Origin: Fervidicoccus fontis Kam940
Lineage (GTDB): Archaea; Thermoproteota; Thermoprotei_A; Sulfolobales; Fervidicoccaceae
Direction: 5' to 3'
Assembly (NCBI RefSeq): GCF_000258425.1
Contig: NC_017461.1
Span: 372,001 to 436,000 of the forward strand
Length of the DNA stretch: 64,000 nt
Under the pieces are notes generated by a model. That model was not told where the DNA came from, ran no database searches, and saw only the letters and a program-made list of their open reading frames with translations. The translations under genes were made by a program, and so were the position numbers. Below are positions 1 to 64,000 of this stretch, piece by piece (position 1 is the first letter of the stretch; each line of letters opens with the position of its first letter).

Positions 1-491
1 TTTATTCCAGCTTTTTCTGCTACTTCAGGACTTTTTGGGCCCTGAACTGCAAGCATGACATATCTTTCGGTAAGATCTTCTATTTCTGCATCAAAATTAA
101 ACTCTTCTTTTACTTTCTCAAGATGCTCCAGCACTCTTAGCCTAGTAGCAGCATTTGCAACACCTAGCCACTCTTCATCATTAACCTTATACCACATCTC
201 ATCATCAATTACTCTTGCATATTCATTTAAAGCCAAAGCAGGGCCACTCATAAAATTAATTTTGGTCTTTGCAATTTTCTTTGTAAAAACCTTTTCCAAA
301 AGCTCCAAAGAATCTTTACCTTTTAAACGAAGCCTTCCCATATGTGAAACGTCAAAGATACCGACTTCATTTCTGACATTTAAATGCTCACTGATAGTAG
401 AATTATAAACCATTGGAACTTCCCAACCTGCAAATTCTCCTATAGTTGCTCCTAGGCTTTCATGCAGGCTTTTTAGAACTAAACTTTTCAT
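1..491 (-). CDS. gcvT: Glycine cleavage system T protein (aminomethyltransferase), partial
   Basis: N-terminal 163 residues of the tetrahydrofolate- or pterin-dependent aminomethyltransferase of glycine cleavage; the gene runs off the left edge. The reading begins MKSLVLKSLHESLGATIGEF and continues with the GcvT-typical stretches GWEVPMVY, VGIFDVSHMGR and AVQGPKSPE. The ATG at 491 sits 5 bases after AGGTGAT, a strong Shine-Dalgarno. The H protein of the same system lies 1.1 kb away on the other strand, which supports a functional glycine cleavage system; the P subunits are not in the window. The identity is secure; nothing can be said about the missing C-terminal domain. Confidence 0.93.
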   Translation of the reverse strand, partial: MKSLVLKSLHESLGATIGEFAGWEVPMVYNSTISEHLNVRNEVGIFDVSHMGRLRLKGKDSLELLEKVFTKKIAKTKINFMSGPALALNEYARVIDDEMWYKVNDEEWLGVANAATRLRVLEHLEKVKEEFNFDAEIEDLTERYVMLAVQGPKSPEVAEKAGI

Positions 492-643
492 ACTACAATC
501 ACCTATACGGAAAATCAAGTCATTTTAATATTTAAAAGTTTGTATATAAAAAAATTACCAGTGCTTAATACTTAAAAATTTAAGCGGGATTTTAACTAGA
601 CTTTTATTATTTTTACTGAAATTTTTGGGTTCACAAAAATCCT

Positions 644-1423
644 CTATTTTCCAAGCTCCTTTGAAATTAGTTCGGCTACCTTCTTACCTGATATTAGCAT
701 CCCAGAAAAAATCGGCCCCATTCTGTAAAGCCCATGTAAAGTAGCAACCGACATTCCAGCAGCATAAAGTCCATCACATACTTTTCCACTAAATTCAACA
801 ACTTGTTTTTCTCCTAGTTCAGCATGTGCAGATGATTCATTTTTAACATTTATCGCAAAACTTGGATTCTTTTTTGCTAATATTTTTATCAACTCTGCAT
901 CATGTCCAGTTGCATCCAATATAGCTTTTCCAGTGAAAAATATGGGATCTACATGTAGCTGTGCCAAATCTATAGCACTCCATTTTACAACAACTCCACT
1001 TACCCTAAGTGGTTTTTCCCTAACAATCAAATCCTCAACAGAGTATCCAAAAAGAATCTTAGCACCTGAATTTATTGCTCCAGTAGCAAGTTTTGAAATC
1101 AACTCGGATGCGTCAAGTGTGTATAAGTCTTCAAATTCTGTTTTTTTATATTCAATTTCAAAATCTTTGATGATTTTTAGTGCGTCAGATTTAATTACAA
1201 TTTTATGCATTAAATTTCCTCCTCCTCCTATTCCTCCTCCAAAGCTAAGTTTCCTTTCTAAAACTAATACTTTGAGCTTCTTATCTGCTAAATACTTAGC
1301 TGCAGTCATTCCGGATGGTCCAGCACCTACTATAATCACATCGCTGTCAGCAAACTCAATAAGGTCTTTCATGCTATGCTCAAGAATCAACTTTGTGATC
1401 TTGAATTCTAAATTCTCACTCAT
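644..1423 (-). CDS. thi4: Thiamine thiazole synthase (Thi4 family, sulfide-dependent type)
   Basis: 259-residue Thi4-family enzyme that builds the ADP-thiazole moiety of thiamine from NAD, glycine and a sulfur source. A Rossmann dinucleotide motif GAGPSG sits at residues 33-38, followed by the glycine-rich FGGGIGGGGN segment (61-70) and C-terminal GLYAAGMSV and MGPIFSGML stretches typical of the family. At the position of the sulfur-donating cysteine of fungal Thi4 this protein has His157 in the context LHVDP. That is the arrangement of methanogen Thi4 proteins, which use free sulfide and turn over many times. AGGGAT precedes the ATG. Glycine is a substrate, so proximity to gcvT and gcvH may be meaningful, but this is inference. 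Confidence 0.93.
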   Translation of the reverse strand: MSENLEFKITKLILEHSMKDLIEFADSDVIIVGAGPSGMTAAKYLADKKLKVLVLERKLSFGGGIGGGGNLMHKIVIKSDALKIIKDFEIEYKKTEFEDLYTLDASELISKLATGAINSGAKILFGYSVEDLIVREKPLRVSGVVVKWSAIDLAQLHVDPIFFTGKAILDATGHDAELIKILAKKNPSFAINVKNESSAHAELGEKQVVEFSGKVCDGLYAAGMSVATLHGLYRMGPIFSGMLISGKKVAELISKELGK

Positions 1424-1565
1424 AAGAAATCCCTGATATAACTATATAATCAATAATATAAAAATTTTGTTATAAACTCATTTAAAGAGTTTAGAATACT
1501 TGCAAAATATGATTAACTACTTGAAGATGTTTATAGAAGAAGCTTAAGCGATTGCATGAAAATAA

Positions 1566-1575
1566 TTTATATTTA
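1566..1575 (+). promoter_or_regulatory. Putative TATA box of gcvH
   Basis: TTTATATTTA in the 201-base divergent gap between thi4 and gcvH. It lies about 55 bases before the gcvH ATG, which would place transcription start near 1597 and leave a short leader containing AGAGG. The match is by eye in very AT-rich DNA. Confidence 0.4.
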
Positions 1576-1624
1576 CTAGAAAAATAAATAATTAATTTGA
1601 ACTAATCTTTAGAGGCTGTTTACT

Positions 1625-2038
1625 ATGACCGAAATTGTCAAAATCAAGGATTATAACGTAAGAAAAGACTTTTATTATACAGAAACAGATGAATGGATAA
1701 AACTTGAAGGAATGAATGCTAGAATTGGAATAACCGATTACGCTCAAAAGCACTTGAAAGACATAATCGGAATTGACCTTCCTGAAAAAGGAAAGAAGAT
1801 CAAAAAAGGGGAAGTTTTAGCAACGTTGGATTCTATAAAGGCAACGTCAGAAGTCTACGCTCCAATTTCTGGCGAGATTTTAGATGTAAACGAAACTCTG
1901 CTTGAATCTCCAGAGCTTATGAACAGCGATCCATATGAAAGCGGCTGGATAGCTTTAATAAAAATAGAAAATAATGATGAGCTGAATTCGCTTCTTACAT
2001 TTGAGCAATATGTTAAATTACTTGAAAGCAGAAAGTAG
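1625..2038 (+). CDS. gcvH: Glycine cleavage system H protein
   Basis: 137-residue lipoyl carrier that shuttles the aminomethyl group between the P, T and L proteins. The lipoylation site is Lys72 in LDSIKATSEVYAP (family consensus LES-V-K-A-SEVY). The start of the lipoyl domain (YTETDEWIKLEG, RIGITDYAQ) and the later PELMNSDPYESGWI segment follow the family order. Length is normal for archaeal GcvH. The ATG follows AGAGGCTGTTTACT. The PAC2 gene starts about 15 bases after the stop, so the two are probably co-transcribed. In archaea that lack a full cleavage system GcvH-like proteins can serve lipoate metabolism; the adjacent gcvT makes the classical role more likely. Confidence 0.93.
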   Translation: MTEIVKIKDYNVRKDFYYTETDEWIKLEGMNARIGITDYAQKHLKDIIGIDLPEKGKKIKKGEVLATLDSIKATSEVYAPISGEILDVNETLLESPELMNSDPYESGWIALIKIENNDELNSLLTFEQYVKLLESRK

Positions 2039-2053
2039 TAAATGGTGAAAAGT

Positions 2054-2830
2054 TTGAACATCATAAGAGAGGAAGAAATTGGAGGAATATTAATACAGGA
2101 ATATGAAGAGTTTAAACTGGAATCTCCCTCCTTTTTAATAGTAGGTTTTCCTGATGCAGGTTTGGTAGGTGGCATAAGCTTAAATCATTTAATTAGAGAG
2201 CTTAACCCAAAGGAAATTGCGGGAATTGATATTCCGAGGCTAAATCCCCCAATAGCGATCATTAGGAAAGGCGAGTATCATCCTCCTATAAGGATTTTTA
2301 AAAAAGATAACATCCTCTTTTTAGTATCAGAGATTCCTATTCCAGCTAATACTGTGCAACCCCTAAGCTATGCCATACTTGAATATTGCATGAGAAGAAG
2401 AGTTGATTACGTAATCGGTCTAACAGGAATAGGTTCGACTGAGAGATTGAATAAAGAAAAACCTGATGTATTTATAGCTTATGAGGGTGATCAAGCAAAA
2501 AGAATGATATTGATAAATGAAGGAAAGGTATTTGATGAGGGTATGTTAATGGGACCATTTGCAATATTTCTCAAAGAGGCAAAAAGATTTAATCTTCAAA
2601 GTTTAATAATATTGGCAGAAAGTTTTCCTGATCTTCCAGATCCTGAAGCAGCATCTGTCGCCGTTGAATATTTATCTAAAATTCTTTCAATAAAGATAAG
2701 TATCGACAAACTCCTTGAAGAAGCTGAATACATTAGACTTAGAACAAAAGAGATAATGAAGCAGACAGCAAAAGTAATGGGACAGATGGGGAGAAGTGCT
2801 GAAGCCCAACCTGGTATTTTATATACGTAA
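2054..2830 (+). CDS. PAC2 family protein (proteasome assembly chaperone-like)
   Basis: About 258 residues of the PAC2 fold, related to eukaryotic proteasome assembly chaperone 2 and archaeal PbaA/PbaB-type proteins. Family hallmarks are FLIVGFPDAGLVGGISLNHL near the N-terminus, the central VIGLTGIGSTER, GMLMGPFAIFL, and AESFPDLPDPEAA. The C-terminal 40 residues are charged and helical. An ATG exists at 2042, but GGTGA at 2044-2048 falls 5 bases before TTG 2054, the arrangement seen throughout this window, so the TTG is preferred. The gene sits between gcvH and a small heat-shock protein, a setting compatible with protein quality control. Its substrate is unknown. Confidence 0.85.
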   Translation: MNIIREEEIGGILIQEYEEFKLESPSFLIVGFPDAGLVGGISLNHLIRELNPKEIAGIDIPRLNPPIAIIRKGEYHPPIRIFKKDNILFLVSEIPIPANTVQPLSYAILEYCMRRRVDYVIGLTGIGSTERLNKEKPDVFIAYEGDQAKRMILINEGKVFDEGMLMGPFAIFLKEAKRFNLQSLIILAESFPDLPDPEAASVAVEYLSKILSIKISIDKLLEEAEYIRLRTKEIMKQTAKVMGQMGRSAEAQPGILYT

Positions 2831-2856
2831 TAAACTAACCAAAAAGGGTCTACAAG

Positions 2857-3285
2857 ATGTATTGGTATGACGATTTTGAGCGAATAAGGGAGTATATCAG
2901 AAAAAGGATTAAAGAAATGGAGAGAGAATTTGAGGATGCTTTTTTAAGTACATCACTGCCTATTGAGGAATTTACTGCGGAAGATATCTCTTCTCCCCTT
3001 TATACGATATATGAAAGTGAGGATAGCTATTACGTAGTGATCGATGCGCCTTATATGGATACTTCTTCTCTTACAATAGAAGCACATGATAACATTCTCA
3101 ATATCGAAGTAAAGCTTAAAGAAAAAATTAATCTGGGAAATATCGGATATAGACTTCACTCGTGCGAAATTTTCAACTACAGAAAAACTATATCTCTTCC
3201 TCCAGACGCAGACGTTTCTCGTTTAACATATAGTATAAAAAGCGGCAGAATCATAATAAATATACCAAAGAAACATGAGAGGTGA
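2857..3285 (+). CDS. Small heat-shock protein (Hsp20/alpha-crystallin family)
   Basis: 142 residues. A charged helical N-terminal arm (YWYDDFERIREYIRKRIKEM) is followed by an alpha-crystallin domain: YTIYESEDSYYVVIDAPYMD, the beta strands LTIEAHDNILNIEVKLKE, and the closing FNYRKTISLPPDADVSRLTY-SIKSGRIIINIPK that matches the end of Hsp20 domains. Small Hsps are ATP-independent holdases that form oligomers. The final I-x-I-type stretch IIINIPK is at the extreme C-terminus. Start is an ATG after AAGGGT. The next gene begins 6 bases after the stop, so this is likely one transcript with the PAC2 and KaiC-like genes. Confidence 0.85.
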   Translation: MYWYDDFERIREYIRKRIKEMEREFEDAFLSTSLPIEEFTAEDISSPLYTIYESEDSYYVVIDAPYMDTSSLTIEAHDNILNIEVKLKEKINLGNIGYRLHSCEIFNYRKTISLPPDADVSRLTYSIKSGRIIINIPKKHER

Positions 3286-3291
3286 ACAGTC

Positions 3292-4050
3292 TTGATAGGC
3301 AAAAGCATGCAACTTCCATTAGTTTCTGATCTGATGGAAGGGAATTTATCAGAAGGAATATATGTAATTGCAGGACCTCCAGGTATTGGAAAAAGTGTAT
3401 TTGTAAAGAGGCTAATTGCCAATTCAATTGCCGATTCTTATATTCTCTATGTAAGTGTTGATTCAAGTATTAAGGACATGCTGGAGTTTTTAGAAAAAAT
3501 GAACATTTCGAAATATAAAGACCATATTCAATTTCTTGACGCTTTTTCTACCACCTTCACTGGAATAAAACAAGATATACAGTATGAAAAAATTAACTTG
3601 GAAAGTGCAAGCGATTCTCTTTTTACAATTTATTCAAAGCTATCTCAAATGGATGGCAATAAAATTCTCGTTATCGATAGCATCACAGAAATGCTTATCG
3701 GAACTGACCCTGATACAAGTATATCGTTTATAAAAGGACTTAAACAAATTACTGAGTCAACGCATACGTTGGGGGTAATTACAATTCATACAGGTCCAGA
3801 CAGTTTAAAGGATATACTATGGATATTGGAGTATCTTTCTGATGGGTATATTGAGCTAGCATTTGAACCTAACTTCGAAGCTGTAGGTATATTGCTTAGG
3901 AGAATAAGGATCAAAAAAATGAGAAACAAGTTTCATGATAGCAATTGGTATCCATACAAGATAGTGAAAGACTATGGCTTGCAGTTTATGAGCCCGCAGG
4001 AATTAAAAGCTATTGCAGACGTTGTTACAGGGAAGAAAAGTTCTCAGTAA
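3292..4050 (+). CDS. KaiC-like RecA-superfamily ATPase
   Basis: 252 residues with a single RecA/KaiC-type ATPase core. Walker A is GPPGIGKSVFVKRL near residue 25-38, Walker B is KILVIDSITEML near 122-133, and a typical beta strand TLGVITIHTG follows. Archaea carry many single-domain KaiC relatives of unknown function, some of them signalling or DNA-repair ATPases. It lacks the N-terminal helix-hairpin-helix of RadA, so it is not the recombinase. The start is TTG 3292 preceded by GAGGTGA. The stop overlaps the leader of the DUF354 gene whose Shine-Dalgarno lies just downstream. Cellular role not deducible. Confidence 0.8.
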   Translation: MIGKSMQLPLVSDLMEGNLSEGIYVIAGPPGIGKSVFVKRLIANSIADSYILYVSVDSSIKDMLEFLEKMNISKYKDHIQFLDAFSTTFTGIKQDIQYEKINLESASDSLFTIYSKLSQMDGNKILVIDSITEMLIGTDPDTSISFIKGLKQITESTHTLGVITIHTGPDSLKDILWILEYLSDGYIELAFEPNFEAVGILLRRIRIKKMRNKFHDSNWYPYKIVKDYGLQFMSPQELKAIADVVTGKKSSQ

Positions 4051-4066
4051 TTTTGGTGAAATTAGT

Positions 4067-5101
4067 TTGAAAATTTGGCTCGATGCACTGACTCCAAAAC
4101 AGCTTTTACTCTTTTCCTACACTGCAAAAAAAGTAGAAGAAGAACTAAACGTGGAAATTCTTCTTACTTCTAGGAATACAGAAGAAATTGAAAGGCTTAA
4201 TAGAATTATTCCATTCAGAGCAAAGCTCATAGGAAGCTATGGGAAAAACTTTGAAGAAAAGTTAATATTAGATTCAAAGAGAATAATTGACCTTTATGAA
4301 GTCGTTAGAAGGTTTGAGCCGGATATATTGGTAGCATATCCCAACCCAACGGCAAGCAGAGTTGCATTCGGTCTAAAGAAGAAAATATTAATATTCAGTG
4401 ATACACCACACGCAGATCATGCCCATAGGCTCAGTGTTCCATTAGCGGATTGGTTGGTTTTTTCAAAGTTTCTAGATAAAAATCTTTTTTACAGATATAT
4501 TTTGCCAAAGTTTACGAAAATCGTAACTTATAGAGGAGTAGAGGAGCTTGCTTGGACAAAAGATTATTTTCCAAACGATGAGCCTATTAAAAAAATAGGG
4601 CTAAATCCTTTTGAATATGTTGTTTTCAGACCACCAGAACGATATGCCTCGTACTATATATGGGATAGAAATAATTTAACCAAGAAAATTATTCAAGAAA
4701 TTGCTGAACTTGATAAAAAAGTTGTACTTTTCCCAAGGTATGAAGAAGATTCGTTATTATTTAAAAGCGAAAATGTGATAATTATTGATGTGCCGGTTTT
4801 TGGGCTTGATTTAGAATATTTTAGTGCACTTACGATATCTGGAGGAGGGACGATGGCTAGGGAGGCATCCCTCTTGGGTGTGCCATCTTTCACGTTTTTT
4901 CCTGGAAAAATACACATAAATACAGCACTTGCAAAAGAAGGCTTCCCAATATATAGGTTCTTTGAATTGGAAGAAACACTTAAGTTTATTGAAATGATTT
5001 TAAAAGAGCCAGAAAAATATAGAGTTGATACTAAGAAATTAATTAAAGACATGGAAGATCCGTCGGTAGTTGTAAAAAAACTCTTTAAAAATAACATATA
5101 A
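4067..5101 (+). CDS. DUF354 family protein (predicted GT-B glycosyltransferase)
   Basis: 344 residues from TTG 4067, which follows GGTGA by 6 bases; a longer in-frame start at 4013 would overlap the upstream gene and lacks such a signal. The protein begins MKIWLDALTPKQ, the usual opening of DUF354 proteins, with later family segments PDILVAYPNPTASRVAFGL, FSDTPHADHAHRLSVPLAD and SGGGTMAREASLLGVPS. The last is the nucleotide-sugar-binding type motif of GT-B glycosyltransferases. DUF354 proteins are related to UDP-GlcNAc epimerases and glycosyltransferases, and are assumed to act on surface or lipid-linked glycans. No biochemical assignment can be made from sequence alone. Confidence 0.8.
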   Translation: MKIWLDALTPKQLLLFSYTAKKVEEELNVEILLTSRNTEEIERLNRIIPFRAKLIGSYGKNFEEKLILDSKRIIDLYEVVRRFEPDILVAYPNPTASRVAFGLKKKILIFSDTPHADHAHRLSVPLADWLVFSKFLDKNLFYRYILPKFTKIVTYRGVEELAWTKDYFPNDEPIKKIGLNPFEYVVFRPPERYASYYIWDRNNLTKKIIQEIAELDKKVVLFPRYEEDSLLFKSENVIIIDVPVFGLDLEYFSALTISGGGTMAREASLLGVPSFTFFPGKIHINTALAKEGFPIYRFFELEETLKFIEMILKEPEKYRVDTKKLIKDMEDPSVVVKKLFKNNI

Positions 5102-5119
5102 GAAGAAAAGTGATGAGAT

Positions 5120-5962
5120 TTGATTTTTTACGCGTTCCCAGTTTGGCACCAAAAGCCTTTAAGAAAAGAGGAATTTGAAGCTATTTATTCTAGCGGTTTT
5201 TCTTACGCTGAAATTAGTATTGAGTACCCGTGGCCTTTTTGGAAATCTGAAAGCTTTTATGAACAAATAGAATTTATAAAGAGTTCAGGATTGAAAATAG
5301 GTGTTCATTTGCCATGGAGAGATATACTTATTATCTCTCCCTATGACGAAATAAGAGAAGGAGCAGCGAATTATTTGAAGAAACTTGTTCAAACACTTGA
5401 AAAAATAAACGCGGAATACGCTGTAATGCACCTCACTACTAGAGAAGAAATCAACCTTAAAGACGAGACATATTTACAAAATATAGAGACTGTATTGAAC
5501 CAGCTCATTTCTGAATATAAGATGCATGGCATAGAATTATTATTTGAGAACCCGCCTGCAGGTATTTTATCAAACAGATACAATTTCACTAGCTTAATAA
5601 ACAGACTAAATGCAAGGATATGCTTTGATGCAGGTCATCTAATTTCAAGATTCTTAAAGGGAAATTCTTCCAACTTGCAAAATGTAATAAACTTTACTAA
5701 TGATTGGCTCTTCAATCTTTTTGAATATATTAAAGTTGTTCACATTCATGGTGCTACAAAAGTGAATGGAGAAGTTATTGAGCATTACTTAATCGATGAC
5801 TACGTTGACTTCTTTTACAATATACTAGAAAAGTTTAATCAGAATAAGAAAGATGTAATTGTGACATTAGAAATTTTTTATAAAAATCTTGAACGGAAAA
5901 ACGCCGATTTAACTACTTTAACCAATTCTCTAAATTTACTAAAAAGAAAGTTTATTTTTTAA
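5120..5962 (+). CDS. Xylose isomerase-like TIM barrel protein (AP endonuclease 2 / sugar isomerase superfamily)
   Basis: 280 residues. The pattern of the AP_endonuc_2 superfamily is visible: GFSYAEISIEYPWPF, LKIGVHLPWRD (metal-ligand His region), EYAVMHLTTRE, the ELLFENPPAG glutamate strand, ARICFDAGHL (Asp-x-Gly-His) and VVHIHGATK near the C-terminus. These acidic and His residues normally bind two or three metal ions. Members are endonuclease IV, sugar isomerases or epimerases; the short, sugar-isomerase-like spacing favours an isomerase or epimerase, but endonuclease activity is not excluded. TTG start at 5120 after GTGATGAG. It is 18 bases downstream of the DUF354 gene, so one operon is likely. 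Confidence 0.7.
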   Translation: MIFYAFPVWHQKPLRKEEFEAIYSSGFSYAEISIEYPWPFWKSESFYEQIEFIKSSGLKIGVHLPWRDILIISPYDEIREGAANYLKKLVQTLEKINAEYAVMHLTTREEINLKDETYLQNIETVLNQLISEYKMHGIELLFENPPAGILSNRYNFTSLINRLNARICFDAGHLISRFLKGNSSNLQNVINFTNDWLFNLFEYIKVVHIHGATKVNGEVIEHYLIDDYVDFFYNILEKFNQNKKDVIVTLEIFYKNLERKNADLTTLTNSLNLLKRKFIF

Positions 5963-5985
5963 AATTTTTATAGTAGGTGAAATTT

Positions 5986-6579
5986 TTGCCAATTACATTG
6001 GGCATTGATGAAGCTGGAAGAGGATGCATGATAGGTTCCATGTTTGTGGCAGGTGTTGTAATAGACGATAGGGCAGAAAAGGTATTTAAAAAGTATGGAG
6101 TTAAAGATAGTAAAAAGCTTTCAAAAAATAAAAGAGAAAAACTTTACGATATCATAACTTCTAATGCATTATGGTTCGAAGTCGTTGAAGTAACACCATT
6201 AGAAATAGATAACCAAAACATAAACTATCTTACTATTAGAGCAATGAGAAAAATAGCAAATGACGCAACCAAAGAAATAAAATATTTGAATAGAATTATT
6301 GCTGATATAGTTGGTAAAGGAGATTTTAAACTAGTAGAAAGTGATAATATTGAACAACTGGTCTTAAAAAAAGCTGATGAGAATTTTATAGCTGTCGCTG
6401 CTGCAAGCATAGTAGCAAAAGTTCAAAGAGATAGGGCTCTAGAACAAATTAGAAACAACTTCGGCTTAATTGGTTCAGGATATCCAGGGGATAAAAAAAG
6501 CGTTGAATGGCTAAAACTTCATTATTCTAAAATTCCAAGAGAGTATATTAGAACTAAATGGAAAACTTTTAAAAAATAA
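5986..6579 (+). CDS. rnhB: Ribonuclease HII
   Basis: 197 residues from TTG 5986, preceded by AGGTGA at 5 bases; a GTG at 5977 is the alternative. RNase HII cleaves RNA in RNA-DNA hybrids, including single ribonucleotides and primers. The signature GIDEAGRGCMIGSM gives the first acidic pair (Asp-Glu), KDSKKLSKNKRE the second family block, and the later ADVGKGDFKLVESDN-type and FIAVAAASIVAKVQRD segments carry the remaining catalytic residues. The GSGYPGDKKSVEWL block is the conserved C-terminal motif. Length matches compact archaeal enzymes. It ends a co-directional run starting at gcvH. Confidence 0.95.
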   Translation: MPITLGIDEAGRGCMIGSMFVAGVVIDDRAEKVFKKYGVKDSKKLSKNKREKLYDIITSNALWFEVVEVTPLEIDNQNINYLTIRAMRKIANDATKEIKYLNRIIADIVGKGDFKLVESDNIEQLVLKKADENFIAVAAASIVAKVQRDRALEQIRNNFGLIGSGYPGDKKSVEWLKLHYSKIPREYIRTKWKTFKK

Positions 6580-6620
6580 TGTCTTAACTTTACTTTCTAA
6601 AATCCTAATACAGTGAGAAA

Positions 6621-7793
6621 ATGCCTACTAACCTGCCTCCTGAAGCAAGAGCTAAATGGATTAAGGTAATGGAAGCAAAGACTACTGAAGAAAAGATTAA
6701 GGCTCTAGAAGATTTTATTTCCTCTGTTCCAAAGCATAAAGGAACAGAAAATTTGTTATATTGGGCAACAAGGAGGCTAAGTCAACTTAAGGAAGATGCT
6801 GAACTAGCAAAAAAGAAGAAAACTGGAGGAGGTATTAAATTTTATATTGAAAAAGAAGGCGATGCGCAGATAGTAATGCTTGGACCTCCTCTCTCAGGAA
6901 AAACCTCTCTTCTATCTAAATTGACAAACGCAAAAGTCGAGATCCTTGGTTATCATTATTCCACAAAAATTCCCCAACCTGGAATGCTTAAATATATGGA
7001 TGTTTACTTTCAGCTTATTGATACGCCAAGCATACCTTATAAGATGGATGAAAGTGTGCCATGGCTCAATAGAACAATTGGACTTGCTAGAAACGCAGAT
7101 GCCATTATTCTAGTATTAGATGGCAGTAAAAACGTAAAAGAACAGATACTCGGTTATTTGGAATTGCTGGAAAAGGCGGGAATAATGACAAAAAAACCTA
7201 AAGGAAGTATAGAAATAAAAAAAGCAAGCAAAGGAGGATTAAATATTATACTTAATGGAAAAATAGTTGATGGTAGAGTCGAAGATATAAAGTCTATACT
7301 TAAAGACTATAAAATTATTCATGCTGTCGTAAAAATTAATGGAGAAATTAGTTTAGAAGATATAGAGACATCGATTATTGGCAGTAAGGTTTACAGACCT
7401 ACCATTATCACAGTCAACAAGAGTGACCTTATTGATAACATTGAAGAAGTTGAAAAGGAAATAAGCTATATTTCAAAAGAAGTTGAAGGCGTCATATTTA
7501 CTTCAACAATTACTAACAAAAACTTAGAAAAAATTGGAGAACTTATATTTAAAAGTTTGAGATTAATTCGAATTTATACCAAACAACCAAATGGCGATGT
7601 TGCAAAAAAGCCGCTAGTTCTTAAAAATGGGGCAACAGTTAGAGATGTCGCGTCTAGCATTCATTCTTCACTAGAAGAGTTTTTTAAATATGCAAAAATA
7701 TGGGGAAAAAGTGCTAAGTATCCAGGCGAAAGAGTAGGTTTGGATCACGAACTTCAAGATGGAGACATAGTCGAAATATATTCTAAGGTATAG
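6621..7793 (+). CDS. DRG/Obg-related GTP-binding protein with TGS domain
   Basis: 390 residues: an N-terminal helical region (about 1-70), a G domain, and a C-terminal TGS domain (VLKNGATVRDVASSIH ... LQDGDIVEIYSKV). G1 is GPPLSGKTSL and G4 is NKSDL, both intact. The G3 motif reads DTPS where DxxG is usual, so the gamma-phosphate glycine is replaced by serine. A segment between G3 and G4 is enlarged compared with typical Obg proteins. DRG-type GTPases act with ribosomes. ATG 6621 follows CAGTGAGAAA. It is convergent with the Trm112-like gene, 6 bases between the stops. Confidence 0.8.
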   Translation: MPTNLPPEARAKWIKVMEAKTTEEKIKALEDFISSVPKHKGTENLLYWATRRLSQLKEDAELAKKKKTGGGIKFYIEKEGDAQIVMLGPPLSGKTSLLSKLTNAKVEILGYHYSTKIPQPGMLKYMDVYFQLIDTPSIPYKMDESVPWLNRTIGLARNADAIILVLDGSKNVKEQILGYLELLEKAGIMTKKPKGSIEIKKASKGGLNIILNGKIVDGRVEDIKSILKDYKIIHAVVKINGEISLEDIETSIIGSKVYRPTIITVNKSDLIDNIEEVEKEISYISKEVEGVIFTSTITNKNLEKIGELIFKSLRLIRIYTKQPNGDVAKKPLVLKNGATVRDVASSIHSSLEEFFKYAKIWGKSAKYPGERVGLDHELQDGDIVEIYSKV

Positions 7794-7799
7794 TACTGT

Positions 7800-8198
7800 C
7801 TATTCATCTTCACCTAGGTTATACGGCATACCTTTTTTCCATATTTTTTCCGGCAGTTTATCTTTATATTTCTTGAGAAATTCTATATCTTTGTTTTTTT
7901 CTTCTTTCCTTATGTAGTCAGGAAGCATGTGAGGTATCCCATTAATTATAGGATACCATCTTCCGCATCCAGGACAGTATAATACTCCAGTCTCAATTTC
8001 CCTTTTAAAGCATTCTTCACAAGGAGGCGGAGTTGTTAAATTCTTTATGAAATCTCCTCTATATGCGCAGTATAATTCGCATAATGGAGCTTTCTGAGAT
8101 AATTTTCTTTCTTTTTCAACACTTTCAATTACTATTAATTCTAAAGGAAATTTTTTACATATAGGACATGCTAGTATATCCATCAATCTATATTTCAT
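7800..8198 (-). CDS. Trm112-like zinc-binding protein
   Basis: 132 residues. It opens with [21 protein letters not shown] and continues with a cysteine-rich insert (CELYC, CEECF) and the Trm112 hallmark [23 protein letters not shown]. Trm112 proteins are small activators that hold several SAM-dependent methyltransferases of tRNA, rRNA and release factor. This one is longer than bacterial members, mainly through the cysteine-rich middle and a basic C-terminal tail, as is common in archaea. Six bases separate it from the phosphohexomutase upstream, so the two are probably co-transcribed; no functional link is obvious. Confidence 0.8.
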
Positions 8199-8204
8199 AC
8201 TTCT

Positions 8205-9563
8205 TCAACCGAGGATAATTTTTTCAAGTTCTTTTAAAATAAGCTTTTCCTTGTTTTGTATTTTAGACTCAACCATTACTCTTAATACGGGTTCCGTACC
8301 ACTAGGTCTTACGAGAAACCACGAATCTTCCTGTAAAACTTTTACACCATCAATATCAATCATTGGATAACTTCTATAACAATTTTTTATTTTTTCTATA
8401 ATTTCCTTAGCTTTACTTATATCAATACTGTATTTTGTTTTTATTGTATAAGTCTTTGGATAGATAGAATATAATTCTGATATTTTTTTTCTTTCTGCTG
8501 ACATAACTTCAAGCATTAGAGCTAATGCCATACCTGCATCTCTTACATACTGATGTTTTGGATACATAATTCCGCCATTCTCCTCGAATCCCAAAAGCCC
8601 ACCCTCTTTTTTTAGTTTCCTAGCGATATCGACGCTACCAACCTTCATCCAAATGACGTCTATTCCGCGCTTTTTAAGCAACTCCTCAATAAAATAGCTA
8701 CTGCTGATTCCTGTATATACTTTCTTTGGAAGCTCCGGGTTTTTTTCCGAGAGATATATTGACAGAATGACTGCTGTTTTATCTCCCCACAGAACGTTTC
8801 CAAATTCATCAAGAAAAATCGATCTATCTGCATCTCCGTCAACAGCTATTCCTAAATCTGCATTCACTGCTTTTACAACATTGGAAGTATCAAAAAGAGT
8901 TTCGGGAGTTGGCTCAGGGAGTCTGCCTGAAAAATCCGGATCGAGGTGAGAATTTAAACTTATGGGCTTTCCTCCAAGGAGCTTTACAAGCTTTGGAATA
9001 ACTAAAGAACCAACGCTATTTGCTCCATCTACAACAACTTTAAAATTTCTTCTTTTTATAATCTCATCGTCAACATTATCTAATATCCCTTCCAAGTACT
9101 TATCAAGCGGATCTGGGTACTTCGGAATAAAGAACTTTTCTTCTGAAGATATCTTTCCGGAAATTCTGTTTTCTAAATATATTTTTTCTATTTCATTTTC
9201 TTTCTCTCTCGGTATTTCAATTCCATCGCTATCAATAACCTTTATACCATTATATTCGGGTGGATTGTGACTTGCAGTAATCATCACACCTCCGTCAAAA
9301 AAACCTTCATTTTTTATAACATACTGTAAAGCTGGTGTGGTGATTAATCCTGCGTCGTAAACCCTACACCCTGAAGTTAAAAATCCAGAGATTATTGCAT
9401 GTCTTATCAGTTCTCCGCCATACCTAACGTCTCTCCCTAGCAAGAACACAGATCTTTCTCCAAATTCTTCACATATAGCTTGCGATATTTTCACCAAAAA
9501 TTCAGCTTGAAGTTCATTTTTAACTTTTAATCTTATACCATCGGTTCCAAAAATCTTTCCCAT
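8205..9563 (-). CDS. glmM: Phosphoglucosamine mutase / phosphohexomutase (alpha-D-phosphohexomutase family)
   Basis: 452 residues, full length. The phosphoserine loop TASHNPPEYNG (Ser98), the metal-binding loop DGDADR near 242, the sugar-binding GFEENGG and the C-terminal phosphate-binding RPSGTEPVLRV are all intact. Family members interconvert hexose-1- and 6-phosphates (glucosamine, glucose or mannose); archaeal enzymes often accept more than one, so the glmM label is provisional. A GlmU-like nucleotidyltransferase at 47.7 kb could take its product to UDP-GlcNAc. ATG follows AGGTGTTTCATC. It diverges from hexulose-phosphate synthase across a 200-base AT-rich gap. Confidence 0.9.
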   Translation of the reverse strand: MGKIFGTDGIRLKVKNELQAEFLVKISQAICEEFGERSVFLLGRDVRYGGELIRHAIISGFLTSGCRVYDAGLITTPALQYVIKNEGFFDGGVMITASHNPPEYNGIKVIDSDGIEIPREKENEIEKIYLENRISGKISSEEKFFIPKYPDPLDKYLEGILDNVDDEIIKRRNFKVVVDGANSVGSLVIPKLVKLLGGKPISLNSHLDPDFSGRLPEPTPETLFDTSNVVKAVNADLGIAVDGDADRSIFLDEFGNVLWGDKTAVILSIYLSEKNPELPKKVYTGISSSYFIEELLKKRGIDVIWMKVGSVDIARKLKKEGGLLGFEENGGIMYPKHQYVRDAGMALALMLEVMSAERKKISELYSIYPKTYTIKTKYSIDISKAKEIIEKIKNCYRSYPMIDIDGVKVLQEDSWFLVRPSGTEPVLRVMVESKIQNKEKLILKELEKIILG

Positions 9564-9765
9564 GATGAAACACCTATGATGTGAAAATATTAAAAATGTT
9601 TATTTATGAGCTTCCTATAAGTGTATATTGATTTTAATTATTGAAGTTGATATGATTTCATTTATTTAATTTTAAATGGCTTTTTAAAAATTTATTTAAA
9701 TGTTTTTTCCTATTAATATCTCATTTAAGTTTATTTGATTTCAAAAAATAGAGTGGTGCAAAAAT

Positions 9766-10440
9766 TTGAAATTTAATACCTTAAAAGAACCGCCTTACTT
9801 ACAAGTTGCAATAGATGTTACAGATCTAAAAAAAGCACTTTTCATTGTCAGACAAGTAATAGATTTAAGTGATAAAATAATAATCGAGGTTGGAACCCCA
9901 CTGATAAAGAGCTATGGCATGTTACCTGTAGAAATTATTTCTTATCTTTACCCTGAAAAAATCATTTTAGCAGACATGAAAACAATGGATGTAGGGTATT
10001 TAGAAGCAAATTTGGCTTTTAAATCCGGCGCTACAATTTCCACTGTTTTAGGTGCAGCCGATAATGAGACCATCCAAGGCGCTCTAAAAGCTTCGCTTGA
10101 ATATAACAAATTCATTCAGGTTGATTTAATTAACGTAAAAGACCTCGCAAGCAGGGCAAGAGAAGTTGCTGAATTAGGCGTACATATAGTTGGTTTGCAT
10201 GCTGGTATAGATCAGCAGACAAATAAAAAGCTTAGAGCTATAGATATGATAGAATTGTTAAAAGAAATAAAAAATGCAGTTGAAAAAACATCGTTGGTTT
10301 CTATCGCTGGGGGCATAAAGCAGGGAGAGTTAAAAAGATTTGCTGAAAATGGAGCAGACATAATAGTTGTAGGTGGAGCTATAACATCCAGTGAAGACCC
10401 AAGAGAAGTTGCTAAAAATATGTTAAAAGAAATACTTTAA
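9766..10440 (+). CDS. hxlA: 3-hexulose-6-phosphate synthase
   Basis: 224 residues of the OMP decarboxylase/KGPDC superfamily. LQVAIDVTDLKKAL, the strand IIEVGTPLIKSYG, the metal and substrate motif ILADMKTMDVG (Asp70, Lys72, Thr73), HAGIDQQ and the phosphate-binding SIAGGIKQG and IVVGGAITSSEDP match hexulose-phosphate synthase rather than OMP decarboxylase, which has DxKxxD. In archaea the reverse ribulose monophosphate reaction converts fructose-6-phosphate to ribulose-5-phosphate plus formaldehyde, replacing the pentose phosphate pathway. The partner isomerase (HxlB) is not fused or adjacent. TTG start 9766 follows GTGGTGCA. Confidence 0.87.
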   Translation: MKFNTLKEPPYLQVAIDVTDLKKALFIVRQVIDLSDKIIIEVGTPLIKSYGMLPVEIISYLYPEKIILADMKTMDVGYLEANLAFKSGATISTVLGAADNETIQGALKASLEYNKFIQVDLINVKDLASRAREVAELGVHIVGLHAGIDQQTNKKLRAIDMIELLKEIKNAVEKTSLVSIAGGIKQGELKRFAENGADIIVVGGAITSSEDPREVAKNMLKEIL

Positions 10441-10444
10441 ATTT

Positions 10445-11806
10445 TTAATGCAACATCAACTGTTCATATTTAGTTATATAGTCGATGCTACTCTTGAGAT
10501 CTATGAACTTTGCGGATGCCTCGATTACCTCTTCCTTTGTGACTTTCTGTTTGTTTTTTCTAATAGCTAATACTTTTGCAGGTACCATAAGCTGTATAGC
10601 GTACCTAAGGCTTCTATTAACACCTATGTTGGTCAGTTCTTCTATTGCATCATCAGAGAGTGGTATATCTTCTTCTTCTGACCTTATCAAGATTATTTGC
10701 TTAATTTCATCTCTATTATACGGCCTTGTAGTAATAATCAAAAGTCTATCAAGTAAATCTAATGGCATTCCGTGAGGGGATTCTATATCTGTTCCCCTTA
10801 TTTTTGTGATCCCTCTATTTGTTGCTAATATTATTATCGGTGCAAGCTCGCTTTCCATCGCCCTAGTCAAAAAGCTAAATGCTTCTAAATCAAGCATATG
10901 TGCATCATCTATAAATAGTACTCCAGGTATTATCTCTCCCATACCATCATTTATCCATTTTTTTACCTGTTCATCAACTTCTTTTCTAACATCCTGACCT
11001 ATTTCCTTTAATGGTGAGAAACCGAAAAGGATTTCTAGACCTGCTTTTCTCGTTGCAAAATATATATCAAGATCATGCAATGTTATAGTGTGAACAATTT
11101 CTTTATCTTTCTTTATCGGACCTTGAGGCATTTCCATTATTCTTTCGCTTGAAATATAAGGAGATTTTTCTTCTGCTTCTTCCTTTAACCTACCTTCTTT
11201 GAATATTCTTCCAGTTTGAGAATCTATCCAAATAACATCTCCTTTTTTAATTCCTAATTCTAAAAGTTGTTGTGTTATTTCTTCACTAACTGTTAAGGTT
11301 ATGTTTTCATCTTTAGTTTCTAAAGTAATTTTTGCCTCTCTTGGAATCATCATGTATGGATTATATGGATTTCTCAGCCTCCTTATTTTTAGCTCTTTAA
11401 CTGCCCCTTCATATACAGTTCTTTTCTCCTTGATTCTAACACCTATGCTTTTTCTTAAAGTTTGCATTAACATCTCTGTCTTTTTCATTTCAGTAGAATA
11501 TATTTCGGAACCAGTAAATTCTACAAATGGAGTATCTTCGCCAAGCTCTCTTGCTATTGCTACTGCAAGCGCAGTCTTTCCCGTACCTGTTGGACCTACA
11601 AATAGAATCCCTCTTCCAGCCATTTTGCCTTCTTTTATCATTTGAACAACGATGCCTGCGGCTTCTCTAGCCTCTATTTGACCGACAAGTCCATCCGCTA
11701 TTTGCTTAGCTTTACCATTTTCATCAAGACCTAATCCTTTGATATGACTATGAAATCCGATTCTCTTAAATTCCTTGACTTTCGGTAATTCTTCAATTAT
11801 CGACAT
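10445..11806 (-). CDS. TIP49/RuvB-like AAA+ ATPase
   Basis: About 453 residues, an archaeal homologue of eukaryotic RuvBL1/RuvBL2 (TIP49, TIP48), components of chromatin remodelling and RNP assembly machines. Walker A is [17 protein letters not shown]; domain II with the OB-like insertion spans roughly 120-280; Walker B is [19 protein letters not shown]; sensor I is [15 protein letters not shown]; sensor II is [11 protein letters not shown]. Walker B carries Asp-Asp-Ala-His where eukaryotic proteins have Asp-Glu-Val-His. The start ATG 11806 is preceded by AGGTGA; a GTG at 11818 is the alternative. Convergent with hxlA, four bases between stops. Confidence 0.92.
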
Positions 11807-11952
11807 AGTGCTGTTCACCTTTGAATCTTATATTTTTATATTAGAAATTGCATAATATATTTGATAATAAAATTTAGGTAAAAAATTTTTTAACAATATT
11901 TAAGCTTAAGCTATCGTACTAGCCTATCTATTGTTAATTTTGGTGATAAAAA

Positions 11953-12729
11953 ATGGACATGAACCTTAGAAATAAAAAAATCATCATATTGGCTGGTTCC
12001 ACAGGTATGGGATTTGAAATAACAAAAAACCTTGTTAATGAAGGTGCAAAAGTAGTGTTTTGCAGTAGCAATGAAAATAATTTAAAAAGGGCTATTAGCT
12101 TATTAGGCAACCCCATTAATTTAAAAGGAGAACTTTGTGACCTTTCCTCAACGAATAGTATTAAGAATTTTTTTGAGAAAGCGAAGGAATATTTAGAAAA
12201 CTTTGACGGTATGGTTTACAATACTGGAGGTCCTAAAACAGGTAACATTAATAGTTTAAGCGAAGAAGATTACTATTACGCTTATAAGCTATTATCAGAA
12301 AGTGCATTTGTTTCTACAAAAGAGTTCTTGAAGTATGCTAATAAAGGTGCATCTGTAGTATACATGACAAGCACTGCGGTGAAAGAACCAATTTATAATC
12401 TTCTGCTTAGCAATACAATGAGACTAACAGTAATAGGACTCGCGAAATCTCTTTCTAGAGAATATAGCGATTTTGCCAGATTTAATGTTGTTATGCCAGG
12501 TTATATTTTGACAGAAAAGTTGAAGCAGTTATTAGAAGAAGAAGCTAAAGAAAAAGCAACGACATTCGATAGTATTGTAAGTCAATATATAAAGGAAATA
12601 CCAATGAAAAGGCTTGGTGATCCAAAGGAAGTTGCAAATCTTGTTTTGTTTTTACTAAGCGACTTATCTTCATATATAAATGGCGTTGCAATTGCAGTAG
12701 ATGGAGGAATGTTAAAAAGTATGTTATAG
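11953..12729 (+). CDS. Short-chain dehydrogenase/reductase, atypical active site
   Basis: 258 residues with an SDR Rossmann fold: cofactor motif GSTGMGFEI (normally TGxxxGxG), CSSNENNLKRA after beta 2, the NTGGP version of NNAG, and the C-terminal VNGVAIAVDGGM end found in FabG-like proteins. The catalytic region reads YMTSTAVKEPIYNLLLSNTM followed by RLTVIGLAKSLSREY. The Ser is present, but the canonical Tyr-x-x-x-Lys is replaced by Ser-Asn-x-x-Arg. A set of archaeal and bacterial SDR homologues share such a change, so this is probably not a sequencing error. Substrate unknown. ATG after TTGGTGAT. Confidence 0.82.
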   Translation: MDMNLRNKKIIILAGSTGMGFEITKNLVNEGAKVVFCSSNENNLKRAISLLGNPINLKGELCDLSSTNSIKNFFEKAKEYLENFDGMVYNTGGPKTGNINSLSEEDYYYAYKLLSESAFVSTKEFLKYANKGASVVYMTSTAVKEPIYNLLLSNTMRLTVIGLAKSLSREYSDFARFNVVMPGYILTEKLKQLLEEEAKEKATTFDSIVSQYIKEIPMKRLGDPKEVANLVLFLLSDLSSYINGVAIAVDGGMLKSML

Positions 12730-12768
12730 AAAGTAATGCTTCTGTTCTGATAAGCCGTCATTAGAAAA

Positions 12769-13233
12769 TTATTTTTTTGAGCCCAAATGCTTTGATTGAA
12801 GCTCTACCTCAGCTTCAACCATAGCAATTTCTCCCCTTAACTCTTCAACAGCTTTCTTCAATTCATTCATTTCATTTTCGGGAATTCTTACTAAAGATAA
12901 CGCTTCTTTTCCAATACTTGTAGTCTTGAGCTTTTTTGCTCTACCTGCGGTCTCAAGAAATTCAACATATAGAAGAGCTAGAATATCTTCTTTAAGGCTT
13001 TTGCTAACAATTGCATTTCCTACTTTAAAGAAAGTGTAATCAAACTGAATTCCTTTTTCTTTAAGCTTATAAATTAATGTATTTAATCCTTTTTCTGTTA
13101 TTTCACCATAAATATCTATTAATTTTAAAAGCTTCATGAGCTTAGGATTTTGCATAACCTGATCTCTGGTAATAAGTTGTTTGGCTTCTAACTTAAGTTC
13201 TTTGCTCTTTTTTTCTTGACTTGGAGCAGACAT
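12769..13233 (-). CDS. Conserved archaeal hypothetical, probable winged-helix plus coiled-coil
   Basis: 154 residues, not recognised with certainty. A lysine-rich N-terminus is followed by a roughly 85-residue region whose helix pattern (MQNPKLMKLLKLIDIYGEIT, TEKGLNTLIYKLKEKGIQF, SLKEDILALLYVEFLE) resembles an archaeal winged-helix or PadR-like fold. A C-terminal segment (EMNELKKAVEELRGEIAMVE and beyond) looks like a coiled coil. A DNA- or RNA-binding role is a guess. ATG after AAGGTG supports the start. It is convergent with the SDR gene and has its own upstream gap of about 270 bases. Confidence 0.6.
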   Translation of the reverse strand: MSAPSQEKKSKELKLEAKQLITRDQVMQNPKLMKLLKLIDIYGEITEKGLNTLIYKLKEKGIQFDYTFFKVGNAIVSKSLKEDILALLYVEFLETAGRAKKLKTTSIGKEALSLVRIPENEMNELKKAVEELRGEIAMVEAEVELQSKHLGSKK

Positions 13234-13324
13234 TGTTTTAACACCTTATTTTTAACAAATTCTAAAAATTAATATGATTTAACGTTAATATTTTATTCGC
13301 GTTAAGCATCTATCCATTCTCTAA

Positions 13325-13470
13325 ATGTGAGCTACTCTGCCCTAAAAGACGAAATTATTGCTAAAAATTTTATAATAACTTTTTTTAACCGTAGAAATAG
13401 CATAGGTTACAATTGAAGGCCCAACCATTTCTAACAGAGAAAGGAGAGCTAAAGCTCATAAAAATTCTCA
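13325..13470. mobile_element. Possible decayed IS200/IS605 end sequences
   Basis: The 270-base gap between the winged-helix gene and the UspA gene has no coding potential that I can see, but holds two short stretches resembling IS605-type right ends. On the minus strand near 13325-13350 is TTTTAGGGCAGAGTAGCTCA followed by CAT. On the plus strand near 13411-13460 is GAAGGCCCAACCATTTCTAA, similar to GAAGCCCCAACCCTTTAGAA at 17617-17636. Both are short and degraded. This is a weak, by-eye call. Confidence 0.25.
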
Positions 13471-13503
13471 TCTATCTTCCAAAAAATTTTTTAAAAAAGT
13501 TTA

Positions 13504-13926
13504 TTATTTGATGAACAAATAGCTTACGTCAGTATTTACAAAAACTCCAGCAGCAGTACTCCCTTTCGAAATCTCTGCAGAAATTGTTTTCCCTCTCGTA
13601 CCCATAATGACCAAATCGTAGTTTTTGCTATTAATCTCTTTAATAAGTTCATTTGAAACACTACTTTCTTCTGGATTGAATTTAGTAACTTTACTAATTA
13701 TTTCTACTCCCCTTTCTTTCGCTAAAATTTCTGCCTTCTTAATAATGTTTTCATTACAAGAATTATTACTACATGCATATATAACATGGACCTCGGATCC
13801 GAGCATTCTCGATAGCTCTAATGCAATTTTCAAACCTCTTTCACTGCTAGCTGATCCGTCAAAAGCCACTAGGATCCTTCTGAGCGCATAGCTTAAGCTA
13901 AATGCTCTATCAACGTAGCTACTCAT
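13504..13926 (-). CDS. Universal stress protein (UspA family)
   Basis: 140 residues. The Usp fold is recognisable from RRILVAFDGSASSERGLKIA at the N-terminus, a beta strand EVHVIYACS, and the C-terminal ATP-binding type sequence DLVIMGTRGKTISAEISKGS with following Ser-Thr, close to the G-2x-G-9x-G(S/T) signature of ATP-binding Usp proteins. These are small cytoplasmic stress and nucleotide-sensing proteins. The ATG has GAGGGG upstream and lies 13 bases after the stop of phosphoglycerate kinase, so it is the second gene of a pgk-usp transcript. Confidence 0.87.
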   Translation of the reverse strand: MSSYVDRAFSLSYALRRILVAFDGSASSERGLKIALELSRMLGSEVHVIYACSNNSCNENIIKKAEILAKERGVEIISKVTKFNPEESSVSNELIKEINSKNYDLVIMGTRGKTISAEISKGSTAAGVFVNTDVSYLFIK

Positions 13927-13939
13927 CTTCTTCCCCTCA

Positions 13940-15187
13940 TTATTCTAATTGTATTCCATCCAAATTAAATTTACTTGCTGAAAATGAAAGCGCTTCTATA
14001 CCAGGAAGCATTTCTCCGCTCAAGTATAGTAACAATGCTCCACCACCACTACTATTATGAATTCTAGTTCTTAGGTTTTCAGGTATGAAATCGAGCACTG
14101 CGGTTAGATGCCCGCCTCCAAGTATAACTTTTGCATTTGTTGATGCAGCATTCTTTACAAGTTCAATGGATCCTTTCATATATTCTTTTTCTTCTATAAC
14201 TCCTGCCGGCCCTCGCAATACAATTACCTTAGCTTCTCTCATTATGTTAGAGTATTCTTCAATGGTTTTCTCCCCTATATCTTTAATTAAGCCTTCTTTT
14301 TTCGGCAGTTCTTTTATATCAACAACGCCTCCACCTTCAATAACGAAATCTTCAGGCAAAAGGATTCTATCTTTGTAATTTAACAAAATTGATTTAGCAT
14401 TAGATAATAGAGAAATTCCACCTAGTTTTTCAAGTTTCTCTTTATTACTCTTACCAATATCAATTCCTGATGCGAACAAGAACAGTTCTGATACAAGCCC
14501 AGTTAATAGGACTCTAGTAGACGAATTTGAATTTTTAAGAATATTATTTATTATTCTGATACTATCATTAATTTTTGTACCACCGAGCACAAAGATCTTT
14601 GGAGATATTTTAGGATCTCTGATTTCCTTTAAAGCAATAACCTCGCTTTCCATAACCCTTCCTGCAAGTGACGGCAATACGTAAGGAAAACCTACTATAC
14701 TTGCATGCTTCCTATGTGCAGTGGCAAAAGCATCATTAATGAAGTAATTAAATAGAGGCGCTAGTTTTCTTACCATATATGATTTTGAATGAAAATCTCC
14801 TGAAGCTTCAATGTTTTCTTCTGATAGAAACCTTACGTTATCTAGCATTAAAACTTCTCCATCTTTTAGCATAAAAATGCTATTTCTCGCGTGAGGTCCT
14901 ATTATATCATCGATGAAATTTACTTTGTAACCAAGCTCTTTTTCTAAAAGTAAGCTATGCTCGCTCAGATCACTAAAATCTTCCATTCCAGGCCTTCCTT
15001 GATGCGTTAATATTACAACAGATGCATTTTTATCTATCAATTCCCCTATAGTTTTAACATGTATTTTTATTCTGGAAAAATCTATTATTTTTTTGTTTTC
15101 ATTAAGTGGGCTATTAAAATCTACTCTTAAAAGAACTTTTTTCCCATTTAGATCAACTGAATCCAGAGTTGCAACTTTAATGCTCAT
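13940..15187 (-). CDS. pgk: Phosphoglycerate kinase
   Basis: About 415 residues; glycolytic and gluconeogenic interconversion of 1,3-bisphosphoglycerate and 3-phosphoglycerate with ADP/ATP. The N-domain signature KKVLLRVDFNSPLNE, the HQGRPG loop and LDNVRFLSEEN are intact, as are the hinge and the C-domain nucleotide-binding FVLGGTKINDS (normally GGAKVxDK), RGPAGVIEE and the glycine-rich ILGGGHLTAVL and SSGGGALLLYLSGE. The Lys-to-Asn change next to the usual GGAKVSDK aspartate is a small deviation. The ATG at 15187 is chosen; TTG 15196 is possible and the Shine-Dalgarno does not decide. Confidence 0.93.
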   Translation of the reverse strand: MSIKVATLDSVDLNGKKVLLRVDFNSPLNENKKIIDFSRIKIHVKTIGELIDKNASVVILTHQGRPGMEDFSDLSEHSLLLEKELGYKVNFIDDIIGPHARNSIFMLKDGEVLMLDNVRFLSEENIEASGDFHSKSYMVRKLAPLFNYFINDAFATAHRKHASIVGFPYVLPSLAGRVMESEVIALKEIRDPKISPKIFVLGGTKINDSIRIINNILKNSNSSTRVLLTGLVSELFLFASGIDIGKSNKEKLEKLGGISLLSNAKSILLNYKDRILLPEDFVIEGGGVVDIKELPKKEGLIKDIGEKTIEEYSNIMREAKVIVLRGPAGVIEEKEYMKGSIELVKNAASTNAKVILGGGHLTAVLDFIPENLRTRIHNSSGGGALLLYLSGEMLPGIEALSFSASKFNLDGIQLE

Positions 15188-15412
15188 TTCAGTCAACTCT
15201 TTGAGAAATCAAAAATTTTTCCAGCATACAATATAAAAATTATCGCTAATAAAAATATTTAAAGAAAGAGATTAGAATTGATATAAATTCTTCATTATAA
15301 AAGACTAGAGAATTTTTCATTCCTATATTTTTATCAAAAATTTTTGCTAAAAAGATTTATTATTTGAAAAATTAAATAATAGAAGTTTAATGAAATATGG
15401 GATATGAATTTC

Positions 15413-15808
15413 ATGAGCAAAAAAGACGACTTAAATGATAAAAATCTTCTTGAAAGGATCATTAACAGTTTCTTAAATATATTTTTCAACTATAATAACA
15501 TAGAGGCTTATTCCATTGCGCAAAGTCTAACTGATATAGAAATTTTCGAAAAGATAGATGCCAATGAAGTAAAAATATACATTATGTTACCAGAAAGTTT
15601 ATCAGAAGAGCAAGTGAAAGTTGTTCCTATTGATAAAAATCATATAAAAATATTCGTAGAAAAATATGAAGAAATATACAGAAAAATAAAATTACATTAT
15701 AAAATTGATATTAAGTCTGTTCAAGCAGAAAGAAAGAAAAAAGACCTAATTGTTCTCACTGCAAAAAAGAAAAAATTTTTAAAAATTAGTTGGAATCAAA
15801 ATCATTGA
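15413..15808 (+). CDS. Hypothetical protein, possible divergent Hsp20-like beta domain
   Basis: About 131 residues, not confidently assigned. An N-terminal helical region (about 1-45) is followed by alternating beta-type segments: EVKIYIMLPESLSEEQVKVV, HIKIFVEK, YRKIKLHYKIDIKSVQAER and LIVLTAKKKK. The order of a first strand ending in LP, a V-type strand, and a late basic I-x-I-like strand recalls alpha-crystallin domains, but no diagnostic motif is present. The ATG at 15413 after GGGATATGA is preferred over 15404. Its last 23 bases overlap, tail to tail, the 3' end of the secreted coiled-coil gene. Confidence 0.6.
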   Translation: MSKKDDLNDKNLLERIINSFLNIFFNYNNIEAYSIAQSLTDIEIFEKIDANEVKIYIMLPESLSEEQVKVVPIDKNHIKIFVEKYEEIYRKIKLHYKIDIKSVQAERKKKDLIVLTAKKKKFLKISWNQNH

Positions 15809-17393
15809 TATCATTCTCAATTATATGTATCGAAGTAGCATCTACAATGTGGTTTGCTATATCAGTAACATTTCCGATAACTATTACAGGAGCATACTGT
15901 GTTAAGTTCCCTTTGATCTTGGTATTAGATAATATAATTACTGTCCATTCGGTGGGAATCATTTTGTTCCAGGCTCCCAAACCCTTCACTTCATTCGTCA
16001 TAGGTTGAATAAGAGGAGTACCTCCCAAAACGGTCAAATTATTTTGATTTATACTTATAACGATTCCCTTAACTGTTATTAGCCCCGTATAGTTATAATA
16101 CTGGCTCTCAAATAAAAGTATCAAACTTATAGAGTTGTCTAAGTTTTTAAGCGCATTTAAAATAAGAACTTTTACTGAATTTAATTGTTTGTCTACAGTT
16201 ATGTTGGATAATTCGGATATCAATTGTTCCGTTTGATTGCTTATTTGCTGTAAAGAACTAAATGCGTTTTGAGCATTTGTTGCTGAAAGATCTAAGACAG
16301 CAGCATTTGCCGACATTACTAAATTTTCGGCACTATTAATATAGTTTGTAAGGATCTCTACTTGTGTCTGATTTACATTAGCTCCATTTCCATGACTAAT
16401 TCCTTTTCCATATGAATAATTTTCCAATTGATTCTGAGCGACTCTTAGCAATACTTCTGATGATGTAAAAATATTAAAACCAAATTTCTTTGACAGTGGC
16501 TCGCCTTGCATGTATTGAATTATTGTTTTGTTAATTTCATCTTTACTTATTACTGAAGATAGGTTACTATTTTCTATTTGATTCTGTATCTGATTCATTA
16601 TTTGCTGTATATTCTCTTCCATTTCTCTTTGCATAATTCCAAGCCCTCTAACTGCCATAGCCTTCTCTCTGATATTTTTCACATTCAGTATTTCTGTTGA
16701 ATTTACTATACTTGTATTAAACATTGAGTTTATTTCGTTTATCCTTTTTATAGCTAAATCAGATAGCTCGGCCTGAATCTTCGCTTCCTTTATTGAATTC
16801 TCCATGTCATTAAGTTCTTTTACTACATTTTTTAATATAATTGAAGCCCCTGTATAGTTTCCTTGGTTAATCAAATTTAGAGCTTGATTTAACTGTTGCG
16901 TTAGATTAGCTTTTACCTGTGAATCTAAAAAGCTCATATTATTAATCCTGTAGATTAGTTGAGTAACTATATTATTTAGCTGAATCTGAGCTATTTCTTT
17001 TAATTCTGGAAGAGATAAATTCAGCTGTTGCAATCTCAATATATATATTTCTTTTACTATTTCTATATATATCTGGGTGGCTTTACCTTGCTCTTCGCTC
17101 TGAAGTGCTGAGATGAACTGCGTAAGAAGCAATTCTAGTTGTGAAGTATTTAATCCTTTTGATTTATAGTAATCAATTATATTATTAATACTGTTAACTA
17201 TAACTTGTTCAGCTGTCTGATTAGTTACCTGTGATCCCTGTGCCGTAGTAGTCATTACGCTCGAGGTGTTCGTTGACTCTGCGGATGATATTGTAAACAC
17301 GTTTCCAAAAGAGAAGGTCAGCAGAATAAATAGTAAACCAGAGACCGTTCCGGCGAATAATTTTTTTGATTTTTTTCTCATTTTTTCCATCAA
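15786..17393 (-). CDS. Secreted or surface coiled-coil protein with C-terminal beta domain
   Basis: 535 residues from TTG 17393, which follows AAAGGTGA by 5 bases. The N-terminus is a signal peptide or anchor: basic MMEKMRKKSKKLFAG, a hydrophobic core SGLLFILLTFSFGNVF, then a Ser/Thr-rich stretch. Residues about 60-430 are Gln/Asn-rich alpha-helical coiled coil with many N-x-S/T sequons, as expected for a glycosylated exported archaeal protein. The last 100 residues (LITVKGIVISINQNNLTVLG ... VIVIGNVTDIANHIVDATSI) form a beta-rich domain resembling DUF5666-type OB folds. No catalytic motif. A membrane-anchored regulator is encoded just upstream on the same strand. Function unknown. Confidence 0.75.
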   Translation of the reverse strand: MMEKMRKKSKKLFAGTVSGLLFILLTFSFGNVFTISSAESTNTSSVMTTTAQGSQVTNQTAEQVIVNSINNIIDYYKSKGLNTSQLELLLTQFISALQSEEQGKATQIYIEIVKEIYILRLQQLNLSLPELKEIAQIQLNNIVTQLIYRINNMSFLDSQVKANLTQQLNQALNLINQGNYTGASIILKNVVKELNDMENSIKEAKIQAELSDLAIKRINEINSMFNTSIVNSTEILNVKNIREKAMAVRGLGIMQREMEENIQQIMNQIQNQIENSNLSSVISKDEINKTIIQYMQGEPLSKKFGFNIFTSSEVLLRVAQNQLENYSYGKGISHGNGANVNQTQVEILTNYINSAENLVMSANAAVLDLSATNAQNAFSSLQQISNQTEQLISELSNITVDKQLNSVKVLILNALKNLDNSISLILLFESQYYNYTGLITVKGIVISINQNNLTVLGGTPLIQPMTNEVKGLGAWNKMIPTEWTVIILSNTKIKGNLTQYAPVIVIGNVTDIANHIVDATSIHIIENDINDFDSN

Positions 17394-17517
17394 TTGCATC
17401 ACCTTTTTCATCAAAAGAATTTAACGCTATATATGTAAATATGAACAACTCCTGTACACAAATTGAACAAAAATGGAACACAGTGATAGAGACATAGAAA
17501 TGAAAAAATAAGTAGTT

Positions 17518-17617
17518 TTTATAAAGATGGACGCTCAGGAAACTTCACATTGTATCGAGAAAATGAGTGGGTAAAGGTTTTTGAGCGTTGAGACCTCTGA
17601 AACCCTAGATGAAGCTG
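17518..17617 (+). ncRNA. Structured 100-base repeat, copy A (candidate TnpB omega-RNA scaffold)
   Basis: 98 of 100 bases identical to the minus strand of 44262-44361. It folds as one long hairpin: 17531-17537 pairs with 17582-17588, 17540-17544 with 17576-17580, and 17546-17551 with 17562-17569 around a two-base bulge, leaving a ten-base loop. The two differences between copies are at 17544, where a C-G pair becomes U-G, and at 17567, inside the bulge. The wobble is only allowed in this orientation. In the best frame both copies share the same in-frame TAA, so the unit is not a gene fragment kept for its protein. TTTATAAA at the 5' edge resembles a TATA box but would start transcription inside the 5' arm. 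Transcription is unproven. Confidence 0.55.
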
Positions 17618-17649
17618 AAGCCCCAACCCTTTAGAACAGTGTAGCTCAC
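17618..17649 (+). mobile_element. IS200/IS605-type right-end remnant
   Basis: Immediately after repeat copy A the sequence AAGCCCCAACCCTTTAGAAC continues to GTGTAGCTCAC. It resembles the right end of archaeal IS605-family elements, in which the last tnpB codons (reading ...EAEAPTL-stop here) are followed by a short palindrome and then TAGTTCAC or TAGCTCAC. The palindrome is degenerate (CAACCCT against AACAGTG). The terminal TCA is also, on the minus strand, the TGA stop codon of the membrane-anchored regulator, so the element end abuts or replaced that gene's 3' end. Confidence 0.45.
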
Positions 17650-18521
17650 TGTCCTTCTTTTAGCTTGTAATAAACCTTTCCACCAACTTCGAATTGTTCT
17701 ATGATTCCGTCTTTTTTTAGTCTATTTATTCGCCGATAAAATGCAGATCTCGGAATATTGAGTTGGTTCAGAAGATCGCCGGGAGTTATCGGTCCTTTCT
17801 CTCTAATGATTTCAACGATTTTTCTATCCCTATCATCTAAATACTTTATTTTTTCTTCTAAGCTTTTTCCTTTTTTTGGACCTCTAAAGTATAAATATCC
17901 GATAAGCAACCCTATGGCAATTAAAATAATCCCAATTATATATAAAGCATAATTGCTAATGCCTTGGTGTAATCCTGCAGTTGAAGGTGTTGTGCTCGTA
18001 AAGCCTGTTGTGTTTGTAATGTTAGCTGACTGCAGGTATGAATATGATAGTGTTATATTGCCAGGCATATATACAAAATATAATCTTCCATCCGAAGTGA
18101 CATTAAAATCGATTGGTAAGGGATTCGTTGAGAGCAAAATTGCGCCATATGGGAGAACAACGGTAGTATTAATGTCACTACTAAAGCTCACATTCCAAAT
18201 AGTTCCATTAGGATAAGCTAATTGTGAAATATATTCTAAAAGCACATTGCCAGTAAAATTATTCGGTACTAGAACTATTGTGTTATTCTCCAAGTAATAA
18301 TCAACGTTTGATGTGTTAATGTTGAGGACATATAGGCAATTTCCAATGCAATTTACAACAGAAACGTCATTTACTGGTATTACTTGTTTAATAGATGCAA
18401 TTCCATAGCTATCAATACTGATCACAGCATTTGTATAACTGGGTTCTTGTGCTATTGAAATAAAAGTAATTGAATAAATGAAAATTATAATAAACGCTAA
18501 GACAATTATTTTCTTTCTCAT
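17646..18521 (-). CDS. Membrane-anchored winged-helix transcriptional regulator
   Basis: About 291 residues from ATG 18521 (after AAGTGGT). Order of parts: a signal peptide or first membrane helix (KKIIVLAFIIIFIYSITFIS, residues about 3-25); an extracytoplasmic beta-rich region (about 30-190) with many N-x-S/T sites; one membrane helix (ALYIIGIILIAIGLLIGYLYF); a basic linker; and a cytoplasmic winged helix (DRDRKIVEIIREKGPITPGD, then LLNQLNIPRSAFYRRINRLK, then a wing GGKVYYKL). This is a one-component regulator tethered to the membrane, able to sense something outside and bind DNA inside. The gene downstream on the same strand encodes an exported coiled-coil protein, a possible target. Its stop codon coincides with a mobile-element end. 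Confidence 0.8.
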   Translation of the reverse strand: MRKKIIVLAFIIIFIYSITFISIAQEPSYTNAVISIDSYGIASIKQVIPVNDVSVVNCIGNCLYVLNINTSNVDYYLENNTIVLVPNNFTGNVLLEYISQLAYPNGTIWNVSFSSDINTTVVLPYGAILLSTNPLPIDFNVTSDGRLYFVYMPGNITLSYSYLQSANITNTTGFTSTTPSTAGLHQGISNYALYIIGIILIAIGLLIGYLYFRGPKKGKSLEEKIKYLDDRDRKIVEIIREKGPITPGDLLNQLNIPRSAFYRRINRLKKDGIIEQFEVGGKVYYKLKEGQ

Positions 18522-18672
18522 AATAACCACTTGTCTATGTCACTAAGTTGAAATTGGACACTTATTTACTATGAAAAATATTTATACTTATCTAAACTAA
18601 CATTTTATATAAAAATTAGGCGAAAAATAAATTCTTTTTCTTCTTTCGATTTCAGATGACGGGTGCTATATA

Positions 18673-21072
18673 TTGTCTGAAGAAAAAACGATTATCGAGT
18701 TTCAACCATTAGATGTTAGCTATGAACAAGAAGGAAACAACGTATTCATTGTAATTTGGGCTAAAAACAGAGCTGGAGAAACAATTACTTTATTGGATTG
18801 GAGATTTAAGCCATATTTTTACGCAATTCTCGAAGAAGAATCTAATATCGAGAAAGTAAAAAACGAAGTTTTAACTTTAGTTAGAAGAAAGGAGCCTAAA
18901 GCCTCTGTTGAATTAGTAGAAAAAAAGCTTTACGGAAAACCAGTAAAGGCTTTAAAAATCATAATGATGATACCTGAACAAGTCAGGGAAGTTAGAGACA
19001 GAGTAAAAAATGTTCCTATGGTAAAAGATGTCCTAGAAGCGGATATAAGGTTTTCAATGAGGTACATGATTGATAAGGATATAAAACCGTTTAGATGGTA
19101 TAAAGTACCTGTAAGAGAGGTCTCTAAGAAAAAATATAGAAGTGCTAAGATTTACGAAGTCCTTGAAGATCCGATAGAGTTAGAAGCAGAGGCTTCTTTT
19201 CCATCTCTAAAAACTATGGTATTTGATATAGAAGTGTACAGCACAACAGGTTCCCCTAGGCCAGAAAAGGATCCAATAATAATAATCGGTCTTATGGATG
19301 GAGGTTTAAAGCAGTTTTATTCAGAAAATAAAGATGATAAAGAAACAATAAAAAAGTTTATCGAAGAAGTACAGAAAATAGATCCAGACATAATTTCAGG
19401 TTATAACATTAATGTTTTCGACTGGAATTACTTGCTACAAAGGGCAAAGTACAATGGATTGAATCTTGATGTCACAAGAGAAATAGGGAAATCACCTGCA
19501 ACGAGCACAGCCGGTCATATCAGTGTAGCAGGAAGACTGAATGTCGATATCTTTGATTTTGCACAGGAGATTTCTGAAGTTAAGAGAAAAACACTTGAAG
19601 ATATTTCTGAATATATGGGAGTAATGAAGAAAGATGAAAGGGTTCTTCTGGAATGGTATGATATCCCGAAGCTCTGGGACACAGGAAAAGAAGGCAGAGA
19701 AAAAGTCCTCAGATACAATAGAGATGACGTTATTTCGACTTATAGGCTTATGGAAAAATTTTTGCCTTTTGGAATTCAGCTTTCTGGACTTACAGGAATT
19801 CCGCTTGATCAGCTTATGGCTACCAGTGTTGGTTATAGATTAGAATATTACCTCATAAGAAAAGCATATAGATTTAATGAAATAGTGCCTAACAGAGAAG
19901 AAAGAGAAAGGGAAAGTTACAAAGGAGCAATAGTTCTGAAACCAAAATCAGGTGTTCATGAAAATATTGCGGTTTTAGATTTTGCGAGCATGTATCCTAA
20001 TATAATGATTAAATATAATGTTGGACCGGATACTTTAGTAAAAGAATGCAAAAATGATGAATGTTACGTGGCTCCTGATGTTGGGCACAAATTTAGAAAG
20101 GAACCACCAGGATTTTTCAAAAGCGTCTTGAGCGATCTTTTAGCCGCTAGACAAAAAATAAGGCAACAGCTAAAAAAATTGAAACCAGGCGATCCAGAAT
20201 ATAACGTACTTGATGAAAGACAGAAAGCTATTAAAGTTTTAGCGAATGCCAGCTATGGATATATGGGGTGGCAAGGCGCAAGATGGTATTGCAAAGAATG
20301 CGCGGAAGCAATTACGGCTTGGGGAAGACAGAATATAACCTTTGCAATCGAAAAGGCAAAAAAGTTAGGTCTTGATGTTATATATGGAGATACAGATAGC
20401 CTTTTTGTCCAGTTTGATGAGAAAAAGATCAACGAGCTTTTAAACATAATAAACAGCGAATTAGGGCTTGAAATTAAAATTGATAAAATCTATAAGAAGC
20501 TTTTCTTCACTGAAGCAAAAAAAAGATACGTAGGAATTACAATAGATAATATAATAGATATCGTTGGTTTTGAAGCTATAAGAGGGGATTGGTCTGAAAT
20601 TTCCAAAGATATACAAACAGAAATTGCAAGACTCATATTGGAAAAGGGAACCACAGAAAAAGCGATAGAATATACTAAAGAAATTATTAGAAATCTAAAA
20701 GAAAAGAAAATTCCTATTGATAAGCTTGTAATATGGAAAACGATAACAAAGCCTATTGAAGAATATGAAGTTGATGCACCGCATGTAACTGCTGCAAAGT
20801 TGTATCAAGAATATGGACTAAAAATATCACCTGGAGATAAGGTAGGATATGTAGTTGTATCTGGAGAAGGAAAAATCAGTGAAAAAGTAAAGCCATATTT
20901 TGCTGCTACACTTGATGAGATTGATGTCGATTATTACGTAGATCACCAGATTATTCCTGCAGCTATGAGAATATTAGAGTATTTTGGCGTTTCAGAAAGC
21001 GTATTAAAACAGGGAGCGATAGAAAAGCAAAAATCGCTCTTTGACTACCTTTCAAGTAAGCAGAAAAAATAA
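18673..21072 (+). CDS. polB: DNA polymerase, family B
   Basis: 799 residues with both activities intact. Exonuclease motifs: FDIE (Asp185, Glu187), GYNINVFDW (Asp250) and YNRDD (Tyr348, Asp352). Polymerase motifs: DFASMYPNIM (436 onwards, motif A), KVLANASYGYMG (521-532, motif B), YGDTDS (571-576, motif C) and KKRYVGI. Length is shorter than crenarchaeal B1 enzymes and fits a B3-like paralogue, though the class cannot be fixed by eye. A Cys pair around 459-464 (CKNDEC) with Cys540 and Cys543 may form stabilising disulfides, common in hyperthermophile polymerases. The start is TTG 18673 after GGGTGC. It diverges from the regulator gene. Confidence 0.95.
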   Translation: MSEEKTIIEFQPLDVSYEQEGNNVFIVIWAKNRAGETITLLDWRFKPYFYAILEEESNIEKVKNEVLTLVRRKEPKASVELVEKKLYGKPVKALKIIMMIPEQVREVRDRVKNVPMVKDVLEADIRFSMRYMIDKDIKPFRWYKVPVREVSKKKYRSAKIYEVLEDPIELEAEASFPSLKTMVFDIEVYSTTGSPRPEKDPIIIIGLMDGGLKQFYSENKDDKETIKKFIEEVQKIDPDIISGYNINVFDWNYLLQRAKYNGLNLDVTREIGKSPATSTAGHISVAGRLNVDIFDFAQEISEVKRKTLEDISEYMGVMKKDERVLLEWYDIPKLWDTGKEGREKVLRYNRDDVISTYRLMEKFLPFGIQLSGLTGIPLDQLMATSVGYRLEYYLIRKAYRFNEIVPNREERERESYKGAIVLKPKSGVHENIAVLDFASMYPNIMIKYNVGPDTLVKECKNDECYVAPDVGHKFRKEPPGFFKSVLSDLLAARQKIRQQLKKLKPGDPEYNVLDERQKAIKVLANASYGYMGWQGARWYCKECAEAITAWGRQNITFAIEKAKKLGLDVIYGDTDSLFVQFDEKKINELLNIINSELGLEIKIDKIYKKLFFTEAKKRYVGITIDNIIDIVGFEAIRGDWSEISKDIQTEIARLILEKGTTEKAIEYTKEIIRNLKEKKIPIDKLVIWKTITKPIEEYEVDAPHVTAAKLYQEYGLKISPGDKVGYVVVSGEGKISEKVKPYFAATLDEIDVDYYVDHQIIPAAMRILEYFGVSESVLKQGAIEKQKSLFDYLSSKQKK

Positions 21073-21131
21073 TATATTTTATGTTTAATGTGTGTTCTTA
21101 ACTTGAATACTTTAGAAAAAAGTGATATAGG

Positions 21132-21851
21132 ATGCCTATTCATCTTAAAATTGGAAAGAACGATCTAGCGAAAAAAGTTGTAACTGTTGGAGATCCTAAT
21201 AGAGCTTCATTATTAGCAAATTCTTTGCTTGACTATCCCAAGCTAATAAATGAAAATAGAGGTTTATTGTCTTATACAGGGACATATAAAGGAGAAAGAA
21301 TAAGTATTGTAACCCATGGAATCGGAATGCCAAGTGCGTTAATTGTATTTGAAGAGCTTGTTTCATTAGGCGCAAAGGCTATAATAAGGTTTGGAACATC
21401 TGGCTCATTAAAGGAGCAAGTAAAAATTGGCGATATAGTAATTGCAGAATCAGCAGGACATTTTAATTCAAGTGCAATAAGGCAGTATTTTGATGATATA
21501 ATTCCTCCAAATGGGTTTTCTTTCGATCTTATCAATACCCTAGTCGATAATTTTAAAAGGAGCGACTTTAATTTTCATGTCGGTCCTATTATAAGTAGCG
21601 ATGCTTTTTATTCAGAATCGAAAGATTTGGCCTTAAAATTATCACGTTTAGGATTTTTTGCTATAGAAATGGAATGTGCCGGTTTAGCGATGATAGGTTG
21701 GCTAAGAGGTTTAAAGACCGGATGTGTATTATATGTAACTAACCATCTCCTAAGAAATGGGGAGGAGATGCTAGATTCAGCACAAATTAATAAAAAGATG
21801 GTTTCGGTAGCTACAAACATATTTGACGCTTTAACTAATTTTGCAGTTTGA
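21132..21851 (+). CDS. Nucleoside phosphorylase (PNP/UDP family 1)
   Basis: 239 residues. VTVGDPNRASLLANSL (phosphate-binding GDPxR), THGIGMPSALIVFEEL, IRFGTSGSL and AIEMECAGLAMIGWL (the ribose-binding Met-Glu) define the hexameric PNP/UP fold, as in archaeal purine nucleoside and 5'-methylthioadenosine phosphorylases. The enzyme splits a nucleoside with phosphate in salvage. Base specificity cannot be set from these motifs; the general archaeal DeoD-like class is the best description. ATG after GTGATATAGG. It is 59 bases downstream of polB and just ahead of the methyltransferase gene. Confidence 0.88.
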   Translation: MPIHLKIGKNDLAKKVVTVGDPNRASLLANSLLDYPKLINENRGLLSYTGTYKGERISIVTHGIGMPSALIVFEELVSLGAKAIIRFGTSGSLKEQVKIGDIVIAESAGHFNSSAIRQYFDDIIPPNGFSFDLINTLVDNFKRSDFNFHVGPIISSDAFYSESKDLALKLSRLGFFAIEMECAGLAMIGWLRGLKTGCVLYVTNHLLRNGEEMLDSAQINKKMVSVATNIFDALTNFAV

Positions 21852-21861
21852 AGTGAAAAAT

Positions 21862-23046
21862 ATGAAAACTGTAGAAATTAAAAAAGGGGCAAAAAGTTTA
21901 ATTGAAAAGCATTTTTATTCTATTTACTCTAAATGGGTAAAAAGCGACTCCTCATTATCTAATGGAGATTTTGTAAAATTTTTATTCAACGGAGAAGTTA
22001 TTGGATATGGTTTTTATGAAAAAATTGGTTCTATTGGGGGTAGGATAATATCTTATATAAGCGAATACGACAATCCTGATTTAAATGAGCTAATTAGGTG
22101 GAGAGTTAACCAAGGGTATCTCATTAGAAAAAAAATCGGAGAAAAGAAAGAAAGAGGGTATAGGTTATTATATGGCGATTGTGATGGAACGCCTGGATTA
22201 ATAACAGACGTTTTTAATGACACTTCCGTAATCCAAACTACAAGCTATGGCTGGGATAGAAATCTTAGTCTGTTGGCTGATGCTATAGTAAAAGCTGGTA
22301 TTTCTGAACGAGTTTTTTTAAAAAATGATCAAAGAGGAAGAAAATTTTTTGGATTACCAATAGAAAAAAAGTTTCTTCATGGAGAGCCGCCTCCGTATAC
22401 TTACATTAAAGAAGATGACTTAATATTTAAAATCGATTTTTTAAATGGACAAAAAACAGGTTTTTATCTAGACCAGCGAGAAGCGAGAAAGAAGATTTCA
22501 TCTCTATCTTTAGATGGTGCAAAAATCTTAGACCTTTTTTCATATACAGGAAGCTTTTCCGCCCATGCATTAAAGGCAGGCGCATCTTTTTCTTTACTTG
22601 TTGATGAAGATGATAGAGCATTAAATATTGCAAAAGAAAACCTTATCAAAAATGGATTCGAAGACAAGTTTGAAATAATCCGCGGAAGGGTTGAAAAGGT
22701 TATAGATTCGCTTTTGATCAAAAAAATGCAGTTCGACATCGTAATAGTTGATCCTCCAGCATTTATCCCGTCAAAAAACTTATATGAAAAGGGAATTAAA
22801 GCATATAAAAAGCTATTTGGCAACACCTTAAGGCTTGTTAAGCTGGGAGGATATATTTACGCATCAAGTTGCAGTTTTCATCTTAGTTCGGATGAATTAT
22901 TAAAAATTTTGCAAGAATGGATAAACTATTATGGTTATAAATCGAGGGTCATTTATGAGCTTTCTCCATTCAATGTATTTCCATTCACAAGACCATTGGA
23001 TGTTGAACTTAGATATCTAAAAGGATTTTTGTTAGAATTAGAATAG
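21862..23046 (+). CDS. RlmI-like SAM-dependent RNA methyltransferase (PUA + class I fold)
   Basis: About 394 residues. An N-terminal PUA-type domain (TVEIKKGAKSLIEKHFYSIY) precedes an EEHEE-like linker and a Rossmann methyltransferase domain with the SAM motif ILDLFSYTGSFSAHALKAGA, the acidic ALLVDEDDRALNIAKEN-type loop, and the catalytic DIVIVDPPAFI. The late CSFHLSSDE segment matches the COG1092 family, whose bacterial member RlmI makes 23S rRNA m5C1962. The exact target in archaea is unknown. ATG 21862 is preceded by GAAGTGA; the longer TTG start at 21841 would overlap the phosphorylase gene and has no signal. Confidence 0.85.
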   Translation: MKTVEIKKGAKSLIEKHFYSIYSKWVKSDSSLSNGDFVKFLFNGEVIGYGFYEKIGSIGGRIISYISEYDNPDLNELIRWRVNQGYLIRKKIGEKKERGYRLLYGDCDGTPGLITDVFNDTSVIQTTSYGWDRNLSLLADAIVKAGISERVFLKNDQRGRKFFGLPIEKKFLHGEPPPYTYIKEDDLIFKIDFLNGQKTGFYLDQREARKKISSLSLDGAKILDLFSYTGSFSAHALKAGASFSLLVDEDDRALNIAKENLIKNGFEDKFEIIRGRVEKVIDSLLIKKMQFDIVIVDPPAFIPSKNLYEKGIKAYKKLFGNTLRLVKLGGYIYASSCSFHLSSDELLKILQEWINYYGYKSRVIYELSPFNVFPFTRPLDVELRYLKGFLLELE

Positions 23047-23110
23047 AAGAATACTATTAAAAATAACTTTTTAAGTCTAAATTAAAAACATTGATGTTAA
23101 AGTGTTAACT

Positions 23111-23998
23111 ATGAAAATCTCTGTAATACATCCAAGTGCTATTCCTCCATTTTCTGCAAGACAAATTATTAGAGAAGCAAAAGCTAGAGGTCATTCGGCA
23201 AATTACATAAGACCTCAGGAGCTTAATGTGATTTATGTTAACAATAGTCGGATAATTATCAGAGGTAAAAGAGAGATAAAGCCAGAAATAGCATTTATTA
23301 GAGGAATGAGTTATCCTGGCTCAATTGAACATTTTATTTGGATGACAAACATAGTAAAAATTCTAGAAGAGACAGGAACATTCACTATTAATAGTTATTC
23401 ATCTATTATGACTGCGAGAGATAAATCTCTCTTACCGTTGATTCTGTCAAAAAATGGACTTCCCTATCCTAAGACAATAATTACTGAAGACCTGCAAAAA
23501 GCGTTAGATGTTATAAACGAATATGGAAAAGTTGTAGTAAAGCCTATTATTGGTAGCTTGGGAAGAGGAGTGATGCTTCTAGATAATGTCGATGTTGCAT
23601 ATACTGTTTTAAAACAGCTTCTCTCATGGAATCAACCAATACTACTTCAAGAATTCATTAACAAGAAAGACAACAGAGATATAAGAATCTTGGTAATAAA
23701 TGGGGAAATTTATGCGGCTTATTACAGAAAGGCTAGGCCAGGATTGTTCAAAACAAATATAGCACAAGGAGCTACGCCTGAACCTGCAGTATTAGATGAA
23801 GAGTTAAAAGAGCTTTCAATAAAAACTACTGAACTTTTAGGATTATTTTATGCAGGAATAGATATAGCAGAATCTGAAAAAGGGGAGAGGTATATACTAG
23901 AAGCAAATGCCTCTCCTAATTGGAAGGGTCCCTTATCTATGGGTCTCAATCCTGCTAGAAAATTAGTTGAAGAAGCTGAAAAAACTTATAAAAAATAG
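23111..23998 (+). CDS. RimK-like ATP-grasp ligase
   Basis: About 295 residues. ATP-grasp segments are clear: the N-terminal IRGMSYPGSIEHFIW, TARDKSLLPLILSKNGLPYP, the ATP lysine region GKVVVKPIIGSLGRGVML, the QEFINKKDNRDIRILVINGE adenine and hinge block, and the metal-binding end YILEANASPNWKG (Glu-x-Asn). RimK relatives add amino acids, often glutamate, to proteins or cofactors: ribosomal protein S6, the lysine carrier protein (LysX), or pterin and F420 cofactors (MptN, CofF). No partner is nearby, so the acceptor is unknown. ATG 23111 is used; GTG 23102 is an alternative. The next gene overlaps or abuts its stop. Confidence 0.82.
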   Translation: MKISVIHPSAIPPFSARQIIREAKARGHSANYIRPQELNVIYVNNSRIIIRGKREIKPEIAFIRGMSYPGSIEHFIWMTNIVKILEETGTFTINSYSSIMTARDKSLLPLILSKNGLPYPKTIITEDLQKALDVINEYGKVVVKPIIGSLGRGVMLLDNVDVAYTVLKQLLSWNQPILLQEFINKKDNRDIRILVINGEIYAAYYRKARPGLFKTNIAQGATPEPAVLDEELKELSIKTTELLGLFYAGIDIAESEKGERYILEANASPNWKGPLSMGLNPARKLVEEAEKTYKK

Positions 23999-24008
23999 GT
24001 TGTCTAAA

Positions 24009-25025
24009 ATGTATGTTGATTTATTTATTTCAGCAATAGTAGGTATATTTTTTACTTATTTTTTTACATTCATTGTAGAAAGATTTGAAAGAAGGATTGG
24101 ACTTTTAGGTGAGGATGTTCATAAGAAGCCTGGTAGATTTTTACCGAAATCTGGAGGATTAGGCTTTCTATTTGGCTGGTCCTTTTCGATTTTAATTTAT
24201 ATGTTTATGAATGCAGGAAACAAAATGATTTTTAATGATTTAATTACTATTCTTTTGATTATCTGGTTCGTTGGAATTGTTGGCTTATATGATGATATGA
24301 AGAGACTTGGAGGGATAACAAAGGTCCTATTGACAGCACTGCCTGGAATCGCTATTTATTTTGCGTCTCTTTATAGGCCATTTGTTTTCATACCTTTTTT
24401 AGGAAATGCGAGGTTATCTATTGTTTATCCTATACTTCTTCCAATAATTTATGCTGTAGCATCTAATGCTATAAATATGACTGATACATTTACGGGAGTT
24501 GCTCCGGGAGTAGTTCTAATTTTGACAATTTTTACTTTCCTTTCCTTTTTATTTTTCCCATTATTACCAAAAAGCGATCCTTTATATCAAATTGCAATTA
24601 TTTTAGCCGTTCTTACTATTTCTTCTCTTATAGGATATTTACCACATAACTTTTATCCAGGAAAGAGTTTCAATGGAGATTGCGGTTCTTTATCGTGGGG
24701 AGCGATCTTAGCTACCATAGCTATCTTAAGCAAAACTGAGTTCTTTCTTGTTATGGCAGCTATTCCAATAGTAACGAATGGCTTCACAATTTTAAGCAGT
24801 ATAAAAGGCATAATAGAGCATCATGAACTAAAGACGAGACCAACGATTCCAGATAGAGATAATAACATAATTAAAGCAAATCCGGATGAAAATGCACCAA
24901 TAACTCTTGCTCATTTATTAACTCTAAAAAATCCCTTATCTGAAAAGGAACTTGTGATATCCTTATATCTCTTAGTAAGTATCTCAAGCATTTTCACAAT
25001 GATCTTTTATGCCATTTTATTTTGA
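24009..25025 (+). CDS. MraY/WecA-like polyprenyl-phosphate sugar-1-phosphate transferase
   Basis: About 338 residues with roughly ten membrane helices. Family motifs: the early HKKPGRFLPKSGGLGF, the Asp-Asp motif GLYDDMKRLGG, NAINMTDTFTGVAPG (family NxxNxxDGxxG, here with Thr in place of the first Gly), YPGKSFNGDCGSLSWG and the late HHELKTRPTIPDRD. It should transfer a sugar-1-phosphate, usually GlcNAc-1-P from UDP-GlcNAc, to a dolichyl-type phosphate, the first membrane step of N-glycan assembly in archaea (AglH-like). A start at TTG 24000 is equally possible; a longer frame from 23967 overlaps rimK. It could use UDP-GlcNAc made via the 8.2 and 47.7 kb gene products. Confidence 0.85.
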   Translation: MYVDLFISAIVGIFFTYFFTFIVERFERRIGLLGEDVHKKPGRFLPKSGGLGFLFGWSFSILIYMFMNAGNKMIFNDLITILLIIWFVGIVGLYDDMKRLGGITKVLLTALPGIAIYFASLYRPFVFIPFLGNARLSIVYPILLPIIYAVASNAINMTDTFTGVAPGVVLILTIFTFLSFLFFPLLPKSDPLYQIAIILAVLTISSLIGYLPHNFYPGKSFNGDCGSLSWGAILATIAILSKTEFFLVMAAIPIVTNGFTILSSIKGIIEHHELKTRPTIPDRDNNIIKANPDENAPITLAHLLTLKNPLSEKELVISLYLLVSISSIFTMIFYAILF

Positions 25026-25061
25026 TTTTTTGCTAAAAAATAAAATAGAAAAAAGAAAAAA

Positions 25062-26402
25062 TTATTTTTTATTTCTGCTTACTAGAGAATCTACAGCCAT
25101 TATTACTAATATCAATAGAACAAACACGATGCCTAAAATTATATCATGCCAGCCCCATAATACTCCATATGCATAGCAATATCCAAAACCGATTAAACCT
25201 ACAATAAAAGCTCCTATTACTACCCACCATGGGGCTTTAAATATAGCCTTTTCATGCCATTCTTTTGTTGCTCTAATTTTAAGATTTGCTACACCCAGCA
25301 AGAACCAACAGACAATCCAAGGAACTTGGACAATAGCTACCAAAACTGCATATGCAGCAGTATAGAATATCATTATAACGTTTATTAGATATATTAGAAT
25401 TAATCCCCAATGTGGAACGCCATATTTATTAGTTTTTGCAAAAATCTTCGGCATGTCTCCTTCTACAGCCATCTGATATGTTACTCTTGATGCGCTCATT
25501 AAAGCAACATTTGGAACAGTCAAAGCACCACAAACTAATGCTATCCATAGCAATATTTCTCCAGCATTCCCCAAAACAATTTGACCATACTGAAATAGTG
25601 GCTTTGAAAGAGTCCCCATTTGTGAACCTAAAACACCTATAGCAGTGATTGTTATTAAACCGACAAAAGCCAAAGACACTACAACCGAGAACCAAGCTGC
25701 CCTTGGAATTCCCTTTTCGGGATCTTCGATTTCTGGTACAATCGAAGCAAAAATATCCGTTGAATATGTGCTCCAAGTGGCAATTAGTGCGGCAGAAAGG
25801 AACAGCATAAGCATGCCTTCCATGGTATTAGCCTGAACTCCAGGAACTCCAGAAACCCAAAAAGGGTGGAAATTAGACAAATTGACGAATGGAATAGCTA
25901 CGAGACCAACTAATATGAGGGGTACTACTTTAAGTATTGTGAGTATAGTCTGAGTTATACCTGCTATTTTAATGCCAAAATAATTGAACACAAAAAATAT
26001 CGTTACCAAAGCAAAAGCGAATAGCTGTCTGTGTAGAAACGTCGAAGGATCTGTGCCAAATATATATCTGCCTAATATTAGAGAAGCTATTGCTCCTGCA
26101 GTTCCCCAGTTTATATAAAATCCCCAACCTGCAATGGCTCCAGGTATTTTTCCCAGTGCTATTCTCACTGGAGCGTACTCAGCTCCCGCCTTATCTGGCC
26201 ATATTGTAAAGTTATAAGCTAAAACTACCGCTGCAAAAGCACCAAAAAGCAGTGTAACAATCCAGACAAGAGCTGCTGCAGGACCAGCCATACTATAAGT
26301 TACTGGCAAGTTACCAAATAAACCTGTTGCTCCTAAAGTTCCAATAACTAAAGCCGCTGAAACATACCATTTAACCTGCCTTTTTAAACCCTGAGAAGTC
26401 AT
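25062..26402 (-). CDS. Amino acid permease (APC superfamily)
   Basis: 446 residues, about 12 membrane helices. The first helix region GTLGATGLFGNLPVTYSM stands in for the GxG substrate loop of APC transporters, and the MSASRVTYQMAVEGDMPKIF segment after helix 8 is the standard APC cytoplasmic motif. ATG 26402 follows GTGAGGTT; 16 more codons upstream lack a signal. It is the third gene of a same-strand series with ornithine carbamoyltransferase and arginine deiminase, so arginine uptake or arginine-ornithine exchange is the obvious hypothesis. Gaps of 140 and 104 bases mean each gene may have its own promoter. Confidence 0.87.
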   Translation of the reverse strand: MTSQGLKRQVKWYVSAALVIGTLGATGLFGNLPVTYSMAGPAAALVWIVTLLFGAFAAVVLAYNFTIWPDKAGAEYAPVRIALGKIPGAIAGWGFYINWGTAGAIASLILGRYIFGTDPSTFLHRQLFAFALVTIFFVFNYFGIKIAGITQTILTILKVVPLILVGLVAIPFVNLSNFHPFWVSGVPGVQANTMEGMLMLFLSAALIATWSTYSTDIFASIVPEIEDPEKGIPRAAWFSVVVSLAFVGLITITAIGVLGSQMGTLSKPLFQYGQIVLGNAGEILLWIALVCGALTVPNVALMSASRVTYQMAVEGDMPKIFAKTNKYGVPHWGLILIYLINVIMIFYTAAYAVLVAIVQVPWIVCWFLLGVANLKIRATKEWHEKAIFKAPWWVVIGAFIVGLIGFGYCYAYGVLWGWHDIILGIVFVLLILVIMAVDSLVSRNKK

Positions 26403-26542
26403 ATTTTTAACCTCACTTTTTTTATAAATAAAATATTTATTAATGATCATATATTTTAATGTTTCTGTAAAAGTTAAAAAATCAAGACTTGAAAAAAATA
26501 AAAATTTAATTCTTTATTTATAAATATGATTTATTTAAAAAA

Positions 26543-27496
26543 TTATGGTATTACAGCGGTTAATACTGCTTTTTCTGTATGCAACCTATTTTCTGCTTCA
26601 TCGAAAACAACACTCCATTTACCTTCTATAACTTCTTCGGTCATTTCATTTCCTCTATATGCTGGCAGGCAGTGCATAAAAATCACATCAGGCTTTGCTA
26701 ATTCCATATGAGAAGGAGTAACTGTGAATGGCTTAAAGTCTTCTTTTCTTTTATCTTTTTCCTGCTCCGGCTTACCCATACTCCACCAAGTATTTGCGAT
26801 CACTACATCTGCACCTTTAACTGCTTCGTTGAGGTCATGGACTATTTCCAATCTAGTCCCTCTTTTTCTTGCTTCTTGCTCAGCAAATTTCCAAATTTCT
26901 TCATTAGGTTCATATCCTTTAGGAACTGCTATTATGAAATCCATTCCATGTCTTGGTGCTTCTACTATTAATGAATGTGCGACATTCCAAATGTCCCCTG
27001 TATAAACGACTCTCAATCCATCCCATTTGCCTTTTTTCTCTCTAATCGTCATTAAATCTGCAAGGACTTGACATGGATGCTCTAAATCCGTCAAAGCATT
27101 GATAACCGGCACTTTCATATACTTAGCAAATTCTTCAACTTCATCTTGTCCAAATGTCCTTATTACGAACCCTTTCAGATATCTATCAAGGACTCTTGCT
27201 GTATCCTTTACCGGTTCGCCTCTTGTTAATTGCATCTCATCAGGCCTAAAATAAAAGGGAATGCCTCCAAGTTCTGCAATACCTACTTCAAATGAAGATC
27301 TAGTTCTAGTTGATGGTTTCCTAAATAGCATCCCTATTGTTTTTCCTCTTAATGGTAAGAACTCAATTTCAAGTTCCCTAAGTTGCTTTAACTCTACAGC
27401 TAAATCAATCAAGTAATCTATTTCTTCTCTACTAAAAGCTCTTGTAGTAATAAAATCCCTACCTCTAAAATTTTTTATTTTCGAAAAATCAAACAT
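26543..27496 (-). CDS. argF: Ornithine carbamoyltransferase
   Basis: 317 residues. The carbamoyl-phosphate loop FRKPSTRTRSSFEVG, the HPCQVLADL motif, the ornithine-side TWWSMGKPEQEKD (SMG loop) and HCLPAYRGNEMTEE are intact, which separates it from aspartate carbamoyltransferase. It interconverts ornithine plus carbamoyl phosphate and citrulline. Beside arginine deiminase it would act catabolically, producing carbamoyl phosphate for ATP synthesis, though the biosynthetic direction is equally possible for the enzyme. ATG 27496 follows AAAGGTGA. Carbamate kinase is not in the window. Confidence 0.95.
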   Translation of the reverse strand: MFDFSKIKNFRGRDFITTRAFSREEIDYLIDLAVELKQLRELEIEFLPLRGKTIGMLFRKPSTRTRSSFEVGIAELGGIPFYFRPDEMQLTRGEPVKDTARVLDRYLKGFVIRTFGQDEVEEFAKYMKVPVINALTDLEHPCQVLADLMTIREKKGKWDGLRVVYTGDIWNVAHSLIVEAPRHGMDFIIAVPKGYEPNEEIWKFAEQEARKRGTRLEIVHDLNEAVKGADVVIANTWWSMGKPEQEKDKRKEDFKPFTVTPSHMELAKPDVIFMHCLPAYRGNEMTEEVIEGKWSVVFDEAENRLHTEKAVLTAVIP

Positions 27497-27600
27497 ATCT
27501 TTCACCTTTTATTAAATTTATTAATTTTGTTCAAACATAATAAATATTTAATGTCCTAACAAAAATTAAAAAATAATCATTTAGTTATTTTTTAGATTTT

Positions 27601-29007
27601 TCACTTATTTAACTCCCATAGCTCTCTTGTAGAGCACCTAACTCCTCCGCCGCCGGCTTCAATCTGAGGTATTTTTATTCTCAATAATTCAAGTCCGTAA
27701 GTTTTTTCTATATATTCATTTGCTTTCTCATTATAAGAATCAACCGCCAGTTTTCCATTGCCGAGATTTAAAGCGTTTGTCATGGTGATCGGGCTCTGAC
27801 TCTCCCTTGGCATCTCATCAATTTTAACTTCAAGCTCTTTCATGAGCTTAAGGAATTCTGTTACTCTAAACATCCCGCTTTTTCTATCATATTCTAAAGC
27901 AGAATAAAAGCCAACTCTTGAAGGATCTATTATCCCCACTCTTTCGCCACCAACGTCTCCCAAGTAAGCAAATGCGGTATCGAGATGAACAGCCCCAAAT
28001 TCCCAGTATTTAATGTATCCAGCTAGAGGAACTCCTATTATCCTAACGTCTTCTGGCAATATCTCGCCTAAAAATTTAAATGTCGCATAGTTAGAACCTC
28101 TTACCCCGATGCCTGTCAACAGTGCAACTCCTTTTTCAGTTTTTATTATAAAGAAATTTCCTCCCTCCATTACAGCTCTAACCAGCATGTTGTCAAATTT
28201 AACCCATCTCGCCCTTGCCATAGGGTATATATTTAAGTTGTAGTATATTTCATTAAGAACTTCCTCTTCCCCTCTTCTTAGCTTCAAGCTCATGTTACCA
28301 ATAATTGGATATTTTAGCCACGTTACACTCTGGTCTCTTGTATAGAATATTTTGGCCATATTTTCAGGGACATTTACTTTAAAAATCTTTGACCTTACGA
28401 AGAGGTTCTTCGCTTCATCATAAATTTCGGAATCTATTGCAACAAAAGTCTTCACTCCATTTTCACTAAGCGTGTTAGCTATTCTGGAAATATCTTCAGA
28501 CAGTTTTATTGCATCAGGAGCATCAGAACCATCCAGGGCTTTTTCTCTCCAAACCCATTCAGTATGTCTTCCCTTTACTATATTTAACTGTTTATTAGAA
28601 ACTGCCAGCATTAGTATTCCTTCTCTTTTCGAATCTTCACCTCTTAAATCATCACTCCTTAAATTTTCTATTACGGAGATTTGTTTTGCGATTTTTTCTT
28701 CCCAATCAAAAAGAATTTCCATATCGCTTTTTTCTTTTAGTTTCATATAATCGTTATATGGCATTAAACTTATAACTTGATCCAGTGCAAGAAATTTTTC
28801 GAGGGCTTTATTTCCTAAAGCGTTCTCAATTTTAGAGAGTTCTATAGATTCCGTTATAGGCTGTTGCGGTAAAACTATTCCTGCTTTTTTTCTTACTGAT
28901 TCACTGAGGTCAAAAGAAGTAATGGGCGGATTAAAGACAAGCTTTAGCCCTCTCTCTAACTCATTTTTTTCCATTTTGCTTATTATGTCAATATCAATAA
29001 AATTCAA
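27601..29007 (-). CDS. arcA: Arginine deiminase-type amidinohydrolase
   Basis: 468 residues from TTG 29007 (GGTGA at 5 bases). Guanidino-modifying motifs occur in order: FYTRDQSVTW (guanidinium Asp), EGGNFFII (catalytic Glu, with Asn where deiminases usually have Asp), HLDTAFAYLG (catalytic His and Asp) and GGGGVRCSTREL near the C-terminus (nucleophilic Cys). Arginine deiminase makes citrulline and ammonia. The protein is longer than the roughly 410-residue bacterial enzymes, with extra sequence in the N-terminal third. The adjacent ornithine carbamoyltransferase fits a deiminase; arginine dihydrolase or another guanidino substrate remains possible. Confidence 0.85.
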   Translation of the reverse strand: MNFIDIDIISKMEKNELERGLKLVFNPPITSFDLSESVRKKAGIVLPQQPITESIELSKIENALGNKALEKFLALDQVISLMPYNDYMKLKEKSDMEILFDWEEKIAKQISVIENLRSDDLRGEDSKREGILMLAVSNKQLNIVKGRHTEWVWREKALDGSDAPDAIKLSEDISRIANTLSENGVKTFVAIDSEIYDEAKNLFVRSKIFKVNVPENMAKIFYTRDQSVTWLKYPIIGNMSLKLRRGEEEVLNEIYYNLNIYPMARARWVKFDNMLVRAVMEGGNFFIIKTEKGVALLTGIGVRGSNYATFKFLGEILPEDVRIIGVPLAGYIKYWEFGAVHLDTAFAYLGDVGGERVGIIDPSRVGFYSALEYDRKSGMFRVTEFLKLMKELEVKIDEMPRESQSPITMTNALNLGNGKLAVDSYNEKANEYIEKTYGLELLRIKIPQIEAGGGGVRCSTRELWELNK

Positions 29008-29127
29008 TTTTTTCACCAAATTATTTCTATAATTCTTTAATATATATCTTTTTTTAGAATTATCAAAAAACTATTTAATCAATTTTTTATTAATAAAAAA
29101 TTATTTTTAAATAAAAATTCGAACTTT

Positions 29128-30090
29128 TTACAAGTAAATTTTTTTGAGGACTTCTGAAATATCTTCTATACTTGCATTCTTCTCATTAACTCTCGAAAGG
29201 GAAAGATTACACATAGGGCACATCGTTATAATGCGATCACTTGTGAGAACAAGCTCTTCTAGCCTAGTTTTCGCTATTTCTTTTGATAATGAAGGAGATA
29301 ATGTCTCCACTGGACTGCCACAACAAAAAGTCAATTCTTTTGTTCTAAAAGGTTCGTTAATTTTTACTCCTCCGTTTAAAAGAAGTTCTCTTGGTTGAGT
29401 AATGATGTTGAGGTTTCTAGCATAATAACAAGGATCATGTATCGTAAAGCTCTCGTGAATTTCTCTTTTAGGTTTCATTTTAAATTTATAAAGCAACTCT
29501 AAGTAATTGATGACATTAATGTTAAAATCTTTTAAAATTTTTGGATAAATAGTTTTCAATATGTACGTGGTATGAGGGTCTATAGTTATTACTGCCTTAA
29601 CACCCGATTCCTTTAAATTTTTATGAACTGATTCTGCGTGTTCTTTAAAAGCATCTTTTAGTCCATAGTCAAACAAAAGAACACCTGTATACATGTCCTT
29701 ATCATAAAGATAACCAAAATCTGTTCCCGTTGACTTTATAAGTTCAACTATATTTCGTATTATAGAATATTGCTTTTCAAGTTCATCCTTTGATACGTTT
29801 ACAACTATTTTAGCGAAAAAATCAGTCAAGCTAATGAATCTTTCTCCGAATTTCATAATAATTGAAGTACCTTTAGCTTCTTCAATTGACTCTAGATAAT
29901 TGGTAAATTCTTTAATGTAAGGTACTAGCTGATATAATCCACCGGTATAGATTACTGTATCTGTGTTTTTTGGCAAATCGGTGCCCAAAGCCCATTTATA
30001 TATGATTTCAGTTGAAACGGGAAATGGGATCCCATATTTCTTATCAAAGCTCACCATCATATTTAAAATTTCCTTAATTGGAAGTGTCAT
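29128..30090 (-). CDS. CCG-domain Fe-S oxidoreductase subunit (HdrB/GlcF C-terminal type)
   Basis: About 320 residues. Two CCG-type cysteine clusters are visible: HDPCYYARNL ... LTFCCGSPVE, and MCPMCNLSLS near the end. In heterodisulfide reductase HdrB and in glycolate oxidase GlcF such clusters hold unusual Fe-S centres. ATG 30090 follows AAGGTGA. It is the last of three tightly packed genes, after a 2x[4Fe-4S] ferredoxin-like protein and a FAD-binding dehydrogenase. Together they make a split GlcF plus GlcD, a D-2-hydroxyacid (lactate or glycolate) dehydrogenase that passes electrons to an unknown acceptor. Confidence 0.82.
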   Translation of the reverse strand: MTLPIKEILNMMVSFDKKYGIPFPVSTEIIYKWALGTDLPKNTDTVIYTGGLYQLVPYIKEFTNYLESIEEAKGTSIIMKFGERFISLTDFFAKIVVNVSKDELEKQYSIIRNIVELIKSTGTDFGYLYDKDMYTGVLLFDYGLKDAFKEHAESVHKNLKESGVKAVITIDPHTTYILKTIYPKILKDFNINVINYLELLYKFKMKPKREIHESFTIHDPCYYARNLNIITQPRELLLNGGVKINEPFRTKELTFCCGSPVETLSPSLSKEIAKTRLEELVLTSDRIITMCPMCNLSLSRVNEKNASIEDISEVLKKIYL

Positions 30091-30100
30091 TTTTTTCACC

Positions 30101-30430
30101 TTAAAGCATATTTTTATTTATCAGATATGATTTAACTGTCCTAACATCTTCATCAATTCTTATATTTGCTGGGCACTGTGTAACGCAAGCACCGCATTGA
30201 AGGCAAGTGAATATAGCATCAACTGCGCCATCCGTAAGAACGTTTTCTCTTACAAAATTAAGAATTGCTGTGATTCTTCCTCTAGGCCCATATATTCTAT
30301 TTTTCTTAATCTTCAAAGTAGGGCAGACCCATTCACAGTTTCCACAAAAGGCACAGCTTAAAGCATCATCAAGAACTACTTTTATTTTTTCGTTGACAAT
30401 TTCTTCATCTTTGCTTTGAGCATCCTCCAT
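30101..30430 (-). CDS. Ferredoxin-like 2x[4Fe-4S] subunit (HdrC/GlcF N-terminal type)
   Basis: 109 residues with two four-cysteine motifs: CAFCGNCEWVCP and CLQCGACVTQCP, spaced as in HdrC and in the N-terminal half of GlcF. It should relay electrons between the FAD subunit encoded upstream and the CCG-domain subunit encoded downstream. ATG after GAGGTG; four bases separate its start from the stop of the dehydrogenase gene, and its own stop overlaps the leader of the next gene. In bacteria the corresponding two modules are one GlcF polypeptide. Confidence 0.87.
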   Translation of the reverse strand: MEDAQSKDEEIVNEKIKVVLDDALSCAFCGNCEWVCPTLKIKKNRIYGPRGRITAILNFVRENVLTDGAVDAIFTCLQCGACVTQCPANIRIDEDVRTVKSYLINKNML

Positions 30431-30433
30431 TTC

Positions 30434-31870
30434 CTACACCTCAAATATTTTACCAGGGTTCAAAATGTTCTTAGGATCAAATGTTTGCTTAATTGATTTC
30501 ATTATATCGATAGCCTTCACGCTGTTTTTGCTTTTTAGTTCCATTATCAGGTCTTTTTTCTTGTCCAGACCTATTCCATGTTCAGAGCTAACAGTACCGC
30601 CCAATTCAATCACAGCTTTAAGTATCTCGCTTTTCATCTTTTCGTATGTTTCAATCTGCTCTATGTTCTTTTCCTCGATTTTAATTACGGGGTGCAAGTT
30701 TCCATCTCCTACGTGTCCAGCAAGCGTTAAAGGTAATCCATATCTTTTTTCTATTTCTCTTATTCTTCTTACAGCTTCTGGAAGCTTCGAAGGAGGAACG
30801 CTTATATCTTCATTGTAATCTATTATTTTGCTAGCAGGATTCTTTCGCATTTTTACTACTAGATCTCTCAATCCGATGTCATAATTTCTTCTTATATCGA
30901 ATATCCCTTCGCTTTCGGCTTCATCTAAAGTCTTTGCTTTATACACATTTTTTGCTCCATTTCTTTTCAGTATGTTTTCGACTAGAGATAATACCCTTTC
31001 AGAAGATTCTGGAGAAGTTATTATAGAAGTAACAAAATAATGTCCATTTCCAGCTATATTGATTTTTAAAACTTTAAGTGTAAGCTCAACGCTTTTGTCA
31101 TCGACAAACTCCATAATTAAGATATCTAGCTTATTTTTCTTAATTTCAAGAAGAGCATTTACAAGTCCCTCGATGTCATCAAAAAATGCAGCAAGCGTAA
31201 TTACGTTTTCCGGAAGAGGAGTTATTTTTAATGTCGCTTCAGTCACTAGTGCAAGGGTTCCCTCGCTACCAACAATAAGTCTAACAAGATCATATCCCTG
31301 CCTACATTTAGAAGTCTTGCATCCTATCTTTAATATTGTTCCATATTCATTTGGTATAACAATTTCTAACTCGTTGACCCAATCCTTCATGGTGCCATAT
31401 TTAACTCCCCTCATTCCTCCAGCTCCAGTATTAATCGCGCCACCTACCGTAGCTATTTTTATAGAAGCAGGATCAATAGGAAACATAAAACCATAGATAG
31501 AAAGTTCTAAGTTTAAATCATAAAGCCTAACGCCGGGTTCAACTACTACATACGAATCTAGTATGTTTATATTTTTTATTTTATTCATCCTTTCAAAGCT
31601 AACTATAACTCCGTCTTCTCTAGGAAGAGATGATCCTGTAAGCTCACTTGCAGATGCCTGAGGATATATTTTTATATTGTTTTTGTAGCAATATTTCACT
31701 ATTTCTGAAACTTCTTCAGTATTATTAGGAAAAACAACCGCTATTGCATTTCCTTCCATATGTGATGCATTTTTTGCATAAACTTTTATCGTTGACTCGT
31801 CAGTAATAACATTCCCGTCAGAAACTATAGATGACAAGTCTTTAGCTATAGTTTTTTTGCTTTTTAGCAT
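30434..31870 (-). CDS. FAD-linked 2-hydroxyacid dehydrogenase (GlcD / D-lactate dehydrogenase family)
   Basis: 478 residues. The PCMH-type FAD-binding domain is marked by AVVFPNNTEEVSEIVKYC, the phosphate loop IYPQASASELTGSSLPR, VGGAINTGAGGMRGVKYG and VGSEGTLALVTEATLKI. The FAD-oxidase C-domain carries TLAGHVGDGNLHPVI and GTVSSEHGIGLDKK (the conserved His-rich end). Members oxidise D-lactate, glycolate or 2-hydroxyglutarate. With the two Fe-S genes downstream it forms a membrane-peripheral or soluble dehydrogenase. The usual AGASELTG glycine is replaced (ASASELTG). Substrate is not deducible. Little Shine-Dalgarno is visible; the mRNA may be leaderless. Confidence 0.88.
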   Translation of the reverse strand: MLKSKKTIAKDLSSIVSDGNVITDESTIKVYAKNASHMEGNAIAVVFPNNTEEVSEIVKYCYKNNIKIYPQASASELTGSSLPREDGVIVSFERMNKIKNINILDSYVVVEPGVRLYDLNLELSIYGFMFPIDPASIKIATVGGAINTGAGGMRGVKYGTMKDWVNELEIVIPNEYGTILKIGCKTSKCRQGYDLVRLIVGSEGTLALVTEATLKITPLPENVITLAAFFDDIEGLVNALLEIKKNKLDILIMEFVDDKSVELTLKVLKINIAGNGHYFVTSIITSPESSERVLSLVENILKRNGAKNVYKAKTLDEAESEGIFDIRRNYDIGLRDLVVKMRKNPASKIIDYNEDISVPPSKLPEAVRRIREIEKRYGLPLTLAGHVGDGNLHPVIKIEEKNIEQIETYEKMKSEILKAVIELGGTVSSEHGIGLDKKKDLIMELKSKNSVKAIDIMKSIKQTFDPKNILNPGKIFEV

Positions 31871-32359
31871 TTTTATTTTCCCAATTTATTATTGTTTTTA
31901 AATAATATAAAAGACTTATCATAAAATTATTTTTTAGACAAAAAATTTCAATTTTAAAATATAATCTAAAATTTTTTAAACCTAAATTAAACAATCGAAA
32001 ATATCATGCTTCTCATTTATTTAATTTCAAAATAAAAAAAGGCTTTACTCAGATTTTCTTCTTTCTTTAAATATCTCTTTTCAGGAAGTTTGAAGTTTAT
32101 TGTTATATTTACAAATAAATATTTTTTATATAAGAGAGCAAGAGAGATGATAAATCTCTAGGTATTTTATATGGTTATTTTAGCTGGAGGCGTTTTTAGG
32201 ATAGGAGAGCTTATAATATTTTATTAATTTCTAATTGTTGAGCTTACTTAGTTATGAAAAATTTTAAATGACATAAAGTATAACTTGTTATTCCTTTTTT
32301 AAAAGAACATGTTTAAAAAGATTGAAAAAAAGCGATGATTTTTAACAAAAAATTATAAA
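31871..32359. other. Intergenic region without a gene
   Basis: 489 bases of very AT-rich DNA between the dehydrogenase and the acyl-CoA synthetase genes, both on the minus strand. I find no coding stretch. The only distinct element is a small hairpin at about 32140-32158 (AGAGAT, five-base loop, ATCTCT). The promoter of the dehydrogenase operon should lie near 31890-31910 (TTTAAATAATAT on the minus strand side). Confidence 0.5.
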
Positions 32360-33790
32360 TTATTGAGAAATTAAGGCTTTTATTTGAGCTTTTTTCCTTG
32401 CTAATGAATAATTAATTAGAGCTTGAAGACCATGAATCGCTCTTTCTGGTGTGGGATACACAGGCACTTTTTCATTCTCTATTTTCTTTGCGAGATCTTC
32501 AATTATAGATTTCGCCGCATACCAATTTACTACTATAGGTTTTTTCGTTATTGGAACGATCTCATTTATTATCGCATCTGTTATAGCTTCTACAGTTTCT
32601 CTTGGAAAACTACCCTCAATTATTACCACATATCCATCAACTACATTGTGCTCTTCTAATACTTTGAATGTCTTTGAATAAAATTCATATTGCTGTTTTG
32701 GCGTTCCCTGAGCTGTTACATCTATTGGGTTATATGGTGCACCATAAGGAGGGATAATTTTTCTGATTTCATCTATTACATTCTGTGGTAGCATAGGAAC
32801 GTTAAATCCAACCTTTTCCGCTTCATCAGCTGCCAATATACCAAGTCCTCCAGAATTGCTCAATATTCCTATACCCCTAATTTCACTATTTGTCGTTCTA
32901 TTCTTCTGCATACTTAAAGCTCTTATATAGTCTATCAAATCTTGCATTGATTCTACTACAAAAGCGTGGTGCTGCTGAATTGCAGTCTTATATATATTGT
33001 AGCTTCCAGCAAGCGAACCTGTATGCGACATTGCGCCTCTGGCACCACTAGAACTTCTTCCTGATTTGAGAACTACAATTGGTTTTTCGCTTATGGTTTC
33101 TTCTACTGCCTTTAAAAACTCTCTTCCTAGGCCATTAGGCAATCCTTCAAGGTATATTCCTATAGTATTAGTTGTCTCGTCTTCTTTCAAAAATCCAATG
33201 ATTTCAGCCTCATTAACATCTCCTCTATTTCCAAGATTTACAAGGATGCTAAACCCAATTCCTTCGTCTTGGAACCAGTCAAACGTACCGTCAGCGATCG
33301 CTCCACTTTGTGATATAAATGCAGTAGATCCTTTTCTTCGGATTCCAACTCCGAATGTAGCATTTAAATCGACTGCTGTCGAGACTATTCCGAATGAGTT
33401 CGGGCCAATAACTCTCATTCCACAGCTTTTAGCTCTTGCTATCACCTGTTCTTGGAGTTTTCTACCCTGTTCTCCTGTCTCTGCAAAACCCGATGTTATT
33501 ATTATTGACGCTTTGACTTTCTTTTTACATGCCTCTTCTATAGCACTTAGAACTCCTGCGGCAGGAATGACAACTATCGCCAAATCAACCTCGTCTGGCA
33601 CGTCTAATATACTTCGATATACTTTGTATCCGTTAAGCATATTATGCTTAGGATTTATTGGAAACACTTTGCCTTTATACCCGCTGATAACGTTTCTGAA
33701 AACTAACCCTCCTATTTTAAGAGGATCTTCAGAAGCTCCAATTATAGCGACGCTACTAGGATAAAAAAAATATTTTAGATCGCTTTGCAT
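32360..33790 (-). CDS. ADP-forming acyl-CoA synthetase, alpha subunit
   Basis: 476 residues. A CoA-binding domain (SSVAIIGASEDPLKIGGLVF) is followed by succinyl-CoA-synthetase-like ligase domains; FISQSGAIADGTFDWF and the phosphohistidine loop GAMSHTGSLAGS (His in SHTG) are intact. With a beta (ATP-grasp) subunit it converts acyl-CoA, ADP and phosphate to acid, CoA and ATP. The beta subunit is not fused or adjacent. The start overlaps the end of iorB by 16 bases, and AGGTAGAG lies just before the ATG. The coupling to indolepyruvate oxidoreductase suggests aryl-acyl-CoA substrates from aromatic amino acids. Confidence 0.92.
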   Translation of the reverse strand: MQSDLKYFFYPSSVAIIGASEDPLKIGGLVFRNVISGYKGKVFPINPKHNMLNGYKVYRSILDVPDEVDLAIVVIPAAGVLSAIEEACKKKVKASIIITSGFAETGEQGRKLQEQVIARAKSCGMRVIGPNSFGIVSTAVDLNATFGVGIRRKGSTAFISQSGAIADGTFDWFQDEGIGFSILVNLGNRGDVNEAEIIGFLKEDETTNTIGIYLEGLPNGLGREFLKAVEETISEKPIVVLKSGRSSSGARGAMSHTGSLAGSYNIYKTAIQQHHAFVVESMQDLIDYIRALSMQKNRTTNSEIRGIGILSNSGGLGILAADEAEKVGFNVPMLPQNVIDEIRKIIPPYGAPYNPIDVTAQGTPKQQYEFYSKTFKVLEEHNVVDGYVVIIEGSFPRETVEAITDAIINEIVPITKKPIVVNWYAAKSIIEDLAKKIENEKVPVYPTPERAIHGLQALINYSLARKKAQIKALISQ

Positions 33791-34389
33791 AACTCTCTAC
33801 CTAATTCTTCACCCTTTTCGAATGCTTTTATATTCAACTCAACGTATTTTGGTCTTACATTTTCTTTTATTGCTTGGATAAAGTATTCTCTATCTATACC
33901 GGTATCAAAGAACACTCTAAATGCTCCTAGCATCAAGACGTTAGCAATTCTTGCGTTGCCTAGCTGTTTTGCCATATCGGTTGCCGGTATAATACATATC
34001 TTATCCGTGACTTTCTTTATAGCTTCTATTACTTCTTCTTTAGTAGGATATTTAGATTCACCCAACATTACTGATGACGGTATTATTCTATAATCGTTTA
34101 TTAGTATTGCACCATTCGGCTTTAGCATGTTAAGTCTCCTTAAACTTTCAGATAGCTCTAACGATATGATTGCATCTGCTTCATGCTCTAAAATTATCGG
34201 AGAAAATGCTTTTTTCCCGAACTTCACATGACTCGCAACTGGTCCGCCTCTTTGCGCTGAGCCGTATAATTCTCCTACCCTTCCTTCAAGGCCGGAATCT
34301 ATGGCAGCTGCTACCAATATCCTTGCCATTAATACGTTTCCTTGTCCACCTATACCTGTTACAATTACCTGTTTAGTTTCGTTGCTCAT
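33775..34389 (-). CDS. iorB: Indolepyruvate ferredoxin oxidoreductase, beta subunit
   Basis: 204 residues of the gamma-type domain of 2-oxoacid:ferredoxin oxidoreductases: VTGIGGQGNVLMARILVAAA, YGSAQRGGPVASHVKFG, DAIISLELSESLRRL and NVLMLGAFR. It pairs with IorA to oxidise aryl-pyruvates to aryl-acetyl-CoA while reducing ferredoxin. The start overlaps the iorA stop (ATGA) and the stop overlaps the acyl-CoA synthetase start, giving a translationally coupled three-gene unit. Confidence 0.95.
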   Translation of the reverse strand: MSNETKQVIVTGIGGQGNVLMARILVAAAIDSGLEGRVGELYGSAQRGGPVASHVKFGKKAFSPIILEHEADAIISLELSESLRRLNMLKPNGAILINDYRIIPSSVMLGESKYPTKEEVIEAIKKVTDKICIIPATDMAKQLGNARIANVLMLGAFRVFFDTGIDREYFIQAIKENVRPKYVELNIKAFEKGEELGRELCKAI

Positions 34390-36323
34390 TGTTTACCACC
34401 CTCCGGTTTTATTATCGCATTATAAGGACATACTTGCGCACATACTCCACATCCGACACAAAGTTCATCTGCAATGTGAGCTTTTTTCTTAACAGAATCC
34501 CACTGTAAAGCTTGGCATCCAAGAGTCAATAGGCAAACACGGCATCCCGTACATTTATCCGGGTCAATATAGTAAGGAGTCTTTGGCGGCTCTACATATA
34601 ACGCACAGCCCCTCTTTGATACAACAACTACGTTTTCACCGGTCTCTCTTATTTTCTTTATAGCTTTCCTAAATGCCTCTATAGAGCCTTTAACATCATA
34701 TGGATCGATTACTTCAACTTCATAGCCCATAGCTTTGATCACGTCTTCCGCATTTATTGATGGATTCTGCGAATGATCTCCTCTCATTCCCGAACTCGGG
34801 TTCGGCTGACCTCCGGTCATTGCTGTAATCCTGTTATCAGCAACTATGAATAGCATTCCTTTCTGACCATTCCATTTTGCATTTATTAATGCAGGCATTG
34901 ATGCATGGAAGAATGTCGAATCTCCCACAATACCTATAACTGGATCCTTTGTTTTCAATGCAACTCTAAGCCCCTGCGGAAATCCAAATCCTGAACCCAT
35001 GTTCAGGCTAACATCACCGATTCTCATTGGAGAGAACGGAGCAAGACCGTAGCACCCTATATCTAGAATTATTGGTATATTGTCAATTTTAACGCCTTCA
35101 CGTAAAAGTGCCATCTTAAGGGCATAAAATGTTCCTTGATGAGGACAGCCGGCACAGAATGTCAGATATCTAAATGGAGTTATTTCTTGAGCTTTTTTAA
35201 CTGCCTCTTTTACTTGTGTTGGTATTTCTGGTAATCCTTTAGCACCAAGCTCTTTACCTGCTATATCAACTAATGCATTGGCGATTATTGAGCTATTCAA
35301 TTCATTGCTCCAAGGTATGTTTCCAGTATTACGTCCATAAACTTTAAGATTGCTCAAACCGTTCTCATGAGCGATAACATTTACATAGTTTTCGAGATAA
35401 GGTTCGGTTTCCTCAGCAATTAAAACCTTATCTAAACCATTTATGAAGTTTGCGATTACCTTTCTTGGTACTGGGAAAACTCCTACCAGACCTAGAATGC
35501 TTACTTTTCCCTCAAGTCCAAGCTTTTGCAAAGCCTCTCTAGCATACATTATGTTTATACCATCTGCTATTATTCCTATTTTGCTATTTCCCTTTTCATA
35601 ATAGTGATTCAAGTTCTCTATGTCTCCTTGTATTTTATAGAGTTTTTCATGTAGTTCTTTATGTAATTTTTGTATGAATACGTCTCCGGTGTACCATCTG
35701 TCAAGATTCTTAACGAACTTACCTTCTGGAAGCTCTTTCGGATACTTAGGTAACTTACCAATCGTTACAGAACCACTCGCATGCGCAATTCTGTGCGTTG
35801 ATCTAACAATTACTGGCAAGCTGTATTTTTTTGAAAGTTCGAAGGCCTTTATCATTAAATCTTTTGCAGTCTGCTGATCATATGGCTCTAAGCAAGGGAA
35901 GTGAAACATCTCACAGTAAATTCTAGTATCTTGCTCATTTTGAGATACCCATGCACCAGGGTCATCTCCAACATATATTACCAACGCTCCATCTATGCCC
36001 GTCATATTTATTACATTAAAGAAGTCAGAAGCCACATTGACACCTACATGCTTCATAGTAACTAGAGCCTTGAGCCCTGCAGCTGCTGCACCGCCTGCCA
36101 CTTCAGCTGCCACCATTTCGTTAACGGAGATCTCCGCATAAATGCCTAACTGTTTTCTCATTTCGTTTAGCATTTCTAAAACTTCAGAAGACGGAGTACC
36201 AGGATATCCTGCAACAACATCAACGTCAGCTTCAAGCGCGCCCCTTACGATAGCCTGGTTGCCTACCATTAACATTCTTTTTCCTGGTTCATCTAAAAGT
36301 AAAGGATTTTTTTCAGAACTCAT
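34386..36323 (-). CDS. iorA: Indolepyruvate ferredoxin oxidoreductase, alpha subunit
   Basis: 645 residues. The N-terminal pyrimidine-binding part (GYPGTPSSEVLEML, MKHVGVNVASDFF) and the central TPP-binding part (DIGCYGLAPFSP, GIVGDSTFFHA, ADNRITAMTGGQPNP) are complete. Two C-terminal [4Fe-4S] motifs follow: CTGCRVCLLTLGC and CVGCGVCAQVCP; the first has the C-x2-C-x2-C-x4-C spacing that is usual in IorA. Oxidation of indolepyruvate, phenylpyruvate and hydroxyphenylpyruvate feeds the downstream acyl-CoA synthetase. ATG after AAGGCG. The DNA upstream holds a tnpB fossil. Confidence 0.97.
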   Translation of the reverse strand: MSSEKNPLLLDEPGKRMLMVGNQAIVRGALEADVDVVAGYPGTPSSEVLEMLNEMRKQLGIYAEISVNEMVAAEVAGGAAAAGLKALVTMKHVGVNVASDFFNVINMTGIDGALVIYVGDDPGAWVSQNEQDTRIYCEMFHFPCLEPYDQQTAKDLMIKAFELSKKYSLPVIVRSTHRIAHASGSVTIGKLPKYPKELPEGKFVKNLDRWYTGDVFIQKLHKELHEKLYKIQGDIENLNHYYEKGNSKIGIIADGINIMYAREALQKLGLEGKVSILGLVGVFPVPRKVIANFINGLDKVLIAEETEPYLENYVNVIAHENGLSNLKVYGRNTGNIPWSNELNSSIIANALVDIAGKELGAKGLPEIPTQVKEAVKKAQEITPFRYLTFCAGCPHQGTFYALKMALLREGVKIDNIPIILDIGCYGLAPFSPMRIGDVSLNMGSGFGFPQGLRVALKTKDPVIGIVGDSTFFHASMPALINAKWNGQKGMLFIVADNRITAMTGGQPNPSSGMRGDHSQNPSINAEDVIKAMGYEVEVIDPYDVKGSIEAFRKAIKKIRETGENVVVVSKRGCALYVEPPKTPYYIDPDKCTGCRVCLLTLGCQALQWDSVKKKAHIADELCVGCGVCAQVCPYNAIIKPEGGKQ

Positions 36324-36554
36324 TTTGTTTCGCCTTTTTGAAATAGATAATTTGTGATATAAAATTATTTATTACTTTACTTTATATATAAATTTTTCCG
36401 TTCATAAATATCTCCATTATTATAAATTTAAAGTAATTATTTTACATTTTATAAATGTTATATAATAATAAACATTGTAATGATGCTTTATCAATAAAAA
36501 TTTGAATATATTAATTTTTATAAATAAACTTTCTATCTTTCTATATTTTTATTT

Positions 36555-36850
36555 CATGTGAACTAACCCTGCCCTTACAGGTGGGCATCTCCATCTTGTT
36601 ATGAATATTTCCTGTCTGCAAGCTTTAAAAGCTTCCCGAACCAAAAGCGAAATGCTTAGAAAAGCATTATAGTCATGATCACTGATCAGAGCACGCAATC
36701 AGAAAGACAAAAATACGATCAGATAGAGTAAAGTCTTCTTTCACATATCCATACTTAGTACAGGACTTTGAGGCATACGCTGAATTTCCTTTCACTACCC
36801 ATTAATTTCTCCACTCCTTTATCTATAACCTCTACTTCGTATATTTTACT
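36555..36850 (-). pseudogene. Fossil 3' end of a TnpB (IS605 OrfB) gene
   Basis: Read on the minus strand with frame changes, this segment gives VVKGNSAYASKSCTKYGYVK then EDFTLSDRIFVF, then DHDYNAFLSIS. It corresponds to the TnpB C-terminal block VNPAYTSQxCxxCGY ... LSDRxFxCPxCG ... DRDxNAxxNI. One zinc-ribbon cysteine is already Tyr, the second ribbon is lost, Arg of DRD is His, and several stops and frameshifts interrupt it. The 3' end has GCCCACCTGTAAGGGCAGGG followed by TTAGTTCAC, a typical IS605-type right-end palindrome (GCCC/GGGC). Nothing of the first 300 TnpB residues remains. The rest of the 579-base gap (36324-36902) is AT-rich and empty. Confidence 0.75.
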
Positions 36851-36902
36851 TGTTTTTTAAATTTTTCTTAAGAAATTTATTAAAAAATTAATAAATCAAA
36901 TT

Positions 36903-38234
36903 TTATGCTAAACTTTCGGTTGCAATTCTTATAGAGTCAACTTTAATGTAAGGGACTTTAGTAGGTATACTTACTTCCCACCACCAAATCTTATATATAT
37001 CTTTTGAAAGCATTGAGATTTTCTTCAATAAATTGCTAAATGAATCGGCTATTCTAATTCTATCTAAATACCCTACAATTTCTCCATTTTTTATGAGAAG
37101 AATGGCATCCCTAGGCGCGGTAGAGAAAATGCCTTCTGCATAGTTGTGCAATCGTGTATACCAGTTGTTGTTGAAGAATATGCCGAGTTTTGTTTCCCTG
37201 ATCATTTCTTCTAAGCTACTATCGCCAGTGTTTACTTTTATATTCCAGTTAATTGGAGCTAACATTCCTGCATTAGCTGTAGATTTCGTATTAAATTTCT
37301 TTGCAGTTTTCGAGTTGTGCAAGAATGTTTTAAACATTCCTTTTTCAATTATTGGTTTAGTATATGTGGCAAGTCCTTCGTCATCAAATTTAGTAGAGCC
37401 TGGAAGATCTGTTTCTTCTGGAGAATCATAAAGTGAAAGTTGTTCAGAATACATGTTGTTTTCATTATTTTTGAAAAATGAAAGGCCAGCTAATGCATTA
37501 AAAGCTGAAGCAGAAAACATAATGTAGTTCAGCAGATTTCCTGCAATAAGCGGTGACAATATTATGTCATATTTTCCGCTGTCAATTTTTTCTTTTTTAT
37601 TTTGAAGCAAAGCAAATTGAGTTGCCTTTTCTGAGGTATTAAGAAGCTCTTTTTCATCAAGGTACCTTGAACCAAAACTCCACATACCGCTTTTTTCTCC
37701 TTTAAAGGATCTTATATAAGTTTTAACTGCCGTACTGACTTCATTAAAGTTTTCCTCACCATTTATAGACAATACTTTCTCTTCTTTGATAAACGAAAGA
37801 ACCCCCGCGACCTTTTCTGCCCCGGATTCCAAAGATTTCTCTATCATTTTTTGCATGTATACGGGCACTTCGCTCATTTTTTCGATAACTTTGATATCAA
37901 GAATTTTTGAACTATGTTCAGCGTTAGGCTTTGGCAATTCAGCATAAAGTTCAGATGGTTGGATCTTGCTTATTACATTGCTACTGCTATCGAGTATTTT
38001 TCCAATATCTTCAAATGAGCTAAAATGTGTAGACATAACTGAAATTCTCTTATCCTTTGCAAGATAAAGATCAAGTCTTTTATTCGACCAGTTTTGTGTT
38101 ATTGTTATCGTGTTATTTGCAGCTTTTGTCATCGTTTCTTCTAGATACGTAATTTTTACAACAACGTCATCAAAACCTCCTTTTTTCATTTTTTTAGCTA
38201 CATCTTCTGCAATGTTATTTATTTCCCCACTCAT
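36903..38234 (-). CDS. pmbA: TldE/PmbA-type metalloprotease partner subunit
   Basis: 443 residues from ATG 38234, whose A is the last base of the TldD stop; GGGGTGAT lies just upstream. TldE (PmbA) is the non-catalytic partner of the TldD/TldE heterodimeric metalloprotease, which degrades unfolded small peptides. Recognisable segments: IILSPLIAGNLLNYIMFSAS, LPGSTKFDDEGLATY, NSKTAKKFNTKSTANAG and the C-terminal GEIVGYLDRIRIADSFSNLL. It lacks the HExxxH motif, as expected. It is translationally coupled to tldD. Confidence 0.9.
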   Translation of the reverse strand: MSGEINNIAEDVAKKMKKGGFDDVVVKITYLEETMTKAANNTITITQNWSNKRLDLYLAKDKRISVMSTHFSSFEDIGKILDSSSNVISKIQPSELYAELPKPNAEHSSKILDIKVIEKMSEVPVYMQKMIEKSLESGAEKVAGVLSFIKEEKVLSINGEENFNEVSTAVKTYIRSFKGEKSGMWSFGSRYLDEKELLNTSEKATQFALLQNKKEKIDSGKYDIILSPLIAGNLLNYIMFSASAFNALAGLSFFKNNENNMYSEQLSLYDSPEETDLPGSTKFDDEGLATYTKPIIEKGMFKTFLHNSKTAKKFNTKSTANAGMLAPINWNIKVNTGDSSLEEMIRETKLGIFFNNNWYTRLHNYAEGIFSTAPRDAILLIKNGEIVGYLDRIRIADSFSNLLKKISMLSKDIYKIWWWEVSIPTKVPYIKVDSIRIATESLA

Positions 38235-39673
38235 TATGCGATCACCCCCACTTTCATTTTGCTTAATCTTATATTTGGTCCTCCATGCCAAACAGGAACG
38301 CCTTGATGAGGCTCGCCTTTCCCGCATGTTCCCGAAGAAAATTCTAGATTTTTATCTTTACTTATTATGCTACTGTAAAATTCTCTCGTATTGAATTGAA
38401 GGACAGGGTTTAAAACGGGTTCGCTAATTTCTCCTCTTTCTATTAGATACGATTCTAAACCTACATACCTTTGTCCCCATCTTATATCATCGATATTCCA
38501 CTCCATATAGCTTTTAATGAAAATTCCGAAATTAATGTCTTCGATTAATTCTTCGAAAGTCATATCTCCTGGTTCTAAATATGTGTTTGACATTCTTACA
38601 ATAGGCTCACTGGTATAATCCATAGCTCTAGCTCCACCGTTGCTATTTGTTTTAAATACGGATGCAGTCCATCTGTTATGAAGAGGCTCGTTCAAAAGAC
38701 CCTTATAATAGATATATCTCTTTCTTGCGGGGACAGTTTCATCATCATATAAGTAAAATCCATTGCTCTCAGGTATTGTCGGATCATCTATAACTGTAGC
38801 ATTCGAATTACCTATATACACTTTACCGATCATTTCAGGCTTTACAAAGCTTTCTCCTGCCTGTGCGCTTTCTCTCCCCCAGATTCTATCTGCCTCCATT
38901 GGATGTCCTGCACTTTCATGGACAATTAGACCTACTATTTCACTACCTACTACCACATCTACAGCATCTTTTGGGGGAGATTTACCTTCTAATAGAACTT
39001 TTTCTAGAGATTTTAAATCATTTTTTATTTCATCTTCAAGCCTCCAGCCTTTTAGAAGCTCGAGTCCTCCACTTGCACCTTTTTCTATCATTTTTTGCAT
39101 TGATCCTTTCTGCGGGTCATATATAATTATGTTTCCGAAGAAGTACAGTCTAGGTATTTTACTCTCTACATATCCACCATCGCTATTGACGATAACTTTT
39201 TCTTCTATTTCATCACTGTATGATTCAAACATTGCATTCAATTTCGCATTCTTCATGGAATCTAGAGCAACCATGTACAAATTTTTCAAGTAAGAAATTT
39301 TTTCATCTATTGGCAATTGATCAAATGATTCTTTAACATAAACTTCGTATTTACTCTTACCTAGACTCCTTTCTTCAGATAGTGAAAAATTCTCTTTTTT
39401 ATTTATATTGAGTGCTTTTGCATTGGCAATGGCTTTATCTATACCAGTAAAAATGCTTTCTTTACTTATATCATTTGTAGACGAAAAAGCCAAATTGCCG
39501 TTATAAAGTACTCTTATGGCTATACCTTTTCTTGACGATTTTCCTGCACTTATTAAATTTCCATTTCTAAGAATCACATAATTTTCTTCATTTTTATGAA
39601 ATCTTATTTCTGCATATTTAGCTCCTTGTGTTAATGCATAATCCAATGCTTTTCTGAGTAAATCCTCATCCAA
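38234..39673 (-). CDS. tldD: TldD-type zinc metalloprotease subunit
   Basis: 479 residues. The zinc motif HESAGHPMEADRI (HExxxH) and the downstream FSSGTCGKGEPHQGVPVWHG (Cys ligand) are present, so this is the active subunit. The N-terminal part (KYAEIRFHKNEENYVILRNG) and SFSSTNDIS-type beta region are typical. TTG 39673 follows GAGGAGATG. With TldE downstream it likely finishes peptide degradation in a cell that ferments amino acids. Promoter should lie in the AT-rich 39690-39740 segment. Confidence 0.93.
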   Translation of the reverse strand: MDEDLLRKALDYALTQGAKYAEIRFHKNEENYVILRNGNLISAGKSSRKGIAIRVLYNGNLAFSSTNDISKESIFTGIDKAIANAKALNINKKENFSLSEERSLGKSKYEVYVKESFDQLPIDEKISYLKNLYMVALDSMKNAKLNAMFESYSDEIEEKVIVNSDGGYVESKIPRLYFFGNIIIYDPQKGSMQKMIEKGASGGLELLKGWRLEDEIKNDLKSLEKVLLEGKSPPKDAVDVVVGSEIVGLIVHESAGHPMEADRIWGRESAQAGESFVKPEMIGKVYIGNSNATVIDDPTIPESNGFYLYDDETVPARKRYIYYKGLLNEPLHNRWTASVFKTNSNGGARAMDYTSEPIVRMSNTYLEPGDMTFEELIEDINFGIFIKSYMEWNIDDIRWGQRYVGLESYLIERGEISEPVLNPVLQFNTREFYSSIISKDKNLEFSSGTCGKGEPHQGVPVWHGGPNIRLSKMKVGVIA

Positions 39674-39791
39674 AGTTAAACATCTCCTCTTTCAATTGAT
39701 AAATAATTTGTTGTTATAAATTTTAAATAACTTTTTTGTTGGAATGAAGAATAAAACTTTCGAATGTTTTCTTAAAAAATAAAAATAGTTA

Positions 39792-40046
39792 TTGCAGCTA
39801 CACAGTTTCTACCTAATTTTTTCCCTCACTCTAAACAGAGCATGGTTTTTGCATTTATTTGAGTTTATATCTTTCAATAACAGAGCAGTAAAGTTAGATA
39901 CATTCTCCGGTAAACAACAAGTATTTTCGGGCGTAGCTTTGGGAGTTCCCGCGATATTCATGATACAATTCATAACATCTTCAGCGTGTGTTTACGTAAT
40001 CTCGTATCTAACGGATAAAGTTTCTAATAATAGAGATGAAAGATGA
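39792..40046 (+). pseudogene. Possible fragment of a membrane protein gene
   Basis: An open frame of 84 codons whose second half looks like real protein: GVALGVPAIFMIQFITSSAC forms one membrane helix, followed by VYVISYLTDKVSNNRDER, a plausible cytoplasmic C-terminus. The first half is unconvincing and no Shine-Dalgarno or start fits. I read it as the 3' remnant of a transporter gene rather than a working gene. It lies in the 633-base gap downstream of the 3' end of tRNA-Val. Confidence 0.3.
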
Positions 40047-40195
40047 AACCCTTAAAGATGTTTAAACCTTCATTGCAATAACAAATGAAAAGATTTTCAG
40101 CTGTAAAAAAACTAAATAGAACAAAAAAATGTTGAGTCTATAATAAAGATCCTTCATAAAACTAAGCGAGAGTAATATCAATAATATATAATAGC

Positions 40196-40306
40196 ATGTT
40201 CTATGTTGTATAGAAGGTCAAGTACAAGCGTTACCTCTATAGTGAATATGTCTTCAAGTCAAAAAAGATCACCTTAATCATTCCTTGTGATATGATAGAA
40301 GACGAA
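40196..40306 (+). pseudogene. Remnant of a small protein gene abutting tRNA-Val
   Basis: From an ATG at 40196 the frame reads MFYVV, a stop, then KVKYKRYLYSEYVFKSKKIT followed by LIIPCDMIEDEW. The composition after the stop is strikingly protein-like (alternating basic and hydrophobic, a beta hairpin pattern) compared with the surrounding DNA. The frame then runs straight into the antisense of the tRNA. I do not recognise the family. It is probably a truncated gene cut by recombination at the tRNA 3' end. Confidence 0.35.
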
Positions 40307-40380
40307 TGGGCCCGCGGGGATTTGAACCCCGGACCTCTGCCGCGTGAGGGCAGCGTCCTAACCAGCTAGACGACGGGCCC
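40307..40380 (-). tRNA. tRNA-Val (anticodon CAC)
   Basis: Complete cloverleaf on the minus strand. Acceptor GGGCCCG pairs with CGGGCCC, discriminator A. The D arm is GTC-TAGCTGGTTAG-GAC, the anticodon stem CTGCC/GGCAG closes the loop CTCACGC with anticodon CAC, and the T arm is CGGGG-TTCAAAT-CCCCG. No intron. CCA is not encoded (TTC follows the discriminator). The high GC of the gene against AT-rich surroundings indicates a thermophile. Confidence 0.96.
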
Positions 40381-40488
40381 GAGCTATGGCAATTTTAGTT
40401 TAAATAAAATCTGTTTAAAAGCTTTTTCTAAAACTTTATTATTTTTAATTTTTTAATATTTTAACATTAAAAATATGAGGGGAAAGTT

Positions 40489-41757
40489 TTGAATAAAACC
40501 TCTAATATTCCCAAAGAACTTTTAGATAAAGTTGAATCATTAAAAGATGAAATGGTTAATACTTTGGTAGAACTCATAAAAATTCCTGCAATCAGTCCTA
40601 GTTCTGGAGGAGAAGGAGAGCTCGATAAAGCTAAAAAACTCCTTGAAATTATTAAAAAATGGAAGTTCGATGATATTATTGAAGTCAATGCTCCTGACCC
40701 AAGAGCAAAAGGAGGAATAAGACCAAATATTGTTGCTATTTATAAAGGTAAAAACGAAAAAGATAAGATCTGGTTTTTAACACATATGGACGTTGTTCCA
40801 CCTGGAGAATTAAGCAAATGGACAGAATGCAAACCTTTTGAACCTGTCGTTAAAAATGGAAAGGTTTATGGCAGAGGATCCGTTGACAATGGGCAGTCTC
40901 TAGTAGCTTCATTATACGCAGTAAAAGCCTTGATGGACTTGGGAATTAGACCCTCTAGGACAGTGGCTTTAGCTTTTGTAAGCGACGAAGAAACCGGTTC
41001 TGAATATGGAGCGCAGTATTTATTAAAAGCCAGACCAGATCTATTCGGAGAAAATGATTGGATAGTAGTTCCAGACGGAGGAAATTCTGAAGGAAGCTTT
41101 ATAGAAATTGCAGAAAAAGGTATTCTTTGGCTAAGAGTTAAGGTCACCGGGAAGCAGGTCCATGGCTCAATGCCCGACAAAGGACTTAATGCCCATCGTG
41201 TTGCTGCCGACTTTGTTATAACATTAGATAAAAAATTGCACGAAAAGTTTAACAAAAGAAATGATTTATTCGACCCTCCGAGGAGTACATTCGAACCGAC
41301 TATGGTAAGAGGTTCAGCTGGTTCAGTTAATATAATTCCCTCTGACCATGAAATCACTTTTGACTGTAGAATATTGCCTGAATATACTATTGATGAAGTC
41401 CTAAATGTAGTAAACCAGACAAAGAATGAAATTATTGCAAAACACAAAAAAGTCATTGAGGGAGAAAGTCTACCCAAAATTGAAATTGAAATTGTTAATC
41501 GCAGTGATTCTACAAAGCCAACAGATCCAAACAGTGAAATAGTGAAAAAGCTAACAGAATCGATACAAAAATTGAGGGGCATTACACCGAAAACAGGCGG
41601 AATAGGTGGAGGTACAGTAGCGGCATTCTTCAGACAAAAAGGAATCCCTGCTGTAGTTTGGTGCACTATCGATGAAGTTGAACATCAGCCAAATGAATAT
41701 GCTTCAATAAAGAATATGGTCGAAGATGCGAAAGTCTTCCTTTCACTAATGATATAA
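40489..41757 (+). CDS. M20 family metallopeptidase / deacylase (ArgE-DapE-ACY1 type)
   Basis: 422 residues. Dinuclear zinc site residues: WFLTHMDVVPPGE (His-x-Asp), GRGSVDNGQSLVASLYA (bridging Asp), SDEETGSEYGAQYLL (Glu-Glu, general base plus ligand) and DEVEHQPNEYASI near the C-terminus (His ligand). The dimerisation (lid) domain sits between about 195 and 320, with HGSMPDKGLNAHRVAADF. Substrates in this family include N-acyl amino acids, succinyl-diaminopimelate and dipeptides; none can be chosen. The start is TTG 40489 after GAGGGGA. Confidence 0.88.
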   Translation: MNKTSNIPKELLDKVESLKDEMVNTLVELIKIPAISPSSGGEGELDKAKKLLEIIKKWKFDDIIEVNAPDPRAKGGIRPNIVAIYKGKNEKDKIWFLTHMDVVPPGELSKWTECKPFEPVVKNGKVYGRGSVDNGQSLVASLYAVKALMDLGIRPSRTVALAFVSDEETGSEYGAQYLLKARPDLFGENDWIVVPDGGNSEGSFIEIAEKGILWLRVKVTGKQVHGSMPDKGLNAHRVAADFVITLDKKLHEKFNKRNDLFDPPRSTFEPTMVRGSAGSVNIIPSDHEITFDCRILPEYTIDEVLNVVNQTKNEIIAKHKKVIEGESLPKIEIEIVNRSDSTKPTDPNSEIVKKLTESIQKLRGITPKTGGIGGGTVAAFFRQKGIPAVVWCTIDEVEHQPNEYASIKNMVEDAKVFLSLMI

Positions 41758-41879
41758 ATTTTTAGCCCAAAATCTTAAATTTATTAAACACGAAGGAGTG
41801 AAGTAATAAAATATATATGAAGGTAGAGTATAGATTTATATTATTGTTATAATAAGAAAATTACACAAAGGTGGTTTCG

Positions 41880-42296
41880 TTGAAATTAAGTAGTGTTGTA
41901 AAAATCGATCCAAAAGGTAGGGTAACAATACCACTCTTTATAAGAGAGTCTATGGATATTTCAGAAGGAAGGTATATGGTGCTCATTGCTGACGTAGATA
42001 AAAAAGAAATGATTTTAACTCCAATAACTACTAAAAACGAAGAGCTTTATGAAATAAGAGTTGAGCTCCAAGACAAGCCTGGTGCTCTAGCAGATCTTAC
42101 AAAAGCCTTCTTGGATATGAAGTTGGACATTTTAATATCTAAATGTTCTACTATAAAGAGAGGAGAAATTGGAGAATGCACGATGATCGTTGAACCTGGG
42201 AATAAAGAAATAAAACCTGAAGAAATCGAGAAAAAAATAAGCGAGTTGCCTGTCATCTACATGGTGTCTGTAAAACCTGTCGAGAAGAACTTTTAG
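41880..42296 (+). CDS. SpoVT/AbrB DNA-binding domain fused to an ACT domain
   Basis: 138 residues from TTG 41880; AAAGGTGG precedes it by 5 bases, so the longer GTG start at 41871 is rejected. Residues 1-45 are a swapped-hairpin AbrB domain (SSVVKIDPKGRVTIPLFIRE). Residues about 58-135 form an ACT domain (YEIRVELQDKPGALADLTKA, FLDMKLDILISKCSTIKRGE). ACT domains bind amino acids, so the likely job is an amino-acid-responsive regulator. The fused arrangement occurs in other crenarchaea. Target genes are unknown. It heads a co-directional group ending in PCNA. Confidence 0.85.
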   Translation: MKLSSVVKIDPKGRVTIPLFIRESMDISEGRYMVLIADVDKKEMILTPITTKNEELYEIRVELQDKPGALADLTKAFLDMKLDILISKCSTIKRGEIGECTMIVEPGNKEIKPEEIEKKISELPVIYMVSVKPVEKNF

Positions 42297-42309
42297 AGAA
42301 AGCATATTT

Positions 42310-43083
42310 ATGAACTCTACGAATTTAGTATTTGTCGGAACATGTGGCTTTCCGACATCAATGAAGAGAGTTTTTTCTCTAGTAGATGTAGTAGAGATTC
42401 AGAAATCTTTTTATGATTTGTTATCAGATAAAGAAATTTCTAATATCTTGAAAAACAAAAGAAATGAAAATAAGATAACCTTGAAATGCTGGCAAGTGAT
42501 TACACATCCTTCAACTTCTCCTACGTGGAAAAAAATGAAAAATAAAATAAATGGAGAGATTAACAATTACGGATACCTCAAACCTACAAAAGAAAACTTT
42601 GAGGCATTCTCGAAAGTTGTAGATCAGGCTAGAAAGTTAAATGCAGAAGTAATAGTTCTTCAATCTCCTCCATCTATGCCTTATGACGAATATACCAAAG
42701 ATAGAATTTCAAGTTTTTTTAAAGAAATTACAAGCATAGTTGAAAAAAATATAAAAATTGCTTGGGAACCAAGAGGAAAATATGCTGAAGATGATTCTTT
42801 TTTAGAAAAGATCGAAAATGAAAAAGTAGAGATAGTAACTGATGCATTAAGAAGAGGTAAAATTTTTTATGAGCATTTCCTTTATATAAGACTTCACGGT
42901 CTAGGTGGAAAAAGAGAAACAAACTACAAATATAAATACACAGATGAAGATTTAATCTCTCTATCAAAATTAATTGGAAAAGCTATAGTTCATAATAAAA
43001 ATATATATGTTTTGTTTAACAATATATTTATGTTAGAAGATGCTGTTAGATTTAAAAAACTTATGACAGGTGCAATAAAATAA
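42310..43083 (+). CDS. DUF72 family protein
   Basis: 257 residues. DUF72 proteins (E. coli YecE relatives) have a TIM-barrel-like fold of unknown function. Matching features: FVGTCGFPTSMKRVFSLVDV at the N-terminus, VVEIQKSFYDLL, ITLKCWQVITHPSTSPTW (family FxxKxxxxITH), VLQSPPSMPYDEYTKD, IAWEPRGKYA and YIRLHGLGGKRETNYKY (family YxRxHG). ATG 42310 lies 13 bases after the AbrB-ACT stop, so one transcript is likely. Confidence 0.88.
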   Translation: MNSTNLVFVGTCGFPTSMKRVFSLVDVVEIQKSFYDLLSDKEISNILKNKRNENKITLKCWQVITHPSTSPTWKKMKNKINGEINNYGYLKPTKENFEAFSKVVDQARKLNAEVIVLQSPPSMPYDEYTKDRISSFFKEITSIVEKNIKIAWEPRGKYAEDDSFLEKIENEKVEIVTDALRRGKIFYEHFLYIRLHGLGGKRETNYKYKYTDEDLISLSKLIGKAIVHNKNIYVLFNNIFMLEDAVRFKKLMTGAIK

Positions 43084-43098
43084 TTAAGAGTGATTACT

Positions 43099-43335
43099 TT
43101 GAGCATCTATTGGTACAGATGCGATTTATGCGGGAAGAATTCGCCTACTGCTAATTGTACGATAAAAAATAGAAAATTAAATGTATGCTATAGATGTTTT
43201 ATAACATTTAAACTTTGGAACAAATGTAGCGATTATGGATGGAAAATAGAGGTAAAGAGACTTAGCAATGCAAACACCGAAGAAAAACTGGAAAAACTGG
43301 AGTTTATATTAGAAGAAATTAGTAAAAAAGAATAA
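43099..43335 (+). CDS. Small four-cysteine zinc-binding protein
   Basis: 78 residues from TTG 43099 (GAGTGAT upstream). Cysteines in RCDLCGKNSPTANCTIKNR and LNVCYRCFITFKLWNKCS give two CxxC knuckles about 18 residues apart, enough for one zinc ribbon or treble clef, with a helical, charged C-terminus. I do not recognise a named family. It sits 15 bases after DUF72 and 38 bases before the PCNA gene on the same strand, so a link with replication or repair is possible but unproven. Confidence 0.65.
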   Translation: MSIYWYRCDLCGKNSPTANCTIKNRKLNVCYRCFITFKLWNKCSDYGWKIEVKRLSNANTEEKLEKLEFILEEISKKE

Positions 43336-43373
43336 AACTAGAAAAGTCAATTTTATTCCATAGGTGAAAATTT

Positions 43374-44123
43374 ATGAAGATTATCTTAAACGATGCAAGC
43401 GATCTTAAAGATATTATAGACGTACTCGCAAAAGTAGCAGAAGAAGTTCCTTTAACTATAAGCGAAAAAGGAATTTCCAGTAAAACCTTAAGTGAAGATA
43501 AAACTACAATGAGTATCTTAGAAATACCATCTGAAATATTTAATGAATTCGAGCTTGAAGAGAATATATCATTCAGGGTAAAAATTAGAGATTTCAACAA
43601 AATACTAAAAAGAGCAACAAAAAACGATGTTTTAGAACTTTCATTGGAAAAAGATAAAGGGATTTTAAAAATCGTTTTTAAAAATTCAAAAAACGGCGCT
43701 ATTAGATCGTTTGATTTGCAGGTTTCTATAGAAAATGTAGAAGATATAGGCGAGCCCAAGGTAGATTTACCTATAGAATTTGAAATTCTAGCTGGTGATT
43801 TAAAGGATATTCTAGATGATGTCAGCAAAGTGGGAGAAGAAGTTGAATTTGAATATAAAAATTCGAGCATTGTGATTAAATCTGAAGGTCAAGGCAGAGC
43901 TTATATTGCAACTCTTACTGAAGGTAATCCTTTGATTTTATTAAAGTCTTCTGTAAGTGAAGCGAGTTCAAAATACGGTGTTGAGCTTTTATCTTCGGTT
44001 GCTAAAAAAATGGACAGTAACACTACCACAAAAGTGGCTTTTGGTTCACAACTTCCAATAAAAATACAAGTTCAATTTACACCTGGTGGATCGTTAACCT
44101 ATTGGGTCGCTCCGAGAATTTAA
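43374..44123 (+). CDS. pcn: Sliding clamp PCNA
   Basis: 249 residues, the usual length. Two repeated PCNA half-domains are visible; the first includes KIILNDASDLKDIIDVLAKV and SFRVKIRDFNKILKRATKND, the second VDLPIEFEILAGDLKDILDD and the closing TKVAFGSQLPIKIQVQF with GGSLTYWVAPRI. Crenarchaea often have three PCNA paralogues that form a heterotrimer; which subunit this is cannot be told. The protein ends without an extra PIP-box. ATG follows AGGTGA. Confidence 0.92.
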   Translation: MKIILNDASDLKDIIDVLAKVAEEVPLTISEKGISSKTLSEDKTTMSILEIPSEIFNEFELEENISFRVKIRDFNKILKRATKNDVLELSLEKDKGILKIVFKNSKNGAIRSFDLQVSIENVEDIGEPKVDLPIEFEILAGDLKDILDDVSKVGEEVEFEYKNSSIVIKSEGQGRAYIATLTEGNPLILLKSSVSEASSKYGVELLSSVAKKMDSNTTTKVAFGSQLPIKIQVQFTPGGSLTYWVAPRI

Positions 44124-44197
44124 CAATAATTTAATTTTATGCTTATAAATTATCAGTGCTTTATTGAAAAATTCAAAGTAAGATTTCCAAGCTCTTT

Positions 44198-44361
44198 TTC
44201 ATGTAACCTACTTCGCCTTAAATGATGGAGCTTTTGGTGTTCAAATAGAGCTTCACGCGCGCAGCTTCATCTAGGGTTTCAGAGGTCTCAACGCTCAAAA
44301 ACCTTTACCCATTCATTTTCTCGATACAATGTGAGGTTTCCTGAGCGTCCATCTTTATAAA
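44198..44361 (-). ncRNA. Structured 100-base repeat, copy B, with IS605-type right end
   Basis: 44262-44361 (minus) matches 17518-17617 (plus) at 98 of 100 positions and forms the same long hairpin, here with a C-G pair where copy A has U-G. Beyond the shared part the sequence differs: about 30 bases, then AAAGCTCCATCATTTAAGGC and GAAGTAGGTTACATG, again like a worn IS605 right end. The copy is 100 bases downstream of the eS1 stop on the same strand and tail-on to the PCNA gene, filling most of the 338-base gap between them. It could be transcribed by read-through from eS1. Confidence 0.5.
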
Positions 44362-44461
44362 CTTTTATACATGAAGATTTTAACATTAATAAAAAAATCT
44401 CAAATTCACATTTATACTATTTAAAAAACTATTAAATAAATTTCAAATTGACAATATTATC

Positions 44462-45106
44462 TTATTGATTTGCTTTAATGCTACTTGTTATAGTAGCTTT
44501 TTCTGGGCCGTGTGGTCCTGGTATAAATAATAACTTTGATTTATATATTTCCACTTTTCTTATTGGGTAGATCTTTTTTGCCTCTGAAAATATTTCCGTT
44601 GATAAATCATTTCCGACTAATAGCTGAATAACTTCATCAAAGCTCTTCTCCTTTATCCTTTCAGTAATTATCTTTTCCATAATTTTTCTGATAGCTCTTT
44701 TTTGGCTAGTATTTGCTTTATAGGATGTGAATGTTATAGCTATAATCCTCAGCTTATAGCCATCCTTTGTCTCTACGTTAAATATTCCCTGCACTTTGCT
44801 ACTCTTTCTTCTGGTCAGAACCTTAATATAATCCCTTGCCAATTCGTGACCTTTAAATCTGGTATGTGCATTATGACCTTCAACCTTAATTATTTGGAAA
44901 TTTAGCTTTATGTGAACCTGAGTATAATCACCAGTTATGTCATAGAGAGTTGCTTCTACTGTTCTTCCAATTAATTGCTCAGGAGTTAGAGCTGGTATGC
45001 TACCTATAGAGACTTCTCCAAATACCGATGGTGCAATAACCTCATACCATTTTTTCATTTTCCAGGTTTCTTTTAATTCTCTCCTTTTCCCTTTTACAGA
45101 CGACAT
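44462..45106 (-). CDS. rps3ae: Ribosomal protein eS1 (S3Ae)
   Basis: 214 residues of the small-subunit protein eS1 (S3Ae). Characteristic parts are KKWYEVIAPSVFGEVSIGSI, TVEATLYDITGDYTQVHIKL, FKGHELARDYIKVLTRRKSS, GYKLRIIAITFTSYKANTSQ and the end KIYPIRKVEIYKSKLL. Length and order match other archaea. An upstream GGGGGAAG precedes the ATG. The order RecJ-like, Pcc1, eS1 on one strand is a known crenarchaeal neighbourhood. Confidence 0.95.
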   Translation of the reverse strand: MSSVKGKRRELKETWKMKKWYEVIAPSVFGEVSIGSIPALTPEQLIGRTVEATLYDITGDYTQVHIKLNFQIIKVEGHNAHTRFKGHELARDYIKVLTRRKSSKVQGIFNVETKDGYKLRIIAITFTSYKANTSQKRAIRKIMEKIITERIKEKSFDEVIQLLVGNDLSTEIFSEAKKIYPIRKVEIYKSKLLFIPGPHGPEKATITSSIKANQ

Positions 45107-45130
45107 TTTCTTCCCCCATATAGGTAATCT

Positions 45131-45403
45131 TTATAACTTTTCTTTTGCTCCTTTTATTGAATTAATTACAGTTTCGATTGAATTTATATAATCTTCAATC
45201 GTATTTCTTACAGTTAATATATTAATTCCTTTATAAACAATCTGAATTAATATAGAAGTTTTGAGATTATAAGTTTTAACTTGAAGTTCGGGAGAACTTG
45301 TTAAATCATCCGGTACTAAAGAATTAATTATGCTTTTACACAAATTCTCATTTGTTAAAGATATCTGAATATCTGCTTTGATATTGAACAAATTTTCATT
45401 CAA
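45131..45403 (-). CDS. pcc1: KEOPS complex subunit Pcc1
   Basis: 90 residues from TTG 45403 (GGTGA at 5 bases). Pcc1 is the small dimerisation subunit of the KEOPS complex, which makes the universal t6A37 in tRNA. The pattern IKADIQISLTNENLCKSIIN ... VKTYNLKTSILIQIVYKGIN then ILTVRNTIEDYINSI is the usual CTAG/Pcc1 alpha-beta arrangement (strand, helix, strands, and a final helix after the N-T/S turn). The Shine-Dalgarno lies in the last codon of the upstream gene. Sequence identity to named Pcc1 is modest, but the position next to eS1 supports the call. Confidence 0.8.
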   Translation of the reverse strand: MNENLFNIKADIQISLTNENLCKSIINSLVPDDLTSSPELQVKTYNLKTSILIQIVYKGINILTVRNTIEDYINSIETVINSIKGAKEKL

Positions 45404-45408
45404 TTTTT

Positions 45409-46605
45409 TCACCGTATTATTTCTATATAGGGAAAAGTTAACTTGTTTGATGATTTTAAAATTTTATTTCTTGTCTCATTGTCTAAATTTGAAAGTTCAA
45501 ATATAGAAGTATAAAGCTTTCCATCTCTCTCACATACCACTATTTTTTTGCTATCTACAAGTCTGCGGTTTCTAAAAAAGTCCCCAATAAATGAAACCGG
45601 CATAACTTCATTACATTTGATTTTCAAAAAATTTCCTTCGAAGGTCATATCCTCTTTTTTAAGAAATTTTTTAAATACATCTGCAATTATTTTAATGTAA
45701 AAATTTCTATGGACCATAAGTCCATGCAGAGGTAACATTCCAGCGTAAAATAAATATAATGAGGCTGGAGATACTTCTAAAGCTATATCTATACTTTCTG
45801 CGATTTCTTTCAGGTCAAAATCTATGTTATTAAGTGTAGCAGATATTGAAACTCTTATCAGATCCTTACCACCGGCATTTGGATCAATTTTTTTGTATTC
45901 GTTTAAGAGAAGTTCAGCTATTCTTTTTACTTTTTCTGAACTTTGTTGAGTATAGTTTAAGTACGGATCAATTCCCTCTTTTTCTAAAATTTGCTTTATA
46001 AACCCAGGGTCTGCCACAGAAAAAGAAGGATAAAAAGGATCAATGGTAAAAAACAAAGAATCAATGAGACTTTTTTCGCTTCCTCCAATTAAGTTTAAAG
46101 ATTTCTTTAAGATTTTTAATTGAGTAAAAGAAAGATATGATGATATTAAGTGCTCTGTTTCAAAGGGCGTTTTGAGCTCCTGATATATACTCGAATATAC
46201 TGCAACTTTTTTATCTTGATCTATAAGCATACTTCCTTCTAGGATTTGAAGAATGGAATAAACAGGATTAAATTGAATAACATCAATAGAGGGTTTTAAT
46301 TGAATGCTTTTAGTTTTCGGAATTACAATTACTTTTTCATTGCTACTATTTTGCATTCCATTATAACCTATTAAAATATTTAGCCCTTCTTCAGAGAGTT
46401 CCTTGTCATATGTAATTTTTAAAAAGCATTTCTTCCTTGTTAAGGATAAACTGGATGCTAGAAAAATCCCTGCATGAGTGCTCATCTTGTCTGGGTATGC
46501 GCTTATAAATATTGGTAGGTCTTTTGAGATATATTCGCTTAATTTTTTTGCGTCATCCGCATAAGCTTCAGATATTGAAGGATTGCTCAAAATCCCACTC
46601 ATCAT
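45409..46605 (-). CDS. RecJ/Cdc45-related phosphoesterase-fold protein, probably inactive
   Basis: 398 residues. The N-terminal region (DLPIFISAYPDKMSTHAGIF-LASSL) sits where DHH nucleases carry DxDG, but the catalytic acids and the DHH triplet are missing. GGKDLIRVSISATLNNIDFD and LPLHGLMVHRNFY resemble the C-terminal DHHA1-like part. Crenarchaeal RecJ-like proteins without nuclease residues bind GINS and are regarded as Cdc45 equivalents in the CMG helicase. The assignment rests on fold pattern and on the neighbourhood with Pcc1 and eS1. TTATATA lies about 32 bases before the ATG, so the mRNA is likely leaderless. Confidence 0.6.
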   Translation of the reverse strand: MMSGILSNPSISEAYADDAKKLSEYISKDLPIFISAYPDKMSTHAGIFLASSLSLTRKKCFLKITYDKELSEEGLNILIGYNGMQNSSNEKVIVIPKTKSIQLKPSIDVIQFNPVYSILQILEGSMLIDQDKKVAVYSSIYQELKTPFETEHLISSYLSFTQLKILKKSLNLIGGSEKSLIDSLFFTIDPFYPSFSVADPGFIKQILEKEGIDPYLNYTQQSSEKVKRIAELLLNEYKKIDPNAGGKDLIRVSISATLNNIDFDLKEIAESIDIALEVSPASLYLFYAGMLPLHGLMVHRNFYIKIIADVFKKFLKKEDMTFEGNFLKIKCNEVMPVSFIGDFFRNRRLVDSKKIVVCERDGKLYTSIFELSNLDNETRNKILKSSNKLTFPYIEIIR

Positions 46606-46811
46606 TTTTTTGTTTTTATCAGATATTTTTACCTATATAAATAAAAAAGCTTATTCACAAGTTATCGATTATTTTACAACGGAAAATTTACTAACTTATG
46701 AACAAAAGCTTAAAAAAATTATAAACTTCTATACAATACATTCAAACGTAGTACTTGTAATTATAAATAAGAGAATTCTGATCATTTTCCAAAATAAGCT
46801 ATAAATGGTTT

Positions 46812-47105
46812 TTATTGCTCTCCTTCATCACTGCCTTCGCTTTCTTCCTGCATGAGTTCTAAAGCTATTTCATAGTAGTCTTCAACTCTTTGCTGCTGCT
46901 CTTCGTCGCTAACTCCAAATTTAGAAGGTTCTGAAACTAAAGATGTAGTTTTTGGCTTGTCCTTTTCTTTGACTTTTTCTTTGATGACATAGCTTTCCTT
47001 TTTCTTCGCTTTCATCTCATATCCACATTTTGTGCATCTTAGTACCGTTTCTCCATCTTTTTTCACTGGTACCATGATGCCTCCACATTTTGGGCAAAAC
47101 TGCAT
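46812..47105 (-). CDS. RPA12/Rpb9/TFS-like protein with only the N-terminal zinc ribbon
   Basis: 97 residues from ATG 47105, preceded by GAGGTAATGG; a longer start at 47144 lacks a signal. The sequence begins MQFCPKCGGIMVPVKKDG and continues RCTKCGYEMK, the N-terminal ribbon of TFS/RpoM. Transcript-cleavage factor TFS carries a second ribbon with an Asp-Glu pair at its tip; here it is replaced by a Glu-rich tail (YYEIALELMQEESEGSDEGEQ). It may be a paralogue that binds RNA polymerase without cleavage activity, as some crenarchaeal TFS homologues do. Confidence 0.75.
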   Translation of the reverse strand: MQFCPKCGGIMVPVKKDGETVLRCTKCGYEMKAKKKESYVIKEKVKEKDKPKTTSLVSEPSKFGVSDEEQQQRVEDYYEIALELMQEESEGSDEGEQ

Positions 47106-47727
47106 TTTTCCATTACCTCGATTATTTTTACTTTTAAAAAGCATTTTTACTATTTAAGCCATATAGAAATATTTAAAGATAACGCTATTACGCTTGAAAC
47201 TACATTGTAACAAATTTTTAAACTTTTATCTTTTTTGATAAAATAATTTTTCATTGTGTTGCATTTTTACGATAGCACTGATCGAAACTTTATGCAAGGC
47301 TTTAGATAAAGAAAGAATTCATTCTAAAACAGAGAAGAACTTCCGAATTCTACTTCACCACAAAGAGCAATGCTCTTTAGACGGAATAATAGTTCTCATT
47401 TATGTGTGAATATATTGTCTACTTACGAAAAGTTGAGAATGAACAGAATTCTGTATTGAGTTTTTTAAGTTTTTTTCAAGCTCTTATATTTAACTCATAT
47501 GATACAGAAGTAAAATTTTAGATCTTTTTTGTTATATATTGAAAATTTCTGCAAAACAACTTTGAAAAAAATTTAGCCTTCAATCATGCTATAAATGATT
47601 GGCCTTTTAACTGTTGTAAATTCGTTTTCTTATCATATTGAAAAGTGGATTTATTAAAAGAGATATTTTCATAAATTTATAAAAATAAATTTATATATTT
47701 TAGAACAATTTGCAGGGTGTTATTTTA
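47106..47727. other. Long AT-rich intergenic region with a hairpin
   Basis: About 620 bases between divergent genes without a convincing reading frame. A perfect seven-base hairpin lies at 47362-47378 (AAAGAGC, loop AAT, GCTCTTT), followed by TAGACGGAATAATAGTTCTC, which vaguely recalls an IS605-type right end. A second, imperfect inverted repeat lies near 47576-47611 (AATCAT...ATGATT). TTTATAAAAATAAATTTATA near 47675-47697 is a candidate promoter for the nucleotidyltransferase gene. Confidence 0.4.
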
Positions 47728-49011
47728 TTGAGTAAAAATATTACTGCAGTTATACTGGCTGCGGGAAAAGGAGAAAGAATGTGGCCTTTAACTTATGATA
47801 CGCCGAAGCCGTTATTACCAATTTTGTGCAAACCATTACTTAATATTCATCTAAACGCATTAGAGGAAGCTGATTTATTAAACTCAGCAATCGTCTTAAC
47901 TTATAAGAATAAGGAAAAAATTTTTGAATATTTAAATGGTTACAACAACCTAACGGGGAAAAAAATTAAATTAATGGAGCAAAGCTTACCGCTTGGGACA
48001 GGCCATGCAATTAAAGAGATTCTAGAAGGAGCAGAAGATCTCGGAGATGAAATTTTAGTTGTATATGGAGATATATTTGTTCCAAGTAAAGAAATGTCTA
48101 GAATTCTTAAAAACATATTGGAGTTTGATGGAAACATTATTGCTGTAAAAGAAGTGAATAACCTTTCGAAATATGGGCTAGTCAAAGTAGACGAACATGG
48201 AAATCTTTTAGAAATACAGGAAAAAAGAAAAGATATACCTCCTGATGTTAATGGTTATGTAAATGCTGGAATTATGAAGCTTAGAATTGGAGATTTGAAA
48301 AAATATATAGATAAGACTGAAATTTCGCCAAGAGGAGAAATTGAACTGACATCGGTATTAAATTTGATTGCAAAAAATAATTCTGTAAAAATTTATCCGA
48401 TCGAATCCTCATGGATGGATGTCGGCACCCCATGGGATTTGCTTAAGGCTAATATAATTGAATTAGATCATTATTGCTCGGAACTTGGAAAGAATCCTGA
48501 GGACTGTTTGATATATGATAAAAGTACAGTTGAAATCATTGAGCCGGTTTCGCTAGAAGGACCGATATATATATCCGGAAAGGCTGAAATAGGTCCCTGT
48601 TCTCATTTAAGAGAACATACAATTTTATGCGGGGAAAATAAGATAGGCTTTTCTGTCCAAATAAAGTCCTCAATTATAATGAGAGGTGCAAAAATACCTC
48701 ATTTAAACTATGTCGGAGATTCTGTAATTGGCGAATATGTAAATTTAGGGGCAGGCACTGTAACTGCAAATCTTAGGCACGATGGAAAAAACGTTAAATC
48801 GCTTGTAAAGGGAGAATATATCGACACTGGAATGAGAAAACTTGGCGCTATTGTTGGAAACTATACAAAAACGGGGATAAATACTTCTATATTGCCTGGG
48901 ATAAAAATTGGTGCGAATACCTGGATCAATGCTGGATGTATAATTGATAGAGATGTACCAGACGATGCTATAGTATATTGTTCTCAAGAAAAGAAAATTA
49001 AGAAAAAATAA
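47728..49011 (+). CDS. Bifunctional sugar-1-phosphate nucleotidylyltransferase / acetyltransferase (GlmU-like)
   Basis: About 427 residues from TTG 47728 (AGGGTG upstream). The N-terminal pyrophosphorylase domain has VILAAGKGERMWPLTYDTPK, VYGDIFV and the YVNAGIMKL and ESSWMDVGTPWDLL segments. The C-terminal left-handed beta helix carries hexapeptide repeats with IYISGKAEIGPCSHLREHTI, LNYVGDSVIGEYVNLGAGTV, TANLRHDGKNVK and NTSILPGIKIGANTWI, the arrangement of archaeal GlmU-like ST0452-type enzymes. It should make UDP-GlcNAc, or dTDP-glucose, from sugar-1-phosphates supplied by the mutase at 8.2 kb. Confidence 0.88.
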   Translation: MSKNITAVILAAGKGERMWPLTYDTPKPLLPILCKPLLNIHLNALEEADLLNSAIVLTYKNKEKIFEYLNGYNNLTGKKIKLMEQSLPLGTGHAIKEILEGAEDLGDEILVVYGDIFVPSKEMSRILKNILEFDGNIIAVKEVNNLSKYGLVKVDEHGNLLEIQEKRKDIPPDVNGYVNAGIMKLRIGDLKKYIDKTEISPRGEIELTSVLNLIAKNNSVKIYPIESSWMDVGTPWDLLKANIIELDHYCSELGKNPEDCLIYDKSTVEIIEPVSLEGPIYISGKAEIGPCSHLREHTILCGENKIGFSVQIKSSIIMRGAKIPHLNYVGDSVIGEYVNLGAGTVTANLRHDGKNVKSLVKGEYIDTGMRKLGAIVGNYTKTGINTSILPGIKIGANTWINAGCIIDRDVPDDAIVYCSQEKKIKKK

Positions 49012-49030
49012 GAAAAAATGGGTAAACATC

Positions 49031-50422
49031 TTGGATAAGGGAAAAATTTTTCAAAACGAAGTAAACAACATTATAAAAAAGAGATTTGACTATCACATAG
49101 CATTGCTTTACCCTTCTACTTACAGATCTAGCCTATCTAGCTTAGGATATCAGTTAATTTATTTTTACTTAAACAGCTTTGAGGAAATTTTTGCTGAAAG
49201 AGTAATTACAGAATCAAGAGGGGATTATATCAGCATTGAAACGGGTACGCCACTAAGTAAGTTCGATATCATATTTGCAAGTGCTCACTATGAGTTAGAA
49301 TATCCTGAAATTATAAGGACGCTATTGAGATCAAGAATATCTCCTTTGAAAGAAGAGAGAAATAGGCCGATTTTAATTATAGGCGGTCCTTCTCCTACGG
49401 CAAACCCTTTTCCGATGGGAAAAGTTGCCGATTTTATCTTTAGGGGTGAATTTGAAAGTACCGGCAAAAAATTTTTCGACTCAATTCAATATATTGATAA
49501 TCCGAAGAAATTTAAAGAAATGCTTTCTTCTATCGAAGGCTTTTGGAGCTTGGAAAATAGAACAGAAAAAATCTCAATAGTTAAAGATTTGGATTCTTCT
49601 TTTTTTCCAATTATTCAAATACAAAATCCTCATACCGAACCAATTTTGGGAAAGGGGTTAATGGTAGAAACTTCTAGAGGTTGCAATAGAGGTTGCTTTT
49701 TCTGTATGGAATCGGCCATATCGCTTTTTAGAAGAGAGAGAAGTGAAAATAAAATTATCGAATTAATAGAACAAGGGCTAGAAGTTAATAACTTAAATAG
49801 AGTAATTTTCTTTTCTCTTAGTTTTTTTGATAGCGCTCTTGGAGAAAAAATCTTGAAGTATGTTGTAGATAGAGGCATAGAAGCAAGCATTCCAAGCGTC
49901 AGGATTGATTCTCTTGATGATAATAAAATTGAGCTGATAAAAAAAGCTGGACAAAAAACTCTTACTGTCGCACCGGAGACTGGTATATATGAGCTGAGAA
50001 AAAGCATTGGAAAACCTATTAAAGATGAAATGATACTACAAATTGCTGAAAAACTTAAGGCTCTTGATATGGGAATAAAATTATATTATATGATAGGGCT
50101 ACCGGGAGAGAGGCAAAGCGATTTGGATGCTATCATTGCACAAGTGGAATATTTTTGGAAGACTCTAAGAAACAAGAAAAAAATTAAAGTTTCTGTAAAT
50201 CCGTTTATTCCGAAGCCATTAACTAAAATGGAAAATGAAAAAATGGAAGAAGCAAACGAGCTACAAAGAAAAATTGATTACCTAAATGCAAAACTCTCGA
50301 AGATTTCTGAATTTGAATACTATCCTCCTAAATTAGCACGTCTTCAGTATACTATAAATAGCTTGGGAGAAAATGCACATGTTTTTTTAATTGAACATGC
50401 ATTAAAGAAAATTAGGGACTGA
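49031..50422 (+). CDS. Radical SAM protein with B12-binding-like N-domain
   Basis: 463 residues. Residues about 15-170 look like a Rossmann/B12-binding-type domain (HIALLYPSTYRSSLSSLGYQ, PILIIGGPSPTANPFPMGKV, DFIFRGEFE). The radical SAM cluster motif is SRGCNRGCFFC (CxxxCxxC) near 212-222, followed by a TIM-barrel pattern with VAPETGIYELRK and YYMIGLPGERQSD. No His ligand for cobalamin (DxHxxG) is seen. Members are methylthiotransferases, methyltransferases and others; none fits clearly, as no TRAM domain is present. TTG 49031 after GGGT. It overlaps no neighbour and is co-directional with ychF. Confidence 0.82.
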   Translation: MDKGKIFQNEVNNIIKKRFDYHIALLYPSTYRSSLSSLGYQLIYFYLNSFEEIFAERVITESRGDYISIETGTPLSKFDIIFASAHYELEYPEIIRTLLRSRISPLKEERNRPILIIGGPSPTANPFPMGKVADFIFRGEFESTGKKFFDSIQYIDNPKKFKEMLSSIEGFWSLENRTEKISIVKDLDSSFFPIIQIQNPHTEPILGKGLMVETSRGCNRGCFFCMESAISLFRRERSENKIIELIEQGLEVNNLNRVIFFSLSFFDSALGEKILKYVVDRGIEASIPSVRIDSLDDNKIELIKKAGQKTLTVAPETGIYELRKSIGKPIKDEMILQIAEKLKALDMGIKLYYMIGLPGERQSDLDAIIAQVEYFWKTLRNKKKIKVSVNPFIPKPLTKMENEKMEEANELQRKIDYLNAKLSKISEFEYYPPKLARLQYTINSLGENAHVFLIEHALKKIRD

Positions 50423-50427
50423 GAAGG

Positions 50428-51651
50428 TTGGTAAATTACTTACCACCATTAATAGGTGTAATTGGAAAAACTAATGTAGGAAAATCGACGTTTTTTTCTG
50501 CAGCTACAATGACAACAGTTGAGATTAGTAACAGACCTTTTACCACAATAAAACCGAATCATGGAATAGGGTATGTTAAAATAACTTGCCCTCATCTTGA
50601 TTTTGGTCTTGAAGCTTGTAATCCAAGAACAGGTTATTGTCAAAATGGTAATAGGTTCGTTCCTATCGAACTGCTCGATGTTGCTGGTCTAATACCTGGT
50701 GCACATATGGGAAGAGGCTTAGGAAATAAATTTATGGATGACCTCAGAAAAGCAGATGCATTTATTTTAGTTATCGATGCATCTGGGTCTACAAATGAAG
50801 AGGGGAACCCAGTACCGCCCGGTACCTACGATCCTATAGAAGAAGTTAAGCAAATAATAAATGAAGTTGATTTATGGTTGGCTAAAATAGTAAGCTCTGA
50901 TTGGCAGAAGTTTTCTGTAAGTGTTGAAACAAGCAGAAAGAATTTTGTAGATGCATTATACGATAAAATTTCTGGACTATCTATAAAAAGATCTCATGTG
51001 ATTGAGGTACTTGAAAGGATTGATTTGACAAATAAAAGACCGAGCAATTGGAAAGAAGAAGATTTTTATATTTTTGCAAAAGAATTAAGAAAGACGGCTA
51101 AGCCTCATATAATTGCTGCAAATAAGGCAGATCTTCCTACCGCATATGAAAATATTGAAAGACTGAAAAAAGAATTTCCCGAGGTTCCAGTTGTTCCAGT
51201 TTCATCTGAATCTGAACTAGCTTTAAGAAAAGCTGCAAAGATGAATCTGATCGATTATATTCCAGGAGATAGTATATTTTTTATAAAAGAAAATGTCAAG
51301 TTAACTCCACAGCAGGAAGTTGCTCTAAAATATATAGAAGAAAAAGTCCTTAAAAGGTATGGTTCTACAGGTGTTCAAAAAGTAATTAATTCTATAATTT
51401 ACGATGTATTGAAAAAAGTTGTAGTTTTTCCTGTTGAAGACATTAATAAGCTTACAGATAAAAACGGCAATATATTGCCAGATGCGCTAATAGTAGATCA
51501 TGAAGCTTCTCCTAAGGTAGTAGCGGGTTTAATACATACTGAACTAGAAAAAGGATTTCAGTATGCTATTGATGCAAGGACAAAGCAAAAGATGGGAGAA
51601 GGTAGCAGAGTTTATGATAGGCTTGTCTTTAAAATTGTCTCAACAATCTGA
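50428..51651 (+). CDS. ychF: YchF-type GTPase/ATPase (Obg family)
   Basis: 407 residues. G1 GKTNVGKSTFFSAATM, G2 region RPFTTIKPNHG, G3 DVAGLIPGAHMGRGLGNKFM (the Obg Asp-x-x-Gly extended motif) and G4 NKAD are intact. The C-terminal TGS-type end reads HTELEKGFQYAIDARTKQKM then GEGSRVYDRLV. Archaeal YchF/OLA1-like proteins bind ribosomes or hydrolyse ATP. TTG 50428 is used; GAGAAGG sits directly against it, so the start is somewhat uncertain. It follows the radical SAM gene by 5 bases. Confidence 0.93.
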   Translation: MVNYLPPLIGVIGKTNVGKSTFFSAATMTTVEISNRPFTTIKPNHGIGYVKITCPHLDFGLEACNPRTGYCQNGNRFVPIELLDVAGLIPGAHMGRGLGNKFMDDLRKADAFILVIDASGSTNEEGNPVPPGTYDPIEEVKQIINEVDLWLAKIVSSDWQKFSVSVETSRKNFVDALYDKISGLSIKRSHVIEVLERIDLTNKRPSNWKEEDFYIFAKELRKTAKPHIIAANKADLPTAYENIERLKKEFPEVPVVPVSSESELALRKAAKMNLIDYIPGDSIFFIKENVKLTPQQEVALKYIEEKVLKRYGSTGVQKVINSIIYDVLKKVVVFPVEDINKLTDKNGNILPDALIVDHEASPKVVAGLIHTELEKGFQYAIDARTKQKMGEGSRVYDRLVFKIVSTI

Positions 51652-51724
51652 GTGTTCTCTTTCTGAAGGATGAAGGTTTGTTTGGTGCTCATCATTTTTA
51701 TTAGTTATACAGCTTACACCTTTC

Positions 51725-51745
51725 ACCTTCTAGGAGAGAGAAGGT
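51725..51745. terminator. Hairpin between convergent genes
   Basis: ACCTTCT (51725-51731) and AGAAGGT (51739-51745) pair perfectly around a seven-base loop in the 140-base gap between ychF and the dephospho-CoA kinase gene. Archaeal termination mostly relies on T-runs rather than hairpins, so a role as bidirectional terminator is uncertain; a T-rich stretch lies on both sides. Confidence 0.35.
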
Positions 51746-51791
51746 CAAAATATACCTCATTGAAGAAATTTTCCCTTAATATCCGATAAAA

Positions 51792-52316
51792 TTAAATCGA
51801 AAATTCTATATAAAAATCTTGCAGTATATTGCTTATTTCTCTTTTTGTCTTTTCGTTAACATCAAAGACAACAGCGCCCATTCCTGGTTGCCCATAAATT
51901 ACTCTTCCACTGGAATTCATTGGTATTAATAAAGGGACATATAATGATAGAAGATCTTCCTCTCCTCTAACAATTACTAAAGATGAAATGCCTTGGATGT
52001 AGTTAATTAAAACTTCAGAAAGTTCTTCATTTATTGTTTCTTTACTGATAGTTCCTTGTTTGTTATATATTTCGATTATATCCGTATAGTAACTTTTTAT
52101 CTTTGAAATATCATATCTTTCTCTTTTTGTCTGCATATCTACAAAAGAAAGCACAGGAGATTTTTCTGCAATTTCTATATACTTTTCCGTTACATAATCT
52201 CCTATTGTTATATACCTGAATTTATTATGTGTAGTTTTTATAAGGTTTTCAAAAGAGGAACCAGAATAAATTGGACCAAATGGTTCCGAAAGAACTTTCT
52301 TGAGTTTATCATTCAT
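51792..52316 (-). CDS. GTP-dependent dephospho-CoA kinase (DUF359)
   Basis: 174 residues of the archaeal DUF359 family, shown in Thermococcus to phosphorylate dephospho-CoA with GTP in the last step of CoA synthesis. Conserved parts: SEPFGPIYSG near the N-terminus, RYITIGDYVTEKYIE, LSFVDMQTKRERYDI (family DxKTxR), IVRGEEDLLSLYVPLLIPMN and VIYGQPGMGAVVFD. It follows spt4 by 18 bases on the same strand, the arrangement rpo7-spt4-DUF359 found widely in archaea. Confidence 0.9.
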   Translation of the reverse strand: MNDKLKKVLSEPFGPIYSGSSFENLIKTTHNKFRYITIGDYVTEKYIEIAEKSPVLSFVDMQTKRERYDISKIKSYYTDIIEIYNKQGTISKETINEELSEVLINYIQGISSLVIVRGEEDLLSLYVPLLIPMNSSGRVIYGQPGMGAVVFDVNEKTKREISNILQDFYIEFSI

Positions 52317-52334
52317 TTTTAGAACTATTTATCA

Positions 52335-52544
52335 TCACCTAATCTTTATTGCATACTTTCCAGGCTTCGTAATTCCTAAGATTTGAGCTATTTTACTATT
52401 ATTAACATCTAGGACAATTACAAGTCCTTCCCAATCATTAGTAAATTCTTTAGACCCGCAGACAGGACATACTTCGACATTTGGTTCTACAAGAGCCTTG
52501 CACTTTATACATGCCTTATAAGGAGATTTCAACCTTTTAGACAT
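52335..52544 (-). CDS. spt4: Transcription elongation factor Spt4
   Basis: 69 residues. Four-cysteine zinc ribbon: CIKCKALVEPNVEVCPVCGS. Then SKEFTNDWEGLVIVLDVNN and the end KIAQILGITKPGKYAIKIR are Spt4 hallmarks. Spt4 forms a heterodimer with Spt5/NusG to keep RNA polymerase processive. Gene starts 3 bases after rpo7 with GAGGGAT before the ATG. Confidence 0.96.
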   Translation of the reverse strand: MSKRLKSPYKACIKCKALVEPNVEVCPVCGSKEFTNDWEGLVIVLDVNNSKIAQILGITKPGKYAIKIR

Positions 52545-52547
52545 TGC

Positions 52548-53075
52548 TTATCCCTCTACAGTTTTACCAAGGTAGGGCTGTCTCATAGTTAATTGGACCC
52601 TTATTTCTTTTTTTTCAGTAGAAAAACTTAATGCGATAATCCTTGCTCTAACAATATCTCCTCTTTCAATGATTCTATTACTGTTTTTCAGAATAAATGC
52701 TTCCCTGCTGCTATCATATTCAACGTATTCGTCAGAAATTTGCGATTTATGCACAAATCCATCTATTGGACCGATCCTAATGAATAATCCATAATCTTTA
52801 ACGTCTGTTACAAAGCCCTCTACTACTTCATGCATTAAAGGCTTCATAGAAATTATTGACGCTTCTACATTATGATAAGATGCTCCATCTCCATGCACAA
52901 TTTTTCCAAATGGATCTACCTTTGCCTTTTCGACACCAATAATAATTCCAAGCTCATCGTCATAGTATCCCGAGTAATATTGATTCAGTATTTCTGATGC
53001 GACTTTGTCCAAATCTTCATTCATCCTTTCCGGCGGAATCCTTAGTATATCCTTTACCCTAGAACGTAAAAACAT
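52548..53075 (-). CDS. rpo7: RNA polymerase subunit Rpo7 (RpoE')
   Basis: 175 residues: an N-terminal RNP-like tip domain (FLRSRVKDILRIPPERMNED) and a C-terminal S1/OB domain (MHEVVEGFVTDVKDYGLFIR then IGPIDGFVHKSQISDEYVEY, and later DIVRARIIALSFS). It forms the stalk of archaeal RNA polymerase with Rpo4. GAGGTAATG precedes the ATG. The PIN protein gene upstream on the same strand (about 80 bases away) completes a conserved block eS6, aIF2 gamma, PIN, rpo7, spt4. Confidence 0.95.
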   Translation of the reverse strand: MFLRSRVKDILRIPPERMNEDLDKVASEILNQYYSGYYDDELGIIIGVEKAKVDPFGKIVHGDGASYHNVEASIISMKPLMHEVVEGFVTDVKDYGLFIRIGPIDGFVHKSQISDEYVEYDSSREAFILKNSNRIIERGDIVRARIIALSFSTEKKEIRVQLTMRQPYLGKTVEG

Positions 53076-53156
53076 ATACTCATTACCTCATTGCTACAAA
53101 TATTGAAAAGTTGTTTTATATTATTGATATAAAGCTTTTATAAGTATTATGTTAAA

Positions 53157-53585
53157 TTATAGCCAGAATTCGAAATCTGTTTCAAGGGAGTTTTCACTTT
53201 CTCTGTAGTAAATACTTTTTATCCCGATCTGTCTCAATTTTCTCCTCAATTCTCTGTCATTTGTAGCAACAATTACAATGCCCTTTTCGGTTAAGTTCAA
53301 AGCAATTTCTAAAATGTCTTTATCAGCAGAAAAATAATTAGACTTTTGAAGTTCACATTTTTCCTTAATCAAGCCAATTCGTTTTTTTATTTCATTATCA
53401 TTTTTTCTGTTTTTCCTCTCCAATTTTTCTAATTCATTTAAAACGCTTTCTAAGCAAATGAATTCCGGTTTATAATTAATCAAAGAAGAGATCTCTTCGA
53501 AAACATCAAACTTTCTTAGATGCATAAACAAGAAATTTGTGTCAAGCACTACATATATGTTTTTTATAACTTCAAGATCCCCCAT
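53157..53585 (-). CDS. PIN domain protein, Fcf1/Utp24-like
   Basis: About 142 residues. PIN-domain acids occur at the expected points: VVLDTNFLFM, ICLESVLNELEKLERKN, FSADKDILEIALNL, IVIVATNDRELRRKL. The long basic helical insert (ERKNRKNDNEIKKRIG) and the position after aIF2 gamma match the archaeal Fcf1-like rRNA-processing nucleases, not VapC toxins, and no antitoxin gene is adjacent. The start is uncertain: ATG 53585 overlaps the end of aIF2 gamma by 22 bases; a TTG at 53576 is possible. Confidence 0.82.
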   Translation of the reverse strand: MGDLEVIKNIYVVLDTNFLFMHLRKFDVFEEISSLINYKPEFICLESVLNELEKLERKNRKNDNEIKKRIGLIKEKCELQKSNYFSADKDILEIALNLTEKGIVIVATNDRELRRKLRQIGIKSIYYRESENSLETDFEFWL

Positions 53586-54814
53586 CCTGCCAATCTCCAC
53601 TTCCCATTAATCTCTCTGCTGAACACAGCCCTGCTACCGCTTATGCCAACAATGGGCTTTGAAAGCGAAATTTCTATTACATTGCTTGATACTCTCTCAA
53701 CTACTCCTTTAGTTAGAGCAGTCCCTATCGTAATCATTAGTCTTTCTTTTGCCTGAATAGGTCTTGCTGTGATGAATTCTTTTGCACCTACAACTCTTTC
53801 GAGCAAATGATATTCCATTTCAATATGGTCTATTATAGGAAGTTTATTATTAGGAATTGTAAGAACGTTTCCAATAAGTTGATCTCTTTTAGTAATAGAT
53901 GGATCTAGCTTTGTCCCTACAGCGAGCAATCCGCCTGGAAGGGCTTTTTCAACCTCAATTTCACCGAACCTTAAACTAGTAACTTCAGTATATATAGCCT
54001 GATATTCTTCTCTTCCGCCCGATTTTTTAACTTTCATGCCTGGCAGAATTACTATTTCATCGCCGATTTTAAGCTCTCCTTGCGAAAGTGTGCCTCCAAC
54101 CACACCACCAGCAAGTTTTTCAGGAGGTGTACCAGGCTTATTTACATCAAAGCTTCTAACAATGTGCATTAAAGGAGGCTTAGTCAGATCTCTTTCCGGA
54201 GTAGGTATGTACTTTTGTATTGCAGCCATAAGAACATCAATATTAGCCCCTTTTAGAGCGCTAATAGGTATAATAGGAGCATTTTCTGCCCATGTGCCTT
54301 CTATGAGACGTTTAATTTCATTGTAACTTTCTCTAGCTCTTTCCCTGCTTACTACGTCAACTTTGTTCTGAACTATAATGAGATTTTTTATTCCGATTAT
54401 TTCAAGAGCCTTAAAATGCTCAAAAGTTTGCGGTTGAGGACACTTTTCATTGGCTGCTATCACTAAAAGTGCTCCATCCATTATAGCAGCACCAGAAAGC
54501 ATGGTAGTCATAAGTATTTCATGTCCTGGCGCGTCAACATAAGATATTCTTCTTAAAAGCTCAGGCTCCGATCCTGAGGGACATTCCTTGCATTCTGGTA
54601 AGGGCTGGTACTCTTCTGGAAATGGACAGTTAGAACACCTATATATACCCCCATCTGCATATCCAAGCTTTATTGTCATTCCTCTCTTTAACTCTTCACT
54701 ATGTTTTGAAGTCCAGATACCAGTGAGAGAATAAACTAAAGTAGTCTTTCCATGGTCTACATGACCTGCAGTCCCAATATTTACTTCAGGTTGTTCCTTT
54801 TTTTCATAAGCCAA
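53564..54814 (-). CDS. aif2g: Translation initiation factor aIF2, gamma subunit
   Basis: 416 residues. GTPase motifs GTAGHVDHGKTTLVYSLTG, ELKRGMTIKLGYADG (switch 1), DAPGHEILMTTML and QNKVDVV are intact. The zinc knuckle CSNCPFPEEYQPLPECKECP, specific for e/aIF2 gamma, is present. Domains II and III follow (LAGGVVGGTLSQGELKIGDE; ISLSKPIVGISGSRAVFSRE). It binds initiator Met-tRNA with alpha and beta subunits. TTG start after AAGTGATGTATT. Confidence 0.98.
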   Translation of the reverse strand: MAYEKKEQPEVNIGTAGHVDHGKTTLVYSLTGIWTSKHSEELKRGMTIKLGYADGGIYRCSNCPFPEEYQPLPECKECPSGSEPELLRRISYVDAPGHEILMTTMLSGAAIMDGALLVIAANEKCPQPQTFEHFKALEIIGIKNLIIVQNKVDVVSRERARESYNEIKRLIEGTWAENAPIIPISALKGANIDVLMAAIQKYIPTPERDLTKPPLMHIVRSFDVNKPGTPPEKLAGGVVGGTLSQGELKIGDEIVILPGMKVKKSGGREEYQAIYTEVTSLRFGEIEVEKALPGGLLAVGTKLDPSITKRDQLIGNVLTIPNNKLPIIDHIEMEYHLLERVVGAKEFITARPIQAKERLMITIGTALTKGVVERVSSNVIEISLSKPIVGISGSRAVFSREINGKWRLAGWGILKL

Positions 54815-54838
54815 AATACATCACTTTAACGATATAAT

Positions 54839-55474
54839 TTATTGCACTAAAATAGTATTTATTTGAACAAAGCTTTCATCTATTGTATTTCCTCTGACCA
54901 TTTTTCTTCTTTTTTCACCATTTCTTTCAGGATGATAACCAGGAGGCCCTGAAAGTAGCAACTTTTTCTTAACTGCACCAGGAAGATCCTTTCTCATGGG
55001 AAAACCGCTGTTATCCGAGCCCCCTTTCACTACTAGTTTACCTTTTAGATCTATAATTACAGCGTCTATTTCGTCACCTATCTTCATTCCTACAAATCTT
55101 CTGCTCGTTGAATCATCTAGAGTTAGCTGAAATGCTTTTGACTTCATAGCTATAGCTTCCGCCTGAAGTTCTCCGATTTTTTCTCCTAAAAGGTCTGAAG
55201 ATATCTTTACTGTATTTTCATCTAAACCGTCTTCAATAGTAGTCTTAAAGTGCATTTTAATTACTTTTCCGCCTTCCTGCGAGAACTTTAACATGAGAAC
55301 GGCATCATTTACGTTAAGCTTATCAGCCAATGCGCGTGAAACAATAGCAATGGGAAGTTTTCTTCCTTCTTTTTGCTCCTTGCTCAGCTGAATTTTTTCA
55401 TCTCCAACTACTTTCACTTTGATTGATTGATTATTGTGCTTTGGAACTGATACTACTAATTTAAATTCGGGCAT
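54839..55474 (-). CDS. rps6e: Ribosomal protein eS6
   Basis: 211 residues from ATG 55474, opening MPEFKLVVSVPKHNNQ as other archaeal eS6 proteins do; GGAGGT lies ten bases before it. The diagnostic KGGSDNSGFPMRKDLPGAVK and KLLLSGPPGYHPERNGEKRR blocks are intact, followed by KMVRGNTIDESFVQINTILV. The longer frame from 55510 has no support. It heads the eS6, aIF2 gamma, PIN unit. Confidence 0.95.
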   Translation of the reverse strand: MPEFKLVVSVPKHNNQSIKVKVVGDEKIQLSKEQKEGRKLPIAIVSRALADKLNVNDAVLMLKFSQEGGKVIKMHFKTTIEDGLDENTVKISSDLLGEKIGELQAEAIAMKSKAFQLTLDDSTSRRFVGMKIGDEIDAVIIDLKGKLVVKGGSDNSGFPMRKDLPGAVKKKLLLSGPPGYHPERNGEKRRKMVRGNTIDESFVQINTILVQ

Positions 55475-55771
55475 TACTTCATTTACCTCCGCATCCAGCT
55501 CTTTTTTCATTGCCGGATTTGCAGATTATTTAAATGCGTTTAAATTTATTATTATTAAAAGGATAATTAAATTTTAATTATACCTTTTTTGAAAGCATAA
55601 TAATTAAATTCTCTATTTCAACAAAAGAAATTGAGTTTCTTTTACTCTATTGCAAATGTTTATAAGCTTTTTGCTCAGAGATAATTTTGAATTAGACATT
55701 TATCCAATCAACAATATAAGATAATGACTCGTCTTTAAAAACAAATAACAATTACATTTTTGGTGATTAAA

Positions 55772-57583
55772 TTGAGCGGTACTTCTAGAATCGAAGAGCA
55801 AAAACTGAGGCAACCTATTGTCGTTGTAATGGGTCACGTAGATCATGGAAAAACAACGTTACTTGATAAAATTAGAGGGACAAGTGTCGCTAAAAGAGAG
55901 CCTGGAGAGATAACGCAACATGTTGGTGCAAGCGTAGTTCCCTCGAGAGTTATAGAGCAATTAGCTGAACCTCTTAAAAAAATAATACCTGTTAAGCTAA
56001 AAATTCCAGGGCTGTTGTTTATAGATACACCTGGACATGAGCTTTTCATGAATATGAGAAGAATAGGCGGAGCGATCTCAGATTTTTCTATATTGGTCGT
56101 TGACATAATAGAAGGTTTCAAAGAGCAAACTGTAGAATCATTGCAACTTCTAAGGGCGAGAAAGGTTCCATTTTTGGTCGCTGCAAATAAAATTGATAAA
56201 ATTCCGGGTTGGAAGCCTTATCCAAATGAAGCTTTTATAAATTCATATGCTAAGCAGTCACAAAGAACTAAGGAACTTTTGGATGAGAGGATATATCATC
56301 TAATGGGAGAGCTTGGTAGATACGGATTTAACAGTGATAGGTTTGATAGAATAAAAGATTTTACACGAACCGTGAGCATCGTTCCCGTCTCCGCAAAAAC
56401 AGGTGAGGGAATACCAGAATTGCTTGCAATGCTTGCAGGGTTGTCTCAGCAGTACTTGAAGGATAGGCTGATATTTACTTCAGGAAATGCCAAAGGAGTA
56501 GTGCTTGAAGTTAAGGAGATGCCAGGACTGGGGAATACTATTGATGTAATAATATATGATGGAATTTTAAGAAAAGGAGATACAATAGTTCTTGGAAGCG
56601 CCGAAGGACCGATCGTTACAAAGGTTAGAAATCTCCTTATGCCTAAGCCATTGCAAGAAATCAGATCGCCAGAAGACAAGTTTTTGAGTGTAGATGAAGT
56701 TGTAGCAGCTGTTGGGGTAAAAATTGTTGCTCCGGACTTAGACAATGCAGTCGCAGGAACTCAGCTATATGTTGCAAATACACCTGAAGAAATAGAAGAT
56801 GCTAAAAATAAAATACTAGAAGAGCTAAGTAAGATAAAGATAAAAACAGATAAAAGCGGGGTAGTAGCTAAAGCTGATACTTTGGGGACTTTAGATGCAC
56901 TTGTTGAAGCTTTGAAAAGAAATAACATTCCAGTTAGAATAGCTGATATAGGAAATATAACAAAAAGGGATGTTGTTGAGGCATCAATTTCCAAGCAAGA
57001 TGATGAAACTTTAGGCGTAATTTTGGGGTTTAATGTTAAAGTAATGCCTGATGCTAAAGAAGAAGCCGAAAAGTTAAATGTGAAAATAATGCTAAACAAT
57101 ATAATTTATAAGCTTCTTGAAGACTATTTCAATTGGAAAGAGGAAGTAAAGAGATTAGAAAAAATAAAAGAAATGGAAAACTTAGTTTGGCCTGCAAAAT
57201 TTAGAATAATCCCAGGATTTGTTTTCAGAAGGAGCGATCCTGTTATTGTTGGAATCGAAGTTTTGGGAGGTATACTCAAACCTGGGAGCCCATTAATGGA
57301 CGAGGCAGGTAGAAAGCTTGGTATACTTCAGCAAATTCAAGACAAAGGACAAAGTCTTAAAGAAGCAAAGCCAGGCATGCAAGTCGCAATTTCAGTCAAA
57401 GGCAACATAATGGTTGGAAGGCAAATAAACGAAGGCGATATTATTTATACAGACGTTCCCGATCTGCATGCGAGGACATTTTTAACTAAATTCAAAGGCG
57501 ATATAAGTGATGATGTTAAAATGGTATTAGATGAGATAATTAAAATAAAAAGAAAAAGCGATCCATTATATGCTTTTGTATGA
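55772..57583 (+). CDS. infB: Translation initiation factor aIF5B (IF2-like)
   Basis: About 603 residues from TTG 55772 (TGGTGAT upstream). G domain: VVMGHVDHGKTTLLDKIRGT, HVGASVVPS, IDTPGHELFMNMRRIGG, AANKIDKIPGW. Then domain II (GVVLEVKEMPGLGNTIDVII), domain III with ADTLGTLDALVEALKRNNIP, and domain IV ending KRKSDPLYAFV. aIF5B promotes subunit joining. The gene has no intein. It diverges from eS6 across a 250-base gap; a TATA-like TTTATAAGC lies near 55659. Confidence 0.97.
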   Translation: MSGTSRIEEQKLRQPIVVVMGHVDHGKTTLLDKIRGTSVAKREPGEITQHVGASVVPSRVIEQLAEPLKKIIPVKLKIPGLLFIDTPGHELFMNMRRIGGAISDFSILVVDIIEGFKEQTVESLQLLRARKVPFLVAANKIDKIPGWKPYPNEAFINSYAKQSQRTKELLDERIYHLMGELGRYGFNSDRFDRIKDFTRTVSIVPVSAKTGEGIPELLAMLAGLSQQYLKDRLIFTSGNAKGVVLEVKEMPGLGNTIDVIIYDGILRKGDTIVLGSAEGPIVTKVRNLLMPKPLQEIRSPEDKFLSVDEVVAAVGVKIVAPDLDNAVAGTQLYVANTPEEIEDAKNKILEELSKIKIKTDKSGVVAKADTLGTLDALVEALKRNNIPVRIADIGNITKRDVVEASISKQDDETLGVILGFNVKVMPDAKEEAEKLNVKIMLNNIIYKLLEDYFNWKEEVKRLEKIKEMENLVWPAKFRIIPGFVFRRSDPVIVGIEVLGGILKPGSPLMDEAGRKLGILQQIQDKGQSLKEAKPGMQVAISVKGNIMVGRQINEGDIIYTDVPDLHARTFLTKFKGDISDDVKMVLDEIIKIKRKSDPLYAFV

Positions 57584-57923
57584 TTTTGTTCTATGAATTC
57601 CATAACAAATAATATTTAGCATTCAAAATTCTAATATCATGTTTTCTAGCAGTTATAGTTCCCCGCATTTGTTCAAGCTTAAATTTTTTGCTTACGAGGC
57701 AAAAAGAATAAACAGAAATCACTCTTGAGCTTTCTATGAGATTTACTGCTTTAGGTTCTAGGATAACTTTTATGCAAAAATTAGAAGTCATTAAAGGAAA
57801 CTTCATTACTTGGCAAAGCTTATTGCTAAGCTTTTACAAGAATAAATCCTTAAAAATATTTAAACAAAAAGGCGTGACTTTAAATTTCGTAAAATCAGGA
57901 TTAATAACTATTAGTAATATAAC
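57584..57923. other. Intergenic region, nothing recognised
   Basis: 340 bases between convergent infB and ndk. Short open frames on both strands (for example 57591-57806 minus) have no start signal and no family resemblance. I see no RNA gene, repeat or mobile-element end here. Confidence 0.5.
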
Positions 57924-58349
57924 TCAGTATTTCAGAAGTTCTGATTCAAGAAAGAATATTTTATGCTCTCTTTCATAGCTTTCTTTTGAATCAGATGCAT
58001 GAATGACATTCTCTTGAATGTCGAGTGCAAAATCTCCCCTAATAGTCCCAGGCAATGCCTTTCTTCCGTCTGTAGATCCTATTAAAGTTCTTACAACTTC
58101 AACTGCTGAATCGCCTTCAAGCACCATTACCACTACAGGTCCTCTGGTTGCAAAATTAACTAAATCGTTGTAAAATGGCTTATCCTTATGAGGAATATAT
58201 AATTCTTTTGCCTGCTCTTTGGTCATTTTTATAAGCTTCATGGCAACTATTTTTAAGTTCTTTCTTTCGAACCTCGATATTATTTCTCCGATAAGTTTCC
58301 TTTCTACAGCATCTGGCTTTATCATAACAAATGTTCTTTCAATTGCCAT
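57924..58349 (-). CDS. ndk: Nucleoside diphosphate kinase
   Basis: 141 residues from ATG 58349 (AAAGGTGAT upstream), not the longer frame from 58379. It equalises nucleoside triphosphate pools through a phosphohistidine. [20 protein letters not shown], the active-site [20 protein letters not shown] (His in I-H-A-S-D) and [20 protein letters not shown] are intact. Its start is 5 bases after the eL24 stop. Confidence 0.97.
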
Positions 58350-58354
58350 GTAAA

Positions 58355-58534
58355 TCACCTTTTTGCTACTTTTGTCCACTTTAGTTTTGTTGCTTTTCTA
58401 TTAAGCACTAGCATATTTTTATAGCATTTTCTGCTGCAAAACCACATAACACTTCCATCAACTTTTATGTACATCAGACCAGTTCCTGGTAATATTTCAT
58501 TACCGCAAAAAGCACACTTAACAAGCCTTGCCAT
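58355..58534 (-). CDS. rpl24e: Ribosomal protein eL24 (L24e)
   Basis: 59 residues: zinc-ribbon protein of the large subunit. It begins [20 protein letters not shown] and has a second cysteine pair in [11 protein letters not shown], ending in basic [14 protein letters not shown]. Cysteines C7, C10, C33 and C37 fit the L24e zinc site. The order eL24, ndk is standard in archaea. Confidence 0.95.
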
Positions 58535-58656
58535 TTTTGATCGACCTTCTTTCTGTTGGTTTATACAACAAGACTTTTAACTTTTTATGTTTAATAAGCT
58601 TTATTATTGTCAAATTTTAAATTATTTTTAACAATCAAAGGTAGAGGGAAAATAAA

Positions 58657-58896
58657 ATGAGCTTAAAGGAAGAAAGATCTGCGATAATTGAAGAGTTTGG
58701 TTATCCTGCAGAGGTTATTCAGATAATAGGAAGAACAGGTGTTACTGGAGAAATCATTCAAGTCAGAGTTAGAGTTCTTGAAGGAAGAGATAAAGGAAGG
58801 GTTCTTACGAGAAACGTAAAGGGTCCTGTGAGAATAGGTGATATTCTGATACTCAGAGAGACAGAAAGAGAAGCTAGAAGGTTGTCAAGTAGGTAA
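58657..58896 (+). CDS. rps28e: Ribosomal protein eS28
   Basis: 79 residues. The S1-like OB sequence [20 protein letters not shown] then [20 protein letters not shown] and the C-terminal [11 protein letters not shown] are diagnostic. Unlike the usual archaeal operon L7Ae, eS28, eL24, ndk, this gene is on the opposite strand to its neighbours on both sides. AGGTAGAGGG precedes the ATG, and its promoter must lie in the 122-base gap shared with eL24. Confidence 0.96.
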
Positions 58897-58914
58897 AAAA
58901 ACAAAGAAAAATTT

Positions 58915-59295
58915 TTATGCAGACTTACTTCTTAGTTCAGAGATTTTGCTGATTAAAGAGTTTAACCCTTCTTTAGCATCTCCAGGATCGATTATAGCTA
59001 CCGCTGCAGCCTGGACATCTATTCCTACAGATTCTCCTAATTTCTTTTTGCTAGGTACATACGTATATGGTATTTTTTTCTCATCACATAAAAGCGGCAG
59101 GTGAGCTACCACTTCTGGAGGATCCACGTCTTCAGCAATAACGACAAGTTTTGCTACTCCTCTTTCTACTGCTTTAGTTGTTTCGTTTGTACCTTTCTTG
59201 ATTTTACCAGACTGTTTTACCTTTTCTAAAAGTTTATAGGTTTCATCTGCAATTTCTGGAGGTACATTAAATGTTACATAAAATTGTTTTGACAT
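58915..59295 (-). CDS. rpl7ae: Ribosomal protein L7Ae
   Basis: 126 residues. The kink-turn-binding protein of the large subunit, also core of box C/D and H/ACA RNPs and archaeal RNase [21 protein letters not shown] (RNA-binding G-x-N-E-x-T-K), [34 protein letters not shown] and [12 protein letters not shown] are all intact. The leader is about 50 bases and contains a hairpin (59327-59345). The gene converges with eS28, 18 bases between stops. Confidence 0.97.
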
Positions 59296-59326
59296 GGTCT
59301 TTCATTCTCCTTCTCATATATTTTCG

Positions 59327-59345
59327 AAGGGATCTTTCATCCCTT
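59327..59345 (-). promoter_or_regulatory. Hairpin in the L7Ae mRNA leader
   Basis: On the minus strand AAGGGAT, loop GAAAG, ATCCCTT, at the very 5' end of the predicted leader: a TATA-like GCTTAAAACC at 59367-59376 would start transcription near 59346. Between hairpin and ATG lie GA-rich sequence and two ATGA motifs. L7Ae of other archaea is known to repress its own mRNA by binding a leader kink-turn, so an operator role is plausible. A canonical kink-turn is not obvious. Confidence 0.4.
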
Positions 59346-59513
59346 TAGTTTCTTTTATGATAAACAGGTTTTAAGCTTTTCTATTTATTCGCGATTTTCT
59401 GCTCTAATATTTTATGCTTGAAACTTCTATTGTAGTCATTTTATAAATGATGAAATATACATAGAATTGTGCAAGCTTTTTTGTTATGTTATTTTTAAAA
59501 GTCAAACAATATA

Positions 59514-61256
59514 TTATTCATGAGAAAATACTAACTCGACTGATGGAGATACCCTTTTAACCCTTGCAAATCCTACTCTGATTAGCTGTATAGTTTTTCC
59601 ACTAAGACTTTCTAAGATTTCAACTTTCTCAATATCACCATACTTAACTTTAAGCTCTTCTTTTGATGGAATAAGGAGAGAAGCTATTGTCGAGTTCTTT
59701 TTCTTGACCCATTGTATAATACTGAGTTTTTCTTTTCTAGCAATATCAACGCTCTTAGATTTGAACACAAGTCTTTCGCCTGAAATTTCAAAATTCGCCA
59801 ACTCCATTAGCCTTAATGACTTCGTTCCACTATTGTTAATGCTCTCATAATCATCTCTTGAAATACTAATTATATCTCCATTGCAAACCTCATATTCTCT
59901 GGATCCTAAAGACTTATTATCTGGGTGGTATGATATGGTCGTCCTTAAACATCCTTCTTTTAGGTTATCGATTTTCAAGTATACTGGTTCTATAACGAAC
60001 ATGATCCTATAAGCTATAGGATCAATTATCTTTCTGTTTTCAGAAGCTAGATTTACATAGCTAATACTCGCATCAGAACTTTTAGCACCGACAGTTAGTA
60101 TAAGATTTCTAATGGCTTCAGGTAATATCCCTCTTTCTCTAAGCCCCATTATTGTTCCAAATCTTGGATCGTCCGGTCCGGAATACAAACCTCTGGATTC
60201 TTTTAGTATTCTCTTTATCTGTGATTTGCTCATTATAAAATCTTCAAGCTTCAATCTTCCTAAATGTATAGTTTCGGGCTGCTTCCACCCCATATACTGA
60301 TAGAGATGGCTTTGTTTAATAGTGTTTTGCTTATGTTCCTTACCTCTTATTACGTGCGTGACACCCATTAAGTGATCATCTACGCCGGCAGCGAAATTAT
60401 AAGTTGGCCAAACTATGTATTTAGAGCCTACTATAGGATGTGGGGTCTTTTCTGTATCTATAATCCTAAAAGCAACCCAATCAATTAAACTTTTATCCGT
60501 ATATTTTAAGTCTGTTTTTACTCTTAGTACAGCTTCTCCTTCTTTGTAGTAACCTGAAAGCATTTTTTCAAAAAGCTCTAGGTTATCTTCTGGAGATTTA
60601 TTCCTATTTGGATGAACCTGACCTGCCGATACGATTTCTTCGTATTCCTGTTTTGTTGAGTCATCAACGTAAGCCCCTCCTTTCAATATAAGCTCTTTCG
60701 CTATTTGATAGTAGATTGGAATTCTCAAACTTTGAATATACTCTTCATCCCATCTGATGCCTAGCCACTTTAGATCTTCCCTAATTAATGAATATGCTTC
60801 TATCATTGGAGTTTTTGTTCGAGGATCTGTATCTTCAAATCGCAAAATCATTTTACCTTTATACATCCTGGCATATTCATGACTGAGAATTGCAGGCCTA
60901 GCGTTACCCAGATGTATAACGAAATCTGGATTTGGGGCAAATCTTGTGATAATTTTTTCATATAATTCGGCATTGGGAAGAGGAGGAAGAACTTTTTCTT
61001 CTTTCTTCTTCTCTTCCGTCAATGAAACTTCTGGAAATTCTTTTTCCAAAATCTTTTTTTGTTCATCAATGCTTTTTGAGTTGATTTCCTCGACTTTTTT
61101 CTTTACACTTTCTATAATTTCCTTGATACTGCTTTTCAGCTCTGGTTTTTCCGCAACAATTTTTGATACAACTGCGCCTACTTCAGCCTTACCATTGTGC
61201 TTTATGGCATTTATCAGTACATGTTTTTGTATTAGCTTATCTATTTCTTCGTCCAT
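59514..61256 (-). CDS. gltX: Glutamyl-tRNA synthetase (archaeal type)
   Basis: 580 residues. An N-terminal helical extension (about 1-95) precedes the class I core: TRFAPNPDFVIHLGNARPAI carries the HIGH equivalent HLGN; FEDTDPRTK, GVDDHLMGVTHVIRGKEHK and the KMSKS equivalent FIMSKSQI are present. The C-terminal half is beta-barrel (VEKVEILESLSGKTIQLIRV), as in archaeal and eukaryotic GluRS/GlnRS. It probably charges both tRNA-Glu and tRNA-Gln. GAGGTAAAAACAAG precedes the ATG. Confidence 0.95.
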   Translation of the reverse strand: MDEEIDKLIQKHVLINAIKHNGKAEVGAVVSKIVAEKPELKSSIKEIIESVKKKVEEINSKSIDEQKKILEKEFPEVSLTEEKKKEEKVLPPLPNAELYEKIITRFAPNPDFVIHLGNARPAILSHEYARMYKGKMILRFEDTDPRTKTPMIEAYSLIREDLKWLGIRWDEEYIQSLRIPIYYQIAKELILKGGAYVDDSTKQEYEEIVSAGQVHPNRNKSPEDNLELFEKMLSGYYKEGEAVLRVKTDLKYTDKSLIDWVAFRIIDTEKTPHPIVGSKYIVWPTYNFAAGVDDHLMGVTHVIRGKEHKQNTIKQSHLYQYMGWKQPETIHLGRLKLEDFIMSKSQIKRILKESRGLYSGPDDPRFGTIMGLRERGILPEAIRNLILTVGAKSSDASISYVNLASENRKIIDPIAYRIMFVIEPVYLKIDNLKEGCLRTTISYHPDNKSLGSREYEVCNGDIISISRDDYESINNSGTKSLRLMELANFEISGERLVFKSKSVDIARKEKLSIIQWVKKKNSTIASLLIPSKEELKVKYGDIEKVEILESLSGKTIQLIRVGFARVKRVSPSVELVFSHE

Positions 61257-61413
61257 CTTGTTTTTACCTCGTTTTAAATGTTTTTAAAGAAAAGAGAATA
61301 TTATATTTTTCAAAGAATTTTTCAAACATAAAGGAAAGGTTTTGTTCGTGCTTTTGACTAAAAATAAATTTACTCAAAAAATCTAAAGCTTTAAAAAAGC
61401 TAAAAATTATGCT

Positions 61414-61851
61414 CTATTTTAAAATAAATACAATTCTTTCAGGCTTATATGTAGGATCCTGTTCCACCAATATTATCTGTCCTTCAAATGGAATTTTAAT
61501 CCTTCTTAATATCCCTTTCTTTGATTTGGAAACAGCTATCTCATCCCATTTCTTCACGCTATCTCCAGGTTTTTTTCTAGTGTTTATTTGCGATGCTTCT
61601 ATTATGAAATATTTTAGTTCTTCGTTTCTTTCAATAAGAAACGAGTTTTTTGGAGTTTTTATTATAAAATTTCCCTTAGAAACGCAAATGTTCCTCTCTC
61701 CAAAAGAAATATTATTAAATATAATCTCTTCACATGCGATCCTATCAAGGCTTATGTCCAGCTTACTTTCAATATTTTCATTGCTCTTTAGATAATTTTT
61801 TACTGAAGGAATCTTTTTATCGTCTTCTAATCTGTAGCAAATATTTACCAT
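61414..61851 (-). CDS. Archaeal biotinyl/lipoyl-like barrel protein (DUF2118-like)
   Basis: 145 residues, provisional. The C-terminal half reads KKPGDSVKKWDEIAVSKSKK-GILRRIKIPFEGQIILVEQDP. It matches the shape of a barrel-sandwich hybrid half-motif (GDxVKxGDxLA...KG...RSPxDGxVxxV) as in DUF2118 proteins, but lacks the modified-lysine MKM hairpin of biotin carriers. The N-terminal half (ISLDRIACEEIIFNNISFGE) is specific to archaea. It starts directly after the polyprenyl synthase stop with GTGAGGAG as ribosome site, so it is co-transcribed with isoprenoid genes. Confidence 0.6.
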   Translation of the reverse strand: MVNICYRLEDDKKIPSVKNYLKSNENIESKLDISLDRIACEEIIFNNISFGERNICVSKGNFIIKTPKNSFLIERNEELKYFIIEASQINTRKKPGDSVKKWDEIAVSKSKKGILRRIKIPFEGQIILVEQDPTYKPERIVFILK

Positions 61852-62853
61852 TTATTTTTTTCTCCTCACAACGAGATCTGCAATATCTTTTAACAAGCTA
61901 ATATATTCTTTATTCGTACTACCTTTTATCTCATCTAAATGGCTTTTTGCTTCCTCAGCTAAGTTTCTCGCCTTGATATTTGCATATTCTAACACTCCGA
62001 GTTCTTCAATAATTCTTGCAGCAACAGCATATTCTTCTTTTCCTAATCCCTTTTTCCCTAGTATACTGATTAGTTTGTTTCTTTCTTCTTTATTGGATAA
62101 GGCAAGAGCTCTTATTATAAGCAAAGTCTTTTTCCCTTCTCTTATATCACTGTAGACTGGCTTTCCCGTTTCTTCTTCTTTTCCAAATATTCCAAGAATA
62201 TCATCAACAATCTGAAAGGCAATGCCAATTTTTCTTCCAAATTCTGATATATGCATCAAATCCTTTTCGTCTGCTCCTCCAATTGTTGCCCCAATATATG
62301 CAGAGCTTTCAATTAATGCGGCTGTCTTTTTTTCTATCATATTCATATATTCTTCCTCACTTACACTTTCTTTTTTCTCAAAGCTCATATCTAGCGCCTG
62401 ACCTTCTGCTACCGTAAGCGAAGCCCATGCAAGCTTCTTTGAAGCTTTTATGCATCTATCTTTTATCTCAAAGTCATCACAGGAATGTAAAGGAAGATAT
62501 AAAGAGTATGAAAATAGAAGATCTCCAGCCAAAATAGCTGTAGGAATCCCCCAGAGCTTATGAACAGTTGGAACGCCTCTTCTATAATCGTCGTTATCCA
62601 TAATATCATCGTGAATTAAGGTAAAGTTGTGAAGCAATTCGACGCCTGCAGCAAACGGCAAGAGGTATTTTTCACTACCTCCAAATGCATATCCAGAGGC
62701 AAAAACTAGTGCAGGTCTCAACCTTTTTCCTCCTGCTTTTAATATGTAAAGAGATGATTCGTAAAAATCTGGAGGCTCTCCGACAAGCTTCTCTTTTATG
62801 TAGCTATCTATATTAATTGAAACACTTTTTAGAAAGTCATTCAAGCTAATCAT
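61852..62853 (-). CDS. idsA: Polyprenyl diphosphate synthase (geranylgeranyl diphosphate synthase)
   Basis: 333 residues, short-chain trans-prenyl synthase. First aspartate-rich motif HDDIMDND with preceding LIH, second motif VDDILGIFG, and the surrounding GGKRLRPALVFASGYAFGGS, LLHNFTL and QIVDDILGI are intact. Both the DDxxD spacing and length fit archaeal GGPP/FPP synthases. Product chain length would be set by the residues before DDIMD (here ELLHNFTLIH). GGTGTTATACTT precedes the ATG. Downstream of the IPP isomerase gene, giving an archaeal-lipid operon. Confidence 0.93.
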   Translation of the reverse strand: MISLNDFLKSVSINIDSYIKEKLVGEPPDFYESSLYILKAGGKRLRPALVFASGYAFGGSEKYLLPFAAGVELLHNFTLIHDDIMDNDDYRRGVPTVHKLWGIPTAILAGDLLFSYSLYLPLHSCDDFEIKDRCIKASKKLAWASLTVAEGQALDMSFEKKESVSEEEYMNMIEKKTAALIESSAYIGATIGGADEKDLMHISEFGRKIGIAFQIVDDILGIFGKEEETGKPVYSDIREGKKTLLIIRALALSNKEERNKLISILGKKGLGKEEYAVAARIIEELGVLEYANIKARNLAEEAKSHLDEIKGSTNKEYISLLKDIADLVVRRKK

Positions 62854-62883
62854 AAGTATAACACCTTTTTATTTTTTCATTTT

Positions 62884-63987
62884 TTACGAAAATTTTTTAA
62901 TTTTTCTATTTTCTAAAAATTTTATTGGATCTATACCCCTTTGGCTCAGCCAATTTGTAATTTTTTCATCAAAAACTATAGGCACATTTTTTAGCTCTTC
63001 GACATCTTTAGCCGAAGTTAATAGCATAGCTATTTTAAGTTCCATTATAATGTTTCGAACGTATCTATCTAAGCATTCTTTAGACCTTGCAGCTTCTTTT
63101 AAAGCAGGTAACGCAAAGCCTGCAATATCAGCTCCTATAGCTATTGACTTCGCAACTTCAACTCCATTCCTTATTCCCCCGCTCGCAATTATCTTTATTT
63201 CACTCGAAACACTTCTCGTTTCAATTATAGATAATGCCGTTGGTATTCCCCAATTGTAAAATTCATAGATGCCGGGCAGATCCACTTTTTCACCTCTCAG
63301 CTTTCGTCTTAAAATTTCTACCTTTATCCAGCTAGTCCCCCCGGCACCAGCTACATCTATATATTTAACACCTGCTTTTACGAGCGCTGATGCAACTTCT
63401 TTTGATATTCCATATCCAATTTCTTTTACTATAATGGGAACTGACAGTTCGTTTCTTAATATTTCAATATTTTTTAGTATATTTCTGAAATCTCTATCTC
63501 CTTCCAATTGAAAAAGCTCCTGTGCTACATTTAAATGTATAGCTATAGCATCAGCATCAATCATCTTGATAGCTTTTTCGGCAATTTCTACAGGCTTATC
63601 GCCGAGTTGTTGCGCTCCTAAGTTTGCTATAACCGGCACGCTAATCGCTTCTTCTCTTACAACCCTGTATGTCCAGGAAACTGAAGGATCTACTAATGCC
63701 GCTCGTTGACTCCCCACTTCAATTGCTATCTTATTCTCTTCTGCTACTTTTGCCAAAACTCTATTAATATCACCTGCATATACATGTCCTCCCGTGATGC
63801 CGGTAAACATCAATGGAGCAGAAAGCTTTTTCCCTAAGAACTCAACAGTGGTATTAATAGAATCAAAGGAAAGTTCGGGAAGAGCTTGATGTATTAATTG
63901 AATATTCTTAAGTAAAGTGTCGCTAGTTTCAATTTTTTTACTTAAGGCTATTATAATGTGATCCAGCTTTCTATTTGCAATATTCAT
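62884..63987 (-). CDS. fni: Type 2 isopentenyl-diphosphate isomerase
   Basis: 367 residues from ATG 63987, which follows GTGAG; only 13 bases of upstream DNA are in the window. FMN- and NADPH-dependent isomerisation of IPP and DMAPP. NIANRKLDHI, PLMFTGITGGHVYAGDINRV (FMN site), IAIEVGSQRAALVD, AIAIHLNVAQELFQLEGDRD, KEIGYGISKEVASALVKAGV and DVAGAGGTSWIKVE are all as in archaeal Idi-2, ending with ASGGIRNGVEVAKSIAIGAD. Thirty bases upstream of the polyprenyl synthase gene. Supplies DMAPP as the starter for archaeal membrane lipids. Confidence 0.95.
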   Translation of the reverse strand: MNIANRKLDHIIIALSKKIETSDTLLKNIQLIHQALPELSFDSINTTVEFLGKKLSAPLMFTGITGGHVYAGDINRVLAKVAEENKIAIEVGSQRAALVDPSVSWTYRVVREEAISVPVIANLGAQQLGDKPVEIAEKAIKMIDADAIAIHLNVAQELFQLEGDRDFRNILKNIEILRNELSVPIIVKEIGYGISKEVASALVKAGVKYIDVAGAGGTSWIKVEILRRKLRGEKVDLPGIYEFYNWGIPTALSIIETRSVSSEIKIIASGGIRNGVEVAKSIAIGADIAGFALPALKEAARSKECLDRYVRNIIMELKIAMLLTSAKDVEELKNVPIVFDEKITNWLSQRGIDPIKFLENRKIKKFS

Positions 63988-64000
63988 AAATGTTCTCACT

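Follow-up and report, generated by a model that had tools for sequence, protein, structure and literature searches.

The repeat pair and the extent of the elements

The window, that is, the whole stretch of DNA analysed, comprises 64,000 nucleotides (positions 372001–436000) of the single-contig genome of Fervidicoccus fontis Kam940 (1.319 Mb, 99.9% complete). Two of its stretches, 17518–17617 on the plus strand and 44262–44361 on the minus strand, are identical at 98 of 100 positions, the mismatches being 17544 (T/C) and 17567 (G/A). This match and the absence of tnpB near the repeats, both reported in a preliminary description of the sequence, agree with the sequence comparison and with the ORF list of the window, respectively. 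Apart from a resemblance to IS605-type right ends, the flanks had been regarded as unrelated; this is correct for the upstream flanks, which share nothing, but the 3′ flanks are homologous through to the right terminus.

The homology of the two copies continues past base 100 up to the right terminus in both; after 17617, 27 nt of copy 2 are missing from copy 1, and then both reach the common terminus. Since both copies start immediately after TTTAT and the homology runs to the terminus, the elements were delimited as 17523–17649 (+; copy 1, 127 nt) and 44356–44203 (−; copy 2, 154 nt), the 100-base repeats being their left parts (Table 1). Neither has a transposase or tnpB coding frame. The identity of the copies is 98% over 100 nt and drops abruptly after base 100 to 20/32 (about 63%) over the last part (Fisher p = 4e-7). 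Simple transposition with uniform decay does not explain this shift, which looks like a recombination or conversion boundary between copies.

The minus-strand reading of the right terminus of copy 1 (GTGAGC) contains the TGA stop (17648–17646) of a winged-helix gene (17646–18530, −) together with the third base of its final codon, so the insertion of copy 1 set the 3′ end of this gene. Copy 2 is located between the convergent 3′ ends of a PCNA-type gene (43374–44123, +) and a ribosomal S3Ae gene (44462–45106, −).

Table 1. Features of copies 1 and 2 (window positions) and places of their relatives in the F. fontis genome (kb).
Feature	Position	Strand	Basis or remark
TTTAT target motif (TAM-type) 5′ of copy 1	17518–17522	+	TTTAT also 5′ of copies 2 and 3 and of many full-length relatives
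Copy 1 left end (LE)	17523–17581	+	Aligns with LEs of copies 2–4, L088 and solitary copies in G147, G221, G125, G268 and G409
LE palindrome of copy 1	17533–17572	+	Outer GCTCA 17533–17537 / TGGGT 17568–17572; inner hairpin decayed
Copy 1 remnant of tnpB 3′ end/omega-RNA/right end	17582–17649	+	13/33 pairs; 4.6 bits to model R1; alignment with copies 2–4
Right terminus GCTCAC of copy 1, transposon-encoded motif	17644–17649	+	Near-invariant among parental and solitary copies
TTTAT target motif 5′ of copy 2	44357–44361	−	Sequence
Copy 2 left end	44298–44356	−	Alignment with left ends of other copies
Copy 2 remnant of tnpB 3′ end/omega-RNA/right end	44203–44297	−	17/33 pairs; 29 bits to model R1
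Degenerate right terminus GGTTAC of copy 2	44203–44208	−	GCTCAC in intact copies; pseudoknot broken
Copy 3	765.6 kb		
Copy 4	666.9 kb		
Copy 5	683.9 kb		
Copy 6	857.2 kb		
L088	354.0 kb	−	
L096	114.6 kb		
L099	1101.5 kb		
Weak copy	921.2 kb		

The left end and the proposed long hairpin

The LE palindrome is found in copies 1–4 and in relatives; the counterpart in the relatives is GCCCA...TGGGC around a strong inner hairpin. A leader precedes the LE hairpin in copies 1–3; its interpretation as an insertion was dropped, as the same leader is present in LEs of G147, G221 and G125.

The preliminary description folded the repeat unit into a long hairpin, and the pairs named there can indeed be drawn on the sequence of copies 1 and 2. 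The stability of this hairpin, however, is no better than that of dinucleotide shuffles (z = −0.31 and −0.73). Its 5′ arm belongs to the LE palindrome GCTCA/TGGGT, as it does in copies throughout the phylum, and about 50 nt of copies 3 and 4 are missing from copies 1 and 2 exactly at the start of its 3′ arm (17582–17588). As this start is a deletion junction, the long hairpin is specific to copies 1 and 2, and its pairing is absent from other copies. The shuffle scores and the alignment with copies 3 and 4 led to its rejection as a conserved structure. The argument that a wobble pair reveals the strand polarity of the unit falls with it, since it rests on a structure neither conserved nor more stable than chance.

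The parental tnpB family and the omega-RNA fold

Of 398 scanned genomes belonging to the phylum, 49 contain the 145-nt tail or its right end. Many of these 49 have a tnpB frame ('DRDLNACINIAHRVMSSMGWGSCEPPEPADVTGGVKPQ...') whose 3′ end is the tail and which is followed by the same right end (RE), and the RE of the elements is homologous to the tnpB-linked RE of these parents. Several parental-type tnpB ORFs in other genomes are intact (RuvC D, E, D); the parental full protein P0001 has 429 residues and contains PF07282. The connection with IS605 right ends, the 3′ part of tnpB and omega-RNA that the preliminary description suggested is correct. TTTAT precedes copies 1–3 and most full-length relatives as a fixed short target motif 5′ of the LE. 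The subterminal palindromes of IS605-type ends are present and terminal inverted repeats are absent; the RE hairpin is largely gone in copy 1. A comparison of the 145-nt tail with plasmid and phage collections gave no match.

An alignment of 11 tnpB-linked tails (A2) was the basis of the omega-RNA fold, which comprises stem A, stem B, a pseudoknot, stem C and a right-end hairpin. The pseudoknot is formed by the loop of stem B (GTGAGC) and the terminal GCTCAC. In these parents, 94.8% of the alignment cells are paired and two-sided changes occur at 21 of the 33 pairs; none of 500 shuffles was as good, and slid versions of the fold went down to 32–48%. The pseudoknot is paired in all 11 parents despite variation (GTGAAC/GTTCAC, GCGGGT/ACCCGC). 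The tail of the parental tnpB, then, folds as an omega-RNA. A nested alternative, obtained with RNAalifold from 13 right ends, pairs the terminus with a second TGAG; it was set aside in favour of the pseudoknot with the hairpin loop because the terminus shows two-sided changes. A search of Rfam 15 with gathering and E-value thresholds detected only a tRNA in the window, and the omega-RNA tail matches no family there. A covariance model, R1, was built from the tail and used for the genome searches.

Solitary omega-RNA copies in related archaea

Well-preserved solitary copies are scattered across many related archaea of Thermoproteota. R1 has 28 matches in G006 and four in G004, where matches of the parental TnpB are almost all confined to the tail; tblastn found no full-length cognate TnpB in the family, some of the assemblies being incomplete. 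Among 116 unique classified omega-RNA loci, 35 are joined to tnpB, 59 are solitary, 14 are located at contig ends and 8 are of other kinds, in a sample that is limited to loci above a score and in which G006 is over-represented. In 51 solitary copies from 16 genomes, tnpB homology begins 3 to 69 nt upstream of stem A. These copies fall into 19 clusters by upstream sequence, some spanning families (G147, G221, G004, G006, G138) and some unique. In none of the high-scoring solitary copies does tnpB homology extend further upstream, and their deletion stops shortly before the scaffold. Many copies contain GATGTTCC between LE and tail, which matches the tnpB start (DVP).

The fold is well kept in 37 solitary copies, with 88.0% of the cells paired and the pseudoknot paired in 98.1%, although covariation among such copies may come from their different parents. 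Three genomes (G409, G319 and G147) have solitary copies alongside TnpB frames with all three RuvC motifs. Some solitary copies of G006 (L030, L034, L106) have mismatched stem A arms from two haplotypes (CATGCC with CTCTGCGGG) and are, therefore, mosaics with a broken first hairpin.

As the omega-RNA was used for detection, shorter derivatives are under-counted. Two elements of about 95 nt in G007 (L041:2976–3033 and L093:1346–1408) have an IS605-type left hairpin and a right terminus of the same kind, and lack stem A and the pseudoknot loop; they appear to be minimal PATE-like copies. Since these two and copy 6 of F. fontis possess RE-like ends without the 5′ part of the scaffold, mobility probably does not require it.

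Three nearly identical solitary copies of G268 (L183, L185, L186) share a junction 43 nt upstream of stem A and are located at different sites, which probably reflects recent movement. In two genomes of the same genus, both convergent genes that flank the G006 copy on contig C31 are direct neighbours and the element is missing; divergence makes the exact site unreadable. Another solitary copy of G006 (L108, contig C36) has as its neighbour a miniature IS605 element of another kind (right end GGAGGAGGTCAG).

Further copies in the F. fontis genome and decay of the fold

The repeat unit is not confined to the two copies named in the preliminary description; a search of the F. fontis genome yielded about ten relatives. 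In L088 (G000:C1:353962–354107, −), KDVQLTAVG from the start of tnpB runs directly into INIAHRSMSSV from its end, and this fusion gives a direct view of the internal deletion of tnpB. L088 is a solitary omega-RNA with 30 of 33 pairs in a genome in which no full TnpB or TnpA was found. In copy 6 (L027, about 1441–1496, G000), the reverse-oriented LE of another IS605 element directly adjoins the right-end remnant.

Counted in the same columns, 29–33 of the 33 pairs are kept in the parents, 25–31 in most solitary copies of G006, 26 in both copy 5 and L096, 20 in copy 3, 18 in copy 4, 17 in copy 2 and 13 in copy 1; by our estimate, random letters would keep about 12. Copy 1 has its stem A deleted, and its stem C is gone with the 27 nt missing after 17617. 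The pseudoknot retains 4/6 pairs in copy 1 and 3/6 in copy 2, compared to 6/6 in the parents. The omega-RNA fold, including the pseudoknot, is thus lost in both. The R1 scores of the two copies (Table 1) also indicate a decayed fold; a covariance model had been proposed in the preliminary description as a check of the fold.

Origin and status of copies 1 and 2

Copies 1 and 2 are very probably degenerate non-autonomous miniature elements of the PATE/MITE type derived from IS200/IS605. The family would have arisen by internal deletion of a tnpB-only element that inserted 3′ of TTTAT, leaving the LE palindrome, often the first tnpB codons, and the last 48 or so tnpB codons with the right end. 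The retained 3′ stretch of tnpB and the right end make up the part that encodes the omega-RNA scaffold. The copies presumably spread by peel-and-paste while a TnpA was present; TnpA and TnpB would since have been lost from the F. fontis genome, the copies decaying at different rates. The idea of a MITE-like unit moved in trans, one of two put forward in the preliminary description, is supported by the anatomy of the elements and the further copies in the genome, which has neither TnpA nor TnpB as far as detected.

Truncation of ordinary full-length elements, with copies 1 and 2 as tnpB pseudogenes and no miniature mobile family involved, is favoured by the tnpB fragments at 37 kb and 925 kb in the same genome. 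It is quite unlikely, since the layout of LE, short start, tail and RE recurs in about 17 genomes with many copies in each (28 omega-RNA hits in G006) and with junctions common between genomes.

The other idea of the preliminary description was that the repeats have been kept as working guide-RNA scaffolds for a TnpB whose gene is located elsewhere in the genome. Both copies do descend from a tail that encodes an omega-RNA, and their sister copy L088 keeps nearly all pairs. However, the pairs are lost in copies 1 and 2, with only 4.6 bits for copy 1, and the terminus GGTTAC of copy 2 breaks the pseudoknot. Searches with PF07282 and PF01385, and tblastn with the parental TnpB as query, revealed no full-length TnpB in the genome, 99.9% complete. 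The parental TnpB itself falls below the threshold of PF01385, which is a weak test for this reason, and the parental protein was therefore used in tblastn. Only tnpB fragments are present, including those mentioned above. No Y1 transposase (TnpA) was found in this genome either; it is present in G006 and G003. As neither full-length TnpB nor TnpA was found, kept guide scaffolds are rejected for F. fontis as a very improbable explanation. With no Y1 transposase, tnpB in fragments and the fold lost, copies 1 and 2 are interpreted as dead miniature elements that nothing can move or use and that would have no present-day activity.

From the near-identity of the 100-nt unit at two places and the 94–97% identity of the first 64 nt of copy 3, one might imagine a structured regulatory RNA, or a protein-binding site, that has nothing to do with transposition. 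This is hardly credible, because the fold of the unit is no better than shuffles, the unit matches nothing in Rfam, its first 64 nt represent an IS605-type left end and the remainder a tnpB tail, and the copies are located in unrelated intergenic contexts.

Implications

The copies in the window are fossils, and their class matters more than the two themselves. One possibility, which we put forward tentatively and consider less probable than its negation, is that the solitary copies in relatives are guide-only selfish elements that keep LE, RE and a complete omega-RNA. Such elements would be mobilised in trans by TnpA. Their own 3′ flank would serve as the guide for a TnpB made elsewhere in the cell, which would cut the donor site once it is empty and so lead to restoration of the copy; copies 1 and 2 would be dead members of the group. 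Selection for this mode of propagation would account for independent deletions ending shortly before the scaffold. Use by TnpB in trans, excluded in practice in F. fontis, is plausible, if less likely than not, in relatives that have intact solitary copies and an intact cognate TnpB in one genome.

If a complete TnpB guide scaffold without a nuclease is kept by miniature elements across Thermoproteota, TnpB may act in trans for a whole population of guide-only elements and not just for its own element, which would change models of its role in transposon survival. It would also point to a way in which nuclease and guide come to be encoded by separate genes, as has been proposed in the origin of Cas12 systems. 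Moreover, the omega-RNA family is absent from Rfam 15 and comes with a testable covariance model.

Comparison with known systems

As far as we could check, miniature elements that carry a TnpB guide scaffold without the nuclease are a new version of the PATE/MITE kind. The literature on TnpB with MITE or non-autonomous elements contained no description of archaeal solitary omega-RNA elements, which is weak evidence of novelty, as subscription papers were partly missing. Standalone omega-RNAs, guide scaffolds without a nuclease gene beside them, have been reported for IscB, which belongs to a nuclease family different from that of the TnpB elements considered here.

In Sulfolobus islandicus, TTTAT was reported 5′ of the LE of solo-tnpB elements (PMC10640517). 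The elements described here are similar in having TTTAT 5′ of the LE and variable sequence after the RE, but the S. islandicus elements encode tnpB and these do not. The omega-RNA (reRNA) of IS200/IS605 elements consists of the tnpB 3′ end and the RE, and its final bases ahead of the guide pair with the loop of a hairpin, as in ISDra2 (PMC10097598) and Halobacterium salinarum (PMC12558985). The tail resembles both of these in its loop–terminus pairing, its right-end hairpin and similar distances; unlike them, it occurs here in elements without tnpB, and its fold is lost in copies 1 and 2.

The PATEs of Haloquadratum are short and have no transposase, terminal inverted repeats or target duplication; their near-terminal palindromes are related to IS605-type transposons, and some were formed by deletion of the core (PMC3119063). 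The present elements are likewise short and transposase-free, lack terminal inverted repeats and target duplication, and have palindromic ends and an origin by core deletion. However, whereas PATEs were described as fused terminal sequences, most of the copies detected here keep the full omega-RNA scaffold, which copies 1 and 2 have lost.
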